NCBI GenBank assembly: GCA_025062155.1
Contig: JANXAM010000002.1
Span: 62,001-126,000, forward strand
Source: Gloeomargarita sp. SKYB120
Lineage (GTDB): Bacteria > Cyanobacteriota > Cyanobacteriia > Gloeomargaritales > Gloeomargaritaceae
Reading direction: 5' to 3'
Length of the DNA: 64,000 nucleotides
Part shown: in pieces, positions 1 to 64,000 of the stretch
Numbering within the stretch: position 1 is the stretch's first letter
Layout of the letters: each line of letters begins with the position of its first letter
The notes under the pieces: generated by a model
What the model saw: the letters and a program-made list of their open reading frames with translations, nothing else
Databases searched by the model: none
What the model was told of the DNA's origin: nothing
Made by a program: the position numbers and the translations under genes

Positions 1-1
1 G

Positions 2-334
2 GTGTTGGGAAGCATCGCCGCCGTCTTGGGGAGCGCTGGCATCTGGCAATTGGGAGAAAATCTGACGCCTTTGCCCCAGCCGAAGGAAGGTGGGCAATTG
101 GTAACGACGGGCGTTTATCGCTGGGTGCGCCATCCCATCTACAGCAGCGTGATTTTCCTGGCGTTGGCCTATGCAGTTTGGCGAGCTAGTTGGACGCACC
201 TGCTGGGCACAGGCGTGTTGTTCCTGTTTTTCGACCGCAAGGCCGCCCAGGAAGAGGCATGGTTGACAGCTAAATTCCCTGAGTACGAGACCTGCCGCCA
301 GCAGGTGAAAAAACTGATTCCTGGTCTCTACTGA
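2..334 (+). CDS. Isoprenylcysteine methyltransferase-like membrane protein (5' partial)
   Basis: This is the C-terminal part of a small membrane methyltransferase of the ICMT/phospholipid N-methyltransferase type. The block GVYRWVRHPIYSS followed by a hydrophobic segment and then an acidic EE-W-L-FPEY stretch is the family signature; the R-HP-Y part contacts SAM and the lipid head. The window starts inside the gene, so the apparent GTG at position 2 is probably not the true start and the upstream membrane helices are missing. The substrate cannot be read from the sequence: cyanobacteria use relatives of this fold in lipid and quinone methylation as well as in uncharacterised reactions. Confidence 0.7.
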   Translation: MLGSIAAVLGSAGIWQLGENLTPLPQPKEGGQLVTTGVYRWVRHPIYSSVIFLALAYAVWRASWTHLLGTGVLFLFFDRKAAQEEAWLTAKFPEYETCRQQVKKLIPGLY

Positions 335-738
335 AGCGGCGACATCAGTTCAATCGGCAAGCCGTCAGCGTCCTGAATAAAGGCCACGCGATACCGGTGC
401 GAGCCAATTTGCTGCTCCGTCGGGGGTAACAAGATCGCCGGTGCGGTTCCCAATCGCTGCTCTAGTTGCGCCAAACATTGCCCTACATCCGGCACCAGCA
501 ATGACAGGTGGTAATAGCCCACGTAATGTTCATCGCCAAAGGCATCAGGCGCAGGTCGGGGAATGGGCACCTGCATTAGTTCCAGACGGGTTCCGAGTCC
601 TTCGAGCCAGCAAGCCAGCGTGATGCCCGCCGTGAAGCGCTCCGTGACCTGAAACCCCAAGGCTTCATAAAACGCAATAGCCCGGTGAATGTCGCCCGTC
701 CGAATCGCTACGTGATGATACTGTCCTGCAATTGCCAT
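328..738 (-). CDS. VOC (glyoxalase/bleomycin resistance) family protein
   Basis: A single VOC module of about 136 residues with the expected beta-alpha-beta-beta-beta pattern. It opens with HHVAIRTGDIHRAIAFYEALGF and ends with the F-x-DADGLPIELM strand. The histidine in HHVA and the glutamate in PIELM sit where glyoxalase-I-type enzymes bind metal, so a metal-dependent lyase or dioxygenase is possible. Earlier in-frame ATGs at 759 and 813 exist; 738 is chosen because it begins just before the first beta strand and leaves room for a promoter opposite gcvP. The substrate is unknown. It converges with the methyltransferase at 2-334, overlapping it by a few bases. Confidence 0.7.
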   Translation of the reverse strand: MAIAGQYHHVAIRTGDIHRAIAFYEALGFQVTERFTAGITLACWLEGLGTRLELMQVPIPRPAPDAFGDEHYVGYYHLSLLVPDVGQCLAQLEQRLGTAPAILLPPTEQQIGSHRYRVAFIQDADGLPIELMSPLQ

Positions 739-818
739 TGCGCCGCAGAAGTTATCCATGTACACCAGTTTAGGGGCGCCTGCGCTAGGGTGGAAGGGAA
801 TGTGACTCCCCATGACCC

Positions 819-3674
819 ATGACGGATACGTTTTTAGCGCGTCACATCGGCCCGACGCCGGACGAGCAAGCAGCTATGTTGCGCTTTTTGGGCTGTCAGA
901 GCCTGGACGAGTTGATAGACCAGGCCATGCCGGCGACCCTGCGCACGACCACGCCATTGCAGATTCCGCCTGCCCAAACGGAGTACGAAGCACTGGCGAC
1001 CCTGAAACGCATGGCCCAGCGCAACCAGGTGTGGAAGAGTTACCAGGGCATGGGGTACTACGGGTGCATTACGCCGCCGGTTATTCAGCGCAACATCTTG
1101 GAAAATCCAGGCTGGTACACGGCTTACACCCCCTACCAAGCGGAGATTGCCCAGGGACGGCTGGAAGCGCTGTTTAATTTCCAGACCTTGATTACGGAAC
1201 TGACGGGGTTGGAAATTGCCAATGCGTCGTTGCTGGATGAGGCGACGGCGGCGGCGGAAGCCATGTTTTTGTGCTACCAGGCTCACCAGCAACAGCGCCG
1301 GACGTTTTGGGTGGATGCTCACTGCTGGCCCCAGACGCTGGCGGTGCTCCAAACCCGCGCCGAAGCTTTAGGCATCAACCTGCGCATCGCTCCCTTAAAC
1401 CAGTTCGCTTTGGACGACACCACCTGTGGGTGTCTGTGGCAATCGCCCAACTGTTACGGGGCGCTGGTGAACCCAGAAGCAGTGGTTGCCCAAGCCAAGG
1501 CGGTGGGAGCGCTCACAGTTATGGCGGCGGATATTCTGAGCTTGGTGTTGCTGAAACCGCCGGGTGCTTGGGGCGTGGACATCGCGATTGGGAGTACGCA
1601 ACGGTTAGGGGTGCCCTTGGGGTATGGGGGACCGCACGCGGCTTACTTCGCCACGCGGGAGCTGTACAAGCGGCTGGTGCCAGGGCGAATTGTGGGCTTG
1701 TCTAAGGACCGGCAAGGACGGCCTGCCTTGCGATTGGCGCTGCAAACGCGAGAGCAACACATCCGGCGAGAACGGGCCACGAGCAATATCTGCACGGCGC
1801 AGGTGTTGCTAGCAGTGGTCGCAAGCATGTACGCGGTCTATCACGGGCCGGAGGGACTGAAACGTATTGCTGAAGACATCCATCAGAAGGCACGAGTGCT
1901 GGCCATCGGGTGCAAACAATTGGGCTATCGGCTGCGGTCGCCGGTTTTCTTTGACACGGTGTTTCTCGAACTCCACCCTGAACAGCGGGATGCCCTGCAA
2001 CGGCGTTTTGCGGAGGCCCAGATCAATCTGAATTGGTTTTATCCGGAGGGCGTGGGCATCAGCCTGGACGAAACCACCACCTGGGCCGATGTGCAGCAAT
2101 TGCTGAGGCTGTTGAGCAGTCAACCAGCGTCGCCCTTGCAGTTAGAGATGCTGAAGGCGCAAACGACCACTGATGACTTGGCTGGTTGGAGACGCACTGA
2201 TGCATTTCTGCGGCAACCCGTCTTTCATCAATACCACTCGGAAACGGAATTTTTACGGTACGTGTGCCGGCTGGAGCGGCGGGATTTGTCCTTGACTACA
2301 GCGATGATGCCCCTGGGGTCCTGCACGATGAAGCTGAATGCCACCAGTGAAATGCTGCCCATTTCCTGGCCGGAATGGAATCAAATTCATCCGTTTGCGC
2401 CCTTGGAACAAACGCAGGGATACCAGCAGTTGTTTCAGGAGCTGGCGGCCTGGCTGGCGGACATCACGGGGTTGCCGGGGGTGTCGTTTCAACCCAACGC
2501 CGGCTCGCAGGGGGAACTGACGGGGTTGCTGGTCATTCGCAAGTACCACCAGCAGCGCGGTGAAGCCCAACGGCGGGTGTGTTTGATTCCCCAGTCAGCT
2601 CATGGGACGAATCCGGCCAGCGCGGTGATGGCGGGTTTGCAGGTGGTGCCGGTAGCCTGTGACCAGCAGGGAAATGTGGATATTGATGATTTGCGCCGCA
2701 AAGCCGAACAGTATGCCGACCAACTGGCGGCCCTGATGCTGACCTACCCATCCACCCATGGGGTGTTTGAAACCGGCGTGCAGGAGTTATGCGAGATCGT
2801 CCATCACTACGGCGGGCAAGTGTACTTAGACGGGGCGAATTTGAACGCGCTGGTAGGCTTGTGTCGTCCGGGCGAGCTGGGCTTCGATGTGTGTCATGTG
2901 AATTTGCACAAGACGTTTTGCATTCCCCACGGAGGCGGTGGACCAGGGATGGGCCCGATTGCGGTGGCAGCGCACCTGCGGGATTTCTTGCCGACGCATC
3001 CGGTGATTCCCACCGGTGGTTCCCAGAGCATTGGGACGGTGGCGGCGGCCCCCTGGAGTAGCGCCAGTATCTTGCCCATTTCCTGGATGTATATCGCCAT
3101 GATGGGGGCGGACGGATTGACCCAGGCGACGCGGGTGGCGATTCTCAACGCCAATTACATTGCCCAGCGACTCGACCCCTATTTCCCCGTGCTCTATCGC
3201 GGTAAAAACGGCTGGGTAGCCCACGAGTGCATCCTGGACCTGCGCCCCTTGAAGGCCCAAACCGGCGTGGACGTTGAAGATGTGGCCAAGCGCTTGATGG
3301 ACTATGGGTTCCATGCACCGACGGTGTCCTGGCCGGTGGCAGGGACGATGATGGTGGAACCTACCGAAAGCGAATCCTTAGCGGAACTGGACCGGTTTTG
3401 CGAGGCCATGATTGGCATCTATCACGAGGCGATGGCGATTGCCCGGGGGGAAGCAGACCCCAAGGACAACCTGCTCAAGAATGCGCCGCACCCGGCCGAA
3501 GTCTTGATCACCGACCACTGGACGCATCCCTACAGCCGGGAACAGGCGGCGTATCCGGTGCCGAGATTACGCACGTCCAAGTTCTGGCCGCCGGTGGCCC
3601 GCATTGACAACGCCTACGGAGACCGCCATCTGGTCTGTAGTTGCCCATCAGTGGATGAGTTCTCCCTGGGTTGA
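819..3674 (+). CDS. gcvP: Glycine dehydrogenase (aminomethyl-transferring), P protein
   Basis: P protein of the glycine cleavage system, 951 residues, close to the usual length of the fused bacterial form. It decarboxylates glycine on pyridoxal phosphate and passes the aminomethyl group to lipoyl-GcvH. In cyanobacteria this recycles photorespiratory glycine. The N terminus (FLARHIGPT) is typical. The PLP lysine is Lys698 in [16 protein letters not shown], followed by the conserved [14 protein letters not shown] stretch. The C terminus [13 protein letters not shown] is also canonical. The 3' end runs into the priA start, so the two genes are probably co-transcribed. gcvT and gcvH are not in the window. 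Confidence 0.97.
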
Positions 3675-6036
3675 AGTCCTGGTGGACGTTCCGGGCACAG
3701 CGGAGGTGCTTACTTACGCAGCCGCAGACGCCCTGCCGGGAGACGTGGTGCAAGTCCCGGTGGGGGCCCGGACAGTTTTGGGGCTGGTGCTGGGTTGGCT
3801 AAACGAATTGCCGCCGGCATTGCCGCCCGCCCAAGTGAAACCGGTTACAGCCGTCGTACATCGCCAGTTGTTTCCGCCGGATTACGCGCCTTTGTTGCAA
3901 AAAGTTGCCGATTACTACCAGGTGTCCCTGGCATCGGTCTGGCGCTTGGCTTTGCCCCCTGGGGTGTTCCGGCGCAGTCAAACCCGTATCCGGCTAGCGA
4001 CTACCGAGATACCGGCCCATCTATCTAAAAGGGCGCACCAAGTGTGGGAACTCCTGCGCCAGGGGAGCGGGGATTACAGCCGCCGGTACATAGAGCAACA
4101 GGCGCCCGGTTGCCAGAGCGCTCTGCGGGAGTTGACCAAAAAGGGTGTGATTACGTCCTACTGCACCTTTCCACCGTCGCCCCAGACCCAGTACCGCACC
4201 TGCGTGACGTTGATAGGCGAAAGCTCAACCCCCTTGACCCCGGCGCAAAAACGGGTGGTGGCTTGGCTGCGGCACCAGGGGGGTGAAGCGTGGCTGACAG
4301 ACGTCCAGCAGCAGGCAAAAACCAGCACGACCACGCTGCGGAAACTGGCGGAATTGGGTGTGATTGCCCTGGATAAACGGCCCTGGTTACGGCGGGAAAT
4401 GCAAGTAGTGGCTCCTGACCAACCCCGTCACCTGACACTGGCACAACGAAAGGCCGTTGACCACATCCTACGAGCGATTGACGCCGGTGCCTACACCGAA
4501 ATCCTGCTGCACGGGGTCACGGGTTCCGGCAAGACGGAGGTGTATTTGCAGGCGATTACTGAAGTGATTCGCCGGGGCCGGCAAGCGCTGGTGTTGTTGC
4601 CAGAAATTGGTCTAACGCCCCAGGTAACCGACCGGTTCCGGGCGCGGTTGGGAGCGCAGGTGTGGGTCTATCACAGCGGGCTATCGGCGGGGGAGCGCTA
4701 CGACACGTGGCGGGCCATCTGGCAAGGAGAAGCCACCGTCGTGATTGGCACGCGCTCAGCCGTGTTTGCCCCCTTGCCCCAGTTGGGCCTGGTGGTGTTG
4801 GACGAAGAGCACGATGCCAGTTTCAAGCAAAGCCAAATGGCGCCCTGTTATCACGCCCAGACAGTGGCGCGGTGGCGAGCGCAAATGGCCCACTGTCCGA
4901 TAGTGCTAGGTTCGGCCACCCCTAGCGCTGAGACGTGGCATCGCTTGGGGGGAAGTGCGAATTACCTGGTTCTGCCGGAGCGGATTCCCCCCCGTCCCTT
5001 GCCGCCGATTCACCTGGTGGATATGCGCACGGAGTTGGCCCAGCACAATTTTTCGCTCTTTAGCCGGCTGGTGCAGCAGAAGCTGGTCGAGCGGGTGTCA
5101 CGGGGCGAACAGGTGATGATATTCGTTCCACGCCGGGGTCATAGCACCTTTGTGTCCTGTCGCGCCTGCGGTTACGTCCTGGAATGTCCCCGCTGTGACG
5201 TGTCCATGACCTATCACCAGGAGCATCCCGAACAAATCCCCCTGCTGTATTGCCACTACTGCAACTGGCGCCAGGGATTGCCCCAGCGCTGTCCAGCCTG
5301 CGGGTCACCCTATTTCAAACACTTTGGCTGTGGGACGCAGCGGGTGGTGCAGGAACTCCAGCGGCTCTGGCCCCGATGGCGGGTGTTGCGTTACGACCGG
5401 GACAGCACCAGTACCAAGGGCGCGCACCGGGACATTCTGACGCAATTTCAAGCAGGGGATGCCGACGTGCTGGTGGGAACGCAGATGTTGACCAAGGGCC
5501 TAGATTTGCCGCAGGTGACGCTGGTGGTGGTGTTAGCTGCCGATGGACTGTTACACCTGGCGGACTTTCGAGCGCAAGAACGGGCAGCCCAAACGTTTTT
5601 GCAAGTGGCGGGACGTGCAGGCCGGGGTGACCAACCAGGCGAAGTCATTATCCAGACCTACAACCCTGACCATCCCGTGCTGCAAGCGGTGCGAGCGTAT
5701 GACTATGCAGGGCTGATGCGCCGGGAATTGCAGCAGCGCCAGGAGTTGGGCTATCCCCCTTGGGGCCGCTTGGTGCTGTTGCGCTTTAGTGGGCTGGACG
5801 CGCATCGCGTGCAACACACAGCCGAACGGTTGGCCGTCCAGTTGCAAGCAGGTCCCTGGGAGTGTATCGGCCCTGCGCCGGCGTTTATCCCCCGTGTGGC
5901 CAATCGCTATCGCTGGCAGTTGCTGTTGAAACAAACGGCAGAAGAAACTCCCTGGCCTGATTTGCGCCCCTTGCACCGCCTATGCCCCCAAGATGTGCAG
6001 TTACTGATAGACGTGGACCCTTGGGAATTGCTGTAG
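3655..6036 (+). CDS. priA: Primosomal protein N' (replication restart helicase PriA)
   Basis: A 3'-to-5' DNA helicase that reloads the replisome at stalled forks. The protein has the N-terminal DNA-binding region, a Walker A GVTGSGKT near residue 290, the DEEH Walker B near residue 384, and the eight-cysteine zinc-binding insertion between about residues 500 and 555 ([21 protein letters not shown]). The helicase motif [10 protein letters not shown] follows. An upstream in-frame start exists at 3604; ATG 3655 is preferred because the family begins just before WVEVLVDVP, giving 793 residues and a 20-base overlap with gcvP. The stop lies 25 bases before RNA copy A. Confidence 0.96.
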
Positions 6037-6061
6037 CTGGAAGCTTGGGGTACAGGGTAGG

Positions 6062-6498
6062 CAACTGTTGAACGCTTTATACACTCTCATAGCCAGAAAT
6101 GAACATCCGTTCTAGGCAGCTGGACAGACAATTGTGGCTTTGGCCATCATGGTATTGTGCCCAGGTGAGAAGCCAGCCTGCCAAGTTCTGCTTGGCACAG
6201 TCTCCACGGCACCTTCCCCTACCCGTGAGGAATCGGGGCAAGCATGTGTGGAGGTTGTGGCTGCTTCTTACCCAGGTATTAGCGGCAGTTGTACTGCAGT
6301 CACTGTGTCGGGACTGTCTCTAGCGACCGCCGGTTAGGGATGGTCGGCCACCTACCACCCCGAGTGCGTGGTCTGAGTGCAACAGTGACTTGCCGGCGAA
6401 ACTCCGGCACGCTCCGCTCCCGCTGGCGGCGGGGGAAGTTGTTGGGAGAGCCGTTCGCCCAGCAGCCTGTGGAGAAATGTCCATGGTTTTAGGAACGG
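6062..6498 (+). ncRNA. Candidate structured RNA, copy A (paralogue of 37432-37874)
   Basis: This 437-bp gene-free stretch is clearly homologous to 37432-37874. Both copies start at CAACTGTTGAAC and run to GGAACGG, and by eye most positions match. No reading frame is kept between them, but pairing is kept. GTGGCTGC (6257-6264) pairs with GCAGTCAC (6296-6303), while copy B has GCAACTGC with GCAGTTGC, so three pairs changed on both sides. CCCC/GGGG (6216-6219, 6235-6238) corresponds to TTTC/GAAA in copy B. GCCAAG/CTTGGC (6180-6196) is kept with a different loop. Identity is unknown: a stand-alone ncRNA, or a non-autonomous mobile element carrying a guide-type RNA. Strand is inferred from the terminator at its 3' end. 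Confidence 0.72.
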
Positions 6499-6519
6499 TA
6501 CAGCCCCGTTCTTGTTTTT
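6493..6519 (+). terminator. Rho-independent terminator closing RNA copy A
   Basis: GAACGG (6493-6498) pairs perfectly with CCGTTC (6506-6511) across a 7-nt loop and is followed by TTGTTTTT. The T-run is only on the plus strand, so it ends transcription coming from RNA copy A (or from priA). The left arm belongs to the sequence shared with copy B, while the right arm does not occur there. It finishes one base before the stop codon of the convergent methyltransferase. Confidence 0.75.
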
Positions 6520-6520
6520 C

Positions 6521-7360
6521 TCAAGTGGCCTCGCTGTCATTTCGCCGTCCCCATATGCGGACACCACCCACATTGCCCCCTGCAAAAAGCTCGGCAACCG
6601 CTTGGTAAAAGGCTAAATAGCTCTCCACTAGTTCGTCGCCGTGTTTTTGACGGTAGTGGTTTTGCTGCGCCTGAAAGGCGACATACCGCTGTTGCACCCA
6701 ATCGCGCCATAGGGGGGTGACGTTTTCCCAGGCAATCTGGGCAAAGCCGGCCTGCTGCAAATGGGTTTGGTACTGCTCGAGGGTGGGTAAGGTGGGACAG
6801 GCGACCATTTGGGCTAGGGTCTCGCGCTCACGGGGCGTTAGGGGTTGCAGTTGCACGTAGTCTTCGATGTAAAAACGCCCGCCGGGTTTCAACACCGCCG
6901 CACACTGGGCAAACAAGCGGTGACGGTCGGGGATGTGCAGAAAAACCAGCAGCGAGAGCCAAGCATCGTACTGTCCCGGCACGCCCTGGAGAACATCGCC
7001 CTGCAGAAACCGGACTCGGTCGGCCAAGCCGGTGCGCTCGGTGAGTTCAACGGCCATCTGGCACAGACAGGGTTGCAGCTCTAAACCGGTGACCTGACAC
7101 CCCACCCGCTCAGCGAGGTAACGCGCCGTGCCGCCGACGCCTGCCCCGATGTCCAGCACGTGGGATTGCGCGGTGATCCCCAGCCGTTCGATAGCGTGGT
7201 CAATAGCGCTCGTGCCGCAGTAGTGGTAGTGGTCCAGACCCCGCAGATCCGCCAGCGTCAGTCGCTCCGGCAAACCGGCCAATTCCCCCTGTAAAAAGGG
7301 CAAACGGTAGCGATACATGCGGGCGAGGGCGTCGTTCATAAGTCGTGTTACGTTTAACAT
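6521..7360 (-). CDS. Class I SAM-dependent methyltransferase
   Basis: A 279-residue small-molecule methyltransferase. Motif I is [17 protein letters not shown], with the acidic residue that binds SAM ribose in TGLELQP. A DVLQ region follows, and then [12 protein letters not shown], which is the post-II/III region of sarcosine, phosphoethanolamine and tocopherol-type methyltransferases. The N terminus ([20 protein letters not shown]) resembles that broad group. The product acted on cannot be determined. The gene is divergent from aspS and convergent with RNA copy A. A shorter start at Met8 is possible. Confidence 0.8.
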
Positions 7361-7428
7361 CCCGCCCGATTGTAGCCCAACAGGGCGCCCAAAGGGATAC
7401 TATAAAAAAGCACTTTTGGGCGTTGGGC

Positions 7429-9213
7429 ATGCGCAGTCATCTCTGTGGGCAACTGGGGGCTGCTGAAATCGGCCAGACGGTGCAACTGTGCGGCTGGGTC
7501 GAACATTGCCGCGACCACGGGGGCGTCATCTTTTTTGACCTGCGGGATTACAGCGGGCGCGTCCAGATTGTCAGCGACCCGGAGCGCACGCCCCAGTCCT
7601 ATCCCCTGGCCCAGCAGTTGCGCCTGGAATCGGTGGTGCAGGTCAAGGGAACCGTCAGCCAGCGACCGCCCGGCTCAGAAAATCCCCGGCTTGCCACCGG
7701 CGCTATTGAGATTTACGCCACGGAACTGCAAATTCTCAATCCGGTCACCCGCGCCTTGCCCTTTGCCGTGAGCGGGAGTGAACCGGTGCGGGAGGAACTA
7801 CGCCTGAAATATCGCTACCTGGCGCTGCGGGGGGACAAGCTCCAGCAAAACCTGCGCCTGCGTCACCGGGTGGTGCAATGCATCCGCCGCTACCTCGAAG
7901 ACCAACTGGGGTTCTTGGAGGTGGAAACCCCCATGCTCACCCGTTCGACGCCGGAAGGCGCGCGGGATTACCTGGTGCCGTCACGCATTTATCCCGGCCA
8001 GTGTTATGCCCTGCCCCAATCCCCCCAACTGTTCAAGCAATTGCTCATGGTCTCCGGCTGCGACCGCTATTACCAGATCGCTCGCTGTTTTCGGGATGAG
8101 GATTTGCGCGCAGACCGCCAGCCGGAATTCACCCAGCTCGATATGGAGTTGAGTTTTGTGTCCCTCGAGGACATGCTCCGGTTGAACGAGGAGCTGGTGT
8201 GTCACGTGCTCTACAAAATCAAGGGCATCCAGTTGCCGCGTCCGTTTCCCCGCTTGACCTACCAGCAGGCACTCGACCAATACGGCACCGACCGCCCTGA
8301 TACGCGGTTTGACTTGCGCCTGGTGGACGTTTCGGATGTGCTGGCTGACTGCGGGTTTCGGGTGTTTCGGGAAGCGGTGCAAAGCGGGGGCATCGTCAAA
8401 GTCCTGCCGGTGCCGGCAACCCAGGCCCAGACCATTGCCAACGTGCGCATCAAACCCGGAGGTGACCTGTTCCGGCTCGTGACGGAGGCGGGAGCGAAAG
8501 GTCTGGCCTATATCCGGGTGCGCGAGGGCTACGAACTGGACACCATTGGCGCGATAAAGGACCACCTCACAGACACCCAAAAACAAGCCCTGCTGGAGCG
8601 CACCCAGGCCCGACCGGGAGATTTGCTCCTGTTTGGGGCGGGACCGGCACCGGTGGTGAATAAATCGCTGGACCACCTGCGACAACACCTGGGGCAAGAG
8701 TTTCAGCTCATGGACCCCGACGCCATTGCTCTGGTGTGGGTGGTGGATTTTCCCCTGGTGGAGTGGAATCCCGACGAGCAGCGCTACGAAGCGCTCCATC
8801 ACCCGTTTACGGCGCCCCACCCCGACGATGTGGAGCATTTAGAGCGGGCGCGCGCTTTGGCCTACGACCTGGTGTGGAACGGTACAGAACTTGGCGGCGG
8901 CAGCCTGCGCAACTACCAGCGCCCGATCCAAGAAAAAATCTTTCAGCTCATCGGGTTAACGCCCGCCGAGTACGAGGAGAAGTTTGGTTTCTTGCTGGAG
9001 GCCTTGGAGTACGGCGCGCCGCCGCACGGGGGCATTGCCTACGGCTTGGACCGCTGGGTGATGCTGCTAGCGGGAGCAGATTCGATTCGGGAGGTGATGG
9101 CCTTTCCCAAGACCCAGCAGGCGCGGGATTTGCTCACCAATGCGCCCGCGCCTGTCGCTCCCGAACAGTTGCAAGAGCTGCACGTCCGGTTTGAGTTGCC
9201 CCAGGACGCCTAA
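7429..9213 (+). CDS. aspS: Aspartyl-tRNA synthetase
   Basis: A class IIb aminoacyl-tRNA synthetase of 594 residues, the long bacterial type with an inserted GAD domain in the middle of the catalytic core. The N-terminal OB fold ([20 protein letters not shown]) binds the anticodon. Motif 2 is [18 protein letters not shown] and motif 3 is [13 protein letters not shown]. An open frame extends upstream to 7345, but ATG 7429 matches the family start (MRSHLCGQL) and follows an AT-rich -10-like segment (TATAAA, about 7401). Bacteria that also use Asp-tRNA(Asn) amidation have this enzyme type; discrimination cannot be read here. Confidence 0.96.
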
Positions 9214-9218
9214 CCTCA

Positions 9219-9572
9219 ATGGAAGTGCCCCCCGCCTTTGCCCTAGCGGTTGAGCAGTTTAACCAAGGGGAGTACTACGCCTGTCACGACACCCTCGAAG
9301 CCCTGTGGCACGAGGCCAGTGAACCGCATCGCACGCTCTACCAGGGACTCCTGCAAATCGCCGTCGCTGGGTATCACCACCGTCAGGGCAATCTCCGGGG
9401 CGCTACGCTGCTGCTGGGGGAAGGATTGACCCGCTTGCGCCGTTGTCCCGAGTTACCGGCAGAATGGGACTTTGCGGCGTTGATCGCCCAAGCGCAGACC
9501 CTGCTGGAGGCCCTGCAACAGGCACCGGCGACACCCCCTGCTTTCACCCTGACCTTGCCCCGCCTATCGTGA
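9219..9572 (+). CDS. DUF309 family protein
   Basis: A 117-residue helical protein of the DUF309 family, recognised from FNQGEYYACHDTLEALWHEA followed by YQGLLQIAVAGYHHRQGN and a GA-LL-G-L motif. These residues form the conserved H-x3-E and Y-Q-G-x-I-Q clusters of the family. The biochemical role is not known. It starts 5 bases after aspS and is probably translated from the same message. Confidence 0.85.
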   Translation: MEVPPAFALAVEQFNQGEYYACHDTLEALWHEASEPHRTLYQGLLQIAVAGYHHRQGNLRGATLLLGEGLTRLRRCPELPAEWDFAALIAQAQTLLEALQQAPATPPAFTLTLPRLS

Positions 9573-9634
9573 GAAAATGTGTTACAATTAGCAACAAATT
9601 TTAGTGTTACGTTGCGTTTCGTTAAGGAAGGGGG

Positions 9635-10168
9635 ATGGTCATGATGGTGCCATGGGCGATGCGGTTAGCAGACTTTTTGCGAGCAGAGCGGGAGTGGCCG
9701 GTGGGACAGCAGGTGACCTGGACGCTGTTGCGGGTGGTGGCTGGCGTGGTCATGATTCACAATGGTTTGGACAAGCTGGCGGACATTCCGGGATTTGCGG
9801 AAGCCTATGTGCAGGTAATTGGGCTACCGTTTCCCATCTTTTTCTCCTACGCAGCGGCCTGGGCGGAGCTAGCGGGTTCCGTGCTGGTAATTCTGGGATT
9901 GGCGACCCGCCCAGCAGCCTTGAGTTTGGTTGTGACGATGGCGGTGGCGATTTATCACCACATCAAGGTGGCGGGTTTCGGGATCGCGTTTCTGGAGCTG
10001 CCCAGTTTGTATGCGGCCTGCTTCCTGCTGTTTACGGTCAACGGGGCGGGTCCCATTTCCCTGGACCACTGGCTGGGTGAGCGGTTGACCCGCTGGCTAC
10101 AAGCCCAACGGCTGCAAAAGCTCGATGCAGCGCTGCCCAAGACGCCGGTGGGGGCTGGGCGTTCCTAG
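9635..10168 (+). CDS. DoxX family membrane protein
   Basis: About 177 residues with four hydrophobic helices. The DoxX pattern is visible: LRVVAGVVMIHNGLDKL in helix 1, then a PFP-containing loop, AAAWAELAGSVLVILGLATR in helix 2-3, and an alanine-rich last helix. The family is annotated as quinol oxidase-like or oxidoreductase-associated, but its reaction is mostly unproven. A strong Shine-Dalgarno run (AAGGAAGGGGG) just upstream favours ATG 9641 or 9644 rather than 9635. A TACAAT hexamer at 9583-9588 could be its -10 box, but no good -35 accompanies it. Confidence 0.85.
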   Translation: MVMMVPWAMRLADFLRAEREWPVGQQVTWTLLRVVAGVVMIHNGLDKLADIPGFAEAYVQVIGLPFPIFFSYAAAWAELAGSVLVILGLATRPAALSLVVTMAVAIYHHIKVAGFGIAFLELPSLYAACFLLFTVNGAGPISLDHWLGERLTRWLQAQRLQKLDAALPKTPVGAGRS

Positions 10169-10218
10169 ACTCCTTCAGCCCGCGCTTGGTAGCATGGGAC
10201 TAGGTTGAAGAGGCATCC

Positions 10219-10587
10219 ATGCCCACAGTCCTGCTGGTTGAGGACGTTCAGACCGAAGCGGCCCTGCTGGCCAGTTATCTCCAGGGGGAAGGGTTCTTGG
10301 TGCAACGGGTGGCCAGTGCCGAAGAGGCCCACGCTTACCTGGCCAAGCAAAAACCAGATTTGATTGTCCTCGACGTGGTCTTGCCAGGAGAAAGTGGGTT
10401 TGAACTCTGTCGCCGGCTCAAGAAGCAACCCGAGACAGCGTCCATTCCCGTCATTATCTGCTCTAGCAAGCAGGGGGACATTGACAAGTTCTGGGGGATG
10501 AAGCAGGGCGCATCGGCTTACCTCACCAAACCTGTGAACAAGGAGGAGCTAATCCGCACGGCGCGTAGCCTGGTAGGACGGCTCTGA
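10219..10587 (+). CDS. Stand-alone response regulator receiver (CheY/PilH-like)
   Basis: A 122-residue receiver domain with no output domain. The acidic pocket is VEDV near the start, the phospho-acceptor aspartate is in LIVLDVVLPGESG (about residue 52), and the conserved lysine is in YLTKPV. Single-domain regulators like this work in chemotaxis or type IV pilus signalling in cyanobacteria (PilG/PilH-like), but no partner kinase is in the window. The last 39 bases overlap the 3' end of the convergent cbiC gene. Confidence 0.9.
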   Translation: MPTVLLVEDVQTEAALLASYLQGEGFLVQRVASAEEAHAYLAKQKPDLIVLDVVLPGESGFELCRRLKKQPETASIPVIICSSKQGDIDKFWGMKQGASAYLTKPVNKEELIRTARSLVGRL

Positions 10588-11187
10588 AACTGCTAGGTCA
10601 ATCAGGGCGTTGACAATGGCCGCGGCTATGGGAGACCCGCCACGCCGTCCGGCTACCCAGATGCGGGGTACAGGGGTTTGTTGCAACATCGCTTTGGCCT
10701 CGACCACCCGCACGAATCCCACCGGTGCCCCAACCACCAGCGCCGGTGGGGCGGGCAAATCGGGGAACAATTGACAGAGTTTGATAAGCGCCGTAGGGGC
10801 ATTGCCAATGGCTACTACCGCTCGGGGGTACTGTCGTAGTGCCGTTTCCATGCCGTTGGCGGCGCGGGTTTCCCCATTGGCGTCGGCAAGGGCCAAGTCC
10901 AGCGCGTTCACCAGGGGGTTGGGCAAGTGGGTTGCCAGGTGATGCTTAATTCCTTGGGCCACCAGTCCCACATCGGCAATCACCGGCGCACCCTGGCGCA
11001 AAGCCCGCAGGCCAAACTCCACCGCATGGGGACTGAAATGCACTAGATGCTTGAAGCTGAAATCCCCCGTAGCGTGAATGACGCGACGGATGATGATGTA
11101 TTCGGGGTAACGCCAACCCCAAGGATGCGGGCCAATTTCCCGGTCAATCGTAGCAAAGCTGGCCGCCGTAATTGGGTCTAACGTCAT
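10549..11187 (-). CDS. cbiC: Precorrin-8X methylmutase
   Basis: CobH/CbiC, 212 residues. It moves the methyl group from C-11 to C-12 of precorrin-8X to give hydrogenobyrinate (or the cobalt form) in B12 synthesis. Family marks are the catalytic-histidine region RRVIHATGDFSF, followed by GAPVIADVGLVAQGI and, near the end, VVGAPVGFVRVVEAK. The 3' end overlaps the response regulator by 39 bases in convergent orientation. It stands alone here; cobS is 24 kb away. Confidence 0.94.
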   Translation of the reverse strand: MTLDPITAASFATIDREIGPHPWGWRYPEYIIIRRVIHATGDFSFKHLVHFSPHAVEFGLRALRQGAPVIADVGLVAQGIKHHLATHLPNPLVNALDLALADANGETRAANGMETALRQYPRAVVAIGNAPTALIKLCQLFPDLPAPPALVVGAPVGFVRVVEAKAMLQQTPVPRIWVAGRRGGSPIAAAIVNALIDLAVSEPSYQATRRAD

Positions 11188-11227
11188 ACCTTGCCCCCGC
11201 CCCTATCCCCAGTCTAATCGGGGAAGC

Positions 11228-11884
11228 TTACTCGCGGTAGGCGCCAATGCTGCCGATTTGCAGCCGAAACGGCCCTGGGGCAAAAGTGGGGTTGCGCTGG
11301 CCGTCGTAAGCAAACTTGCTCAGCATGATTTGAAATGAAACAATCCGGCTCAGGTCCAGAGGAGGGGCGTTGGGAACCGTTTTGGCGCGAAACACTGGCA
11401 CCATCTCCCGAAAGGGCAATTTCACCGTGACCCAAGTGGCCGGTTGGGTGTCGAACTGGGCGCTGTAGGCCAAGCTATCCCAGTTTGCATCATCCCGCAC
11501 TAAAAACTTGTAGCGCTTGCCGTCGCCCCGGACGCGCAGGGTTAAACCGGCATAGCCCCGCAAGTCCAATGGCGGCTGGAGATTCCGGGTACGCACCGAC
11601 GCAAAGCCCCCATTGTTCTCCGTCGTCACTATCCCCTCGAACCGAGCGCCCGCTGTATCCGGCACCAAGCGGCTTTGGCTACGACCGCCCATGACCACGT
11701 CATCTAACGCGCCCCAGACCTGGACACTCTCAGGCCGAGTAAAGTCAAAAATGACATCGCCCTGGGGTGTGACCGTCGCGGGCGGCGGTGTCATCCCCAG
11801 CAACTGCTGCACCCAGTTCACCACCGGTACAGCTTCAAAATACGTCGCCGTCTGCCACCAGCGACCAAAATCGGGGAAAATCAT
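11228..11884 (-). CDS. CIA30 family protein
   Basis: A 218-residue protein with the CIA30 (complex I intermediate-associated protein 30) carbohydrate-binding-like beta-sandwich. Seen motifs are VWGALDDVVMGGRSQS, ENNGGFASVRTR, LRVRGDGKRYKF and the terminal IVSFQIMLS. In mitochondria this fold assists complex I assembly; in cyanobacteria the family is common and mostly uncharacterised, sometimes linked to NDH or photosystem assembly. ATG 11884 is chosen over 11899 since the sequence from MIFPDFGRWW fits a normal N terminus. Confidence 0.85.
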   Translation of the reverse strand: MIFPDFGRWWQTATYFEAVPVVNWVQQLLGMTPPPATVTPQGDVIFDFTRPESVQVWGALDDVVMGGRSQSRLVPDTAGARFEGIVTTENNGGFASVRTRNLQPPLDLRGYAGLTLRVRGDGKRYKFLVRDDANWDSLAYSAQFDTQPATWVTVKLPFREMVPVFRAKTVPNAPPLDLSRIVSFQIMLSKFAYDGQRNPTFAPGPFRLQIGSIGAYRE

Positions 11885-11941
11885 GCCACAGCTTTGCACA
11901 AACCACCCTTAGCTTAGCAGGATTTGGCCTAGGATTGAGCC

Positions 11942-12646
11942 ATGCATCCAGCCGTCCGTGTGATTTTGGTCGAACCCGTTGGCGCGTTGAACGTAGGGGC
12001 CGTCGCTCGGGTCATGAAAAACTTTGCCTGCCAAGAGCTGGTGCTGGTGCAACCCCGCTGCGCGTGGCAGAGTCAGGAAGCGCGACAAATGGCGGTTCAC
12101 GCGGGCGAGATTTTGGCTCAAGCTCAGGTAGTGCCCAACCTGACCCAAGCGCTAGCTGGTTGCGTGCGGGCAATTGCCACGCTAGGGCGTACCCCTCCCG
12201 GTGAGCCGTTGAAAAGTGTGTTGCCCTGGCTGCTCCAGGACGCGGCACCGGTGGCGCTTATCTTTGGCCCCGAAGACCGAGGGTTGACCTGGGCAGAACT
12301 ACAGTTGGCGCACCGCCAGGTGACGATTCCCACCTATCCGGACTACCCGTCGCTGAACCTGGCCCAGGCGGTAGGCATTTGCCTGTACGAACTCTACCAG
12401 TATGGCCAGGCGGATATTCCCCCCGTGCCGCCCGAACCCCCTGCACCGGTTGAGGCCCTAGAAGCCTATCTTGCGGACCTAGAGGATTGGTTGCTCCGCA
12501 TCGGCTATCTCTATCCCCACACCCGAGCGCGCCGCATGGCCAAAATCCGGCGGCTTCTTCAGCGGGCTGCTCCTTCGGCTGAGGAACTGGCCCTATTGCG
12601 GGGGATGGTCCGCCAGGGTCGCTGGGCGCTCCAGGCCAAACCTTAA
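11942..12646 (+). CDS. SPOUT-class RNA 2'-O-methyltransferase (TrmJ/LasT-like)
   Basis: A 234-residue trefoil-knot methyltransferase. The N-terminal VEPVGALNVGAVARVMKNF is motif 1, FGPEDRGLTWAEL is motif 2 and YPSLNLAQAVGICLYEL is motif 3, which together build the SAM-binding knot. The closest functional family is TrmJ, which methylates the ribose of tRNA position 32, but rRNA-modifying relatives share these motifs. The gene is divergent from the CIA30 gene with about 57 bases between. Confidence 0.88.
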   Translation: MHPAVRVILVEPVGALNVGAVARVMKNFACQELVLVQPRCAWQSQEARQMAVHAGEILAQAQVVPNLTQALAGCVRAIATLGRTPPGEPLKSVLPWLLQDAAPVALIFGPEDRGLTWAELQLAHRQVTIPTYPDYPSLNLAQAVGICLYELYQYGQADIPPVPPEPPAPVEALEAYLADLEDWLLRIGYLYPHTRARRMAKIRRLLQRAAPSAEELALLRGMVRQGRWALQAKP

Positions 12647-12725
12647 CTGTCCCTTAACGTGCCGATGTTCGCAACCTGGCTATGGTGAAGAAGTAGCTCA
12701 CCCTCCCTGGTTGACGAGGTTTGTT

Positions 12726-13184
12726 ATGTCCTACCCCGATTTCAGTCAGCTCAACCCTGACGCCCCGTTGGAGGTGCTACCCTCTTACGACTACCAGGTG
12801 CCGACCACGACCCTAACGCGGGACGTCATGGCCTACATGAAACAGCACCCCGACCTTCCCGGCGTAATGATTGTGGACGATGGTCAGGTGATTGGCGCGA
12901 TTAGTCGCCAGCGTTTTGAGTCCCACATGCAGCAGGTGTATAGTTCGGAGATTTATCCCAAACGCCCCATCCAACTGCTGGTGGAGGTGCTCAAAGCGGA
13001 GAAATTGCAACTGCCGAGTTCCACGCGGATTGTGGATGCGGCCTTTACCGCGCTGCAACGCCCCCGCAGTCTGGTGTTTGAACCAGTGGTGATGGAATGC
13101 CCCGACGGGCAACTGCGGTTGATTGACTGTCTGATGGTGCTGCTGGCCCAGGTGTCCATCCTGAAGCGGCTCCTGTCAAGTTGA
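12726..13184 (+). CDS. CBS-domain-like small regulatory protein
   Basis: A 152-residue soluble protein whose two halves resemble a degenerate CBS pair: DVMAYMKQHPDLPGVMIVDDGQVIGAISRQRF, then RIVDAAFTALQRPRSLVFEPVVM and DGQLRLIDCLMVLLAQ. CBS pairs usually bind adenosyl ligands, but no ligand residues can be assigned. Similar N-terminal modules precede kinase or GGDEF output domains in other cyanobacterial proteins; here there is no output domain. ATG 12726 is preferred to the upstream TTG 12711. The stop touches the 3' end of aroC. Confidence 0.65.
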   Translation: MSYPDFSQLNPDAPLEVLPSYDYQVPTTTLTRDVMAYMKQHPDLPGVMIVDDGQVIGAISRQRFESHMQQVYSSEIYPKRPIQLLVEVLKAEKLQLPSSTRIVDAAFTALQRPRSLVFEPVVMECPDGQLRLIDCLMVLLAQVSILKRLLSS

Positions 13185-14273
13185 TTACCACAGCCGGCAC
13201 TGGGCCTGGTGACGCAACAAATGGTCGCACAGAACCAACGCCACCATCGCCTCCACCATTGGCACGGCGCGGGGTAACACACAGGGGTCATGGCGGCCCC
13301 GCGGATGCAGCCACACCTCCTCGCCTGCTTGATTCACAGTACGCTGCGGCTGGAGAATGGTAGCGGTCGGCTTGAACGCCACCCGCAGAAGGATGGGCTC
13401 GCCGTTGCTGATGCCTCCCTGGATGCCGCCGGAGCGGTTGGTGCGGGTGCGAATCCGGCCCTGGTCGTCGCAGTAAAACTCGTCGTTGTGCTCACGCCCC
13501 GTAAGTAGGGTGCCGGCAAACCCAGAGCCAATCTCAAACCCCTTGCTGGCAGGAAGCGACATCACCGCCTTGGCCAGGTCGGCCTCCAGCTTGTCAAACA
13601 CGGGGGAGCCGAGTCCCGCCGGCACTGAACGCACCACACAGCCGATGACGCCCCCCACCGAATTGCCCTCCCGACGCATGGCTTCGATGAGTTCGATAGC
13701 CTTGGGGGTCATCTCCGGGTCGGGACAGCGCAGGATATTGCTTTCGACCTCGGCATGGGTCACCCGTTCGGGGTCCACCTGGGCCTGCAGGTCCTTGACC
13801 CGCTCCACGTAGGCCACGATTTCCGTCCCCGCCACCTGGTGCAGGATTTTTTTCGCAATCGCTCCCGCTGCGACCCGCCCGATAGTCTCGCGCGCCGAAG
13901 CCCGGCCACCGCCCTGCCAGTTGCGAATGCCGTATTTGGCCTGGTAGGTGGCGTCGGCATGGGACGGGCGAAAGGTGGTGGCCATCTCCTGGTAATCCTG
14001 GCTGCGGGCGTCTTGGTTGCGCACCAGGATGAGAATGGGGGTGCCCAGGGTTTGCCCCTCGAAGACGCCGGAGAGAATTTCACAGCGGTCAGCCTCCTGG
14101 CGAGGTGTGGTAATGGCACTCTGCCCAGGGCGACGGCGGTCTAATTCCTTTTGAATATCGTGGACATCCAAAGGTAACCGAGGCGGGCAACCGTCCACTA
14201 CGACGCCGACCGCACCGCCGTGGGATTCGCCAAACGTCGTGACCCGAAACAAGTGTCCGAAGGTGTTGCCCAT
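13185..14273 (-). CDS. aroC: Chorismate synthase
   Basis: The last enzyme of the shikimate pathway, converting EPSP to chorismate with reduced FMN. It has 362 residues, as expected. Visible signatures are [18 protein letters not shown] at the N terminus, the FRPSHAD segment, [16 protein letters not shown], and the C-terminal [17 protein letters not shown]. Chorismate feeds TrpE, which is encoded at 51964-53454. It converges with the CBS-like gene, the two stops being adjacent. Confidence 0.97.
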
Positions 14274-14298
14274 GCTTTTGATTCTGCCAAAAAGCCAG

Positions 14299-16173
14299 CT
14301 ACAGCGGTGTAAGGCGCTCCCGCTCCAAAAACGGCTCTGGTTCCCCTACCCAATTGAAGTCGCTCACCCGCAGGACAATCCCGCCCGCCGCCCGTTCCGG
14401 GTTGAAAAACAGGGCAATCCCGTAGGTCCGCCGGCTATACTCCAGGCCGTAGGTGGCGTCAATGATGCGGGGGGTGCCGCCGTCAAGCCGCAGGACAATA
14501 TTGGCGCTGGCCCGCAGGGGGCCGTAGAGCTGCTGCGTGAGGGCAAACCGCAGGATTTGCTGGTCCTCTTGCCGGTCAAAGAAAAAGGGCGATTTTTCCC
14601 GCAGGCGAAACCGTGGGGAATAAAAAATGCTTAAGGCCGTGTAGTCCAGCCAGTTTTTGGCAAACCGTCCCACCTGCGCCGTAAACCCCACATCGCCCCC
14701 CACTACCGTCTGCACCTTGCCGTTGCTGTAGAAGCTGGTAAAACTCAAGGCCCCCAGCCCAATCGAGAAAAAGGGGGTGATGGGCACAGGACTAAACCGC
14801 AGCCCTTCGGTCGCCGTCGGGGGCAATGGCTTGCCTTGCCACACCAAAAAACTGCGGTTAACGTTGACCGCTGCCTGGTAGCGCATTAGGGTCTTTTCTT
14901 GACCAGGAGGCGTGGTGTCATCGCTGCGGGCGCGAATCAACCGGGCGCTCAGCAGGTACTGCAACTGGGTCTGGCGGTCTGGTCCCAGCGGGATGGGTTG
15001 ACTAGAAGCCAAGGCCACTCCTGCGCCCAAGCGCACCGTTTCAAACCCCAGCGACCCGTTGAACACCCGTTCCCGGTCCACCACATCGGCAATCACACTG
15101 TGGCGGGGCAACCAGCGATGTTCCAAGCGCAGGCGAACGCGCAGGCGCTCCTCGGGGTCCTGGAAATCCAACCGGCTCAACAAGCTGTCCAACTTCACGT
15201 TCGTCTGGGGCGTGACATCGGCGCTCAACTGAGTGCGCAACGCCAGGTTAGTGCCAACCGGGGAAAACCCTTGCTCAACGGTGCGCTGCACCAGAAACAG
15301 GGGCGTCAACCGGAACGACACCGCTGGCGTGTCCACCACCTCGAAGGGCCGCCCGATGTACAAGCCGCCCAGGTCTTCCCGGTCATAACCGATTTCAATC
15401 GGAGCTGGGTCCCGCCCGCGCCGCGAAATGACCACCCGGTCGCGCAACAGGGGAATCGCCACGCGCTGGTCAAACACCAACCGTCCCCCTTCGGCGCGCA
15501 CTTCGCTGTCTCCCGTCGGCAAGCGGGTCAAGGTCGCTCGCCACGCCCGTAACTCCAACTCCGGCGGGTCAAACGGGTCGTTGGTGATGCGCAGATTGGT
15601 AGCTGTGCCGTTGCCCTGGGCGTCAAAGGTCAGTTCATCCGCCGTGAAGCGCCGCAATCCCTGGCCGGGCCGTTCGACCGCCGTTGGCGTGGGGACCAGC
15701 AGCCGGGGGGGAGCCAGCGGTTCTACCGGCCGCTCGGCGGGCCGTTGCTCCAAGGGCTGCACCCGCACCCCACCCCGCACCTGAAAAAACACCCCGCTTT
15801 CGGTGGCCAGGTCGTATTCCAAGCGTTTGCCCTGCAGCACCTCATCGCCACGGGTGAGCACGACCGGCTCGCCCGTCGCCACCGCTTTGCGGGTCAGGAG
15901 ATTCACTTCAATTTCGTCAGCCCGGAGCACAGTGCCCCGGTAACGCATCACTGCATTGCCCGTGGCCGTGAAAACCTGAGTTTGTTCGTTAAACGTCTGC
16001 CGGTCGGCTTGCACCTGCACCCGCTGTTGGGGGTCTACCGCCTGGGCAAGCGGCTCTCCCAAGGATAAGCGCGTATAGTCGATGTCCTGCACCGAAGCTG
16101 GACGTACCTCCTGCAACGTCGCCGCTGCTAGGGATACCCCCGACGCCGGAGGAGCGAAATAGGGCATCGGCAA
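14299..16173 (-). CDS. LptD/OstA-like outer-membrane protein (DUF3769)
   Basis: A 624-residue protein. The N-terminal third ([29 protein letters not shown], continuing to LRADEIEVN) is an OstA/LptA beta-jellyroll repeat. The remainder is rich in alternating polar/hydrophobic strands typical of a beta barrel, which matches the cyanobacterial DUF3769 family thought to serve as LptD, inserting lipopolysaccharide in the outer membrane. No clear signal peptide is seen at the chosen ATG; the real start may be upstream or use another codon. The last residues overlap no neighbour, and aroC begins 26 bases downstream on the same strand. Confidence 0.82.
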
Positions 16174-16197
16174 GCCTCACACCACGCCGTCGCTCAA

Positions 16198-16314
16198 CTA
16201 CTCCAAGTCCCGCCGCTTGGGATTGCGCGCCGGGTCGCCCGAGAGAAAACCGAACACAAACAGCAACACAAAAAAGGCAATCACCGCATAAACGGTATAT
16301 TTCAAGGTCAGCAT
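16198..16314 (-). CDS. psbI: Photosystem II reaction centre protein I
   Basis: A 38-residue single-helix thylakoid protein. The N-terminal [19 protein letters not shown] helix is followed by [11 protein letters not shown] and ends KRRDLE, which matches PsbI in length and at nearly every diagnostic position. PsbI binds at the edge of D1 and stabilises photosystem II assembly and dimers. It lies between the LptD-like gene (same strand, 24 bases downstream) and the divergent SAM hydrolase. Confidence 0.97.
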
Positions 16315-16373
16315 GGTCGTCTCGCAGCGATTAACATTCGTATCTTACCACCCCTGTTTGGCACAATCGGGGT

Positions 16374-17228
16374 ATGGCGGTGGTCGCCCTGCTGACGGAC
16401 TTTGGCACCCAGGACCACTACGTGGGGGTGCTTAAGGGGGTCATTTTCAGCCTGTGTCCCCAGGCCCAGGTGGTGGACATTGGTCATGGCGTCCCCCCTT
16501 ACCAGGAGTTAGCCGCCCAGTTTTTGCTGCAACAAGCCTACCCCTACTTTCCCCCAGGCACGATTTACCTGGTGGTGGTGGACCCAGGCGTGGGCAGTGC
16601 CCGACGTCCCCTTGCTCTGCGCACCCCCTGGGGCTACGGCGTCGGCCCCGACAACGGCATTTTCACACCTTGGTTCGACCAGGCTGAGCAAGTGGTAGTG
16701 CTCAACCGCCCCCGTTACTGGCGCACGCCGACCCCCAGCCAGACGTTCCATGGGCGGGATATCTTTGCGCCGGTTGCGGCCCATCTGGCAGTGGGGGTGC
16801 CCTTGACGGAGCTAGGAGAGTCCGTAGACCCGGCGACGCTTGTGCGGGAGTCACCGCCACCGCCAATCGCCACGGCCACGGGTTGGCGCAGCACCATCCA
16901 GTACATTGACCATTTCGGGAATCTGATTACCACCTTGCCTGCCGCTGGTCTTCCACGTGCCGGAGCGTTCACAGTGGAGCTGGCGGGTCGGCGCATTCCC
17001 TGGGGACGCAGCTACAGCGATGTGCCAGTGGGAGCGCTGGTGGCCCTGGTCGGCAGTCACGGGTACGTAGAAATTGCCTGTCGTCAGGGCAACGCCGCCC
17101 AGGTGTGCGGTGCTAAAATCGGGGATGCGGTCGCGCTGGTGCTCCCGACCCATGGAGACAACGGCGAAAATCCATCGCATCCTGGATGCCAATCTGGACC
17201 GGGCGCGGGAGGGGTTGCGGGTCCTTGA
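16374..17228 (+). CDS. SAM hydrolase / SAM hydroxide adenosyltransferase (DUF62)
   Basis: A 284-residue member of the DUF62 family, which splits S-adenosylmethionine into adenosine and methionine using an activated water. Motifs include LLTDFGTQDHYVGVLKG, DIGHGVPPY, VVVDPGVGSARR, GPDNGIFTPW and a conserved FHGRDIFAP. It is related to fluorinases and chlorinases, but the halide-binding insertion is not evident. The last 77 bases overlap the thiE start in another frame, so translation is probably coupled. Confidence 0.88.
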   Translation: MAVVALLTDFGTQDHYVGVLKGVIFSLCPQAQVVDIGHGVPPYQELAAQFLLQQAYPYFPPGTIYLVVVDPGVGSARRPLALRTPWGYGVGPDNGIFTPWFDQAEQVVVLNRPRYWRTPTPSQTFHGRDIFAPVAAHLAVGVPLTELGESVDPATLVRESPPPPIATATGWRSTIQYIDHFGNLITTLPAAGLPRAGAFTVELAGRRIPWGRSYSDVPVGALVALVGSHGYVEIACRQGNAAQVCGAKIGDAVALVLPTHGDNGENPSHPGCQSGPGAGGVAGP

Positions 17229-18168
17229 GGAATGGTATCGCTTGGGGTTGAACGAGCTGGAGCGGGCCGAGCTGTGCAAACACTACCGCCAGGAACTGGC
17301 CCGCTGGCATCGCCCGGAATTTCGCGCGGCGCGAGATACGGCCCATGACGTAGGGACGCGCTTGACCCACCCCCAGGAGACCGCCAGGCCGGATGTCCAG
17401 GCCCTATTGCAGGCCAATTTCGCGCGGGTGCAGGAAGCGCTGCGGGTGCTGGAGGAATACGCCAAGCTGGTGGACGGGGACATGGCCCAGGCGATGAAAC
17501 AGTTGCGCTATCGGGTTTACGAATTGGAAGCAGACGCCAAGGGTGACGAACGCCGCTGGAAATTGCAGCAGGCGTATCTGTACCTGATTACCATGCCAGT
17601 GCCCCATCTGCTGGCAACGGTGGAGGCGACGCTACAGGCGGGGTTGACCCTGGTGCAGTACCGGGACAAGGACGCGCCCGATGGCCAGCGCTACGAGATT
17701 GCCAAGCAACTGTGCGAGCTATGCCATCGCTACGGGGCGCTGTTTATCGTCAACGACCGGGTGGATATCGCTCTGGCGGTGGGTGCCGACGGCGTGCATC
17801 TGGGCCAGCAAGATATGCCCCTGCCGGTGGCGCGACAGTTGCTGGGGCCGGACCGCCTGCTGGGGTGTTCCACGACCAACCCCATCGAGTTGCAACGGGC
17901 CATTGAAGGAGGCGCTGATTACATCGGCGTGGGGCCGGTCTATGCCACCCCCACCAAAGCCGGGAAACCTCCCGCCGGTTGGGACTATGTAGCCCATGCT
18001 GCTCGCACCTGGCCCAAACCCTGGTTTGCCATCGGCGGGATTGACCTGCCCAATCTTGGGGAGGTACTAGCGGCGGGCGCACAACGGGTGGCGGTGGTGC
18101 GAGCCATCATGACAGCGGACGACCCTGGCGACGTCACCCGCACCTTTCTCCACAAACTCCGGCCATGA
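17152..18168 (+). CDS. thiE: Thiamine-phosphate synthase with N-terminal extension
   Basis: A 338-residue two-domain protein. Residues 1-125 form a helical domain (IHRILDANLDRAREGLRVLEE and a near-copy NFARVQEALRVLEEYAKL) found fused to ThiE in cyanobacteria. The rest is a TIM barrel with VQYRDKDA, FIVNDRVDIALAVGADGVHLGQ, GCSTTNPIEL and DYIGVGPVYATPTKAG, the pyrophosphate and thiazole sites. It joins HMP-PP and thiazole phosphate to give thiamine phosphate. ATG 17152 is chosen at the family start; it overlaps the SAM hydrolase and its stop overlaps the next gene (ATGA). Confidence 0.95.
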   Translation: METTAKIHRILDANLDRAREGLRVLEEWYRLGLNELERAELCKHYRQELARWHRPEFRAARDTAHDVGTRLTHPQETARPDVQALLQANFARVQEALRVLEEYAKLVDGDMAQAMKQLRYRVYELEADAKGDERRWKLQQAYLYLITMPVPHLLATVEATLQAGLTLVQYRDKDAPDGQRYEIAKQLCELCHRYGALFIVNDRVDIALAVGADGVHLGQQDMPLPVARQLLGPDRLLGCSTTNPIELQRAIEGGADYIGVGPVYATPTKAGKPPAGWDYVAHAARTWPKPWFAIGGIDLPNLGEVLAAGAQRVAVVRAIMTADDPGDVTRTFLHKLRP

Positions 18169-19049
18169 GTGCCCTCTGGCCAGCGGTGCAGCGCACCATT
18201 ACCGAGGCTACCGGACAACCCTTTGCTGGGACACCGCGCGGCGGTGTGGGTGGGGGCTGCATCCACGCCAACCATGTACTCAGCGACGGCCAGCGGCAAT
18301 TTTTTGTCAAGGTGAACCGGGCCAGCGCTCTAGCCATGTTCATTGCCGAAGCCGACGGGTTGAATGCCCTGGCCGCTACGGGCACGCTCAAGGTCCCCCA
18401 GGTCATCGGCTGGGGTGAAGTGGCAGACCAAGCCTATCTGGTGCTGGAATACTTGCCGTTGCAGCGCCGGGGGAACTGGTATCAGATGGGGCAACGACTG
18501 GCGCAACTCCATCGGCGAGGCCGCGGCGAACGCTACGGTTGGGAACGGGACAACTACATTGGCGCCACCCCCCAAAAAAACCACTGGCACACTGACTGGG
18601 CTACCTTTTTCTGCAGCCAACGCCTGGCGTACCAATTCCAACTGGCCGAACGGCGCGGCGGGCGCTTTCCTCAGGTGAACGCCTTTCTAGAGCGGGTGCA
18701 TCAGCTCCTCAGCGACGTCGCTGTCGAACCCGCGCTGGTACATGGGGACCTGTGGGCGGGCAATGCCGCCTTTACCGCGACGGGCGAGCCGGTGATTTTC
18801 GACCCCGCCGTGTACTATGGACATCGGGAGGTGGACCTAGCCATGAGCGAACTGTTTGGGGGCTTCCCGGCGGAATTTTACCAAGGTTATCAAGCGGAAT
18901 GGCCTCTCGCGCCTGGTTACACGCACCGCAAGGTTGTTTACAACCTTTACCACATTCTGAATCACTTCAACCTGTTCGGCGGCAGTTACCACGACCAGGC
19001 CCTGGCGATGATGGCGCACCTGCAGCGGTTGCCCCTATCCGGCGTCTGA
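18165..19049 (+). CDS. Fructosamine kinase family protein
   Basis: A 294-residue aminoglycoside-phosphotransferase-fold kinase of the fructosamine/ketosamine kinase family. It has the GGGCIHANHV glycine loop, FFVKVN lysine, LVLEYLPL hinge, catalytic LVHGDLWAGNA, and FDPAVYYGHREVDLAMSELFGGF. These enzymes phosphorylate sugar adducts on protein amines so that they fall off. The start codon overlaps the thiE stop (ATGA), so the SAM hydrolase, thiE and this gene form an operon. Confidence 0.9.
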   Translation: MSALWPAVQRTITEATGQPFAGTPRGGVGGGCIHANHVLSDGQRQFFVKVNRASALAMFIAEADGLNALAATGTLKVPQVIGWGEVADQAYLVLEYLPLQRRGNWYQMGQRLAQLHRRGRGERYGWERDNYIGATPQKNHWHTDWATFFCSQRLAYQFQLAERRGGRFPQVNAFLERVHQLLSDVAVEPALVHGDLWAGNAAFTATGEPVIFDPAVYYGHREVDLAMSELFGGFPAEFYQGYQAEWPLAPGYTHRKVVYNLYHILNHFNLFGGSYHDQALAMMAHLQRLPLSGV

Positions 19050-19213
19050 TTCGTACCTCAAAAGCGCCCGTTGGTTAGGGCCTTAGCTAGGAGGGTCTGG
19101 AGCTGGGGCTGGACGCGGTGCTGAGACGTGAGTACCAGACCCCCCAAGCTACTGTGACGGGAATCACCAGCTCTAACTGTCAAGACTTGTCGGCAGACGT
19201 CTAGGCCATGCTG

Positions 19214-20013
19214 AGTCTCACAAAACTTGACATAAGTTACGGATAGTTTTATTGACCAAAGATTGCAGATTTTCGATTGTATTTACCTGTAACTTATGCA
19301 CCTTTTGCTTAATCAATCGGATTCAAATCTGGCAAATATCTAGGCAAATATATCAGTTCACACCCAGCCGCCCCCACCACTTGCTTGATGACCTTAGACC
19401 GATGGAAACTAGCATTGTCCAACATAATCTTTTTACCGGATCCAATGGCTGGTAGTAACCACTCACGTAACCAAGTTAAAACCACCTGTAAATTGCGGTT
19501 ACCTATCCATGTCAATGGCTCGGTCAATCTCCCCAAGTAATAACCACCCATCATACTTACTCTTTTTTGCCATAAACTCTCTCCCCTTTTACACCCCAGC
19601 CATACGCATAAACCGCTCGCTGGTCAATGTCGGATGGGTCTATGTAAACGACTTCTTCCGGCTTCACATCCTTCATTCTCTCTAGATATGCCTGTCGCTC
19701 TTGCTCGTCTTGCTCTTGGTAGGATTCAGCGCCCTACAAATGGTCACACTAGCCGCCATTTCCTTCTGGGTCGGACTGAGATTGGCCTCGACGAACTTGC
19801 GAAATTTATGACTATGCCCCTTTTGGTAAGCAATCACCGGTTTCAGAGTAACGCGCGATACCCGATGTTGAACATCTGGCTCACTTCGACCAGTGTCGCA
19901 CCCCCCACGACCGCTTCAATGGCCTTCTGACGCAGACCTGTGCTGTAAGGCATAGACATCGCTCCGTAACCGCTCAGTCTTATTCTACGTCAGACTGAAT
20001 GTTTTTAGCTATA
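19214..20013 (-). mobile_element. Decayed IS630-type insertion sequence
   Basis: A low-GC remnant of about 800 bp. The right end has the family terminus GCTATA (20008-20013), preceded by TGTTTTTA. The left end has lost the terminal TATAGC but keeps ACAAAACTTGACATAAG, which is also found right after an intact TATAGC terminus at 49046. The body encodes broken IS630 transposase on the minus strand. A second truncated element abuts it directly at 20014. Confidence 0.8.
19309..19953 (-). pseudogene. IS630 family transposase (frameshifted)
   Basis: Minus-strand remains of an IS630/Tc1-type transposase. The N-terminal helix-turn-helix is readable from ATG 19953 (SQMFNIGYR), but stops follow. The C-terminal DDE region is open at 19309-19554 and contains MLDNASFHRS and LIYLPRYLPDLNPID, which hold the second and third catalytic acidic positions. 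Several frameshifts separate the parts, so it cannot make an active enzyme. Confidence 0.85.
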
Positions 20014-20225
20014 GTGGTTCAGTGAAAGACTTTTACCGGCGATAGGTCCTGGGAAAGCTATGCGGCGGTGAGACAGGTCGTGGAAGCGGCTGGGTGTCGA
20101 TTGTAAATCCGATTGAGCAGGTGTGGTCTTGGCTAAAACGGTGGGTCAATAACCAAACGGAACCTACGTTCTCTCGTGGACAAAGCTGTCTGTCTTATAT
20201 GTCAACCTTTGTTGGCTTAGCTATA
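20014..20225 (+). mobile_element. Truncated second IS630-type element (3' end only)
   Basis: Only the last 210 bases of a second IS630-like element remain, oriented plus. The encoded fragment includes NPIEQVW-type residues (AATCCGATTGAGCAGGTGTGG at about 20110) and the right terminus TTGTTGGCTTAGCTATA. Its sequence is the reverse complement of the left part of the element at 53645-54348, so both belong to one subfamily, distinct from that at 19214. Confidence 0.7.
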
Positions 20226-20238
20226 GCATCCTGGACAC

Positions 20239-20341
20239 TATAGCTAAGCACACAATGTTTGGCATGAGCTACAACTGGAGACCTTGACGCTTTTGCCTTG
20301 CTCGCTGTCCAAACACGCCAACTTAAATGTTTTCTGCTATA
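20239..20341. repeat. 103-bp MITE, copy 1
   Basis: Exactly 103 bp from TATAGCTAAGCACACAATG to AAATGTTTTCTGCTATA. The same 103-bp unit, differing at few positions, occurs at 49443-49545. Internally TGTTTGG and CCAAACA can pair. The TATAGC/GCTATA ends match those of the IS630 elements next to it, suggesting mobilisation by an IS630 transposase. Confidence 0.85.
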
Positions 20342-20484
20342 GCCTTTAGCTAACCGTTGAATCACTTGTCGTGGGTCGCAGGGCGCAGCCCCGTCGCCGG
20401 TTTTCACCTTGGCAAATGTAAACTTTTGTTACGGGTTTCGCAGGATAGGGTAGCTGGGCATATAACGAAGGCAGGCTCGGCATT

Positions 20485-21180
20485 TTGACAAGGCTCATGA
20501 CACGGCTGCTGGGGCAACGAGTCTGTCTGGGAGTAACAGTAGCCCTGTTGCTAGGTATGGCAACTCCTGCTGTTGCTTCAGAGAGTGCTCCATTTTTGCA
20601 GATGCATCGCTGGCTGCAGCTGCTGGCTTTTGAACGCTTCCCTGTCCTGGGTGATAACCACGTCAACGACCTAGCCGGGATTTTTTCAGCACAGGAACGG
20701 GAACGCCTGCGGGAACAACTACTGGCGTTTTACCGCCGCACGGGCAAGCAAGTAATGGTAGTGACGATTCACTCGATTCGGGATTACTCCACTACAGACA
20801 CCTTTGAGTCCTTCGCAACACGGTTGTTTAACCACCAGGGAATTGGCGACCGGCGGCGCAACGATGGAGTCATGGTACTGGTAGCGCCGGGAGACCGCAA
20901 GGTGCGCATTGAACTGGGAGCGGGTTATGGTCGCGCGTGGGACAGCCGGATGCAGCGCATCATTGATGACCAGATGTTGCCAGCCTTTCGCCAAGGAGAC
21001 CTTGCGGGTGGAACCGCGAATGGGGTGAACACCCTGTTGCAGGTGTTAGCTCGGGAACCGGTGGTTGCGCGTAGGGAATCCCTAACGCCACCTAGCGCTA
21101 CGGGTTCAGGCGTCTCAGCCCTTGTTTCTGGCTTCAGCACGCTCCTATTGCTGGGGGCGGGGGCGCGTTGGGATATGTGA
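20485..21180 (+). pseudogene. TPM-domain protein, N-terminal part (frame broken near 21150)
   Basis: The first 231 codons of a TPM (TLP18.3/Psb32/MOLO-1) protein. It has a signal peptide (LGVTVALLLGMATPAVASES), then the TPM fold with VNDLAGIFSAQERERLREQL, QVMVVTIHSI and GVMVLVAPGDRKVRIELGAGY. It ends in a membrane helix, after which the frame closes at TGA 21178. Family members continue into a zinc-ribbon and a Ser/Gly tail, both present in another frame from 21168. A one-base loss in the G-rich tract about 21151-21162 explains the split. TPM proteins act in photosystem II repair or cell-envelope functions. Confidence 0.82.
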
Positions 21181-21614
21181 TCTGGGATGCCAAGCGGAGA
21201 CGATGCACTCGTTGTGGCTCCAAGCGACTTCGCCAGGTCTCAGCCAGCCCAGAGGCCATCACAAACCGTCTCACCCGTGGACAACGCCGGGAACAGGAAC
21301 TCGGCTCTATTCGATATGTGCTGATGGAATGCGCTGATTGTTCCCACGTCATGGTCGTGGGTAAGGAAACGTGGTTTTCTAACTATTCCCGTTGCCCCCG
21401 CTGCCGGCACAAGACCCTGAGAACAACGGAGACGGTTCTGCGCCGTGCCACAGGCACCGAAGAAATTCATGAAGCCTGCGAGTTCTGTGGCTATGAGCGC
21501 ACCAGCGTCGAAATCATCCCGATGCTGTCCGATTCCAGTGACAGAGATTGGGATAGGGATTCCCGTAGCAGTGGGGGTTCCTCGTCCGGTGGTGGGGCGT
21601 CGGGACGCTGGTGA
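21168..21614 (+). pseudogene. TPM-domain protein, C-terminal zinc-ribbon part
   Basis: In frame -1 relative to the upstream TPM part. It begins LGYVIWDAK, then CTRCGS with a second CADC pair, a second ribbon CPRCRHKT with CEFCGYER, and a terminal SSGGSSSGGGASGRW tail, which is the usual end of long TPM proteins. No good start or ribosome site precedes it, so it is the continuation of 20485-21180 rather than a separate gene. Whether the break is a mutation, a sequencing error in a G-run or programmed slippage cannot be told. Confidence 0.8.
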
Positions 21615-21615
21615 G

Positions 21616-22158
21616 TTAACCCCGCGCAAACGTCGGCAAGTCAACCACGGCCTTTTTACTGGGCTGGGCCGCTGCGGGTTGAGCCGGTTTGGGTTGCGAC
21701 GACCAGGGGGGGATGGGGTCTTGATACAGACGCGCTTGCTTTTCCCAGTCGGTATTCGGGGCGTAGGTGTAAAGCAATTGCCGCAACCGTAAATTCTCCT
21801 GCTGCTGGCGATAAAGGCGGGCTTCCAGTTCCTGGCGCTGTTGCTGTTCCTGCGTGAGGGCGGCTTCCTGCTCTTGCAAACGCCGTTGCTGAAGCGTTTG
21901 GATCTGTTCCAGTTGTTGAATCCGTTGTTGGGATTGGCGCAATTGTTCGGCCAGGTTTTCGATCAACCGCTGCTGTTCATTGGCGGTTTGTTGACACAGT
22001 TGCAATTCCTGGAGGAGACATTCGGTTTGCGCACGAAGCGTAGCCAACTCTTGATGGAGGTCATGATCGGTTTCATCAGCGGGAGCTCCGGATTGTCGAG
22101 CAATGTCAGTTAGGTTCACAGGCGGGGGAGTAAACGCATAATCCGGTTGAACTGACAT
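21616..22158 (-). CDS. Coiled-coil protein of unknown function
   Basis: 180 residues with no recognised domain. A Gln/Glu/Leu-rich coiled coil runs from about residue 33 to 125 (ELATLRAQTECLLQEL and then RQSQQRIQQLEQ), followed by a proline-rich tail (IPPWSSQPKP) and a basic end. No signal peptide or membrane segment is seen. The stop codon is two bases from the stop of the convergent TPM gene. Confidence 0.7.
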   Translation of the reverse strand: MSVQPDYAFTPPPVNLTDIARQSGAPADETDHDLHQELATLRAQTECLLQELQLCQQTANEQQRLIENLAEQLRQSQQRIQQLEQIQTLQQRRLQEQEAALTQEQQQRQELEARLYRQQQENLRLRQLLYTYAPNTDWEKQARLYQDPIPPWSSQPKPAQPAAAQPSKKAVVDLPTFARG

Positions 22159-22278
22159 GGGATCGATACCATCCTCATCACGTAAATACTTTATTTCAGC
22201 TTATCGCACGAATGAGTTTTTGACGAGAACCTAGGACTCGTTTTGCCGAAAAATTATCAATTTGGTTGCGGAATTCGT

Positions 22279-23982
22279 TTAGCTGGCCCAGGGGAGTTCC
22301 AAGCGGGGAATGGCCTGAATCAGGGTTTGGGTGTAGGGATGCTGAGGTTGATGGTAAATCTGGTCAGCAGGCCCCATCTCCACGATTTGCCCCTGGTTCA
22401 TCACCATGATCCGGTCGCTCATGAAGTACACCACCCCTAGGTCATGGGAGATGAACAGATACGTCAGATGAAACTCCGTCTGCAACTGTTTCAACAAATT
22501 CAGCACCTGGGCTTGCAGGGAAATATCCAGCGCCGAGACGGATTCATCACAGACGACCAAATCAGGCTGGGTGACCAGCGCGCGGGCAATCGCAATGCGT
22601 TGACGTTGCCCTCCGGAAAACTGGTGCGGGTAGCGGGGTAAAGCATCGGCGTCGAGTCCGACCCGTTCCAGCAGCGTCGTAATCTGGGCCAGCGCCGCCC
22701 GGCGGGGTAAACGGGGTTGATGAATGAACAGGGGTTCCAGGAGCAAATCGCGCACGGTCATGCGGGGACTCAAGGAACCCAAAGGGTCTTGAAAAATCAT
22801 TTGCATCCGGCGACGCAGCGGACGCAATTGCGCGGGTGACCAGTGGGTAATCTCTTGCCCGTCGAAGTAGATGTGCCCCCCCTGCACCGGCAACAACCGC
22901 AACAGGGCGCGGGCTAGGGTGCTCTTGCCACAGCCGGATTCGCCGACCAGTCCCAGGGTTTCGCCCCGGTGCAACTGAAAGCTCACGCCCCGCACCGCCG
23001 GTTGGACATGCCCCCCGCGCCGGTAACTGACCTGCAGGTTTTCCACCCGCACCAGCACGGGCTGTTGTTGGAGCGTTTGCCATCGGTGCGCCTGCATGTC
23101 TGGGGAAACGACGGCGGGAGGTGGGCGGTCGGCATAAAAATCCGCCAGCGTGGGTAAAACCTGCAACTTGCGACCAAGCACCGGACGACAGGCCAGGAGA
23201 CCGCGTGTGTAGGGGTGCTGGGGATGGTGGAAAATCTCGTGGCGACGACCCGACTCCACCACCTGTCCCTGCTGCATCACTAGGACTCGATCAGCCAAAT
23301 CCGCCACCACCGCCAGGTCATGGCTGATTAAAATGGCGGCCATGTGGCGTTGCCGGCATAGTCGCTTCAGCAAGGCCAGGATTTCCGCCTGGATGGTGAC
23401 GTCCAGGGCTGTGGTGGGTTCGTCGGCAATCAAGAGCCAGGGGTCCGACGCCAGGGCCATGGCAATCATCCACCGCTGGAGTTGACCGCCCGAAAACTGG
23501 TGGGGATACCGGCGCGTCAATCGCTGGAACAGTTCTGCAGGGGCATCGGGGGACAACAGTTGTACTTCCTGGAGCAATTGCCGTTGCCGTTGCTGGAGTT
23601 GGGCAGCGGTTAAACGGCGATGGGCGGTACAGGCCTCCGCCAGTTGCCAGCCACAGGTGTAAACGGGATTTAACGAGCTGGCGGGTTCCTGAAATACAAT
23701 GCCCATCGCGCGTCCCCGGTACTGCGGCCACGTTTTGGGCGTTAGGGTAAGCAAATTCACGCTGGGTTGACCAGGGGGCGACCAGTAGAGCCGTTCAGCG
23801 TGGACTTCTCCCGGCGGCGGTACCAGTCCCATGAGCGCTAGCGCGGTCAGCGATTTCCCTGAACCCGATTCCCCGACGATGCCCAGCACTTCCCCCGGCG
23901 CCAGGTCAAACGACACGCCCTGCACCGGCGTATGGTTGGGAAAACGGACGGTTAAATCGCGCACCTCCAGCAGGGGCGTCAT
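22279..23982 (-). CDS. ABC transporter ATPase, two fused domains (peptide/nickel type)
   Basis: 567 residues made of two complete nucleotide-binding domains in one chain, as in GsiA/YejF. Domain 1 has Walker A GESGSGKS, signature FSGGQLQRW and [12 protein letters not shown]. Domain 2 has [23 protein letters not shown] and [12 protein letters not shown]. Both end with the P-Y-x(2)-L oligopeptide transporter tail ([16 protein letters not shown]). It energises uptake of peptides, glutathione or metal chelates; no permease or binding protein is nearby, so the cargo is unknown. In domain 2 the usual DEPTSALD is DESVSALD. Confidence 0.93.
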
Positions 23983-24033
23983 GGAGCCAGGCCACGTTTA
24001 ACGCAATAATGTAAAGCATACTCACCTGGCGCA

Positions 24034-24573
24034 GTGATGAACAACCACAGCAGTTTGGTCATGACGCCGGCCAGCTCCGGGGAAGGGTTAATGCGGACGG
24101 GTCGCTTGCACGTCTATACCGCTCCGCAGCGCACCTTTTTTGCTGAAGTCATGGCTATGGCGATGCATCGCGCCAGCCAGGGGCAACGGGTGTTGATCGT
24201 GCAGTTTCTCAAGGGGGGGATCAACCAGGGGCCGCAGCATCCGGTGCGACTGGTGCAACATCTGGAGTGGATTCGTTGCCCGATTCCCCGCTGCATTGAC
24301 ACGCCCGATGTGCAGGAAGAAGAAGCGGCGGCGATTAACCAGCTTTGGCAAGAAACGCAGGCGCTTGTCCGCAGCGGTCGTTACCACCTCGCGGTGCTTG
24401 ATGAACTCATCTTGGCCGTGCATCTGGGGTTGCTGGGGTTGATTGACGTGGTGAGTTTTTTGCAGGAACGCCCGTTGACCATGGACCTGGTGATTACCGG
24501 CACGACCTTGCCCCCGGAGATTCTCGCCCTGGCTGACCAGGTAACCGAGTTGCGCCGCCCCCCAAGTTTTTAG
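24034..24573 (+). CDS. CobA/BtuR-like P-loop protein lacking the P-loop
   Basis: 179 residues that align with cob(I)alamin adenosyltransferase (CobA): GRLHVYT, GQRVLIVQFLKGGI, LVRSGRYHLAVLDELILAVHLGLL and the terminal VITGTTLP-EILALADQVTEL are all present. The ATP-binding loop, normally TGxGKGKTTAA, reads TAPQRTFFAEV, so the lysine and threonine that hold triphosphate are gone. It may bind a different ligand or regulate rather than catalyse. Start may be Met10 or Met20. It is divergent from the ABC ATPase and upstream of chlP. Confidence 0.78.
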   Translation: MMNNHSSLVMTPASSGEGLMRTGRLHVYTAPQRTFFAEVMAMAMHRASQGQRVLIVQFLKGGINQGPQHPVRLVQHLEWIRCPIPRCIDTPDVQEEEAAAINQLWQETQALVRSGRYHLAVLDELILAVHLGLLGLIDVVSFLQERPLTMDLVITGTTLPPEILALADQVTELRRPPSF

Positions 24574-24657
24574 TTCTATTGCAAGACCGTTACAGAACCC
24601 GGCAAGCCATCACAAACCGTGCTACGATTCCGCCCGTAGGTGAGTGGGTATCGTGCT

Positions 24658-25878
24658 GTGACACTTCGAGTAGCGGTTGTGGGTGGTGGCCCCGCAGGGG
24701 CATCGGCAGCGGAAACGTTAGCGAAAGCAGGCATCGAAACCTACTTATTCGAGCGCAAGCTGGATAACTGTAAACCCTGTGGCGGGGCTATTCCCCTGTG
24801 CATGGTGGAGGAGTTTGACTTGCCCCCCGACATCATTGACCGGCGAGTGCGCCAGATGAAGATGATCTCGCCGTCCAACGTGGAAGTGGACATCAAACTC
24901 ACCAACCCCCACGAGTACATCGGCATGTGCCGGCGAGAAATTTTGGATGCCTTTTTGCGCCATCGCGCGGCCCGTTTGGGTGCCCAGCTTATCCATGGTC
25001 TTGTGCAGGACATCACCTTGCCCCAAACCAGCACCGAACCCTACCTGCTGCACTACAACGACCTGAGCAACGGCAGTCCGACCGGCATCCCCAAAACCTT
25101 AGCCGTGGATGTGGTCATCGGAGCCGATGGGGCCAACTCCAAGGTCGCCAAGGCGATTGACGCGGGGGACTACAACTACGCCATTGCCTTTCAAGAGAGA
25201 ATTCGCCTGCCCCAAGAGCAAATGCGTTATTACGAAGACCGCGCCGAGATGTACGTGGGAGATGATGTCTCACCGGATTTTTACGCCTGGGTGTTCCCCA
25301 AGTACGACCACGTGGCGGTCGGCACCGGCACAATGCGGGCGAACAAAGCCGACATTCGCCAATTGCAAGCTGGGATTCGCAAGCGGGCAGCGGCGCGACT
25401 CCAGGGTGGCGAGTTGATTAAAATTGAAGCCCATCCCATTCCCGAGCATCCCCGGCCTCGGCGCGTGGTGGGGCGAGTGGCCTTAGTAGGAGACGCCGCT
25501 GGTTACGTAACCAAATCTTCCGGGGAAGGGATTTACTTTGCCGCCAAATCGGGCCGGATGTGCGCAGAAACCATTGTGGAAGCGTCCCAAGGGGGCAAGC
25601 GGCTACCGACGGAACTGGATTTGCGCCAGTACCTGCGGCGGTGGGACAAAACCTATGGCCTGACCTACGCCGTGTTGGACTTGCTGCAACGGGTGTTTTA
25701 CCGGTCGAATGCCACGCGGGAAGCCTTTGTGGAAATGTGCGCGGACCCTGATGTGCAGCGGCTAACCTTCGACAGCTATCTATATAAAACTGTGGTGCCG
25801 GCGTCCCCCTGGGTGCAGCTCAAAATTGCAGCCAAGACCATCGGCAGCCTCCTACGAGGCCACGCCCTGGCACCGTAG
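24658..25878 (+). CDS. chlP: Geranylgeranyl diphosphate/chlorophyll reductase
   Basis: 406 residues starting at GTG 24658 (TLRVAVVGGGPAGASAAETLA, the FAD dinucleotide fold). It reduces the geranylgeranyl tail of chlorophyll and geranylgeranyl diphosphate to phytyl with NADPH. Other marks are RKLDNCKPCGGAIPLCMVEEF, GADGANSKVAKAI, YAWVFPKYDHVAVGTGT and VGDAAGYVTKSSGEGIYFA. Length and order match cyanobacterial ChlP. An upstream ATG at 24640 exists but adds residues absent from the family. Confidence 0.97.
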   Translation: MTLRVAVVGGGPAGASAAETLAKAGIETYLFERKLDNCKPCGGAIPLCMVEEFDLPPDIIDRRVRQMKMISPSNVEVDIKLTNPHEYIGMCRREILDAFLRHRAARLGAQLIHGLVQDITLPQTSTEPYLLHYNDLSNGSPTGIPKTLAVDVVIGADGANSKVAKAIDAGDYNYAIAFQERIRLPQEQMRYYEDRAEMYVGDDVSPDFYAWVFPKYDHVAVGTGTMRANKADIRQLQAGIRKRAAARLQGGELIKIEAHPIPEHPRPRRVVGRVALVGDAAGYVTKSSGEGIYFAAKSGRMCAETIVEASQGGKRLPTELDLRQYLRRWDKTYGLTYAVLDLLQRVFYRSNATREAFVEMCADPDVQRLTFDSYLYKTVVPASPWVQLKIAAKTIGSLLRGHALAP

Positions 25879-25951
25879 CGCTGCAATCGCCAGGTCACTG
25901 AGGCGGGTTACAGGGCGCAGCTCTGTCCTGGATTGCCATCAACTGGGGTCG

Positions 25952-27262
25952 TTAAGGTGTTCGGTCCCGTTGCCAGGTAAACCAGGCGCGTCGCCACCAG
26001 GTCGCTCGGGGAGCTGTCGGCAAGCGGGTCTCTCCCAGCAGCCATCGCCAACTGTCCCAAGTGAGCTGTTCAGCGGGAATGGCGCCGTAGTGGCGATAGG
26101 GCGCGAGGTTATCCAGCGTGTGCCAGCCGAGGCATTCCCCTCGAGAATGGACAAGGCGCTTGCTCCGGGCCTGGGTATGAATCTGCAAGTCCCGAGGAAA
26201 ACGTTGCCGCGCTTGGGTTTCAGTCCAGCCCTGGCGCAGGAAAACTGGGTCAGTGAGAATAATCCAAGAGAGTTGCTGCTGTGGTGGATGCCGCCGCCGG
26301 TAGAGCAGATGCCCTAGGGCCACCGCCAGTTCGTACCCCAGCACCGCTGGCACCGGGTAATGTCCCACTGCATCGCCAACGGCGTAAATGCGTGGGTGGC
26401 TGGTTTGCAAATAGCGATTCACCTGGAGATAGGGTCCTCGCCGTCGCAGCTCGATAGAACCTAGTTGGTCGGGCGGAACATAGGGCGCAGTCGCTAGCAG
26501 CAGCGTATCCACTTCCCAATCGCCCTGGGGTGTCTCTAGGCGCAGGCCGGTGGGTTGGACGATGATGCGTTTGATGGGGGTTTCCACCTGCACCTGGACA
26601 CCCTCCGCCTGCAAGATACAGGTCAACCGCTCGGCAAGGGGCGCTTCTTCCGCCGGGAGCAGTCGCGGTTCCGCCACTGGCCAGAAGACCGACACACCGA
26701 GTCGCACCCAGGCTTGCGCTAGAACCACCCCCACCGGCGTATTGCCCACGATGCCAACGCGGCCTGGCGGCGCGTCCCACACCAGCCAATCATTGACAGT
26801 CTGAAACGGGACATGACGCAGTTCGGGAATCTCTGGCACCAGGGGCGTTCCGGTTAACGCCACGATGTAACCCCAGGCCCGCAGGGAGCGCTCCGGCGTT
26901 TGAACGGCCAACGTGGGTTCACTGATGAATTGCCCTGGCCCTGCGACCACATCAACGCCAGCTTGGAGCAAGGCGGCATCACCGAAGCGACTTTGGCTAC
27001 ACCAGACCTGGTGCTCCACCCAGCGGTAGGCCGCTTCCCAATGGGGCGGTTGTGCCAGCTCACCGTTGAACAACCAGGCAGCCTGTTGCCCTTGGCGGGC
27101 GATGACACCGACCTGACGCCAGTACCCAACCGCTATCCGGCTCCAGTCCGCTTCCCCGCCAGTGACCAAAGCAACGCGAGCCCCTTGATGCGCCGCCCAA
27201 AGGGCCGCCCAGCGTGCCTCCAAAGACCCGCCCAAGATAACAACGTTGTAATCAACGGCCAT
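25952..27262 (-). CDS. FAD-dependent NAD(P)-disulphide reductase-like protein without the redox disulphide
   Basis: 436 residues with the fold of mercuric/dihydrolipoamide reductases: N-terminal VVILGGSLEARWAALWAA for FAD, VGIVGNTPVGVVLAQAW for NAD(P)H, and RIYAVGDAVGHYPVPAVLGYELAVA. The region that should carry the active CxxxxC reads GGEADWSRIAVGYW, with no cysteines, and the C-terminal dimer domain lacks the catalytic histidine pair. It may be a quinone or electron-carrier reductase. Its ATG overlaps the Tic20 stop by one base (TAATG), so the two are co-translated. Confidence 0.78.
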   Translation of the reverse strand: MAVDYNVVILGGSLEARWAALWAAHQGARVALVTGGEADWSRIAVGYWRQVGVIARQGQQAAWLFNGELAQPPHWEAAYRWVEHQVWCSQSRFGDAALLQAGVDVVAGPGQFISEPTLAVQTPERSLRAWGYIVALTGTPLVPEIPELRHVPFQTVNDWLVWDAPPGRVGIVGNTPVGVVLAQAWVRLGVSVFWPVAEPRLLPAEEAPLAERLTCILQAEGVQVQVETPIKRIIVQPTGLRLETPQGDWEVDTLLLATAPYVPPDQLGSIELRRRGPYLQVNRYLQTSHPRIYAVGDAVGHYPVPAVLGYELAVALGHLLYRRRHPPQQQLSWIILTDPVFLRQGWTETQARQRFPRDLQIHTQARSKRLVHSRGECLGWHTLDNLAPYRHYGAIPAEQLTWDSWRWLLGETRLPTAPRATWWRRAWFTWQRDRTP

Positions 27263-27744
27263 TACCGCGTGTAGAGATAGCTGGCCTCGGAGATCACCGG
27301 AATTTCCGCGTACAGTCCTCGCGCCGACTGGACCACGCCATAACCGACCGCCACCAGCACGCCCAGGAAAATGGTGTTGAATAACACCTCCTGCAAAAAG
27401 CCCTGCACCAGGGGTTGTAAAACAAAACCGTAAATGATGGTGACCAGGGTAAGCACGATGCTCAACAGGATGGCCTGCATGGTGTTGAAGCGAATAAAGT
27501 GGGAGATTTTTTCGTTGCGCACGACCAGGGCAAATAGCAGGATAAATACCAGCAGACTCCCCAGCCCCAGCGGCAGAGCGCTGTAAATAACATCAAGGGG
27601 AAGCAAGGGGTACCGGAGATAGGTTAGAACGGGAAATTGCCGGAAGAGAAACTGGCCATAACCGATGCCGTCGTACAGCGGTAGCAGGTACACCAGACCC
27701 GCACACAACCGGTCGAAGGCGGTGGTCGAGCTGCGCCAAACCAT
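27262..27744 (-). CDS. Tic20 family protein
   Basis: 160 residues with four membrane helices and the diagnostic KISHFIRFNTMQAILLSI block between helices 2 and 3. Plant relatives form the inner-envelope protein-import channel; the cyanobacterial role is unsettled. The open frame continues upstream through the tRNA-Ser gene, but ATG 27744 (MVWRSSTTAFDR) with GGGAGG a few bases upstream is the family start. It follows tRNA-Ser by 21 bases on the same strand and overlaps the flavoprotein gene. Confidence 0.9.
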   Translation of the reverse strand: MVWRSSTTAFDRLCAGLVYLLPLYDGIGYGQFLFRQFPVLTYLRYPLLPLDVIYSALPLGLGSLLVFILLFALVVRNEKISHFIRFNTMQAILLSIVLTLVTIIYGFVLQPLVQGFLQEVLFNTIFLGVLVAVGYGVVQSARGLYAEIPVISEASYLYTR

Positions 27745-27765
27745 GATCAAAACCTCCCAGCCAAC

Positions 27766-27856
27766 GGAGAGGGCGGGATTCGAACCCGCGGTACGGAGTT
27801 TCCTGCCGTACAACAGATTAGCAATCTGCCGCTTTCGACCACTCAGCCACCTCTCC
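27766..27856 (-). tRNA. tRNA-Ser (GCU)
   Basis: 91 nt on the minus strand. The acceptor stem GGAGAGG pairs with CCTCTCC, the anticodon loop TTGCTAA gives GCU, there is a long variable arm (TGTACGGCAGGAAACTCCGTACC) and the T arm reads GCGGGTTCGAATCCCGC. CCA is not encoded. The Tic20 gene begins 21 bases after its 3' end, so processing from a common transcript is likely. Confidence 0.96.
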
Positions 27857-27900
27857 TGGAGTGGATTTGCGATAGACCTGTAATATAACATAACCCCAGA

Positions 27901-28527
27901 ATGGGTGGAGCAGGCGGGATGCCATTGCCGGAGTTTTGCGAATGCCAGCACCCCTTGGTCCAGGCGTTGCAGGAGCAGACGGACTGGGAATTGCTCCGCC
28001 AGTTCCAAGCGGAACCGCACCAAGGACGGGCGTTTGTAGCCCTGTTTTGCCGCTATGCCCTACTAATCTATGCCCTAGTCAGCCACGGAGCGCCCACCGG
28101 CCTCCAAGTGGACTATCTCTTTGCCACCACCTGGCGTTACCTGTACCAGCAACTGCGGGACTTGTCACCCTCGCCGGAGATGACCAGTTTGCAAAGCTGG
28201 CTAGTAGACCGCACGGGCGATTGGTTGAGCCAGGTGGACGTTCCCCCGCCGGAGCAGATTCGCTATCGCTTGTCGGCGGCATCGCCGCCCCTGTGGTGCT
28301 ATCTGGAAGAGGCCCTTAACCAGTTGCCCACGCCCCTGCGCACGGCAATAGTCCTGAAAACGGTGGGGGGCTGGTCGGAGGAAGAAATTGGGCGGGAACT
28401 GGAGCTGCCCCCAGAGCAGGTGACTGCCTTGATTCCCCGCGGGCAGGATGAGTTGATGGCCCATCTACCGGCGGATATTTGGTCCATCTACCTGGAGGAA
28501 CAGCCCCGTCCGGAGGTGACCCCATGA
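27901..28527 (+). CDS. Sigma-70-like regulatory protein (region 4 HTH)
   Basis: 208 residues. The C-terminal part resembles sigma region 4: LNQLPTPLRTAIVLKTVGGWSEEEIGRELELPPEQVTALI, a helix-turn-helix after the usual LPxxxRxxxxL. The N-terminal part is weakly like region 2 but lacks clear -10 recognition residues. It could be an ECF-type sigma factor or a derived regulator. The start may be ATG 27919. Its stop overlaps the start of the DUF3082 gene (ATGA), so it leads an operon with DUF3082 and pstC. Confidence 0.65.
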   Translation: MGGAGGMPLPEFCECQHPLVQALQEQTDWELLRQFQAEPHQGRAFVALFCRYALLIYALVSHGAPTGLQVDYLFATTWRYLYQQLRDLSPSPEMTSLQSWLVDRTGDWLSQVDVPPPEQIRYRLSAASPPLWCYLEEALNQLPTPLRTAIVLKTVGGWSEEEIGRELELPPEQVTALIPRGQDELMAHLPADIWSIYLEEQPRPEVTP

Positions 28528-28805
28528 CGGAAACGCCACCCCCTTTGACGCCGGGGCGTTGCTTGGCGGGTGCCGCCATCAGCGCAGGACTCAGCGTGGC
28601 GATTTTTCTCCTGACGCGGGCCATCGCCATTGGGCTGGCGACCCATCCGCTCCACAGCCAGAATCCCCTAGTGCTGCGCCTGGCAAGTGTGGTGCGCACG
28701 GTGCTAGTGGGTGGGGGAACCCTAGCCGTTGTGGTGTTTGGTGTCTTTACGGTGGGGTTGTTGCTCCTAGCGGTGCGGGTAGCGGTTGCGCCCCCCGATG
28801 GGTAA
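28524..28805 (+). CDS. DUF3082 membrane protein
   Basis: 93 residues with two membrane helices (CLAGAAISAGLSVAIFLLTR and LVGGGTLAVVVFGVFTVGLL) and an N-terminal proline-rich stretch. This matches the cyanobacterial and plastid DUF3082 family, function unknown. ATGA overlap with the sigma-like gene upstream and an 8-base overlap with pstC downstream show tight translational coupling. Confidence 0.75.
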   Translation: MTETPPPLTPGRCLAGAAISAGLSVAIFLLTRAIAIGLATHPLHSQNPLVLRLASVVRTVLVGGGTLAVVVFGVFTVGLLLLAVRVAVAPPDG

Positions 28806-29709
28806 ACGGCTGTGGGACCTGGGATTGGTGCTGCTGGCCGGCGCCTGTGCCTTTGGGGCGGGCGGGTTGTGGCTGGCGGTAACGGGAACGCTCCTGCTGG
28901 AGGCGTTGCCGGCTCTGCAGGCGTTTGGGGTCGGGTTTCTCCTGGGCCAGGTTTGGAATCCGGTGCAGGGGCAATACGGCATTGGGCCGCCGGTGTGGGG
29001 CACGTTGGTGACGACGGGACTGGCGCTGGCGTTGGCCGTGCCTCTGGGACTCGGCGTTGCAATTGGCCTAGCGGAGTCGTGGCCCTGGTTGCCGTCCCGC
29101 TGGCGGGTGTTCGGGGCCGCCTTGGTGGACCTGTTGGCGGCCATTCCCAGCGTGGTGTACGGATTGTGGGGCATTTTTGTGCTCATTCCGGCGTTGCGGC
29201 TGTGGCAAAAGGGACAACCGCAGCTTTTCGGGGAAACGGTTATCGGCCCGTCGGTGGGGGTGGCGAGTCTGGTGCTAGCCATCATGCTGGTGCCGACCAT
29301 CGCCACCGTGGCCCGCAGCAGTTTGCAGCAAGTGCCGCAGGAGTACCGGTGGGCGGCAGCCGCCCTGGGAGCTACCCGTTGGGAGCAGTTGCTGGGGATT
29401 GTGTTGCCGGCAGCGCGGGTGGGCATTGGCGGCGGGATTTTGCTGGCCCTGGCGCGGGCGCTGGGGGAAACCATGGCGGTGACCATGTTGATCGGCAACG
29501 CCCATCGCATCAGTGGTTCCTTGTGGCAGCCGGGCAGCACGATTCCCAGCCTACTGGCCAATCAGTTTGCCGAGGCCCAGGGGATGCAGGTGGCCGCGCT
29601 GATGTATGCCGCGCTGGTGTTGCTGGGGGTGACCGTCGCAATGCATCTGCTGGCGCGGGGAGTCATCCCAGCAGGGATTGACAGTGGGCGGGAAAACCCG
29701 CTTGGGTGA
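28798..29709 (+). CDS. pstC: Phosphate ABC transporter permease PstC
   Basis: 303 residues with about six membrane helices. The PstC marks are [53 protein letters not shown] and the EAA loop [21 protein letters not shown] with [14 protein letters not shown]. It forms the membrane channel with PstA, energised by PstB. No pstS, pstA or pstB is adjacent, which is unusual. The 3' end overlaps dnaE-C by 47 bases in convergent orientation. Confidence 0.88.
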
Positions 29710-30988
29710 GAGCCTGGGCCGCCGCATCGCCGTCGTGTACGCGGAATTGGGGACCGAAGCGCACCTGGATCGGCTGTAGGGGATGATAGATGGTGGCAAC
29801 CACTGGGATGCGAGCCGTTTCGCCGCACCAGGGTTTGAGCAGCTCTCGCAGTTGGGCCTGGACCTGCGCATCCTTGGCCTGGTCGGGGGTCAGCGTCATT
29901 TCCACCAGTCGCACTGCGTGGGCGGGTTGGGCGTCCTCCAGCACCAGTTGCATCTGCTCGTCCCGTTCGTCCAGCCGCCCCCAGACCACTAGGGGTTGCT
30001 CCGGCAGCAGGTGCGCCCCCACCTGGGCGTAGACGCTAGGAAATACTACCGCCTCGCAACTGCCGCTCAAGTCCTCTAGGGTGACCACAGCCATGCGTTC
30101 CCCCCTCTTGGTGGTAATGGGTTTGACGTGGGTGACCAGAGCAAGTGCAATCACTGGGCGATGGGTCGGGAGCTGCGCCAGTTGGCTGAAACGGATGGGG
30201 GCCAACACCTGAGCGCGCGCGGCCAAGGGTTTCAAAGGATGGTCCGAGATGTAAAACCCAAGCAGCTCCCTTTCCAATTGCAGCTTTTCCTGGGATGAGT
30301 AATCGGGCACGGGGGGCGCTTTGGGGGCGGTCGTAGTGGCTGTTGCGGGCGCACCGTCCCCTAACAGACTCAACAGGTCGCCCTGGCCAGCAGCCCGGTC
30401 CCTGGCGCGACGGTTGGCCCAGTCCCAGAGCAGTTCCAGGTCCGCTAGCATCTGCCGCCGGTTGGGATGCAAACGGTCAAGGGCGCCCGCTTGGATCAGG
30501 GCTTCGATGGCCCGCCGGTTAACAATCCCCGCATCCACCCGGTCGCACAGGTCCGCCAACGACCGAAACGGCCCAGTCCGCCGCACCTGGAGAATATGCT
30601 CCACTGCACCCTGACCCACATGGCGCACCGCCGACAGGCCGAACAGGATTTTCCGGCCCTCGGGTAGGGGGGTGAAATCCCGGTCGGAGCGGTTAATGTC
30701 CGGCGGTTCCACCTGAATCCCCATGCTCTGGCAGGTGCCGATGTAGCGCTGGATTTTGTCCTGGTTGCCAATCTGGGACGACAGCAGCGCCGCCATGTAC
30801 TCCACCGGAAAATGGGCCTTCAAATAGGCGGTCTGGTAGGTGATGTAGGCATAGGCGGTGGCGTGGGACTTGTTGAAACAGTTGGCGGCAATGCAACCGT
30901 TGGCCAGCAGGAAATTGTGGTCCTGGGCCACGCCAATGTCGTAAACCGCTCGTTTTCCCAGCGCACGGCGGGCAATAATTTTGGGCAT
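29663..30988 (-). CDS. dnaE: DNA polymerase III alpha, C-terminal half with split-intein Int-C
   Basis: 441 residues. Residues 1-36 are the C-terminal intein fragment, with block [16 protein letters not shown] and the terminal IAAN before Cys37. From Cys37 ([19 protein letters not shown]) it is the C-terminal extein of DnaE: the remaining polymerase region, a helix-hairpin-helix ([15 protein letters not shown]) and the OB fold ([17 protein letters not shown]). The N-terminal half is a separate gene elsewhere. The two join by protein trans-splicing to give the replicative polymerase, as in other cyanobacteria. Confidence 0.97.
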
Positions 30989-31018
30989 CCGAAGGCACCT
31001 GCAACCCGTAGTTGCATT

Positions 31019-31714
31019 CTAGCGAGAACCCTCCACCACCGCTTCCAACCCCCGCCGGTCGGGGAGATAGAAATGCTCGGGGTCAGAGCGCACCAACAAT
31101 CCTTCCTGTTCAAACTGTTTTAGGACGCGGGTGACGGTTTCCCGGCTCAGGCCGCACAGGCCGCCCAGTTCCCGGTGGGCCAGGTTGGGGATCAGCACGC
31201 CGCCGGATTGCACTTGTCCCTGTCCTTCCGCCAGAAACAGCAGCACATCCGCCAGCCGAGCGCGGCTATCTGACTCCCGCACCTGCAACCGGCGGTTGAG
31301 CTGTTGAATGCGCTTGACTAGCAGTTGCGCCAGGCGAAAGCCCACCTGGGGTTCGGTGTTGATCAGGTCCCAGAAGTCGGCGGCGGGCAAACTGCCAACC
31401 GTGACCGGGGTGAGGGTGACGACATCGCTGGCGCGCGGGGACGATTCCAAGCTGGCCATTTCCCCAAACAAGTTGCCTGGCCCCAGGATATTGAGAATGA
31501 TGTCCCGCCCGTCCCGGCTGCGGGTTTGGACCTTCACCCAGCCCTGGATCAACAAGTACACCGAATCGCCCCAGTCCTGTTCCAACACCAAGGTGGCTCC
31601 AGCGCCATGCTGCCGCACCACCAGCCGTTGACTAGCCCGCTGGAGAATCGCCGGCGGCAGGCCGTGAAATAAAACGGTGGATTTGAGAAATTCGGTCAAC
31701 GGGGGAACCGGCAT
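31019..31714 (-). CDS. Crp/Fnr family transcription regulator
   Basis: 231 residues. The cyclic-nucleotide-binding-like jellyroll spans about 10-130 ([20 protein letters not shown] and [16 protein letters not shown]), then a long dimer helix and a winged HTH ([25 protein letters not shown]). The cap residues FGEMAxL-xxPRAxxV are close to a real cNMP site, so cAMP binding is possible. The recognition helix differs from NtcA as remembered, so NtcA is not called. It is divergent from mreB and directly upstream of dnaE-C on the same strand. Confidence 0.88.
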
Positions 31715-31830
31715 TGTCAGCGCGCTCGCAAAAGCTACGTCCTATTCTCTCAGCAAAACCAACCCGCCGGAAAAAAACAACAAATTCTGTTAGAATGCGC
31801 ATGAAATCAGCGCAAGCGGGGGTGCGAAAG

Positions 31831-32859
31831 GTGGGGCTATTCAGCCGCTTTTCACGGGACATGGGCATTGACCTGGGGACGGCCAACACCCTGATTTACG
31901 TGGCCGGGCGGGGGGTGGTTCTGCAGGAGCCATCGGTGGTCGCCATTGACCAAGAACAAAAAATTCCTTTGGCGGTGGGGGAAGAAGCCAAACGGATGTT
32001 AGGGCGGACGCCGGGCAATGTGGTGGCGGTGCGTCCTCTCCGGGATGGGGTCATTGCCGATTTTGACACCGCCGAGCTCATGCTCAAGTATTTCATCCGC
32101 CGCGTGCATGGGCGCCGCTCCTTAGCCCAGCCACGGATTGTCATTGGCATTCCCAGTGGCGTTACCGGCGTAGAACGGCGAGCGGTCATTGATGCGGCGC
32201 TGCGGGCGGGAGCGCGCAAGGTGGATTTGATAGATGAACCGGTGGCGGCGGCCATTGGCGCCGGTTTGCCCGTGGACCAGCCCATCGGCAACATGATCGT
32301 GGACATTGGCGGCGGCACAACGGAAGTGGCGGTGCTGAGCTTGCAGGGCGTGGTGCTGAGCGAGTCGGTGCGGGTGGCCGGCGACGAACTCACCGAAGCG
32401 ATCATGAACTACATGAAAAAGGTCCATAACCTGGTAATTGGGGAGCGCACGGCGGAGGACATCAAGATTGATGCCGGGTCGGCCTACCCGGTGGGCAATG
32501 ACGACCAATTGGTGGAGGTGCGGGGGTTACACCTGCTGTCGGGGTTGCCGCGCACTATCACCATTAAGGCGGCCGAAGTCCGCGAGAGCATGGCCGAACC
32601 CCTAGCGGTGATTGTGGATGCGGTCAAGCGCACCCTGGAGCGAACCCCACCCGAGCTGGCGGCAGACATTGTGGACCGAGGGATTGTGCTCGCTGGAGGT
32701 GGTGCCCTGTTGCGGGGCTTGGATACTCTGATCAGTCATGAGACGGGGATTGTGGTGCATGTAGCCCCGGAACCGTTGAACTGCGTGGTGTTAGGAACGG
32801 GCAAGGTTCTCGAAAGCGCCCAAGGACTGGAGCGGGTGTTCAGCAGCCGTTCCAGTTGA
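31831..32859 (+). CDS. mreB: Rod-shape determining protein MreB
   Basis: A bacterial actin of about 342 residues that polymerises under the membrane and guides side-wall peptidoglycan synthesis. The phosphate-binding loops are [13 protein letters not shown] and [18 protein letters not shown], and [15 protein letters not shown] and [15 protein letters not shown] are present. The open frame begins at 31714, but GTG 31831 fits the family start ([15 protein letters not shown]) and has GGGGG about 8 bases upstream. It heads an mreB-mreC-mreD cluster. Confidence 0.96.
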
Positions 32860-32899
32860 CGGCCAAGCGATGTAGGATAGGGGCAGTTTGGGGCCGACG

Positions 32900-33667
32900 A
32901 TGACCATGACCCGGTTCGCGTTCCTCCGGCGTTGGTGGCAGCGTTATACCTTGCAGGTCGTGACGGGTGTGGGGATAGTGGCGCTGGCCATGTATTTACA
33001 AACCACCCAGGCGTGGCTGGTGCAGGAGTTGCACCGGGGGATATGGGGACGGCGAGTGCCGGATACCCAGTTGATGGATGCACGGGTCCTGGAACTGGAG
33101 ATCCAGGTGCAGGAGCTGCAAGCCCAGAACCGTCAGTTACAACAGTTGCTGGGCTACCAGCAGAAGTTGCCTTTGGCGACAGTGGCGGCGATGGTGGTAG
33201 GCCGCAGTGCTGGGCATTGGTGGCACCAGCTTTGGGTCGGGGAAGGTCACCGCAAGGGGATCACCCCTGGAGCCGTGGTACTAGCACCGGGTGGTCTGGT
33301 CGGTCGTGTCCTGGATGTGACACCCCAAACCAGCCGCGTGTTGCTGCTGACCGACCCTAGCAGCAAGGTGGGGGTGATGGTGAATCGCTCCCGAGCGATG
33401 GGGGTCTTGGTGGGGCAGGGCACGGGACAACCAGTGGTCGAGTTTTTTGACAAACATCCCGACGTCAAGCCAGGGGATGCCCTGGTTACCTCCTCCTTTA
33501 GTACCCTGTTTCCGCCAGGGATTCCAGTGGGGAAGGTGGAAAGCATTGACTGGCGGGCGATGCCGGCGCCCCGAGCCACTGTGCAATTAAACGCCCCGAT
33601 TGAGCGCCTGGAATGGGTGTTGCTGCATTGCTATGGTCAGACGTCCGCTGAACTCCTCGCTCCTTAG
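32900..33667 (+). CDS. mreC: Rod-shape determining protein MreC
   Basis: 255 residues: a basic N terminus, a membrane helix (VVTGVGIVALAMYL), a coiled coil (LELEIQVQELQAQNRQLQQLL) and the periplasmic beta domain with GLVGRVLDVTPQTSRVLLLTDPSSKVGVMV and a GDALVTSSFSTLFPPGIPVG segment. It links MreB with the elongation peptidoglycan synthases. ATG 32900 is preferred to TTG 32888. Its end overlaps mreD by 35 bases. Confidence 0.94.
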   Translation: MTMTRFAFLRRWWQRYTLQVVTGVGIVALAMYLQTTQAWLVQELHRGIWGRRVPDTQLMDARVLELEIQVQELQAQNRQLQQLLGYQQKLPLATVAAMVVGRSAGHWWHQLWVGEGHRKGITPGAVVLAPGGLVGRVLDVTPQTSRVLLLTDPSSKVGVMVNRSRAMGVLVGQGTGQPVVEFFDKHPDVKPGDALVTSSFSTLFPPGIPVGKVESIDWRAMPAPRATVQLNAPIERLEWVLLHCYGQTSAELLAP

Positions 33668-34169
33668 GGGGCGGATACTCCTAACGACGGTGGTTTCGGC
33701 GGTGATGGCCTTGGCGCTGTTGCCCCTGCGCTGGCCAGGGATGGAACTGGCTGGGATTGCCCCGGACTGGCCGTTGATTTGGGTGGTGGCCTGGAGCATC
33801 AAACGTCCGCCCTGGCAAGGGCTAATTGCCGGTATTGCCCTGGGGATTTGCCAGGATGGGCTGGTGAATCCAAGCATCGGCTGGTGGCCGTCCCACGGGT
33901 TGAGCTTGGGAACGGTGGGTTTCTTGACGGCGCTGTTGCAAAAAGACCGCCTGATCCAAGAGGACTTTATTTCGGTGGCGTTGATCGTGTTTGCGATGGC
34001 GGTGATTGCCGAGACGGTGATGGCGATCCAGTGGACGGTAATGGGCCAGCGTCCTCTGGGCCAGATTTGGTTCGACCACCAGCGATTGGCTTTGGCGTCG
34101 GCCATTCTCAGCAGTCTCTGGGCGCCGTTGGTCTATGCGCCGTTGAGTCGCCTGTGGCAAAGCGATTGA
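33633..34169 (+). CDS. mreD: Rod-shape determining protein MreD
   Basis: 178 residues with five predicted membrane helices and the MreD pattern PDWPLIWVVAW, GLIAGIALGICQDGLVNPSIG. It is the membrane partner of MreC. The start at ATG 33633 lies inside mreC, and its stop overlaps the putative start of the rsmD-like gene, so the cluster is tightly packed. Confidence 0.88.
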   Translation: MVRRPLNSSLLRGRILLTTVVSAVMALALLPLRWPGMELAGIAPDWPLIWVVAWSIKRPPWQGLIAGIALGICQDGLVNPSIGWWPSHGLSLGTVGFLTALLQKDRLIQEDFISVALIVFAMAVIAETVMAIQWTVMGQRPLGQIWFDHQRLALASAILSSLWAPLVYAPLSRLWQSD

Positions 34170-34651
34170 GTCCCGACCTGCGTCCGACCACCGCCAAGGT
34201 GCGCGAGGCGTTGATCAACATCTGGCGGGCACCCTTGCAGGGGGCAACTTTCCTGGATTTGTGTACGGGAACGGGGGCGGTGGCGCTGGCGGCCCGTCAG
34301 GCTGGAGCGCGGCTGGTGGTGGCGGTGGACAGTTCGGCCAAAGCAATTCGTGCCTTGGCTCCCTACGCGAACCGGGAGCACTTCATCGTCCTGCAGGGCC
34401 GTTTACCGGGTTGCCTGCAGCGCTTACAGACGGCCTTTGACCTCATCTACTTCGACCCCCCCTACGCCAGTGGGCTGTACAGGCCGGTGTTAGAGGGCAT
34501 TCTTACCTATCAACTGCTGGCCCCTGATGGAGAGATGGCTGTGGAACACCACCGGCAAGTACCTCTGCCAGAGCACGTGCAATACCTGGTACGCACCCGC
34601 CAGAAAACCTACGGCGATACGGTGTTGAGTTTTTACCGGCTCGCAGATTGA
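34154..34651 (+). CDS. rsmD: RsmD-like 16S rRNA (guanine966-N2)-methyltransferase
   Basis: About 165 residues from GTG 34154 (TTG 34166 is the alternative). LRPTTAKVREALINIW is the RsmD N-terminal signature, FLDLCTGTGAVALAA is motif I and FDPPYASGLY contains the N-methylase DPPY. It methylates G966 of 16S rRNA. The chain is shorter than usual: the beta hairpin that normally precedes the RPTT block is absent, because the frame upstream has no start separate from mreD. Either a truncated but working form or an unrecognised start is possible. Confidence 0.8.
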   Translation: MAKRLSPDLRPTTAKVREALINIWRAPLQGATFLDLCTGTGAVALAARQAGARLVVAVDSSAKAIRALAPYANREHFIVLQGRLPGCLQRLQTAFDLIYFDPPYASGLYRPVLEGILTYQLLAPDGEMAVEHHRQVPLPEHVQYLVRTRQKTYGDTVLSFYRLAD

Positions 34652-34652
34652 G

Positions 34653-34751
34653 CTAGTCGCGCCGGTACTGGACGTAGGCCGCCACCAGTAAACCGGCAAT
34701 GGTCACAGGTACCAACCCCAACACAATGCTTAGCACCAACGGTTCAATCAT
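34653..34751 (-). CDS. petG: Cytochrome b6f complex subunit 5 (PetG)
   Basis: A 32-residue single-helix protein ([20 protein letters not shown], then [12 protein letters not shown]). It matches PetG in length, the N-terminal EPL and the C-terminal YVQYRR. PetG is required for assembly or stability of the b6f complex in the thylakoid membrane. It converges with rsmD, one base separating the stops, and is divergent from cobS with about 23 bases between starts. Confidence 0.96.
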
Positions 34752-34774
34752 CGCTCTAACTTGCTAGGGTGGGG

Positions 34775-35554
34775 ATGTCATCGAGCTATTGTACCGCAAT
34801 GGGGCGCTGGTGGCGGCAATTTTGGGGAGCGGTGGCCTTCTACAGCATCTTGCCAGTGCCCAAAAACGCCGAGGTTCAACAGGTGGCGGTCTGGGCGCCC
34901 TTGGTGGGCGTGGTGCTAGGGAGTTTGCTCGCGCTGGTGGACCAACTGTTAGCGCCCATGCCGCTCTTGCCCCGCAGTGGGCTGCTGGTGGCCTTGCAGG
35001 TGGGGTTGACCGGCGGGTTGCACCTGGACGGGGTGATGGACACGGCAGACGGCCTGGCCGTTTCCGACCCGCAACGGCGCCTGGAGGTCATGCGCGATAG
35101 CCGCGCGGGAGCCTACGGGGTCATGGCGGGCTGCCTGGTGCTGGTGCTAAAAATCCTGGCGCTGGGGCATCTGCCGACGGAACGGTTCTGGTTGCTCACG
35201 GGCGCCATGGGCTGGAGCCGCTGGGGACAGGTGGTGGCTATTGGCCTTTATCCCTACCTGCGCACCGAAGGCAAGGGGGCGCTCCACCACCAGCAGAGGC
35301 AGCCGGGGCAGTGGTGGCCAGGGCTGGGTTTCCTGGTGGCTTGGGCGGGCCTGTGGAGTCTCCTGCGGGGCGATGGACGGTTCCCCCTGGTCTTTACCAG
35401 CTGGGGATTGCTGCTGGCGCTGGCGGTCGGTTTTGTCCTGTACCGGCAACTGGGAGGCCACACGGGGGACACCTACGGCGCGGTGGTGGAATGGGTGGAA
35501 ACTCTGTGCTGGTGCGCCATGACCGCCCTGCTCCCCAACCAAGCCCTATCATAA
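34775..35554 (+). CDS. cobS: Adenosylcobinamide-GDP ribazoletransferase
   Basis: About 259 residues with several membrane helices. It joins alpha-ribazole to adenosylcobinamide-GDP, a late step in B12 synthesis. Family marks: FWGAVAFYSILPVP, GGLHLDGVMDTADGLAV with the metal-binding Asp residues, and VMRDSRAGAYGVMAG. Starts at 34769 (GTG), 34775 (ATG) and 34799 (ATG) are possible; 34799 aligns best with the usual N terminus but has a poorer ribosome site. It ends four bases before the Hsp70-like gene. Confidence 0.94.
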   Translation: MSSSYCTAMGRWWRQFWGAVAFYSILPVPKNAEVQQVAVWAPLVGVVLGSLLALVDQLLAPMPLLPRSGLLVALQVGLTGGLHLDGVMDTADGLAVSDPQRRLEVMRDSRAGAYGVMAGCLVLVLKILALGHLPTERFWLLTGAMGWSRWGQVVAIGLYPYLRTEGKGALHHQQRQPGQWWPGLGFLVAWAGLWSLLRGDGRFPLVFTSWGLLLALAVGFVLYRQLGGHTGDTYGAVVEWVETLCWCAMTALLPNQALS

Positions 35555-35558
35555 AGGC

Positions 35559-37091
35559 ATGGACTACGCCCTGGACTTTGGCAGTAGCAATACGGTGATT
35601 GCTCGCCGGTCTCCCGTGACCGGACAGCCAGAAATCGTCGCACTCCCAGGGCTTTCCCAGCCGGACGGATTAATTCCCACGCTGGTGTGTGAAGTGCCTG
35701 GGGACCCCCCCACCGTGCTCTGCGGCCAGCAAGTGCGGGAGTATCTTCACCAATCCCCCCACGCGCCGGTGTTTCACCACTTCAAGCGGTCGCTCCTGCA
35801 CGCATCCGACGAGGCCAAACGGGTGGGTACGACGTTTTTACAGCGCCTGTTGCAGGGACTCCACCAGCAAAACTACGCCATCAACGCCCTGGTCTTGACC
35901 GCGCCGGTGGATGCCTTTGAACCCTATCGCCAGTGGCTCACCGAAATGGCCCACGCCTGGCGGGTCACCCAGATTCGCCTGTTGGATGAACCGACGGCGG
36001 CGGCGCTGGGGTATGGCGTGGCCGAGAGTGACCTGGTGTTGGTCGTGGACGGCGGCGGGGGAACGTTGGACCTGGCGCTGGTGCAACTGCAACGACCGGG
36101 CACCCGCACCCATCTGGGCTGGATTCTGCGGTGGGGCGACCGGGTGTTTGACGACCGGCAGCGGCCCTGCCAGGCGCAAGTGATTGCCAAGGCCGGCGTG
36201 AATCTCGGGGGCGCCGACATTGACCGCTGGATTTTTGACTACCTGGTGCAGCGGGAGGGGTATGCAGCGGGCGAGTTCATTCCCCTGACCCTGGCGATTG
36301 CCGAGCGCCTGAAAATCCAACTGTCGGATCAGCCCAGCAGCCACCAGATTTACTTTGACCCCCGCACTGGTTACACGCGGCACTGGTTTTTAGAACGCAC
36401 CGAGCTGGACCAGATTCTGCGCGACCAGGCGTTCTTCGCTCAACTAGACGCCGTGATGCAATACCTGTGGGCGCAGGCGCGGGTGCAGGGGTACCGGCCT
36501 CGGGACGTGGACGCAGTGCTGCTGGTGGGGGGCATGAGTCAAATGCCCGCTGTGCGCCAGTGGCTGCACAACTACTTCCCGCCCTCCAAAATTCACCATC
36601 ACCGGTCCCTGGCAGTGGTGGCCCACGGCGCCCTAAGGTTGAACTTGACCGCTCCCATCCAGGACTTTCTCTACCACAGCTACGGGCTGCGCTACTGGGA
36701 CAAACGCCGTCAAGGTCACCACTGGCACGAACTCATCCCCGCAGGTCACCCCTACCCCAGTCCCGAACCGATTGAACTGGTGCTGGGGGCGTCTCGACCG
36801 GACCAGACGGCGGTGGAACTCGTGCTGGGGGAACTGCGTCACCCCACCGGCCAGGGTGCGGTTTACGTGGAACAGGGCCGCCTGGTGCTGCGCTCGATCC
36901 ACCAAGACCCCGACGTGCAAATCCTCAACGCTGCCTTGCACCTGCCGCTCGACCCCCCTGGCCAACCGGGAGAAGACCGCCTGCACTTGGCTTTTCGCGT
37001 CAACGCCGACCGCCAACTTTGCCTCACCGCCCGCGACTTGCACACCGGCCGGCTCCTGTGCCATGAGCAACCGGTTCTCACCCTCGCCTAA
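35559..37091 (+). CDS. Hsp70-like ATPase without a standard substrate domain
   Basis: 510 residues. The actin/Hsp70 ATPase fold is complete: DFGSSNTVIA (phosphate 1), LLDEPTAAALGYGVAE, VVDGGGGTLDLALVQLQ (phosphate 2) and VLLVGGMSQMPAVRQWL (adenosine). The C-terminal 130 residues are beta-rich but not the DnaK substrate-binding domain with its lid, and no EEVD-like tail exists. Such divergent Hsp70 homologues are common in cyanobacteria; clients are unknown. Confidence 0.83.
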   Translation: MDYALDFGSSNTVIARRSPVTGQPEIVALPGLSQPDGLIPTLVCEVPGDPPTVLCGQQVREYLHQSPHAPVFHHFKRSLLHASDEAKRVGTTFLQRLLQGLHQQNYAINALVLTAPVDAFEPYRQWLTEMAHAWRVTQIRLLDEPTAAALGYGVAESDLVLVVDGGGGTLDLALVQLQRPGTRTHLGWILRWGDRVFDDRQRPCQAQVIAKAGVNLGGADIDRWIFDYLVQREGYAAGEFIPLTLAIAERLKIQLSDQPSSHQIYFDPRTGYTRHWFLERTELDQILRDQAFFAQLDAVMQYLWAQARVQGYRPRDVDAVLLVGGMSQMPAVRQWLHNYFPPSKIHHHRSLAVVAHGALRLNLTAPIQDFLYHSYGLRYWDKRRQGHHWHELIPAGHPYPSPEPIELVLGASRPDQTAVELVLGELRHPTGQGAVYVEQGRLVLRSIHQDPDVQILNAALHLPLDPPGQPGEDRLHLAFRVNADRQLCLTARDLHTGRLLCHEQPVLTLA

Positions 37092-37100
37092 TCCTAAACC

Positions 37101-37129
37101 TTGACAGTTTGTAAAGATTTTGTTACGTT
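37101..37129 (+). promoter_or_regulatory. Sigma-70-type promoter for the 89-residue membrane protein
   Basis: A perfect -35 TTGACA (37101-37106), a 17-base spacer and a -10 TACGTT (37124-37129). The start codon follows 33 bases later with a strong GAGGAG ribosome site. The AT-rich spacer contrasts with the GC-rich surroundings. Confidence 0.65.
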
Positions 37130-37161
37130 TGTTTACAAATCAAGCCTGAGGAGGCAAGGCG

Positions 37162-37431
37162 ATGCGTACCGATTTAGAGTTTCGCAACCCAGCGTTATTG
37201 GGGCCGGTGGTGTTTCGGCCTGGGTTTAACAACTTCGAGCAGATTACGGCCACCCAAGCCTGGTCGCTATTTTTCACCGCCAGTCAGGAGGACAATATCT
37301 TCGGCTACAACCCCCAGATTGGCTGGTTCCTAAACGGGGTGCTGTTGGCAACCGTGTTGTTCGGGGCGTTCTGGACGCAATTATTCAAAAACTCCTACCT
37401 GGTGTGGCAACTGCTCCAGCAGTGGGGTTAA
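37162..37431 (+). CDS. Small membrane protein of unknown family
   Basis: 89 residues, not recognised with confidence. An aromatic, amphipathic first half (FRPGFNNFEQITATQAWSLFF) is followed by one strong membrane helix (IGWFLNGVLLATVLFGAFW) and a short tail ending QLLQQWG. The NG at the start of the helix faintly recalls one-helix light-harvesting-like (Hlip) proteins, but the R-x-A-M-I-G chlorophyll motif is missing. A strong promoter and ribosome site suggest high expression. RNA copy B begins one base after its stop. Confidence 0.7.
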   Translation: MRTDLEFRNPALLGPVVFRPGFNNFEQITATQAWSLFFTASQEDNIFGYNPQIGWFLNGVLLATVLFGAFWTQLFKNSYLVWQLLQQWG

Positions 37432-37874
37432 CAACTGTTGAACTCCTTATGCACTTTTGTAGCCGGAGATAAACATCTGTCATGAGGGGCTGGACAAACA
37501 ACAAGGGCTTTGGTTATGACGATAGCGTGCCCAGGTGAGAAGCCAGCCCGCCAAGCTTTCGTCTCCTTGGCACAATCGCCACGGCACCATCTTTCTACCT
37601 GCAAGGAATCGAAAGAAGCATGGGTGGAGGTTGCAACTGCGCCTTACCCAGGCACGAGCGGCGGTTGTACCGCAGTTGCGGTGTCGGGACTGTCTCTCGC
37701 GACTGCCGGTTCGGGATGGCCGACCACCTGACCGCCCAAGAGCGCGGTTTGCGTGCAACCGTGACTGGTCGGTGAGACGCCGGCACGCGCCGCTCCCGTC
37801 GGCGGCGGGAGAAGTTGTTGGGAATACCGTTTGCCCAGCAGCCTGTGGAGAATTGTCCATGGTTTTAGGAACGG
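37432..37874 (+). ncRNA. Candidate structured RNA, copy B (paralogue of 6062-6498)
   Basis: 443 bp, homologous end to end with copy A. It begins with CAACTGTTGAAC directly after the stop of the 89-residue gene and ends GGAACGG at the stop codon of the convergent Nif11-type gene. Helices: GCCAAG/CTTGGC (37550-37555, 37566-37571) with a 10-nt loop instead of 5; CTTTC/GAAAG (37591-37595, 37611-37615); GCAACTGC/GCAGTTGC (37633-37640, 37672-37679); and TGTTGGG/CCCAGCA late in the unit, shared with copy A. The terminator's right arm and T-run seen after copy A are absent here. Function unknown. Confidence 0.7.
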
Positions 37875-38231
37875 TTAACGGGGCACCAGCAGGCGGAATA
37901 AACGCACCAGCAGGGGATGCGGATTGGCGGCGGCAAACACTAGGCCAGTTACCCGACCGTCCACCTCTTCCGTCCACAGGGTCATGGTCTGTTCTGTGCG
38001 GCACTCTTGCAGGAGTTCGGCGATGGTCATCCGGGAGCGGTCAAGCGGGGCTTCCGCCGTTGTGAGGGCCGCCTGCACTTCTGCCAATGTCACCTGAAGA
38101 CCCGCTTCTGTCGCTAGTTCCACGATGACTTGGGCTAGGGCGTCTGGGTCGTTTGCCGCTTGCAGCCGCTCTTGACGGGCGGGGTCCTGCATTACCTGTT
38201 CAAGGAAAGCTTGCAGTTCAGCTGGAGTCAT
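37875..38231 (-). CDS. Nif11 domain protein
   Basis: 118 residues. The first 65 match the Nif11 domain (LQAFLEQVMQDPARQERLQA, then AQVIVELATEAGLQVTLAEV). The C-terminal half is not recognised and has no double-glycine leader cleavage site, so it is unlikely to be a modified-peptide precursor of the nitrile-hydratase/Nif11 leader class. Its start overlaps the stop of the upstream 49-codon gene (ATGA), and both lie downstream of hrcA on the same strand. Confidence 0.72.
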   Translation of the reverse strand: MTPAELQAFLEQVMQDPARQERLQAANDPDALAQVIVELATEAGLQVTLAEVQAALTTAEAPLDRSRMTIAELLQECRTEQTMTLWTEEVDGRVTGLVFAAANPHPLLVRLFRLLVPR

Positions 38232-38377
38232 GGGTGTATCAGATTCCCTAGGTCTACGGTGGGGGCCGGTTGCAGGGGGCCGCGACTATCGAGCACCCAG
38301 GTCACTACCAGATAGAATACGCCCAAGAGAATGGCCACTGCGCCAGTGAGCATGGCCGTGAGTCGCCCCCGCTGCAT
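38228..38377 (-). CDS. 49-residue single-helix membrane protein
   Basis: MQRGRLTAMLTGAVAILLGV starts the protein; one membrane helix spans residues 7-30, followed by a short tail with DSRGPLQPAP. Function unknown, but the basic N terminus, single helix and RG-L-PAP tail are the look of a small conserved cyanobacterial protein. Start ATG 38377 lies two bases after the hrcA stop, and the stop overlaps the Nif11 gene, placing it firmly in an operon. Confidence 0.75.
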   Translation of the reverse strand: MQRGRLTAMLTGAVAILLGVFYLVVTWVLDSRGPLQPAPTVDLGNLIHP

Positions 38378-38379
38378 GG

Positions 38380-39438
38380 TCAGTCGTGGCTCCCTAGCAC
38401 TTGTGAAACGTAGGCGGCTGCCGCCCGCACTAGACCAATCATCCGCCCGTAGGGCATCCGCTTCGGGCCAAGAATTGCGACAGAACCCACGGGCACCCCG
38501 TCTTGCCGGTACATGGTGGATACCAAGCTACACAAGTGCATGGACGTCAGGGGGTTTTCCTGACCAATGATAACCTGTACGGGCGAGTTCTCATCCCACA
38601 GCAACGCTCCTAGACGTTCTTGCTCTGTCTCGAGCGCTTCCATGACCGGCTGAACTTGGCTGGCCTGCTGGAATTCTGGTTGTCGCCGCAGGGCCTCCGC
38701 CACGCCACTGATCAAAAGCGGCATGGTGACTGCCGGACGTCCCCAGGCGTGTAACTGCTGGCGCAGGGGGGACATCAGCGTGCGCAACCACTCCCCATAG
38801 GCGGCAAATTCCCGCTCCAGGGCCCCCCAGTCCATCGCCGCAACTTCCCGCAGCGTTCGACCCTGCAGGTGATGGTTCAAAAACTGGCCCACCATCTCCA
38901 GCGCCGAATCCACATCCACCTGTGGCGGGGGCACCCAATCCAACAACGTGGATTCAACTCGTTCTCCCTCTAGCACCACCATCAACGCCACTCGTTCCCC
39001 GACCGCTACCAGGCGCAGGTATTTCAAGCGAGCACAGCGGGGTTGCGGTTGCGTTACCACGATAATCGAACCGCTCAACTGGGCTAACAACTGCGCTGCT
39101 TGGCGCAGGACCCCTTCGAGATGTTCCGCCGCATCTGGCGACGGCAGGTAAGCCGCCAGAGACACCATCGGCAGGGTGTCCTTGTGGAGCAACCAGTTCA
39201 CGTACTGGCGATAGCCCAAATCCGACGGAATCCGACCCGCGGAAGTATGGGGCTGGTATAGCAACCCCGCCTGTTCTAACCGTCCCATCGCCTGCCGGAT
39301 TGTAGCTGGGCTGGCGGGAATGCCATAGCGCGTCGTCAGCGTGCGCGAACCCACCGGCTCGCCGGTCGCCACGTAATGCTCGACCGTGGCCTGGAGTACC
39401 TGCCGTTGCCGTTGGGTGAGTTCCACACTTTGCGTCAT
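38380..39438 (-). CDS. hrcA: Heat-inducible transcription repressor HrcA
   Basis: 352 residues: an N-terminal winged helix (LTQRQRQVLQATVEHYVATGEPVGSRTL, then SPATIRQAMGRLEQAGLLYQPHTSAGRIPSDLGYR) and the C-terminal GAF-like domain ending with SVAILGPKRMPYGRMIGLV. HrcA binds CIRCE inverted repeats to repress chaperonin genes. No CIRCE was found in this window. An AT-rich segment just upstream (TATATAATA on the minus strand, about 39460) is a likely -10 region. Confidence 0.94.
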   Translation of the reverse strand: MTQSVELTQRQRQVLQATVEHYVATGEPVGSRTLTTRYGIPASPATIRQAMGRLEQAGLLYQPHTSAGRIPSDLGYRQYVNWLLHKDTLPMVSLAAYLPSPDAAEHLEGVLRQAAQLLAQLSGSIIVVTQPQPRCARLKYLRLVAVGERVALMVVLEGERVESTLLDWVPPPQVDVDSALEMVGQFLNHHLQGRTLREVAAMDWGALEREFAAYGEWLRTLMSPLRQQLHAWGRPAVTMPLLISGVAEALRRQPEFQQASQVQPVMEALETEQERLGALLWDENSPVQVIIGQENPLTSMHLCSLVSTMYRQDGVPVGSVAILGPKRMPYGRMIGLVRAAAAYVSQVLGSHD

Positions 39439-39514
39439 CCCTGCTTGTTAAATTTGCATTTATTATATATGAACCACTTAATCATAATGCCCAATGGACT
39501 TTCGGCTCGGCAAG

Positions 39515-40042
39515 TTATTTCACCTGTTCCATCAGTTGGGCCACGGGGTCAAACCCTAAGGGAAACTGGGTGGAGTCACTGTAATTGGCGCCGACCACAT
39601 CCGCTTGGTCCAGTTGGGTGTCCAGCAGATTTGCGCCGAAGAGAACCGCCTGCCGTAAATCCGCGCCTTGGACATAAGCCCCTCGCAACTGCGCACGAAA
39701 CAAGTTGGCTTGTCGGAGATTCGCCCCCTGGAGATTGGCTTTCGTCAAATCGGCTTCTCCCAAATTGGCTCCCTCTAGATTGGCCCCCTGCAGGTTTGCG
39801 CCGCGGAGATTGACCCGGCGCAAGTCCGCACCCGCCAGCACCGCCTGCTGTAAATCCGCGCCTGCGAGGTTGGCACCCGCCAGGATCACGCCCTTGAGCG
39901 TTTGTCCCGCCAGCTTGGCTCCTGGCAAGTGACAGTTCAGGCAACGCCCCGTCGTCTGTAACATCTGCAGGTCGGTTGGCCGCCCACAGGCCACCAGCAA
40001 TCCCGCCCAACCAATCATCCACCAGCTCCGTGACCATCTCAT
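39515..40042 (-). CDS. Pentapeptide-repeat lipoprotein
   Basis: About 175 residues. The N terminus (MRWSRSWWMIGWAGLLVACG) is a lipoprotein signal with lipobox LVAC. A CLNCHLPG pair precedes about 18 tandem A(D/N)Lxx repeats (ADLQQ AVLAG ADLRR VNLRG), which fold as a right-handed beta helix. The short tail is SDSTQFPLGFDPVAQLMEQ. The ligand is unknown; such proteins are frequent in cyanobacteria. An upstream ATG at 40060 exists, but 40042 gives the better signal peptide. Confidence 0.85.
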   Translation of the reverse strand: MRWSRSWWMIGWAGLLVACGRPTDLQMLQTTGRCLNCHLPGAKLAGQTLKGVILAGANLAGADLQQAVLAGADLRRVNLRGANLQGANLEGANLGEADLTKANLQGANLRQANLFRAQLRGAYVQGADLRQAVLFGANLLDTQLDQADVVGANYSDSTQFPLGFDPVAQLMEQVK

Positions 40043-40186
40043 CTGGGATCGACCTCGCACTCACCTTTACAGGAGCGACGAATTGGGTTTGTCAATGCCC
40101 ATATTAATGCCTTTCGGAACCTTTGCTGATGACTCAGCCACCTTCGTTTCAGACTACGATCATACTGACAATTGAGAACAATTGCT

Positions 40187-40486
40187 ATGAGTGAGCCAAC
40201 CAATCAAGAACTCAAAGAACTCATCCTGAATCTAGAGAGAAAACTGGAGCAAAAGATCGATGCGCTCGACAAAAAAGTGGACGTTCAGTTTGCCGAACTC
40301 AAAGGAGAGATCAAAACACTTGAAGAAAGATTAGCTGGGGAAATCAAACGATTAGAAGCCGAACTCAAGCGGCTTGACAAACGACTGGCCAACGAAGAAT
40401 TGGTGAGTCGCAGCGCCTTGGCCACGCTGTTACTTGGACTCGTAACTGCAGTCGTCAAAGTCTTGTTCTTTCCTGACAGAGCTTAA
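40187..40486 (+). CDS. Coiled-coil membrane-anchored small protein
   Basis: 99 residues, mostly one long charged coiled coil (LNLERKLEQKIDALDKKV and on to LEAELKRLDKRL) with a C-terminal hydrophobic anchor (SALATLLLGLVTAVVKVLFF). Function unknown. Codon use is more AT-rich than the neighbours, hinting at later arrival. No nuclease or other toxin partner is adjacent. Confidence 0.7.
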   Translation: MSEPTNQELKELILNLERKLEQKIDALDKKVDVQFAELKGEIKTLEERLAGEIKRLEAELKRLDKRLANEELVSRSALATLLLGLVTAVVKVLFFPDRA

Positions 40487-40504
40487 ACCGACACCCGCAA
40501 AGCC

Positions 40505-41272
40505 CTATAACAACTGGTCCATTAACTGGAAAACCGACCCCGCTGCTTCCCAATCGGGGGGATAGCTTTGAGTGGTCAACCACTGGCTCAGGAGGCGGTG
40601 TAACCCCATGAGTTTAAAGCTGGGTTCGGCGGTCGCCTGGACAATCGCCGTCGCTACCGGTAAATAGCCCGTTTCCCCCAAATCCGTCAACAACACCCGC
40701 TGCAAGCGCGTCTCCGACCGATAGATTAAATCCAGTAATTGCTCAATGTAGCCAGTATCCTGCGTGAGCAAATACATCGTACAAAGAGCAGCACTTCGCA
40801 CCCGTGGCAAGGGATGTTCCAGGAACGGCTGAATCGCTGGAATCGCTGTACGAGCGTTCAACCGCCCTAGGGCTAGAAGAATGGCGCTATAGGGCTGGGG
40901 CAAGTCCTCCGTTGCCAGCGCTGAGGGCGTCGCTTGCTCCTGCAACAGGGCAACCAAGGCCGGAATCGCTTGCGCATCCCCTAGCAACCCCAACGCAGTA
41001 GCTGCCGCCGCCCGCAGTTGAAAGTCCGCCACCTGCAAACACGCTATCAACCCTGGAACAGCGCGTGGGTCTCCGATTTCCCCCAACGCCCGCGCTGCAT
41101 TGCGCCGGAGCGGATACCCGCCCAGGGCCGTGCGGTCCGATTCATCCTGCAGGGCCACCAGCAGAGCTGGCACTGCTTCCTTCACCCGGAATCGTCCTAG
41201 CCACCAGGCCGCGTAGTAGCGCTGACTGGGGTCCGGCGACTGGAGTTGGGCCAGGGCTTCTGCAACTGTCAC
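40505..41272 (-). CDS. cpcE: Phycocyanin alpha-subunit phycocyanobilin lyase, CpcE subunit
   Basis: 255 residues of HEAT-like repeats. SQRYYAAWWLGRFRV, DESDRTALGGYPLRRNAARALGEIGD, QPYSAILLALGRL and DLGETGYLPVATAI match CpcE, which with CpcF attaches phycocyanobilin to Cys84 of the phycocyanin alpha chain. Its start overlaps the cpcD stop by 4 bases. No cpcF, cpcA or cpcB follows, unlike the common cpcBA-linker-cpcD-cpcE-cpcF order. Confidence 0.93.
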   Translation of the reverse strand: MTVAEALAQLQSPDPSQRYYAAWWLGRFRVKEAVPALLVALQDESDRTALGGYPLRRNAARALGEIGDPRAVPGLIACLQVADFQLRAAAATALGLLGDAQAIPALVALLQEQATPSALATEDLPQPYSAILLALGRLNARTAIPAIQPFLEHPLPRVRSAALCTMYLLTQDTGYIEQLLDLIYRSETRLQRVLLTDLGETGYLPVATAIVQATAEPSFKLMGLHRLLSQWLTTQSYPPDWEAAGSVFQLMDQLL

Positions 41273-41517
41273 TCGGGCTGGCTGCCGTTGAGCGCTTCGA
41301 TCTTGACAATTTTCCCCCCCAACCGGGTAATCCGGCGCATCTCCTCGTTCATCCGGTTGTAGGGGACAGTGATGAACACGCTGCCGCTGCGGCGGATGGG
41401 AAAGGCACGGCGGTCGGTTTGGTCATTCTGGCGCAGACCTACCACTTCGTAGCGAAACAGGCGCCGATTGGCATCGTTGAGACTGGACATCCCAGCACTG
41501 GCTGGCCCGTAAAACAT
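41269..41517 (-). CDS. cpcD: Phycobilisome rod-capping linker CpcD
   Basis: 82 residues, the usual size. The CpcD fold is recognised from RLFRYEVVGLRQ, IRRSGSVFITVPYNRMNEEMRRI and RLGGKIVKIEAL. It caps the outer end of the phycocyanin rods and limits rod length. GCGGGAG lies about 11 bases upstream of the ATG and a TACAAT hexamer further up (minus strand, about 41550) suggests an own promoter, so cpcDE seems to be a separate operon here. Confidence 0.95.
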   Translation of the reverse strand: MFYGPASAGMSSLNDANRRLFRYEVVGLRQNDQTDRRAFPIRRSGSVFITVPYNRMNEEMRRITRLGGKIVKIEALNGSQPE

Positions 41518-41654
41518 CGTACAACTCCCGCATCAGACCTTGCCCCTATTGTAAAAGCAGGCGGCCCAGGACTGACATCATGACAATTTGTAACGCGCCA
41601 GCGCTGGGGCGCGATGGTAGGATGGGGCTGAAGACGTGCGTTCGTGAGGAGAAA

Positions 41655-41873
41655 ATGCGTTTTTGGCTCATGCTCGGTTGCGCCTGGTTACTGGCCTTCC
41701 CTGCTGGCGCCCAACCCCGCAGCACGACACCCATTACTGACCAGTTCAAAATTCCCCCCTTTCGCGACTACACCGGTGACGGGGTGCAAAACCTGGATGA
41801 CATCCCGCAGCACCAGAAAAATTACAACGACCTGTTGCGCCAATGGGCTAGCCGGATGAGTGGCAGCCGTTAA
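41655..41873 (+). CDS. Secreted small protein with dockerin-like loop (paralogue 1)
   Basis: 72 residues with a signal peptide (MRFWLMLGCAWLLAFPAGA, likely cleaved before QP). The mature chain is about 53 residues and carries RDYTGDGVQNLDDIPQHQ, identical over 18 residues to the gene at 42017. The D-x-T-x-D-G-x-x-N-x-x-D spacing resembles a dockerin/EF-hand calcium loop. No known family recognised. A GTGAGGAGA ribosome site precedes ATG 41655. Confidence 0.75.
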   Translation: MRFWLMLGCAWLLAFPAGAQPRSTTPITDQFKIPPFRDYTGDGVQNLDDIPQHQKNYNDLLRQWASRMSGSR

Positions 41874-42016
41874 GTGGAGGTTATCAAGGGGTTAAGGTTC
41901 CTGAGCGTTGGTTAGCGACTCAGGTCAATGCTGTTACAATGGGGGCAACGTCACTCGCAAAGTGCAGTGGTGTGAGATAGACTCATTACAACCTTCCAGG
42001 TAGAGGAGCTGCGGTT

Positions 42017-42565
42017 ATGCGTCCCCAGATTTTAGTGTCTGTTTCCATGGCGAGTACAATGCTGGTTGCGGCGGTCGTTCCGGCGAACGCCCAGTCGGCT
42101 CCTAAGTTGTATGACCCGCCCGTGATGACTACGCCAGCGGCGAAAGCTGAACCCTGGCCGCCGTTTACGGGTCCAGCGATGACGGGCAAGCCTGGCACCC
42201 TGATCCAGTTCCCTAAGCCGTCCTACTACGAACATCCCATCGGGTTGGAGCGGAGTATCGAGCCTTTCCGGATTGGCATCAAACGCACGACGGGGACGTC
42301 GGCGACTCCGGTGACAGACAAGTTCCGTCCTACGCCTTTGCGGGATTACACGGGGGATGGGGTACAGAATTTGGATGACATCCCGCAGCACCAGCGGACC
42401 TTTACCGAGCAGTTGCGCAAGTGGGCTACCAGCATTGGTAGCTGTGCCAGGCAACGGGGTGTGATGTTCCGCCTGGTGGGTAGGGAGGAAGTGCCGATTC
42501 AAATCAACGGCGACCCTGGCCGGGTTCAACTGAACGCCAACAACGTGCCGGTGTGCCCCGGTTAG
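42017..42565 (+). CDS. Secreted protein with dockerin-like loop (paralogue 2)
   Basis: 182 residues. A signal peptide (VSMASTMLVAAVVPANA, cut before QS) is followed by a proline-rich segment, then TPVTDKFRPTPLRDYTGDGV and the rest of the shared loop (QNLDDIPQHQ), and a C-terminal domain with one Cys pair (SCARQRGVMF and VPVCPG). The shared part aligns with the whole mature chain of the smaller neighbour. A GAGGAG site lies 9 bases before the ATG. No known family recognised; a calcium-binding envelope protein is a guess. Confidence 0.75.
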   Translation: MRPQILVSVSMASTMLVAAVVPANAQSAPKLYDPPVMTTPAAKAEPWPPFTGPAMTGKPGTLIQFPKPSYYEHPIGLERSIEPFRIGIKRTTGTSATPVTDKFRPTPLRDYTGDGVQNLDDIPQHQRTFTEQLRKWATSIGSCARQRGVMFRLVGREEVPIQINGDPGRVQLNANNVPVCPG

Positions 42566-42594
42566 GTTGGCATCTTAGCGAACAAGTGCGCTTT

Positions 42595-42619
42595 GCTCCC
42601 AATGTTAGGGAGCTTTTTT
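42595..42619 (+). terminator. Rho-independent terminator after paralogue 2
   Basis: GCTCCC (42595-42600) pairs with GGGAGC (42608-42613) across AATGTTA, followed by TTTTTT. It ends transcription of the secreted-protein gene before pyrE. Confidence 0.85.
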
Positions 42620-42657
42620 GTGCCTACAATGGGGAGAGCGGGCCAGGGAGCACGGAC

Positions 42658-43233
42658 GTGTCGGCGGCGTTGCGTCAAGAACTGCTGCAATTGCTGGGGC
42701 GATGGGCTTACCAGGAGGGCGAGTTTTTGTTGAGTTCTGGAGCCAGCAGTACCTACTACATCAACTGCAAGACGGTGACGTTGCACCCCCGAGGCGCATA
42801 TTTGGTGGGACACCTGTGCGGGGCGTTGCTGGCGCCAGAGACGGTAGCGGTGGCCGGTTTAACCCTGGGCGCCGACCCGATCGTGACGGCCATCAGTGTG
42901 GTTTCGGCGCAGACTCCCCACCCCGTGAGCGGTCTGATCATCCGCAAACAGCCGAAGGGTCACGGCGTTGGTAGTCAGATAGAGGGACCGTTGCCGCCTC
43001 CTGGCAGTTGGGTCACCGTGGTGGAGGACGTGGTGACAACCGGACAATCCCTGGGGCTGGCGGTGGAGGTGCTGCGGGCGGCGGGCTATCGGGTCGAACA
43101 GGGCATCACCTTGGTGGACCGGCAACAGGGGGGTGCGGCGTACCTGGCCGCCAAGGGCGTGGCGTTGACAGCCCTGTTTACCCTGCCAGAGATTCAGGCG
43201 ACCCATCGCCAAATGACGACGTTCGTGGGTTAA
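42658..43233 (+). CDS. pyrE: Orotate phosphoribosyltransferase
   Basis: 191 residues from GTG 42658 (SAALRQELLQLLGRW). It transfers ribose-5-phosphate from PRPP to orotate in UMP synthesis. The PRPP motif is VTVVEDVVTTGQSL, and FLLSSGASSTYYINCK, GADPIVTAIS and IIRKQPKGHGVGSQIEG are the family blocks. The open frame starts at 42553 but crosses the terminator, so the GTG start is right. A TACAAT at 42625-42630 could be the -10 box. Confidence 0.94.
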   Translation: MSAALRQELLQLLGRWAYQEGEFLLSSGASSTYYINCKTVTLHPRGAYLVGHLCGALLAPETVAVAGLTLGADPIVTAISVVSAQTPHPVSGLIIRKQPKGHGVGSQIEGPLPPPGSWVTVVEDVVTTGQSLGLAVEVLRAAGYRVEQGITLVDRQQGGAAYLAAKGVALTALFTLPEIQATHRQMTTFVG

Positions 43234-43236
43234 ACG

Positions 43237-44451
43237 ATGGGGTTGCCTATCAGTCTGTGCATGATTGTGCGGGACGAGGCCCAGCGGTTGCCGGCCTGCC
43301 TGACCAGTGTGCGGGACCTGGTGGCGGAACTGATTGTGGTGGACACGGGTTCAACGGACGATACGGCGGCGATTGCCCAGGCCCACGGCGCTCGGGTTTA
43401 CCCCTTTGCCTGGCGGGACGACTTTGCCGCCGCGCGCAACTACTCTTTGACCTTGGCCCAGCAGCCCTGGATTCTGGTGCTCGATGCGGACGAGATTCTG
43501 TTGCCCGCGGCGGTGGCGGGGTTACGAGAAGCCATCGCCGACCCCACCGTCTTGGTGGTCAACCTGTGGCGGCAGGAGATGGGGGCGCCCCAAGCGCCTT
43601 ACTCCTTGGTGTCGCGCCTGTTTCGCAACCGCCCGGACATCCGTTTTCGCGGGGCCTATCACGAGCTGATTGACGACAGCATCGCCCAGATTCAGCAGCG
43701 GGAACCCCACTGGCGGGTGGCGACGTTGGAGACGGTGGCGTTGCAGCACTGGGGTTATACCCAGGACAGGGTGCCGGACAAACAGGCCCGCGCGCGCCGT
43801 CTTTTGACCCAAGCAGTGGCCCAGCAGCCTCAGGACGCCTACCTGTGCGCGAAGCTGGCCGCCGTCTATCTGGCTGATGGGGACTACGACGCGGCGCTCC
43901 AGCTACTCCAGCAGGCGTTGGCGACCCAACCCGCCGAACCGATGGTGCAGTACGAGATCCATTTCCACCTGGGGTTACTCCACCAGCGCCAGGGACAAAT
44001 GACGCTGGCGCAAACCCACTACCAAGCCGCCCTTGCAACCGCCTGTCCCCCACGGGTCAAACTCGGCGCCTACACCAACCTGGGCGCTCTTTACCAGGAG
44101 CAGGGCGATTTTCACCGGGCGCGGGACCTGTTTTGGCAGGCTGTGCAGAGCGCTCCCGACTGGGCCTTGGGTTACTACAACCTAGGGCTAGCCTACCGGG
44201 GGTTGCAGCAGCTTCCGGCGGCTCTCCAGGCCTATCAAAAAGCGCTGGAACTTGACCCCGATTTGGCGGCGGCCCATCAGAACGTGGGGGTTGTCTGGTG
44301 CAAATTGGGGGATTTGCCGAGGGCGCAACACCACTGGCGACGGGCAATTGCGTTATATCAACAGCAGGGTTCTCCCGCCGGTCACCAGTTGCAGCAACAG
44401 TTAGAAACCTTGGGGTTATGGACCCCTTGTGAACCGGATTTCCCCTGCTAA
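43237..44451 (+). CDS. Glycosyltransferase family 2 with TPR repeats
   Basis: 404 residues. The first 190 are a GT-A fold glycosyltransferase (SLCMIVRDEAQRLPACLTSV, VVDTGSTDDTAAIA, VLDADEIL as the metal-binding DxD region, and HELIDDSIAQI). From about residue 195 there are four to five TPR repeats (AYTNLGALYQEQGDFHRARD, GYYNLGLAYRGLQQLPAALQ). Such fusions glycosylate proteins or envelope sugars. It starts three bases after pyrE. Confidence 0.88.
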   Translation: MGLPISLCMIVRDEAQRLPACLTSVRDLVAELIVVDTGSTDDTAAIAQAHGARVYPFAWRDDFAAARNYSLTLAQQPWILVLDADEILLPAAVAGLREAIADPTVLVVNLWRQEMGAPQAPYSLVSRLFRNRPDIRFRGAYHELIDDSIAQIQQREPHWRVATLETVALQHWGYTQDRVPDKQARARRLLTQAVAQQPQDAYLCAKLAAVYLADGDYDAALQLLQQALATQPAEPMVQYEIHFHLGLLHQRQGQMTLAQTHYQAALATACPPRVKLGAYTNLGALYQEQGDFHRARDLFWQAVQSAPDWALGYYNLGLAYRGLQQLPAALQAYQKALELDPDLAAAHQNVGVVWCKLGDLPRAQHHWRRAIALYQQQGSPAGHQLQQQLETLGLWTPCEPDFPC

Positions 44452-44483
44452 TTCCTCGCGGGTTTCCTATCGCTGCTTGCGCT

Positions 44484-47400
44484 ATGATGGCGTCAGAAGC
44501 CCCACAGCCGTTGCCTGTGATTCCCCAGCAATTAACCCTGAAAAATTTCCTGAGTTATCGTCAAGCCACGTTGGATTTTCGGGGGCTGCACACGGCCTGT
44601 ATTTGTGGCCCGAACGGTGCGGGCAAATCGTCGCTTTTAGAGGCGATTACCTGGGCCTTGTGGGGTGAATGTCGCGCCCCCAGCGCCGACGACGTGATTC
44701 GCAGCGGTTGCACCGAAGCGCGGGTGGATTTTAGTTTCCAAAGCGGCGGGCAAACCTATCGAGTGATTCGGGTGCGGCGGCGCGGTTATACCGCCCTAGA
44801 GTTTCAAATTTGGGCCGAAGGACGCTGGCAACCGTTGACGCAGCGCAGCGTGCGAGAAACCCAAGACTACATCAACCGCGAACTCAAGCTCGACTACCAC
44901 ACCTTTATTCATTCTGCCTATTTGCGCCAGGGGCGGGCCGACGAATTTATGCTGAAAACTCCCGCCAAACGCAAGGAGGTGCTGGCCAGCCTGCTACAGT
45001 TAGAGCACTACGACGCCTTGGCCGAGGAGGCGAAAAAACGGGCCAGCGCCCACGAGTTGCAGGTCCAACACCTGCGGGAGACCCTGCGGCAGTATGCCCA
45101 AACCCTGGCGCAGGAGCCGGACATTCGCCGGCAGTACCAACAGTTGCAGCAGGACCTGCAGGCCCAGCAGGCCACCTGTGAACGCCTGCAGCAGGAGTAC
45201 CAGCACTCCCAGCAGCGCCAGCAGCAGCGACAACAGTGGCTTCAACAGTACGAATGGCTCCAACAGCAGCGAGCGCACCTGCTGGCTGGGCAACAGCAAT
45301 TGCAACAGCGGCGGCAACAATTACAGCAGCGGCAACAGGCTCTCGAGCATCTGCTCCACCAAGCCGAGGCCATCACCGCGCAGTATCACATCTACTGCGA
45401 CTTGCAACAGCAGGAGGAGGCCTGCACGCAAAAAGCCCACCAGCACCAGCATCTGCAGCAGGAACTCAACCGCTTGGAACGGGACTACCAGCAGGCCCTG
45501 CACCAGCTCCATCTCCAGCAACGGCAACTGGAGACCGAAATCGCCACCCTCCAGGAAAACTGTCAGAAACAGGCGGCCATCTGCCAGGAAAAGGACCGGC
45601 TTGGGCCGGCGTTGGCCCAGTTGCAAAAAGCGCGGGCCTATCTCCAGGAGCTGGACCGGCGGGCGGAGCAGTACCGTCCTCTATACGACCACTATCAACA
45701 CCTGCAGCGGCAACAGCTCCAAGTGCGCGCCCGGCAAGAGGCCCAGCGCCAGGAATACCAGCAGCAGCTCCAGCGGCTGCAGCACCAGTGGCAATCCCTG
45801 GCCTACCTCGACCAGGAACTGGCGCAAATCCAGCAGCAGTTGACCGAGTTGGACAAGAAAGAGGTTTACCTTAAACACGTCGAAGACAAGGGCAAAGAAC
45901 GCAAAAGTTTTCAGGACCAGCTCAAGGCGCGCCTGCAGAGCTACGAAGCTGAAATGGCCAAGCTGCAGCAAAAAATGGCCCTTTTGCAGGAACCCGAAGC
46001 CGTCTGTCCGCTCTGCGCCCAGCCTTTAGACCCAGAGCATTGGCAACTGGTGCATCAAAAACAAGCCCTAGAGCGGCGCGAACTGGAGGAGGCCATCTGG
46101 TTAACCAAAGAGCAAATCACCGTGACCGAACGAGAAATTGAAGTGCTGCGCCAGGAGTATCGGGAGGTGAGCAGCCAGCTCAAGGCTCGCGAAAGCTTGC
46201 ACCAAAAACAGGGTCAACTGCACCAACAAATCCATCACCGCCAGCAACTTCAGGAGCAGATGGCCGAACTGGCGGCCCAAGTGCAGGCGCTCGAACAAGC
46301 CCTCGCTCAACCGCTGACCAGTCCCGAAATGGACCAAATCCAGGCGGCCTTGGACGTCCTTGGCTATGACGAGAAAGAACACGCCTGCGCGCGGGCTGAG
46401 GTGGACAAATGGCGGTGGGTTGAAATCAAACAAGCCGAGATTCAAAACGCCGAAAACGCCTACGCCGACTTATCCCGCCAGCTCACCAACGCCCGCCAGC
46501 GACAGCAGGCTCTGGCCCAGGAAATCGAACAGCTCGCTCAGGATTCTCCCCTGCGGTATGCCCTGGACCGTTGTCGGCAGCAACTGGCGGCTGTGGCCTA
46601 CGACTCGATAGCGCATCAGGCCCTGCGCCAGCGCCTCAAACAGTACGAATCGGCCCCTTTGCAGTACCGAGAACTGCAAAACGCCCAGCAGGAATATCCG
46701 CGTCTCCAGGCGGAACTGGCAGAATTGACCGCCCAGGAAACCGCCCAGGCCCAACAACTCCAGCACCTGACCCTCCAACTGGAGCAGCTCGAGGCCACCC
46801 TGGCGGATTTTCCTGACCTGCAGGACACCCTTCAGACGTTAGAAACGGAACTCCACCGGCAGCGGCAGCACCTCCAGAACCAATACGTAGAGAGTGGGAA
46901 GTTGCAGGAACAACTCCACCAGCTAGCGCAATTGCGGGAGAAATATCAACAGGCACAGCGGGATTTGGCCCAGCAGGAACACCACTATCAGGTGTACCAG
47001 GCCCTGACCCAGGCCTTTGGGAAAAATGGCATTCAGGCGCTGATGATTGAACAGGTTTTACCCCAGTTGGAGGCCACCGCCAACCATATCCTGGGGCGTT
47101 TGACCAACCATCAGTTACACGTCAGTTTTGTTACCCAAAAACCCAAAAAAACGGGCAATCACCGCGACCAGATGATTGAAACATTGGACATTTTTATCGC
47201 CGATGCCCAGGGCACCCGTCCCTACGAGACCTACTCCGGCGGCGAGGCCTTTCGGGTCAATTTTGCCATCCGGCTGGCGTTGGCGCGGTTGTTGACCCAG
47301 CGAGCCGGTGCCACCCTGCAGATGCTGATTATTGACGAAGGCTTTGGGACCCAGGACGCCCAGGGGTGTGACCGGTTACTGGCCGCCATCAGCGCTATTG

Positions 47401-47519
47401 CCGACGAGTACGCCTGTGTTTTGGTGGTGACCCACATCCCGAGTCTCAAGGAAGCGTTCCCCGCCCGGATTGAGGTGAGCAAAACCGAAGCCGGTTCCCA
47501 GGCGCAACTGGTGGTGTGA
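44484..47519 (+). CDS. sbcC: DNA double-strand break repair nuclease subunit SbcC
   Basis: 1011 residues, Rad50-like. The N-terminal ATPase half has FLSYRQATLDFRGL and Walker A GPNGAGKSS. Very glutamine-rich coiled-coil arms flank the zinc hook CPLC near residue 507. The C-terminal half has signature YSGGEAFRVNFAIRLALARL and Walker B MLIIDEGFGTQD. With SbcD it cuts hairpins and processes DNA ends. No sbcD is adjacent. The stop overlaps the next gene (TGATG). Confidence 0.93.
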   Translation: MMASEAPQPLPVIPQQLTLKNFLSYRQATLDFRGLHTACICGPNGAGKSSLLEAITWALWGECRAPSADDVIRSGCTEARVDFSFQSGGQTYRVIRVRRRGYTALEFQIWAEGRWQPLTQRSVRETQDYINRELKLDYHTFIHSAYLRQGRADEFMLKTPAKRKEVLASLLQLEHYDALAEEAKKRASAHELQVQHLRETLRQYAQTLAQEPDIRRQYQQLQQDLQAQQATCERLQQEYQHSQQRQQQRQQWLQQYEWLQQQRAHLLAGQQQLQQRRQQLQQRQQALEHLLHQAEAITAQYHIYCDLQQQEEACTQKAHQHQHLQQELNRLERDYQQALHQLHLQQRQLETEIATLQENCQKQAAICQEKDRLGPALAQLQKARAYLQELDRRAEQYRPLYDHYQHLQRQQLQVRARQEAQRQEYQQQLQRLQHQWQSLAYLDQELAQIQQQLTELDKKEVYLKHVEDKGKERKSFQDQLKARLQSYEAEMAKLQQKMALLQEPEAVCPLCAQPLDPEHWQLVHQKQALERRELEEAIWLTKEQITVTEREIEVLRQEYREVSSQLKARESLHQKQGQLHQQIHHRQQLQEQMAELAAQVQALEQALAQPLTSPEMDQIQAALDVLGYDEKEHACARAEVDKWRWVEIKQAEIQNAENAYADLSRQLTNARQRQQALAQEIEQLAQDSPLRYALDRCRQQLAAVAYDSIAHQALRQRLKQYESAPLQYRELQNAQQEYPRLQAELAELTAQETAQAQQLQHLTLQLEQLEATLADFPDLQDTLQTLETELHRQRQHLQNQYVESGKLQEQLHQLAQLREKYQQAQRDLAQQEHHYQVYQALTQAFGKNGIQALMIEQVLPQLEATANHILGRLTNHQLHVSFVTQKPKKTGNHRDQMIETLDIFIADAQGTRPYETYSGGEAFRVNFAIRLALARLLTQRAGATLQMLIIDEGFGTQDAQGCDRLLAAISAIADEYACVLVVTHIPSLKEAFPARIEVSKTEAGSQAQLVV

Positions 47520-48556
47520 TGCGGATTGCCATTATCGGTGCAGGGGTGGTGGGCGCGGCGATTGCCTGGGAATTGTCCCACATCTCGGGCTGGGATATCA
47601 CCGTCTATGAGGCACGGTCAGCGCCAGCCCAGGGAGCAACGGCTGCCGCGTTGGGATTGCTCATGGCCGTGCTCAGCGACCGAGGAACGGCGAAACGCCT
47701 AGCCAGCTTACAACGTTATCACGAAATACTCAAAGACAGTAACTTGCCTAGCAATCGGCGGGGACTCTTGCGCTTGTACGACGATGCGCAGACTTGGGCC
47801 AAGGTGATGAAAATGGTCGAGCGCCGGCGTGCACAGGGGTGGTCCCTGGAAGTGTTGACGCCGGCGGATTTGCAGGCCCGCTTTCCGGTGGTACATCCCA
47901 CCGGTTGGGTAGGCGCCGTTTGGTCTCCCCAGGAGTGGCAGTTTCAACCGGTGCCTCTGACGCAGCATTGGTTACAGACGGCCCAGGCGCGCGGGGTTCA
48001 GGTGTCCTACGATACGCCAGTGGTGCAGGTCATCCCAGAGCGGCCGTGGCGGTTGGTGTTGCCCCAGGCGGAAAGGACCTGTGATGTGCTGGTGGTGAGC
48101 GCGGGGTTAGGTTCAACGCAAATTCCTGGGTTAACCGCGCCGTTTCGCTTGGAACCGGTGTTGGGCCAGGCGGTGGCGGTGAGCTGTCCGGAACTGGCGG
48201 ACTATCCAGTGATTTACGGGCGCGACACGGCGATTGTCCCCCAGGCGGCGGGAGTGGTGTGGGTGGGTGCGACGGTGGAATCGCGTACAACGCCGGACCC
48301 AGCGACCTGGGAACAGCTCTGGCAAACGGCGGTGGCCATATGTCCGGTATTGCAGGGCCAGCCCTGGCAGCAGCAGTGGCACGGTTTACGTCCTCATCCC
48401 GTTGGGCACGCAGCGCCGATTGTGCAAGTTGACCCCCACCATCCCCATCTCATTTGGGCCACCGGCCATTACCGCAACGGGGTACTTTTAGCGCCCTGGA
48501 CAGCGCAACAGGTTCGACGGATAATTACTGGTCTGGTGGGTAGCAATCATGGCTAA
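47519..48556 (+). CDS. FAD-dependent amino-acid oxidase (DAO/ThiO-like)
   Basis: 345 residues of the D-amino-acid oxidase/glycine oxidase fold. RIAIIGAGVVGAAIAWELS binds FAD, VLVVSAGLGSTQI is the second FAD strand, and LIWATGHYRNGVLLAPWTAQ is the C-terminal signature. It may be ThiO, which makes iminoglycine for the thiazole of thiamine, but other DAO members cannot be excluded. ATG 47519 overlaps the sbcC stop. Confidence 0.83.
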   Translation: MRIAIIGAGVVGAAIAWELSHISGWDITVYEARSAPAQGATAAALGLLMAVLSDRGTAKRLASLQRYHEILKDSNLPSNRRGLLRLYDDAQTWAKVMKMVERRRAQGWSLEVLTPADLQARFPVVHPTGWVGAVWSPQEWQFQPVPLTQHWLQTAQARGVQVSYDTPVVQVIPERPWRLVLPQAERTCDVLVVSAGLGSTQIPGLTAPFRLEPVLGQAVAVSCPELADYPVIYGRDTAIVPQAAGVVWVGATVESRTTPDPATWEQLWQTAVAICPVLQGQPWQQQWHGLRPHPVGHAAPIVQVDPHHPHLIWATGHYRNGVLLAPWTAQQVRRIITGLVGSNHG

Positions 48557-48703
48557 GGGAGATAACCATTGGTTCCCCGCTGAGACTTGACTATAGGAGA
48601 AGCATCAGAGATGAAGAACCAACTATGACCTTACAACGAAGGAGGGCCTTAGGACTGCGCTCCAAGACCTTTGTGATACGTTGGTGATTTCTCCTTGAAT
48701 TTC

Positions 48704-48801
48704 TATAGCTAAGCACAGAATGTTTGACATGGGTGACGGCTGAAATCCCTGAGCTGCCAGCCCTAATGCCTGTCTTTCTGCAACCAACTGACTGTTTTTA
48801 G
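48704..48801. repeat. 103-bp MITE family, copy 2 (right end damaged)
   Basis: It begins TATAGCTAAGCACAGAATG and is close to copy 5 (55965-56067) through TGACTGTTTTTA. The expected GCTATA at the right end is replaced by GAAAGC, so the last bases are lost or mutated. Confidence 0.75.
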
Positions 48802-48920
48802 AAAGCGGTCGAAAAGTATGAGCAGGCTGGCCTACACTTGATATTCCAATTGAAGGGGTGAAAATCAGCATGGGTGTCAGCACCAAAGGTAAAGTCAAGA
48901 TTGATGTTGAATACTCCTAA
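48802..48920 (+). pseudogene. Possible transposase fragment (ISAzo13-like)
   Basis: A plus-strand fragment between two MITE copies reads KAVEKYEQAGLHLIFQLKG and, in an adjoining frame, GVKISMGVSTKGKVKIDVEY. The latter resembles the 'S-x-D-T-K-x-K-V-x-I' segment of ISAzo13 transposases. Both ends are missing and a stop interrupts it. The assignment is tentative. Confidence 0.4.
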
Positions 48921-48922
48921 TC

Positions 48923-49025
48923 TATAGCTGAGCACAGAATGCTTGACACAGGTAGAAACTGGAACCCTAGATGATCGTGCATTAGCTGTCTCTCAAAGGC
49001 GACAACCTAAATGTTCTTTGTTATA
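48923..49025. repeat. 103-bp MITE family, copy 3
   Basis: Exactly 103 bp from TATAGCTGAGCACAGAATG to TTCTTTGTTATA. The interior is more diverged than in other copies, but the length and the left 30 bases fit the family. Confidence 0.75.
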
Positions 49026-49045
49026 TTCGCTGTAGATGCAACAAC

Positions 49046-49300
49046 TATAGCTAAAATTACAAAACTTGACATAAGCTACGGATAGTTTCATTGACCAAGG
49101 ATTGCAGATTTTCGATTGGACTCACCTGTAGCTTATGCACCTTTTGCTTAATCCGATACCACACCTGTTCGATTGGATTCAAATCGGGTGAATAACTCAC
49201 ACCCAGCCGCTTCCACCGAGATAGTCACCACCCATCATATCCCACCGGCCTTCTTCCCATAATTACATAAACTGCTCGCTGGTCAATGCCGGATGGGTCT
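49046..49300 (-). mobile_element. IS630-type element cut by IS1 insertion
   Basis: It starts with an intact terminus TATAGCTAAAATTACAAAAC and continues with sequence nearly identical to the left part of the element at 19214 (TTGCAGATTTTCGATTG, TGCACCTTTTGCTTAATC, then TTGGATTCAAATC). It stops at TGGGTCTA, where the IS1-type element begins. The transposase remnant (minus strand) has internal deletions. Confidence 0.78.
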
Positions 49301-49355
49301 AGTAGTCCTGTTCTTGTAATGGTTAAAATAGGTGTAGTTGGATTTGAGTGAAACC

Positions 49356-50171
49356 ATGAGTACAGTTACTTGCCCCCGTTGCCAGTCTCAAAAGATTGTG
49401 AAGTACGGTCGTATCCATAATGGAAAACAGCGTTATATCTGCTATAGCTAAGCACACAATGTTTGGCATGAGCTACAACTGGAGACCTTGACGCTTCTTC
49501 CTTGTCCGCCGTCCAAACACGCCAGCTTAAATGTTTTCTGCTATATGACTGCCATCGGCAATTTACACCTGAAGCTAGGAAGAAACATTTCTCAAGCCCA
49601 AAGGCAACTGGTCGATAAAATGTTGTTAGAGCGACTCTCAATTGCCGCCATCTCACGGGTGACTGGCATTTCACAATCTTGGCTGTATAAATATGTAAAG
49701 CCAAAGGCAATTTATACGTCAGAAATGATGGATATTCAGCTCGGTGACGATGAAGAGATAGAGCTGGAATGCGACGAGATAGGGTCGTTTTGCGGCTCAA
49801 AAAAGCATCTCCAGTGGCTCTGGGTAGTTCCCGAGAGGAAGACACGTATGATTGTAGCCGCCTGTGTGGGAGACAGAAGCATAGAGACAGCAAAAAAGTT
49901 ATGGAAGAGAGTGCCGATTGTTTGGCGAAAACGAGCAAAATTTTATACTGATTCTTGGCCAGTTTATCGGCGGGTGATTCCGAAATCTCAACACGAAGTC
50001 GGTGTCAAAGGGAGTGGTAAGACGTCCTTGATTGAGCGCTTCAACAACACGCTTCGACAGCGAGTTAGTCGCTTGACGAGGAAAACTCTGTTCTTTTCTA
50101 AAAACCTAGAAAATCACATCGGCATTATATTCAACTTCATCCACCACTATAATGCATCATTACTTACATAG
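49356..50171 (+). pseudogene. IS1 transposase (InsA zinc ribbon plus InsB), disrupted
   Basis: The InsA part starts at ATG 49356 (CPRCQSQKIVKYGRIHNGKQ) and breaks in the middle of its zinc ribbon at the MITE. If the MITE and one TA are removed, the frame reads on as RYICYDCHRQF, restoring the second Cys pair. The InsB part (open 49488-50171) has ECDEIGSF, YTDSWPVY and TSLIERFNNTLRQR, the DDE catalytic block of IS1. InsA and InsB would need the usual frameshift to fuse. Confidence 0.82.
49443..49545. repeat. 103-bp MITE family, copy 4 (inside IS1 transposase)
   Basis: 103 bp, TATAGCTAAGCACACAATG to AAATGTTTTCTGCTATA, nearly identical to copy 1. It sits at a TA in the IS1 InsA zinc-ribbon codons (TGC-TA-TGACTGCC), with TA duplicated on both sides, as expected for IS630/Tc1-type insertion. 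Confidence 0.9.
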
Positions 50172-50210
50172 CACTACCGATAGCTGGGAAGTCCCTTAAT
50201 TTATGGGAAA

Positions 50211-50607
50211 TGGAGCCGAGCGGAATCGAACCGCTGTCCGCATCGGGTAATGACGTCCTACTCCTTCACAGGCTTAGGTATCTTAACCCAGATACCAGGA
50301 GCCGATTTTGTCCCAAACCGGCAAGGGGTTCACGGTTGAGTCTTAGCTAACAGGCAACCGTGCAAATCCTGTTAGGGCAACCGTTAGGGGGGTACGCTCA
50401 TGGCTTAACGGTGTCACCATGAACGCCTCGAAGTCGGACTAGTCGCTTGACTAGGGACTCTTAGGCAGCCACAACGGCCGCTTTACGAGCAAAAGGAACA
50501 ATGTTGTTCGCACTTACTGGCTTGAGCCTGGATTTACGAGCGGTGCTCACGCTCGGCCTGCATCATAGGATGCGCCTTCGCCGACACGTCGAAGCCATTA
50601 CGGCCCC
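50211..50607 (-). ncRNA. ssrA: Transfer-messenger RNA (tmRNA)
   Basis: About 397 nt on the minus strand. The 5' end GGGGCCGTAATGGCTTCGAC and the 3' end with GGTTCGATTCCGCTCGGCTCCA form the tRNA-like acceptor and T arm; CCA is encoded. The tag frame, resuming at GCG, encodes ANNIVPFARKAAVVAA then TAA, the cyanobacterial type ending in the AA signal for proteases. tmRNA rescues ribosomes stalled on broken messages. It is the one-piece form. It is divergent from the FHA-PrsW gene. Confidence 0.97.
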
Positions 50608-50707
50608 TTGTTCAGCACTCTCTATTGTAGCTTGTGGGAAAAAGGATTGACAGGTTGGAAGTGGGATAGGGAACGCTCCATAATGGAGCAGTAGCAGCTG
50701 GTCAGGG

Positions 50708-51967
50708 TTGCCTGTGAGCGTCATTGTCTTGGAGTGGCAAGAGAATGGGCGCACTCATCGCCGCCAGATGAGCCTGTCTACGCCAACATCCGTCATCCGA
50801 TTAGGGCGCGACCCGAATGTGTGTGACATTGTGTTTACAGACCCGACGGTTTCGGGATTGCAGGCCGAAATTGCCAGCGATGGTCAAGGGGTATTCCTGC
50901 GGTGCTTGCGCGAGTCCAATCCCCCCTGGGTAGATGGGCAACGGTTGGGCGCGATGCCTGTGCCCCTGCAGACTGGGAGTGTGATTCGGTTGGGGCGCAC
51001 GGTGGTCAAGGTGGTGAGCGTGGGCGCTGAACCGGTTGGGGTGGACACAGATTTGAGTCTGAGTCAGTTGATTCCAGTGGTCGGCACTGGCCGGGCCTTG
51101 ACCCGCAAAGCGCATTTGGTGCCGGCAACGGTAGCTGTCATCGGGGTTATCACGCTATTTTCCGCTATCGGCAATCCCCCCCTGTTCAATGCCTGTCTGG
51201 CGTTCTTGCTAGGAGCCGGGGGGTTTTACTTCATTTACCAGCTGTGCGGTAAGGCCAAACCTTGGTGGGCAATGACGTTGGTGGCCCTACTGACGGTGAT
51301 TTTGTTGATTAGTCCGGTTTGGTCTATCTTGGCCTTCATCTTTCGCCAAATTCTGCCGGGCGACATTGACCCTAGCAACCCGAATTTTGCTGCCCAGTTG
51401 ATTTCCCATTTCTTTGGCGCTGGATTGCTAGAGGAATTAATCAAGGCATTACCCATTGGATTGTTTTGGTGGATGGGGTCCTGTCTATCGCCGAGGGCGC
51501 GCTCGCGAATTGGGGTCGTGGAACCCTTGGATGGCATCGTCTATGGGGCGGCGTCAGCTCTGGGCTTTACCTGGCTGGAAACGATGGGGGAATATGTGCC
51601 GGGGATTATTCAGGATGTGGCGCAACAGGCGGGTGAAGCAGCTGGCGAGTTGGTAGGCTTGCAGTTGTTGATTCCCCGTATTCTGGGGTCGGTGGTAGGT
51701 CATATGGCCTACAGCGGCTACATGGGCTATGGCATCGGCTTGGCGGCCCTGAAACCGAAGTACACCTGGATCGTGCTTCCTACTGCCTATGGGGTCGCCG
51801 CCATCATCCACGCCCTGTGGAATGCATCGGGTGCGCTGGGGGTCTGGGCATCAGCCATCGTGGGGATATTGGCCTACATCATGCTCTCGGCGGCGATTCT
51901 AAAGGCGCGGCAGCTTTCTCCCTATCGGGATGAAAATTTTGCAACGACCTTGGCTCGCCGTCCATGA
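50708..51967 (+). CDS. FHA domain fused to PrsW-type intramembrane protease
   Basis: About 419 residues from TTG 50708 (GTG 50714 is the alternative). Residues 1-110 are an FHA domain (IRLGRDPNVCDIVFTDPTVSGLQAEI, PVPLQTGSVIRLGR). After a linker come about eight membrane helices with the PrsW motifs LLEELIKALP, SALGFTWLETMGE, GHMAYSGYMGYGIG and IHALWNASG. PrsW cleaves anti-sigma factors in Bacillus; the FHA part would read phosphothreonine. The ATGA overlap links it with trpE. Confidence 0.87.
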   Translation: MPVSVIVLEWQENGRTHRRQMSLSTPTSVIRLGRDPNVCDIVFTDPTVSGLQAEIASDGQGVFLRCLRESNPPWVDGQRLGAMPVPLQTGSVIRLGRTVVKVVSVGAEPVGVDTDLSLSQLIPVVGTGRALTRKAHLVPATVAVIGVITLFSAIGNPPLFNACLAFLLGAGGFYFIYQLCGKAKPWWAMTLVALLTVILLISPVWSILAFIFRQILPGDIDPSNPNFAAQLISHFFGAGLLEELIKALPIGLFWWMGSCLSPRARSRIGVVEPLDGIVYGAASALGFTWLETMGEYVPGIIQDVAQQAGEAAGELVGLQLLIPRILGSVVGHMAYSGYMGYGIGLAALKPKYTWIVLPTAYGVAAIIHALWNASGALGVWASAIVGILAYIMLSAAILKARQLSPYRDENFATTLARRP

Positions 51968-53454
51968 ACGGGAAAACCGCCGCTGGCGCCTCATGGGAGA
52001 CGTTTCAACGCTTGAGTGAACAGGGGAATTTTGTCCCCGTGTATGCGACGTGGCCAGCAGATGTGGATACACCGGTGTCTGCCTGGTATCGGGTGTGTCG
52101 CGGATGGCCCTACAGTTTTTTGCTGGAGTCGGTAGAGGGCGGTGAACGCATCGGACGCTATAGTTTGCTGGGGTGTGACCCGCTGTGGGTGCTGACGGCC
52201 TGGGGCGATCACTGCGAGCAGGTGTTTCGGGACGGGACCAAGCGGGTGTGGTGCGGGTCGCCGTTCGAGGTCATCCCCCAGTGCCTTGCGCCGTACCAGC
52301 CGGTGTCGTTGCCAGAGTTGCCGCCGGGGTTGGGGGGATTGTTTGGGTTTTGGGGTTATGAACTCATCCGCTGGCTAGAACCGACGGTGCCGGTGGTGGC
52401 GGAAGGTACGTTACCCGATGGTTGCTGGTTGCAGATGGACCACCTGCTGGTGTTTGACCAGGTGCGACGCCAGATTTGGGCGGTGGCCTATGGGGATACC
52501 CGCCACGGCGATATCCGGGCTGCGTATGAACAAGCCCGGGCCAAAGTGCAGGAGTTAATCGCTCGGCTGGAACAACCCCTGACCTCCGAAGTGACTCGCA
52601 TGCGTTGGCAACCCAACGTTAGGACGCTCGACCTTAAAAGTGATACGACGGCAGAAATGTTTCAAACGGCGGTGCGCCGGGCCAAGGACTACATCCACCG
52701 GGGGGACATTTTTCAGGTGGTTCTCTCCCAGGAACTCCGCACCCCCTACACGGGCGACCCTTTTTTGCTCTACCGCTCGCTGCGGCTGGTAAACCCGTCG
52801 CCCTACATGGCCTTTTTCCAATTTGGGGACTGGCAGTTGGTCGGTTCTAGCCCAGAAGTGATGGTCAAGACCGAAGGCCGTCTCGCCACGGTGCGACCGA
52901 TTGCAGGAACCCGTCCACGGGGGGCCACGCCGGAGGAAGATGCGCGTTTGGCCGAGGAATTGCGCACAGACCCCAAGGAGGTGGCTGAACACGTGATGCT
53001 GGTGGATTTGGCGCGCAATGACCTGGGGCGGGTAGCCGAGCGTGGAACGGTGCGGGTGGACGAAATGATGGTGATTGAGCGCTACTCCCACGTGATGCAC
53101 CTGGTCAGCAATGTGGTGGCCAAACTCGCGCCGGAATTCACCGCCTGGGATGCCCTAAAGGCTTGTTTTCCAGCGGGGACCGTCAGCGGTGCGCCCAAGA
53201 TCCGGGCGATGCAGATTATTTATGAACTGGAACACCGGCACCGGGGACCCTACGCGGGCTGCTACGGGTACTACGACTTTGAGGGGCAATTGAACACGGC
53301 CATTACCCTGCGGACCATGGTGGTACATCAAGGTTGGGTGCGGGTGCGGGCAGGCGCTGGTGTGGTTGCCGATTCCGACCCCGAACGGGAATACCAGGAA
53401 ACCTGGAACAAGGCTAAAGGACTGCTGGCAGCCATTGCGGCGCTAGGGGAATGA
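51964..53454 (+). CDS. trpE: Anthranilate synthase component I
   Basis: 496 residues. It makes anthranilate from chorismate with TrpG-supplied ammonia, the first step to tryptophan. The N-terminal regulatory part includes FLLESVEGGERIGRYSLLG (the LLES feedback-binding motif). The C-terminal chorismate domain has RPIAGTRPRGATPEEDARLA, EHVMLVDLARNDLGRVA, AGTVSGAPKIRAM and RAGAGVVADSDPERE. No trpG is adjacent. The start overlaps the FHA-PrsW stop. Confidence 0.95.
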   Translation: MNGKTAAGASWETFQRLSEQGNFVPVYATWPADVDTPVSAWYRVCRGWPYSFLLESVEGGERIGRYSLLGCDPLWVLTAWGDHCEQVFRDGTKRVWCGSPFEVIPQCLAPYQPVSLPELPPGLGGLFGFWGYELIRWLEPTVPVVAEGTLPDGCWLQMDHLLVFDQVRRQIWAVAYGDTRHGDIRAAYEQARAKVQELIARLEQPLTSEVTRMRWQPNVRTLDLKSDTTAEMFQTAVRRAKDYIHRGDIFQVVLSQELRTPYTGDPFLLYRSLRLVNPSPYMAFFQFGDWQLVGSSPEVMVKTEGRLATVRPIAGTRPRGATPEEDARLAEELRTDPKEVAEHVMLVDLARNDLGRVAERGTVRVDEMMVIERYSHVMHLVSNVVAKLAPEFTAWDALKACFPAGTVSGAPKIRAMQIIYELEHRHRGPYAGCYGYYDFEGQLNTAITLRTMVVHQGWVRVRAGAGVVADSDPEREYQETWNKAKGLLAAIAALGE

Positions 53455-53617
53455 CTTTCACCAGGTAGGCCGTTGCGATTGCCAGGCCGCCGATTCCCAG
53501 CCACTGGGGTAGCTCAGGAGCAGGCTGGGTGCTCCCCATCAGTACAACACTCGGCAAAAAGCCAATGACGGCGGGATAGGCGTGCCAAGCGGGTAGGTCA
53601 ATGCCGACTGAATATGG
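53414..53617 (-). pseudogene. C-terminal fragment of a membrane protein
   Basis: An open minus-strand stretch with no start codon encodes about 66 residues of hydrophobic sequence (HAYPAVIGFLPSVVLMG, LGIGGLAIATAYLVKVIPL). The last 41 bases are antisense to the trpE 3' end. It is closed upstream by a stop at 53618-53620 just before the IS630 element, so it looks like the tail of a gene truncated near that insertion. The family is not recognised. Confidence 0.4.
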
Positions 53618-53644
53618 CTAAGGTCACTCAACCCCAACGGCAAG

Positions 53645-54348
53645 TATAGCTAAGCTGACAAAGGTTGACATAGAAGACAGATAGCTTTATCCACGAGAAA
53701 ACGTAGGTTCCGTTTGGTTAAACTCCACGCATGGTTGACCCACCGTTTTATCAATCGGATTCAAATCGGGTGAATATCTCGGTAAATAAACCAAGCGACA
53801 CCCAGCCGCTTCCACAACCTGTCTCACCGCCTTATCGCTGGTAAAAGTCTCTCACTTAACCATCGGGTAGTGGCCTATCCAAGTAGTAAATGGTTCCATC
53901 ACACGCCCTGATTAGTAAGCCACCATAATGCTAATTCGTTTTTCGGCGCTCAACTATATTCATCAATATCCCAGTAATCCACACCAGATTGGTTCATATA
54001 GACCACCCGCTCTGATGGTATCTGCTGGATTAACCCGCAATAGACCTGTCGCTCTTAGAAATACGTTTTTTTTGTGGGTATAGCCTATCTTTTGCAGGGC
54101 CTTAACTCACACCGAATCAAGCGGCCATCTCCCGTTAATCTACAAACCGCTGAAATGCTTATGACGATGGCCCTTCTGATAGCCTTCCTTCAGCGTTGTA
54201 CCGTTCGACAGCTGACGTTTAGGAACTGACTGACTTCCATGATGGTTTCTACCGCCTTATTGCGCAAATCATAGTTATATAGTCTGGGCACTTTCTCACT
54301 CCCTAGCAACGCGTTCATTATATGACAATCTTAAAAAGCTTGGCTATA
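53645..54348 (-). mobile_element. Decayed IS630-type element with terminal repeats
   Basis: 704 bp from TATAGCTAAGCTGACAAAGG to AAAAAGCTTGGCTATA. The ends are inverted repeats (TATAGCTAAGCT against TATAGCCAAGCT, 11 of 12, with similarity continuing inward). The minus strand shows transposase remains: a helix-turn-helix (MPRLYNYDLRNKAVETIMEV) and LVYLPRYSPDLNPID, separated by stops and shifts. The truncated copy at 20014 belongs to the same subfamily. Confidence 0.82.
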
Positions 54349-54358
54349 ACTTGCCCGC

Positions 54359-54557
54359 TCGTAGGATGACCAAGCGGGTGACGGGCTAGCCCTCCGGGAC
54401 AAGGCATTGATGCGCCGCTACGGTATCCGGTTGCAAAGCCCTAGCCATTGCCTCCAGGGCTGCGAAAGGAAGACCCGCCAGCGCTGTCGAAGTCTGAAGC
54501 CATACCAGGCGCTCGTCAACTGATTCCCAAGATAGACGTACTACCGGCGGTATGATA
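54359..54557 (-). pseudogene. Cyclic-nucleotide-binding-like domain fragment
   Basis: The minus strand reads ESVDERLVWLQTSTALAGLP, then AALEAMARALQP and QCLVPEG, then a stop codon, then in the same frame PVTRLVILRAGKL. This is the first half of a CAP/cNMP-binding jellyroll with one in-frame stop, cut off where the IS630 element ends at 54348. A remnant of a regulator or of a membrane protein with a cNMP domain. Confidence 0.5.
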
Positions 54558-54577
54558 GGCTGGGGGCGGAGTGATCC

Positions 54578-54918
54578 ATGCTCGTTTTTCAAGTGGATAA
54601 GATTGTTGAAACCCTGGCGGCGCTGGGAGTACCAGGTTTGGTGCTGTTGGTAGCTAGGCAGGTGCGGCGGCCATGACGACTGCGTTAGCGGTTTTGGGGG
54701 GACCCTTGGGAATGATAAGCGGCATTGGCATTTTGGGCCTTCTGGGGTTGATAACAAAAGGATTGGCGGACTACGGCTTTGAGCGGTTATCTCAAAGCAC
54801 GGTTGAAGCTTTGAGAAAGCAGGGCAAATCCAAAGAAGAAATTGCTAGGGAGATTGACAGCTATCCCATCTCTTACAAACTGAAACTCAAGATTAAGGAT
54901 TACTTGCAGCAACTTTAA
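54578..54918 (+). pseudogene. Glycine-rich small membrane protein, frame broken near 54650
   Basis: Two overlapping small frames appear to be one gene. The first (54578-54676, 32 codons) starts MLVFQVDKIVETLAALGVPG, LVLLVA and stops. The second (54673-54918, open, 81 residues) continues TTALAVLGGPLGMISGIGIL, then a charged helix with GKSKEEIAREIDSYPISYKL. In its frame the bases before ATG 54673 read AGAAA, continuing the helix after one stop. A small indel around 54645-54665 is the likely lesion. The 81-residue part could still be made alone. Function unknown; glycine-zipper helices suggest a membrane protein. Confidence 0.6.
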
Positions 54919-54920
54919 GC

Positions 54921-55496
54921 ATGACAACGACTCAAGACCAACCCCTGCGAACCTTTCTGGCCATTCCCCCTGATCCCACAGCGCGAGAGTATTTGACCAT
55001 TTATCATGAGCGTTTGACCGCGCAAGCATGGAGTGAACAGGTACGCTGGGTAAACCCTGAGCAATGGCATTTGACCGTGCGATTTTTTGGGAATTTACGC
55101 CCAACCCAAGTAGCAACACTAATCCAATTGTTGAACCAAAAATTGTCTTTTAGCGCCCTACCCCTAACACTGACTCAACCCAGTTTTTTACCGAACCAGC
55201 GACAACCCCATGTGATTGCCTGTCGTGTCCCGACCACAGAAGGATTACAAAACTTGGTGAACTGTACAGAAAACTGCGTGCGGGCCTTGGGTTTGCCGCA
55301 AGAAAAACGACCCTTTCGGGGGCACATTACGTTAGGCCGTTTGCGGAATAAGGCCACACTGCCAACTAGCATTATTGATATTGATCAGGAACAGAGTGCT
55401 GCGTGGCAAGCCAATAGGCTCGTGCTTTACCAAAGTGCCTTGACTCCCCAAGGTTCCTACTACCAGGAATTAGCCGCTTGGTCGCTGGGGAGTTAA
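54921..55496 (+). CDS. thpR: RNA 2',3'-cyclic phosphodiesterase
   Basis: 191 residues of the 2H phosphoesterase family (ThpR, formerly 2'-5' RNA ligase). Both catalytic HxTx motifs are present, HLTVRFFG near residue 50 and HITLGRLR near residue 135, with FLAIPPDP at the N terminus. It opens 2',3'-cyclic phosphates on RNA ends. GC content is lower than the core genes, as in its small upstream neighbour, so the two may have arrived together. Confidence 0.87.
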   Translation: MTTTQDQPLRTFLAIPPDPTAREYLTIYHERLTAQAWSEQVRWVNPEQWHLTVRFFGNLRPTQVATLIQLLNQKLSFSALPLTLTQPSFLPNQRQPHVIACRVPTTEGLQNLVNCTENCVRALGLPQEKRPFRGHITLGRLRNKATLPTSIIDIDQEQSAAWQANRLVLYQSALTPQGSYYQELAAWSLGS

Positions 55497-55519
55497 ATTT
55501 CTAATCTAGGCCTGATGCG

Positions 55520-55557
55520 CCCCTAACCAACGCCAAGCTGTTATTGGTTAGTTGGGG
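55520..55557. other. Inverted repeat after thpR
   Basis: CCCCTAACCAA (55520-55530) pairs with TTGGTTA (55544-55550) and GGGG (55554-55557) around a 13-nt loop with a 3-nt bulge. No T-run follows on the plus strand, so it may be a weak terminator, an mRNA 3' stabiliser or a chance repeat. Confidence 0.45.
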
Positions 55558-55605
55558 GTAAAAAAACTACTGGAGCTTAGACAACGTAGTTCGGACACCT
55601 GGACG

Positions 55606-55964
55606 CGGTAGCCCTGTTCTTGTAATGGTTAAAATAGGGGTAGTTGGATTTGGGTGAAGCCATCAGTACAATTACTTGCCCCCGTTGCCGGTCTCAAAAT
55701 ACTGTGAAGTACGGTTATATCCATAATGGAAAACAGCCATCGGCAATTTACGCCTGCAGCTGGAAAAAAATACTTTTCTGGAGCACAAAGGCGACTTGTT
55801 AGAGCGACTTTCAATTGCCGCCATCTCACGGGTGACTGGAATTTCACAATCTTGGCTGTATAAATACATCAGAAATGATGGATATTCATCTCTGCGAAGA
55901 TAATACGACGAGATATGGTTGTTTTGCGGCTCGAAAAAGCATCTCCAACGGCTCTGGCTGGTTC
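55606..55964 (+). mobile_element. IS1-family remnant (5' part)
   Basis: It shares the left end CCTGTTCTTGTAATGG and the transposase start with the element at 49299 (ACTTGCCCCCGTTGCC). The zinc-ribbon region has a 20-base deletion where the other copy holds its MITE, further deletions follow, and the sequence ends at a 103-bp MITE. The start codon is lost (ATC). Not functional. Confidence 0.78.
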
Positions 55965-56067
55965 TATAGCTAGGCACAGAATGTTTGACATGGGTGACAG
56001 CTGAAATCCCTGAGCTGCCAACTTCAATTCCTGTCTGTCTGCAACAAACTGACTGTTTTTAGCTATA
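55965..56067. repeat. 103-bp MITE family, copy 5
   Basis: Exactly 103 bp from TATAGCTAGGCACAGAATG to TGACTGTTTTTAGCTATA. It separates the IS1 remnant from the broken response regulator and truncates both. Confidence 0.85.
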
Positions 56068-56440
56068 TAAACGAGTCAACCGCCGGACCTGCAGCGCCGC
56101 CCGAATCCTGGCACGCAGTTCCTCCGCATCAATGGGTTTGCAGATAAATTCGTAATTCGTCTGCGCCTGTGGCCAGCCCCAGCACTCAGTCGGCGGCATC
56201 CTCGCGCACGGTGAGCATCAAGAAATAGACATGGGATATGGCGCAGTTTGGGGTCTGATTCGACCCGACGACACAGTTCGATTCCCGACAGGCCCGGCAT
56301 GAACCAGTCGCTGATGATCAAAGCTGGGGGCGATTCGCACAGGCAATGAGTTCCCGTGCCATCATGCTGTTGTCAAAGACCAGGATTGGCACCAAGTCGT
56401 AGGCGGTCCTAGGTATCATGGGGTTCACCCAGGCTCTCCT
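56068..56440 (-). pseudogene. Response regulator receiver domain, frameshifted
   Basis: Minus-strand pieces of a receiver domain in several frames: LIISDWFMPGLSGIELCRRV (phospho-acceptor Asp), DPKLRHIPCLFL, then in another frame MLTVREDAADWVLGLATGAD, EFICKPIDAEELRARIRAAL and QVRRLTRLY. The linker after the receiver is what precedes GGDEF domains in PleD-like proteins, but it ends at the MITE. At least two frameshifts. No intact start. Confidence 0.72.
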
Positions 56441-56476
56441 GCCATCTATGGTGGCACACTGGGGCGCGGCAGTCAC

Positions 56477-59287
56477 CTAGCCCTCCCGGTCGCGGCCCGG
56501 CCATAGCCAGCGGATCACCAATTTTTCCAACTCAACCCAGACAAACACCAGTAGGCTAAAGGCGACGCAAATCAACATTTCCTGGGGCGGCAGGTAAAAA
56601 ACGCTGAAAAAATGTCGCAGCGGCGGCAAGTAGACAATCAGTACCTGCGCCAGAGTCATCAAACTCACTGCCCCCCAAATCCAAGGATTACTGCGGGGAT
56701 TGAGTTCTACCAGCAGCCGGCTGTCAGAACGCACCGCAAGTGCATGGCCCATCTGCGATAAGCAGAGTGTGGTGAACACCATCGTCTGCCAGCGGCGTGG
56801 GTCGAGACCAGGGGCCGTGTGGGTCTGGGTGTAATCAAAGGCCCAGACCATCAGGGCAATAGTCACAGTGGAAAAGACCAGCCCCACCCGCACCATGTAG
56901 GACCCCAGCCCACGGGCGAAGATACTCTCTTGCGGGTCCTTGGGGGGTTGCCGCATCACCACTGCTCGCCCCGGTTCCACTGCCAGCGCCAAGGCGGGAA
57001 TCCCATCGGTGGCCAGGTTCATCCACAGGATTTGCAAGGGTGTCAGGGGCGACCCCCCCAGCCCTAGCAGGGGTGCCATGCCAATCGTAAGCACCTCGCC
57101 GATGTTGCTGCCCAGGATGTACCGGATAAAGCGCCGGATATTGCCATAAATCACTCGCCCTTCCTCGACCGCCGCGACAATCGTGGCGAAATTGTCATCT
57201 AGCAGGATCATGTCGCTGGCTTCTTTGCTGACATCGGTGCCGGTGATGCCCATCGCCACGCCAATATCGGCCTGTTTGAGCGCGGGTGCGTCATTTACTC
57301 CATCGCCCGTCATGGCGACCACGTGCCCCCTTTTCTGGAACGCCTGCACAATCTTGAGCTTATGTTCCGGCGACACCCGCGCATAGACCGTCACCCGCTC
57401 CACCCGTTCCGCCAGCGCTTCCGGCGACAGGGTTTCCAAATCGCGGCCCGTTAACGCCTCATCTCCCGGTCGCCAGATGCCCAGTTCTTTGGCAATCGAG
57501 CAGGCGGTCAACCAGTGGTCGCCCGTGATCATCACCACCCGAATTCCTGCCGTATGACAGCGGGCCACCGCCGTTTTGGCCTCGGGACGCGGGGCGTCCA
57601 GCATTCCCACCAGGCCCAGCCAGATCAACCCCTGTTCCAGCTCGGCGGCCTCTGGTTGGCTAGGGAGCGCGTCCAAGGGCCGGTAGGCCAACCCCAGCAC
57701 CCGTAACCCCTGACTCGCCAGCGTGTTGTTCTGCTCCAAGATGGTGCGGCGGTCTTCAGGGGTCAGGGGCCGCACAGCCTCTCGGCCCTGCACCTGGTCA
57801 CAGCACTCCAGCGTCAGTTCCGGCGACCCCTTGCACAGGAGTAGAAATTCCCCCTGCACAAACGCAAACAGGGGCTGGTCGTCGGTATCCACCACCACGC
57901 TCATGCGCTTGCGCTCTGGAGAAAAGGGAAATTCCGCCACGCGGGGCAAGCGGTAGCGCTCCAAGGTCAAACCAGCTTTGGCCGCCAGGGGAAACAACGC
58001 CCCTTCGGTGGGGTCCCCCAGGATGGTCCATTGCCCCCGCTCCTGTTTCCAGATGGCGTCGTTGCACAGCAGGCCCGTCAGGAGCAGAGACATGACCTCG
58101 GGATGTGCTTGGGGGTCAAACGGCGTGTGGTTAGGGCTCAAAAATTCGCCGGCGGGTTCGTAGCCGTTTCCCGTGACGTGGACGTAACCCAAATCGGGAA
58201 GCGCCAGGGTTTGCACTACCATTTTGTTCTGGGTCAAGGTGCCGGTTTTGTCCGAACACACCACCGTCACCGACCCTAGGGTTTCCACTGCTGGTAAGCG
58301 CCGGATCAGGGCCTGGCGTTGCATCATCCGCCGCGTCCCCAGGGCCAACGTAATCGTCACCACCGCCGGCAAGCCCTCGGGCACCACTGCCACTGCCATG
58401 CTTAGGGAGACTTCGATCAAAGTGACGAACATCTGCGGCTTGTGCAAGGTGCCAGCGGTCACCACCAGCGCCACTAAGGCCAGAGCGCCCGTCACCAGCG
58501 TTTTCCCCAGTTGGTCCATGCGTCGTTGCAAAGGGGTGGGTTCCACCTCGACGGTTTGCAGCGCCGACGCGATTTTCCCCAGTTCTGTGCGCATGCCAGT
58601 CTGAGTCACCACCAGCGTCCCCCGGCCATGCACCACCTCCGTGCCCATAAACCCCAGATTGACCCGGTCGCCCACCTCTGTATTGGGGGGAAGCACCACG
58701 TCAGCCTGTTTGGTCACCGGCATGGCTTCACCGGTCAGCATTGCCTCCCGCACCTGGAGATTGGCGGTCACCAGCCAGCGCCCATCGGCTGGGAGCTTGT
58801 TTCCGGCTTCCACTAGCACCACATCGCCCGGTACCAGCTCTGTGGCATCCACTTCTTGGATTTGGCCGGCCCGCACCACCCGCACCCGGGACGCCGACAT
58901 TTTTTTCAGAGCCAGTAGAGCCTGTTCCGCCTTGCTCTCCTGGATGTAACCCAGCAGGCCGTTCAAGACCACAATCGCTAGAATGGCAACGGTATCTTTG
59001 GGAAAGATAAATTCCTGCGATTGTAAAGATTCCAGAACATCCAGCACTCCTGACAAGATTGCCACCGCAATCAGGAGCAATAGCATGACATTTTTGAACT
59101 GGTCTAGGAGAATATCCCAGTGGCTACGGGCGTGGGTTTCGTTTAGTTCATTCGGCCCGTAGTGAGCAAGTCGTTGCTGGGCTTCCCCTGGCGCCAGACC
59201 GTCAAGGCTGGTTTTCAGATAGGTTAAGGTGTCAGGAATGGAGAGGGTATGCCAGTCGGGTGCAGTGCAATCAGTCGGAACGGCCAT
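56477..59287 (-). CDS. pacL: P-type cation-transporting ATPase (P2A, PacL-like)
   Basis: 936 residues of the SERCA/PMR1-like class. Features in order: N-terminal cytoplasmic helix, actuator loop with LTGEAMPV, M4 [17 protein letters not shown] (PEGLP, calcium-type), phosphorylation motif [12 protein letters not shown] near Asp346, KGSPE in the nucleotide domain, [21 protein letters not shown] hinge, M6 [16 protein letters not shown], and six C-terminal helices. It exports Ca2+ (or Mn2+) from the cytoplasm. It is divergent from the sugar kinase gene. Confidence 0.94.
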
Positions 59288-59331
59288 GTCCTTATCGTGG
59301 GTACTTAGTTTCCATCCTAGGGGGTGGCCGG

Positions 59332-60618
59332 ATGGTTGAACAGGGGTGTGGGACGCTCAGCCTGGGAATTGATTGTGGTACATCGGCGCTCAAGGCAATG
59401 GTGATTGACGCCCAAGGGCAGATTCACCATGCCGACCGGATACCCCTGCGTGACCCGGCAGACCCGTACCAATGGCGGGCGGCACTCGAACAGGTACTCC
59501 AAACGATTCCCCCAGCTTTGAAACCCCGCATCGACCACATCGCCATTGCTGGGACGTCGGGGACGGTACTGCTTGTTGATGATCGAGGGGAACCTGTCGC
59601 GCCTGTTTTGCTCTACAATGATGCCCGCGCTGTCGTTTGCCTAGAAGAACTGCAACGTTATGTTCCAGCGCCCCACCTGGTTTTGAGCGCGACGTCCAGT
59701 CTAGCCAAGGTGTTTTGGTACGCTCGCCAGGGGCTAGAATTGCGGGGCCTATACCTGCTGCACCAGGCGGACTGGTTGGGGTTCTGGTTGCACGGGCAAT
59801 TAGGGGTGAGCGATGCACACAACGCGCTGAAACTGGGCTACGACCCCGGCGCCCGGCGCTACCCGGATTGGTTTGCCGATTTGCCCGTGCCGGTGCGTTT
59901 CCCCCAGGTCTTGATTCCGGGCGCGGTGGTGGGTGCGCTTCGCCCAGAGGTGGCTCCACGGTTTGGGTTACCCCCTGCGTGTTCCGTACATGCGGGTACG
60001 ACCGACAGCATCGCGGCATTTATTGCCAGTGGTGCGAACCAAGTCGGTGACGGGGTAACGTCCCTCGGCTCCACCCTAGCGCTGAAATTGCTGAGCGACC
60101 GGCGCATTGATGACCCAACAACGGGCGTCTATAGCCATCGCTTGGGCGATCTATGGCTGGTGGGGGGCGCGTCAAACACAGGCGGCGCGGTGTTGAGCCA
60201 TTTCTTTTCGGCTCAGGAATTAGAGGACTTGAGCGCCCGGATCAACCCGCTAGTCCCCCTGGACCTGGGCTATTACCCGCTGCTCAAGCCCGGCGAGCGG
60301 TTTCCCATCTGTGACCCCCACTTGGCACCCCGGCTCGACCCCCGTCCAGACGATCCGGTGCAATTTTTACAAGCCCTGTTGACTGCGATGGCCCGCATCG
60401 AAGCCGAAGGGTATCGCTTGCTGCAAACCCTAGGGGGGCCAGCGTTACAACGGGTGTTTACTAGCGGCGGCGGCAGTCGCAACCCCACCTGGCAAGCGAT
60501 TCGCCAACAACTGCTAGGGGTACCGGTTCTGGTGGCCCAACAGCAGGAAGCGGCCTGGGGCACGGCGCGGTTAGCCCAGGGTCTGCCTGATAGGTTGAAC
60601 GCTGAGATAAACTGTTAA
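59332..60618 (+). CDS. FGGY sugar kinase, probable D-ribulose kinase
   Basis: 428 residues from ATG 59332. FGGY-type N terminus LSLGIDCGTSALKAMVID, AIAGTSGTVLLVDDRG, SATSSLAKVFW, then DWLGFWLHG, HNALKLGY, CSVHAGTTDSIAAFIASGA, VTSLGSTLALKLLS and TSGGGSRNPTWQAIRQQLLG. It closely resembles the cyanobacterial and plant kinase shown to phosphorylate D-ribulose. Upstream open frame to 59260 lacks family residues. Confidence 0.88.
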   Translation: MVEQGCGTLSLGIDCGTSALKAMVIDAQGQIHHADRIPLRDPADPYQWRAALEQVLQTIPPALKPRIDHIAIAGTSGTVLLVDDRGEPVAPVLLYNDARAVVCLEELQRYVPAPHLVLSATSSLAKVFWYARQGLELRGLYLLHQADWLGFWLHGQLGVSDAHNALKLGYDPGARRYPDWFADLPVPVRFPQVLIPGAVVGALRPEVAPRFGLPPACSVHAGTTDSIAAFIASGANQVGDGVTSLGSTLALKLLSDRRIDDPTTGVYSHRLGDLWLVGGASNTGGAVLSHFFSAQELEDLSARINPLVPLDLGYYPLLKPGERFPICDPHLAPRLDPRPDDPVQFLQALLTAMARIEAEGYRLLQTLGGPALQRVFTSGGGSRNPTWQAIRQQLLGVPVLVAQQQEAAWGTARLAQGLPDRLNAEINC

Positions 60619-60640
60619 GCAGTGTTAAAAGTTGGGGGCG

Positions 60641-62071
60641 ATGCGGGTAGCCATTATTGGGGCGGGTCTAGCGGGTTTAGCGGCGGCGGTCACGCTGGTG
60701 GACCACGGGCACCAGGTAACGGTGTATGAAGGGCGCCGGTTTGTCGGGGGTAAAGTGGGGAGCTGGCGAGACGACCAGGGCCATCACATCGAAATGGGCT
60801 TGCACGTCTTTTTCCACAACTACGACAACCTGTTTGCCCTGATGCGCCAGGTGGGGGCCTACGAAAACTTGTTGCCCAAGGAACATGTGCATACGTTTGT
60901 CAATCGCGGCGGCCAGCTCGGGCACTTGGATTTTCGGTTTCCCTTGGGAGCCCCATTTCACGGGTTAAAGGCGTTTTTCACCACGGAGCAACTCACCTGG
61001 TGGGACAAGTTACGCAATGCCATTGCCTTGGGCACCAGTCCCATCGTTCCGGGGTTGCTGGACTATGAAGGGGCAATGCGGCGAATTCGGGCCTTGGACT
61101 GCTATAGTTTTGCCGATTGGTTTCGCCGGCATGGCGGGTCGCAGCACAGTTTGGAACGGCTCTGGAACCCGATTGCCCTGGCGCTGGGGTTTATTGATAC
61201 CGAGCAGATTTCCGCCCGTTGTATGCTCACGATTTTTCTCATGTTTGCCGCCCGCACGGAAGCGTCGCGGTTGAACATGCTCAAGGGGTCGCCGGATACC
61301 TATTTGCATCAACCGCTGGTGCGCTACATTCGGGAGCGGGGGGGCGAAATTTTCACGTCCCGGCGGGTGCGGCAAATCGAGTTTGCCGAAGTCAATGGCG
61401 AAACGCGAGTGACGGGTCTGGTGGTGGCCAACGGCGAGCAGGAGGAACGGGTGACGGCGGATGCCTACGTCGCGGCCTGTGATGTGCCAGGGATTCAGCG
61501 GCTGTTGCCCCAACAGTGGCGGCGCTGGCCGGAATTCGACCGGATTTACAAGTTAGACGCCGTGCCGGTGGTAACGGTGCAGTTGCGCTTTGACGGTTGG
61601 GTGACGGATCTATCGGGGTCGGCGGTCAACGGTTCCCAACCTAGGGGCCTGGACAACCTGCTCTACAGCGCCGATGCGGACTTCTCTTGCTTTGCCGATT
61701 TAGCGCTCACCAGCCCGGCGGACTATTACCGGGAAGGGCAAGGGTCCTTGTTGCAGGTGGTGTTGACGCCGGGAGACCGGTTTATCCCCATGCCGAATGA
61801 GCAAATTGCCCAGCATGCCTTGGCCCAGGTGCGGGAGTTGTTCCCAGCGGCGCGCAACCTGAACCTGACCTGGTATAGTGTGGTGAAACTGGCCCAATCC
61901 TTGTATCGGGAAAATCCCGGGATGGAGCCGTTCCGTCCGCCCCAAAAGACGCCGGTTCCCAACTTTTTCCTGGCGGGGAGTTACACGCAGCAGGACTACA
62001 TTGACAGTATGGAGGGGGCGGTGATTTCCGGGCGACAGGCAGCACAGGCGGTCTTAGCGTTTTTGGAGTGA
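60641..62071 (+). CDS. crtQ: Zeta-carotene desaturase (plant type)
   Basis: 476 residues. [23 protein letters not shown] binds FAD, with [33 protein letters not shown], and the C-terminal [19 protein letters not shown]. These distinguish zeta-carotene from phytoene desaturase. It converts zeta-carotene to lycopene in the carotenoid pathway. ATG 60641 (MRVAII) is preferred over 60632. Five bases separate it from the SRPBCC gene. Confidence 0.93.
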
Positions 62072-62075
62072 ACCG

Positions 62076-62537
62076 ATGACAGAGTGGTTAGAGCATACGG
62101 TGCAGGTCACGGTAGGGATTCCTGTAAGTTTGGCGTGGGCCTTGTGGTCGGACTTGGAACGTATGCCCCAGTGGATGCAGTGGATTCGCTCGGTGGAGGT
62201 GCTGCCGGACCAACCGGAGTTATCGCGCTGGCATCTGGCAACACGGGGCCTGGACTTCAGTTGGCAATCGCGCATCGTGAAACAAATTCCCCACCAGATC
62301 ATCCAATGGGAGTCAGTGACCGGCTTGCCCAATCGCGGGGCGGTGCGGTTTTACGACCGGGGCAACCAGTGCGTGGTGAAATTGACGGTGGCCTATTCCC
62401 TGCCAGCGTGGGTGAGTCAATGGGTGGATGGACTGGTCGGCCCCTATGTGGAACGGACGTTGCAGGCGGATTTGGAGCGCTTTCGGGAATACAGCGAAAA
62501 CCTAGCCCCCACAGCACTGGCGCAAGCGCTGAATTAA
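62076..62537 (+). CDS. SRPBCC (polyketide cyclase/START-like) family protein
   Basis: 153 residues of the helix-grip SRPBCC fold: EHTVQVTVGIPVSLAWALWSDLERMPQWMQW at the start and a long C-terminal helix. It likely binds a hydrophobic ligand, and its coupling to the carotene desaturase suggests a carotenoid-related role. The 3' end overlaps hisC by 36 bases in convergent orientation. Confidence 0.85.
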   Translation: MTEWLEHTVQVTVGIPVSLAWALWSDLERMPQWMQWIRSVEVLPDQPELSRWHLATRGLDFSWQSRIVKQIPHQIIQWESVTGLPNRGAVRFYDRGNQCVVKLTVAYSLPAWVSQWVDGLVGPYVERTLQADLERFREYSENLAPTALAQALN

Positions 62538-63590
62538 ACGGGAATTTTCTGCCGGTGTGCCAATCGTCAGCCGCAGTCCCCCGCCAGTGTGCCGCACCAC
62601 TGTACCCAGGTCGTACAACTGCTGGTAGAGCTGCTCGGGGGCCAGGCGTGTAGGTCGGCTAAAGATAAAGTTGGCTTGGCTAGGCCATAGTTGGATGCCC
62701 GGACATTTGCGCAGCTCGGCCATGACCCGTTCCCGCTCAGTCAAGATTTCCGGGATGGTGCTCAGGAGTTGCCGGCGCTGGGTCAGAGCCAATTGGGCGG
62801 CTAAAAGGGAAAAACCGCTCAGGTTATAGGGCAACCGGACATGTTCCAGCGCGGTAATCACTTCGGGATGGGCAATGGCGTAACCAATCCGCAAATTGGC
62901 CAGGCGAAATGCCTTGGAAAAAGTGCGCAAAATGACCCAGTTCGGGCGGCTAAGCAATTCCGCCAAGAGCGTGTCCTGACTAAACTCAAAATAGGCTTCG
63001 TCAATCACCACCAGAATTTTGGGGGGCAACTGCTTGAGCCATTCCCGTTCTTGAGCGGTTAATCCATTGCCCGTGGGGGAATTCGGATGCACCACAAACA
63101 CCACGCGAATAGGTTCTTGCTGGATGAGTTCGTTCGCTTTCGATAGATGCATCTCAAACTGCTCGTTACGCCCCGCATCCCACACCGGAATCCCCAGCGT
63201 CCGCGCCAGGATTTTGTACATCGAAAACGTGGGTTCTGCAATTAAAATGCCAGCATTTTGACCAAGGCAGGTCGCAATCAGGACAGAGCGAATCAACTCG
63301 TCAGAACCGTTGCCAATCGTTAACCACTCGCCGGTGAGTTTGTTTTTGGGGTTGGCCCCTAGTTGTTCGCCCAAGTATTGCACCAATTCCTGTTTGAGTT
63401 CTGCGTGGGTGCTATCGGGGTAGCGATTGTTCTGAATATCTTGGCGGTAGAGCCACACCAGTTTTTCCTTGAGCGCCGGCGGCCAGTCCCAGGGCGATTC
63501 ATTCCCATCTAGCCAGTCGGTTCCTGCGTCCCGCGCCGGTGGGTGATAGACCGCTAAGTTGGCTAAGTCCGGTCGCAAACAGGGCAACAT
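62502..63590 (-). CDS. hisC: Histidinol-phosphate aminotransferase
   Basis: About 362 residues, a fold-type I PLP aminotransferase. LDGNESPWDWP at the N terminus, IGNGSDELIRSVL, HPNSPTGNGL, VVIDEAYFEFS and the PLP lysine in ILRTFSKAFRLANLRIGYAIA. It transaminates imidazole-acetol phosphate in histidine synthesis. ATG 63590 fits the family start (LPCLRPDLANL); 63599 is the longer alternative. Confidence 0.93.
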   Translation of the reverse strand: MLPCLRPDLANLAVYHPPARDAGTDWLDGNESPWDWPPALKEKLVWLYRQDIQNNRYPDSTHAELKQELVQYLGEQLGANPKNKLTGEWLTIGNGSDELIRSVLIATCLGQNAGILIAEPTFSMYKILARTLGIPVWDAGRNEQFEMHLSKANELIQQEPIRVVFVVHPNSPTGNGLTAQEREWLKQLPPKILVVIDEAYFEFSQDTLLAELLSRPNWVILRTFSKAFRLANLRIGYAIAHPEVITALEHVRLPYNLSGFSLLAAQLALTQRRQLLSTIPEILTERERVMAELRKCPGIQLWPSQANFIFSRPTRLAPEQLYQQLYDLGTVVRHTGGGLRLTIGTPAENSRLIQRLRQCCGG

Positions 63591-63641
63591 TTTGACCATT
63601 GGCTCCCAACGGTTGCTTTATCCTAGCGCTTTGCCGGCCCA

Positions 63642-63869
63642 TTATCCCATCCGCAACGGTAACTCTCGTTCCTGTACGGCTTCAGCCGCATAGCGAAGTG
63701 CTTCCCGAATGTCTTCCTGTTCCAGGTCGGGGTAAGCTGCCAGGATTTCTGGGGCGCTGAGACCTTCAGCCAGCATACCCACTACAGTCGCTACGGGAAT
63801 GCGCAACCCCCGAATACAGGGCACACCACCCATTTGTTCAGGATCAACGGTAATGCGTGAGTACTTCAT
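63642..63869 (-). CDS. DUF433 antitoxin-like protein
   Basis: 75 residues: MKYSRITVDPEQMGGVPCIRG, IPVATVVGMLAEGLS and ILAAYPDLEQEDIREALRYAA. This is the DUF433 (VapB45-like) winged-helix family, usually the first gene of a toxin-antitoxin pair with a PIN-like DUF5615 toxin. No toxin follows: hisC begins 51 bases downstream. ATG 63869 is the family start; the longer frame to 63929 is not expected. Confidence 0.83.
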   Translation of the reverse strand: MKYSRITVDPEQMGGVPCIRGLRIPVATVVGMLAEGLSAPEILAAYPDLEQEDIREALRYAAEAVQERELPLRMG

Positions 63870-63916
63870 AGCCCTGTTTTTTTTTACTAGCCCTGTGATT
63901 GACTCTCCCCCTGACA

Positions 63917-64000
63917 ATGACCATAACAAACATTCGCAACGACCCAGCGCAGGGGTGTATTGTCGTTTTTGATGATACGCGCATCCGTTTGGGAAGACTG
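63917..64000 (+). CDS. Unidentified protein, N-terminal part (cut by window end)
   Basis: An open frame from ATG 63917 gives 28 codons (TITNIRNDPAQGCIVVFDDT, then RIRLGRL) and continues beyond the window. It is divergent from the DUF433 gene with 47 bases between starts. Too short to identify. Confidence 0.4.
   Translation, partial: MTITNIRNDPAQGCIVVFDDTRIRLGRL

Follow-up and report, generated by a model that had tools for sequence, protein, structure and literature searches.

The window analysed here, a stretch of 64,000 nucleotides from the genome of Gloeomargarita sp. SKYB120, contains two related elements (A and B) that are almost certainly non-autonomous transposons carrying the scaffold of a TnpB-type guide RNA. 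This scaffold descends from the end of a tnpB gene, with tnpB itself lost. Such an identity had been among the candidates raised in the preliminary description of the sequence, and it is carried by the occurrence of the same RNA at the 3' end of tnpB genes, by a pseudoknot that joins a loop of the RNA to the right end of the element, and by the location of the RNA at the right end of IS607-like elements. The explanation as a whole, in which A and B are IS607-like mini-transposons of which the guide-RNA scaffold has been preserved and is used in trans, is probably correct.

Elements A and B and the family to which they belong

The exact ends of the elements (Table 1) were set by aligning all copies in the genome including their flanks, and outside these ends the flanking DNA differs and is unrelated from copy to copy. 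The limits described previously (6062-6498 and 37432-37874) had the same right ends, while the exact left ends are at 6058 and 37428. As had been noted, the two elements are paralogous along their full length and are without a common open reading frame; their identity amounts to 79%. The left end of the family comes after a target GG, usually GGG, and the right end reads ...TTTTAGGAACGG; the target GG is located at 6056-6057 for A and at 37426-37427 for B, and the right-end GG of A at 6497-6498. Left ends like that of A, which is presumed to be the transposase-binding end, also start the tnpB-bearing copies as well as relatives with a serine-recombinase-like open reading frame. A promoter scan of copy A gave one weak match. 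Besides the elements, the window encodes a Nif11-domain protein beside copy B (37875-38231, minus strand) and a tmRNA (50208-50607, minus strand; tag peptide ANNIVPFARKAAVVAA).

Table 1. Features of elements A and B, in positions of the window.
Feature	Position	Strand	Position in copy B	Remark
Copy A, IS607-like and non-autonomous, tnpA and tnpB absent	6058-6498	+		441 nt; alignment of copies with flanks
Copy B, second non-autonomous element, same family as A	37428-37874	+		447 nt; empty site in five congeneric genomes
Left-end region of copy A, begins TAGGCAACTGTTGAAC	6058-6140	+		Comparison of left ends
Hairpin GCCAAG/CTTGGC, 5' side of RNA	6180-6185 with 6191-6196 (span 6180-6196)	+	37550-37571	
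P1, outer helix	6199-6207 with 6248-6256	+	37574-37582 with 37624-37632	
P2 hairpin	6213-6219 with 6235-6242	+	37588-37595 with 37611-37618	Near-invariant core UACC-YG-RAGGAAUC
P3 hairpin	6285-6289 with 6293-6297	+	37661-37665 with 37669-37673	
Long-range helix, copies of this genome	6298-6305 with 6383-6390	+	37674-37681 with 37759-37766	
P5, last stem ahead of right end	6438-6446 with 6458-6466	+	37814-37822 with 37834-37842	
P5 apical loop CCGUUC, pseudoknot strand 1	6451-6456	+	37827-37832	
GAACGG, pseudoknot strand 2 and transposon terminus	6493-6498	+	37869-37874	
Predicted guide segment, right flank of A	6499-6518	+	37875-37894	Position; analogy with IS607 TnpB reRNA (PMC10711439)

Copy B was inserted cleanly at GG, its flanks when joined aligning unbroken over at least 620 nt in five congeneric genomes. 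In copy L011, joining of the flanks at GG restores an Amidase_3 open reading frame across the junction. The junctions, the empty sites of B, and the Amidase_3 frame together show insertion at a GG dinucleotide without target duplication. The left end of B starts with TTAAC and its right flank is also TTAAC (37422-37432 and 37869-37879), the open reading frame upstream of B ends at the same TAA stop whether the element is present or absent, and copy L013 has TTAG at both ends; the likeness of end and flank in B and L013 may be accidental, or may reflect a preference for targets that resemble the left end.

Searching the whole genome yielded 16 matches, comprising 13 clear copies and fragments. 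Four of the clear copies each form the 3' end of an intact tnpB gene, the open reading frame of which (559-569 aa) runs through the RNA nearly to the right end; an overlap with the end of tnpB is common among the guide RNAs of TnpB. The other nine copies (A, B, and seven others) are without tnpB, and the tail frame that remains in them is broken by stops in most cases. Homologues with a protein frame, which the preliminary description had regarded as an argument against a structured RNA, thus count against it in a formal sense only, since the copies in the window keep the RNA with the frame broken. The tnpB-less copies form one clade (support 100/99), in which eight of the nine could be placed, L012 having been left out of the tree because of a deletion. 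Internal deletions take away part of the RNA in L012, L018, L020, and L021. The RNA of copy A is 76-80% identical to the RNAs of the tnpB copies. Since some copies are situated at contig ends (C27, C20, and C47), the count of copies may be an underestimate. One of these, a fifth tnpB copy in a decayed state (G000:C27:1-951), is cut off by the contig edge, and canonical guided-TnpB genes of another family are also present in the genome (G000:C8:27258-28283 and G000:C12:62717-63307, both minus strand; above the NF040570 cut-off).

A scan of 84,980 species genomes detected 35 loci, in Verrucomicrobia, several proteobacterial groups, Thiotrichaceae, a Woesearchaeote, and others. The elements of these relatives mostly end in AGGAACGG or AGGAGCGG, and most relatives carry the RNA at the 3' end of tnpB. 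LP2A had nine copies in the scan, and all three extra LP2A copies that were checked for tnpB loss retain a (decayed) tnpB. No member of the family was detected in six congeneric genomes, and it was found in this genome only in a DNA search of 58 related genomes as well as in a search of 386 genomes of the phylum with the RNA model, in which nine candidates per genome were scored and weak copies may be missed; a search of viral contigs gave no relative. With no finds in these congeners and in the other genomes of the phylum that were searched, the family is patchy, and it was probably acquired horizontally.

Loss of tnpB is also seen in two other lineages. In a proteobacterium, a 430-nt element (L085:3948-4377) consists of the left end, a tnpB remnant from the RuvC-III helix on, an intact RNA, and the right end, and a Thiotrichaceae genome has an RNA-only copy (L119:1510-1769) of which P5 reads GTTGGT...ATCAAC, compared to GTTAGGC...GCCAAC in relatives. 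Both genomes also have tnpB-bearing copies, and their tnpB-less copies arose separately from those of SKYB120.

Structure of the RNA and selection on it

Five helices, comprising 34 pairs, were evaluated in 30 sequences from several phyla; 96.0% of the cells are paired, and double changes occur at 22 of the 34 pairs. Sliding the partners by 1-3 columns left 40-49% of the cells paired, and none of 500 shuffles matched the observed pairing or covariation. Since relatedness can mimic covariation, a tree-based null was used, in which sites evolved independently along the tree, in simulations that retained the composition of each column and its number of changes. The five helices and the pseudoknot together are 96.5% paired, compared to 83.4% in this null (maximum 90.0%), and contain 153 double-changed cells, compared to 20.6 (maximum 53). 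Pairing and double changes thus lie well above both the shuffles and the tree null. When sequences were folded singly, their stability exceeded that of shuffled versions only to a moderate degree (z -2.7 and -2.0).

Among the individual helices, P1 has 98.5% of its cells paired with double changes at 4 pairs, P2 94.5% with double changes at 4 pairs, P3 99.1% with double changes at 3 pairs, and P5 98.1% with double changes at all 7 counted pairs (30 sequences in each case). P2 follows the pattern CUUNNNN-CUACC-YG-RAGGAAUC-NNNNAAG, in which the four middle pairs vary freely. In the coding copies these middle pairs correspond to two variable codons within an otherwise conserved peptide, and it therefore appears that the RNA dictates which amino acids occur together at these codons. 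An insertion of approximately 28 nt lengthens the P2 loop in the Thiomargarita copies L073:5434-5764 and L075:1252-1582, with the P2 arms still complementary. Several paired substitutions between A and B had been described at the outset. The change from CCCC/GGGG to TTTC/GAAA belongs to P2 and that from AGT-TGT-ACT to GGT-TGT-ACC to P3, both of which hold up, as does the GCCAAG/CTTGGC stem. The proposed GTGGCTGC/GCAGTCAC helix is present in A and B, but in an evaluation of 13 copies only 82.7% of its cells are paired, and six copies fail to form three of the eight pairs. A partner that is better conserved, CAGTGACT, is available to the same strand. The GTGGCTGC/GCAGTCAC pairing is therefore mistaken or represents an alternative, and an alternative fold is possible in view of three double changes, in single copies, that agree with it. 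In the long-range helix, the strand AGTCACTG pairs with the downstream CAGTGACT (6383-6390), and 99% is paired.

The pseudoknot between the P5 loop (CCGUUC or CUGUUC) and GAACGG has all six pairs in 28 of the 30 sequences. A coordinated change from U-A to C-G was detected in six sequences, in which a U-to-C change in the loop accompanies an A-to-G change in the right end (AGGAGCGG), and the same pair is held as U-G in two further sequences. The same kind of pseudoknot is required by the TnpB reRNA of ISXfa1 (PMC10711439). The right end is at once the transposon terminus and part of the guide-RNA core, which offers a reason for its conservation across phyla. In L065:5407-5800, the last stem is separated from the right end by an insert of approximately 90 nt, itself bounded by the inverted repeats AGTACCCGTGCA...TGCACGGGTACT, which is possibly a nested insertion.

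The nine tnpB-less copies contain 23 double-changed cells, compared to 2.2 in simulations on the tree (maximum 9, 500 simulations), a test that makes no use of reconstructed ancestral states. The paired share within this clade (96.6%) falls inside the null (mean 93.2, maximum 97.8), and consequently the evidence resides in the double changes and not in overall pairing. These changes make it very probable that the RNA has been under selection after the loss of tnpB. Alternatively, A and B could be dead relics, i.e., deletion derivatives of tnpB elements in which the structure stems from selection in tnpB-bearing ancestors. This would be in agreement with the finding of no transposase in the genome, with the internal deletions that cut into the RNA of some copies, and with the similar rates at which paired and unpaired columns change within the clade of tnpB-less copies (0.53 and 0.50 per column, respectively). 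The relic reading is weakened by the post-loss compensatory pairs by which members of one clade differ, while the right end and the pseudoknot are intact in all copies of this genome that were tested, and the same RNA was kept in two other lineages on losing tnpB. Relics are therefore considered unlikely, and continued selection on the RNA is the preferred reading.

The associated TnpB and the link to IS607

The TnpB reading frames match TIGR01766 above its cut-off (8.7e-9) and NF040570 well below its cut-off; Pfam gave weak coiled-coil matches only, and a sequence search of the PDB with this TnpB gave nothing useful. An AlphaFold2 model from 18 relatives (mean pLDDT 81, pTM 0.61) matched Cas12f, Cas12m, Cas12k, Fanzor2, ISFba1 TnpB, and TnpB in Foldseek, with modest TM-scores (best 0.49, for Cas12k), and this model points to a Cas12/TnpB-like, RuvC-like fold of the protein. 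Among the four tnpB copies dN/dS amounts to 0.16-0.20 in the core, indicating strong constraint, and to 0.48-1.04 in the tail that overlaps the RNA, where constraint is much weaker. Distant TnpB relatives in genomes of Nostoc and Leptolyngbya (L081, L087) share KHVWSFW, but the RNA model had no match in the Nostoc genome.

In the RuvC site D306 and E366 (L007 numbering) do not vary, every aligned relative has a histidine (H436) as the third residue, and the TnpB alignment contains no conserved CxxC pair of a C-terminal zinc ribbon. The protein therefore departs from the combination of D-E-D triad and zinc ribbon that marks a TnpB nuclease, and it is filed as TnpB-related rather than as a canonical TnpB nuclease. 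These same deviations, a RuvC-III without the usual aspartate and the lack of a zinc ribbon, make DNA cleavage uncertain, and the chances of target cleavage rather than mere binding are judged to be even. Cas12m and some exapted TnpBs work as RNA-guided DNA binders. By the same token, the TnpB of this family may no longer cut, in which case TnpB and its RNAs would be RNA-guided DNA binders (silencers) to which the mini-elements supply guides. The histidine in every relative, the presence of Cas12k and Cas12m among the structural matches, and the properties of Cas12m2, which has a non-canonical RuvC triad and binds without cleavage of dsDNA (PMC10442227), favour such a role, but the first two catalytic residues are invariant, and the third metal ligand of the RuvC of D. 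radiodurans is also a histidine, which is needed for cleavage (PMC9228767). Moreover, the genes are still part of multicopy transposons, which favours a role in transposon maintenance, and a function as binder alone seems rather unlikely.

The Verrucomicrobia LP2A relatives have a left end in which GG is followed by TTGCCAACAGTTGACT, then an open reading frame resembling a serine recombinase, recognised by eye from the sequence, and then tnpB, which is the layout of IS607. The tnpB copies of the SKYB120 genome have a similar left end and the apparent first codons of the recombinase gene, of which the rest is deleted. A serine recombinase or a transposase of the right kind was sought in this genome and not found, and the elements may therefore be immobile now. 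In 30 of the 31 relatives scored, as in the copies of this genome aligned with their flanks, the right end is followed by a pyrimidine. This recalls IS607 elements, in which the right-flanking nucleotide is fixed and, in the case of ISXfa1, serves as scaffold (PMC10711439). It is very improbable that the interior folds serve transposition, by a serine recombinase acting on structured ends or RNA, instead of TnpB guidance: the left and right ends are conserved together with the interior, but IS607 transposition uses double-stranded DNA at short motifs (PMC10711439), P1-P3 are 200-300 nt away from the right end, and the structure is kept in tnpB-bearing elements and has the pseudoknot of a guide RNA.

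Proposed mechanism and comparison with known systems

Two other identities suggested for the RNA in the preliminary description, an IscB-type omega RNA (HEARO) and a known cyanobacterial RNA motif, were abandoned: no Rfam family matches, and the associated gene is tnpB. Searches with Rfam 15 gave three sub-threshold, chance-like matches for copy A (E up to 10), nothing at gathering level but tRNAs for nine family loci, and one sub-threshold match for an LP2A copy. The specific candidates were rejected, HEARO/IscB omegaRNA because its Rfam model was unmatched and the associated gene is tnpB rather than that of IscB, and the RAGATH-18 reRNA because its Rfam model was unmatched. The reading of the RNA as one of these or any other described family shares with the data a general resemblance, that of a structured RNA at a transposon end, but with no match above threshold in any of these searches it can practically be discounted.

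In the mechanism proposed for the TnpB-type guide RNA, A and B consist of a left end and a guide-RNA scaffold (omegaRNA/reRNA) of approximately 300 nt that reaches the right end, and this scaffold folds into at least five stems, closed by the CCGUUC x GAACGG pseudoknot. The RNA would be transcribed through the right end into host DNA, such that the first bases of the right flank may act as guide, by analogy with IS607 TnpB reRNA (PMC10711439). It could then be loaded in trans on the TnpB from the four intact copies in the genome. Use of the RNA of A and B in trans by TnpB is somewhat favoured, although the sequence differences between the RNAs of tnpB-less and tnpB copies imply that recognition in trans is not assured. 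The complex would recognise the empty site through the guide and, preceding it, a short motif with GG or GGG at its end, and in this way the element may be kept, or copied back with the filled copy as the source of repair. The role usually ascribed to TnpB guide RNAs is to hold the transposon in place after excision. More tentatively, with a chance that we put slightly below even, A and B may represent 'guide-only' transposons that have shed both protein genes and persist via trans use by the TnpB of related elements, with selection repairing their helices; such transposons would have arisen at least three times (in this genome, the proteobacterium, and the Thiotrichaceae), and the nuclease involved would have an Asp-Glu-His RuvC site.

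With nine tnpB-less beside four tnpB copies, a single genome provides a natural case in which elements without a nuclease gene of their own may share this benefit, and empty sites are available for comparison with filled copies. The RNA has no Rfam model and is distributed over several bacterial phyla, with one further occurrence in an archaeal genome, and a model would therefore annotate a whole set of unrecognised TnpB elements. Moreover, the D-E-H RuvC site offers a natural experiment on the third residue required by TnpB-type nucleases.

The principle of TnpB with an omegaRNA is already known. New are a class of RNA unmatched in Rfam, a subgroup of TnpB in which the RuvC site is Asp-Glu-His, and guide-RNA-only elements with evidence of continued selection; a search of the open literature (subscription papers being mostly outside it) yielded no report of tnpB-less guide-RNA transposons. 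Standalone IscB omegaRNAs, i.e., HEARO RNAs without a nearby open reading frame, are likewise separated from their nuclease gene, but these belong to the IscB/Cas9 side and are a different RNA.

Compared by description, the IS607 TnpB reRNA of ISXfa1 is also located at the right end of an IS607-like element, beside tnpB in complete copies, ends in a pseudoknot with the last stem-loop, and has a guide presumed to derive from the right flank (PMC10711439). The ISXfa1 reRNA measures approximately 150 nt (PMC10711439), whereas the RNA described here measures approximately 300 nt, is also found on tnpB-less elements, and is associated with a TnpB of approximately 500-560 aa with an Asp-Glu-His RuvC triad. 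ISFba1 is likewise an IS607 element with a TnpB-associated structured RNA near its right end, but its RAGATH-18-derived reRNA is independent of coding sequence and its TnpB has 387 aa and a D-E-D site (PMC11061315), whereas the RNA of this family overlaps tnpB. The cyanobacterial pro-Fanzor IS607 TnpBs likewise have an altered RuvC site and occur in cyanobacteria, but their site is marked by a DPG motif and by a glutamate (Ealt) that has moved (PMC10711439), whereas the proteins described here have GVDIN in RuvC-I, the canonical glutamate, and a change in RuvC-III. Finally, Cas12m2, a member of a group among the structural matches, resembles these proteins in its compact Cas12/TnpB fold and in a non-canonical RuvC triad that includes a histidine (PMC10442227). 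In Cas12m2 this histidine is the first residue (His-Asp-Asp) and the RNA comes from a CRISPR array (PMC10442227), whereas in the present family it is the third residue and the RNA is found at a transposon end.
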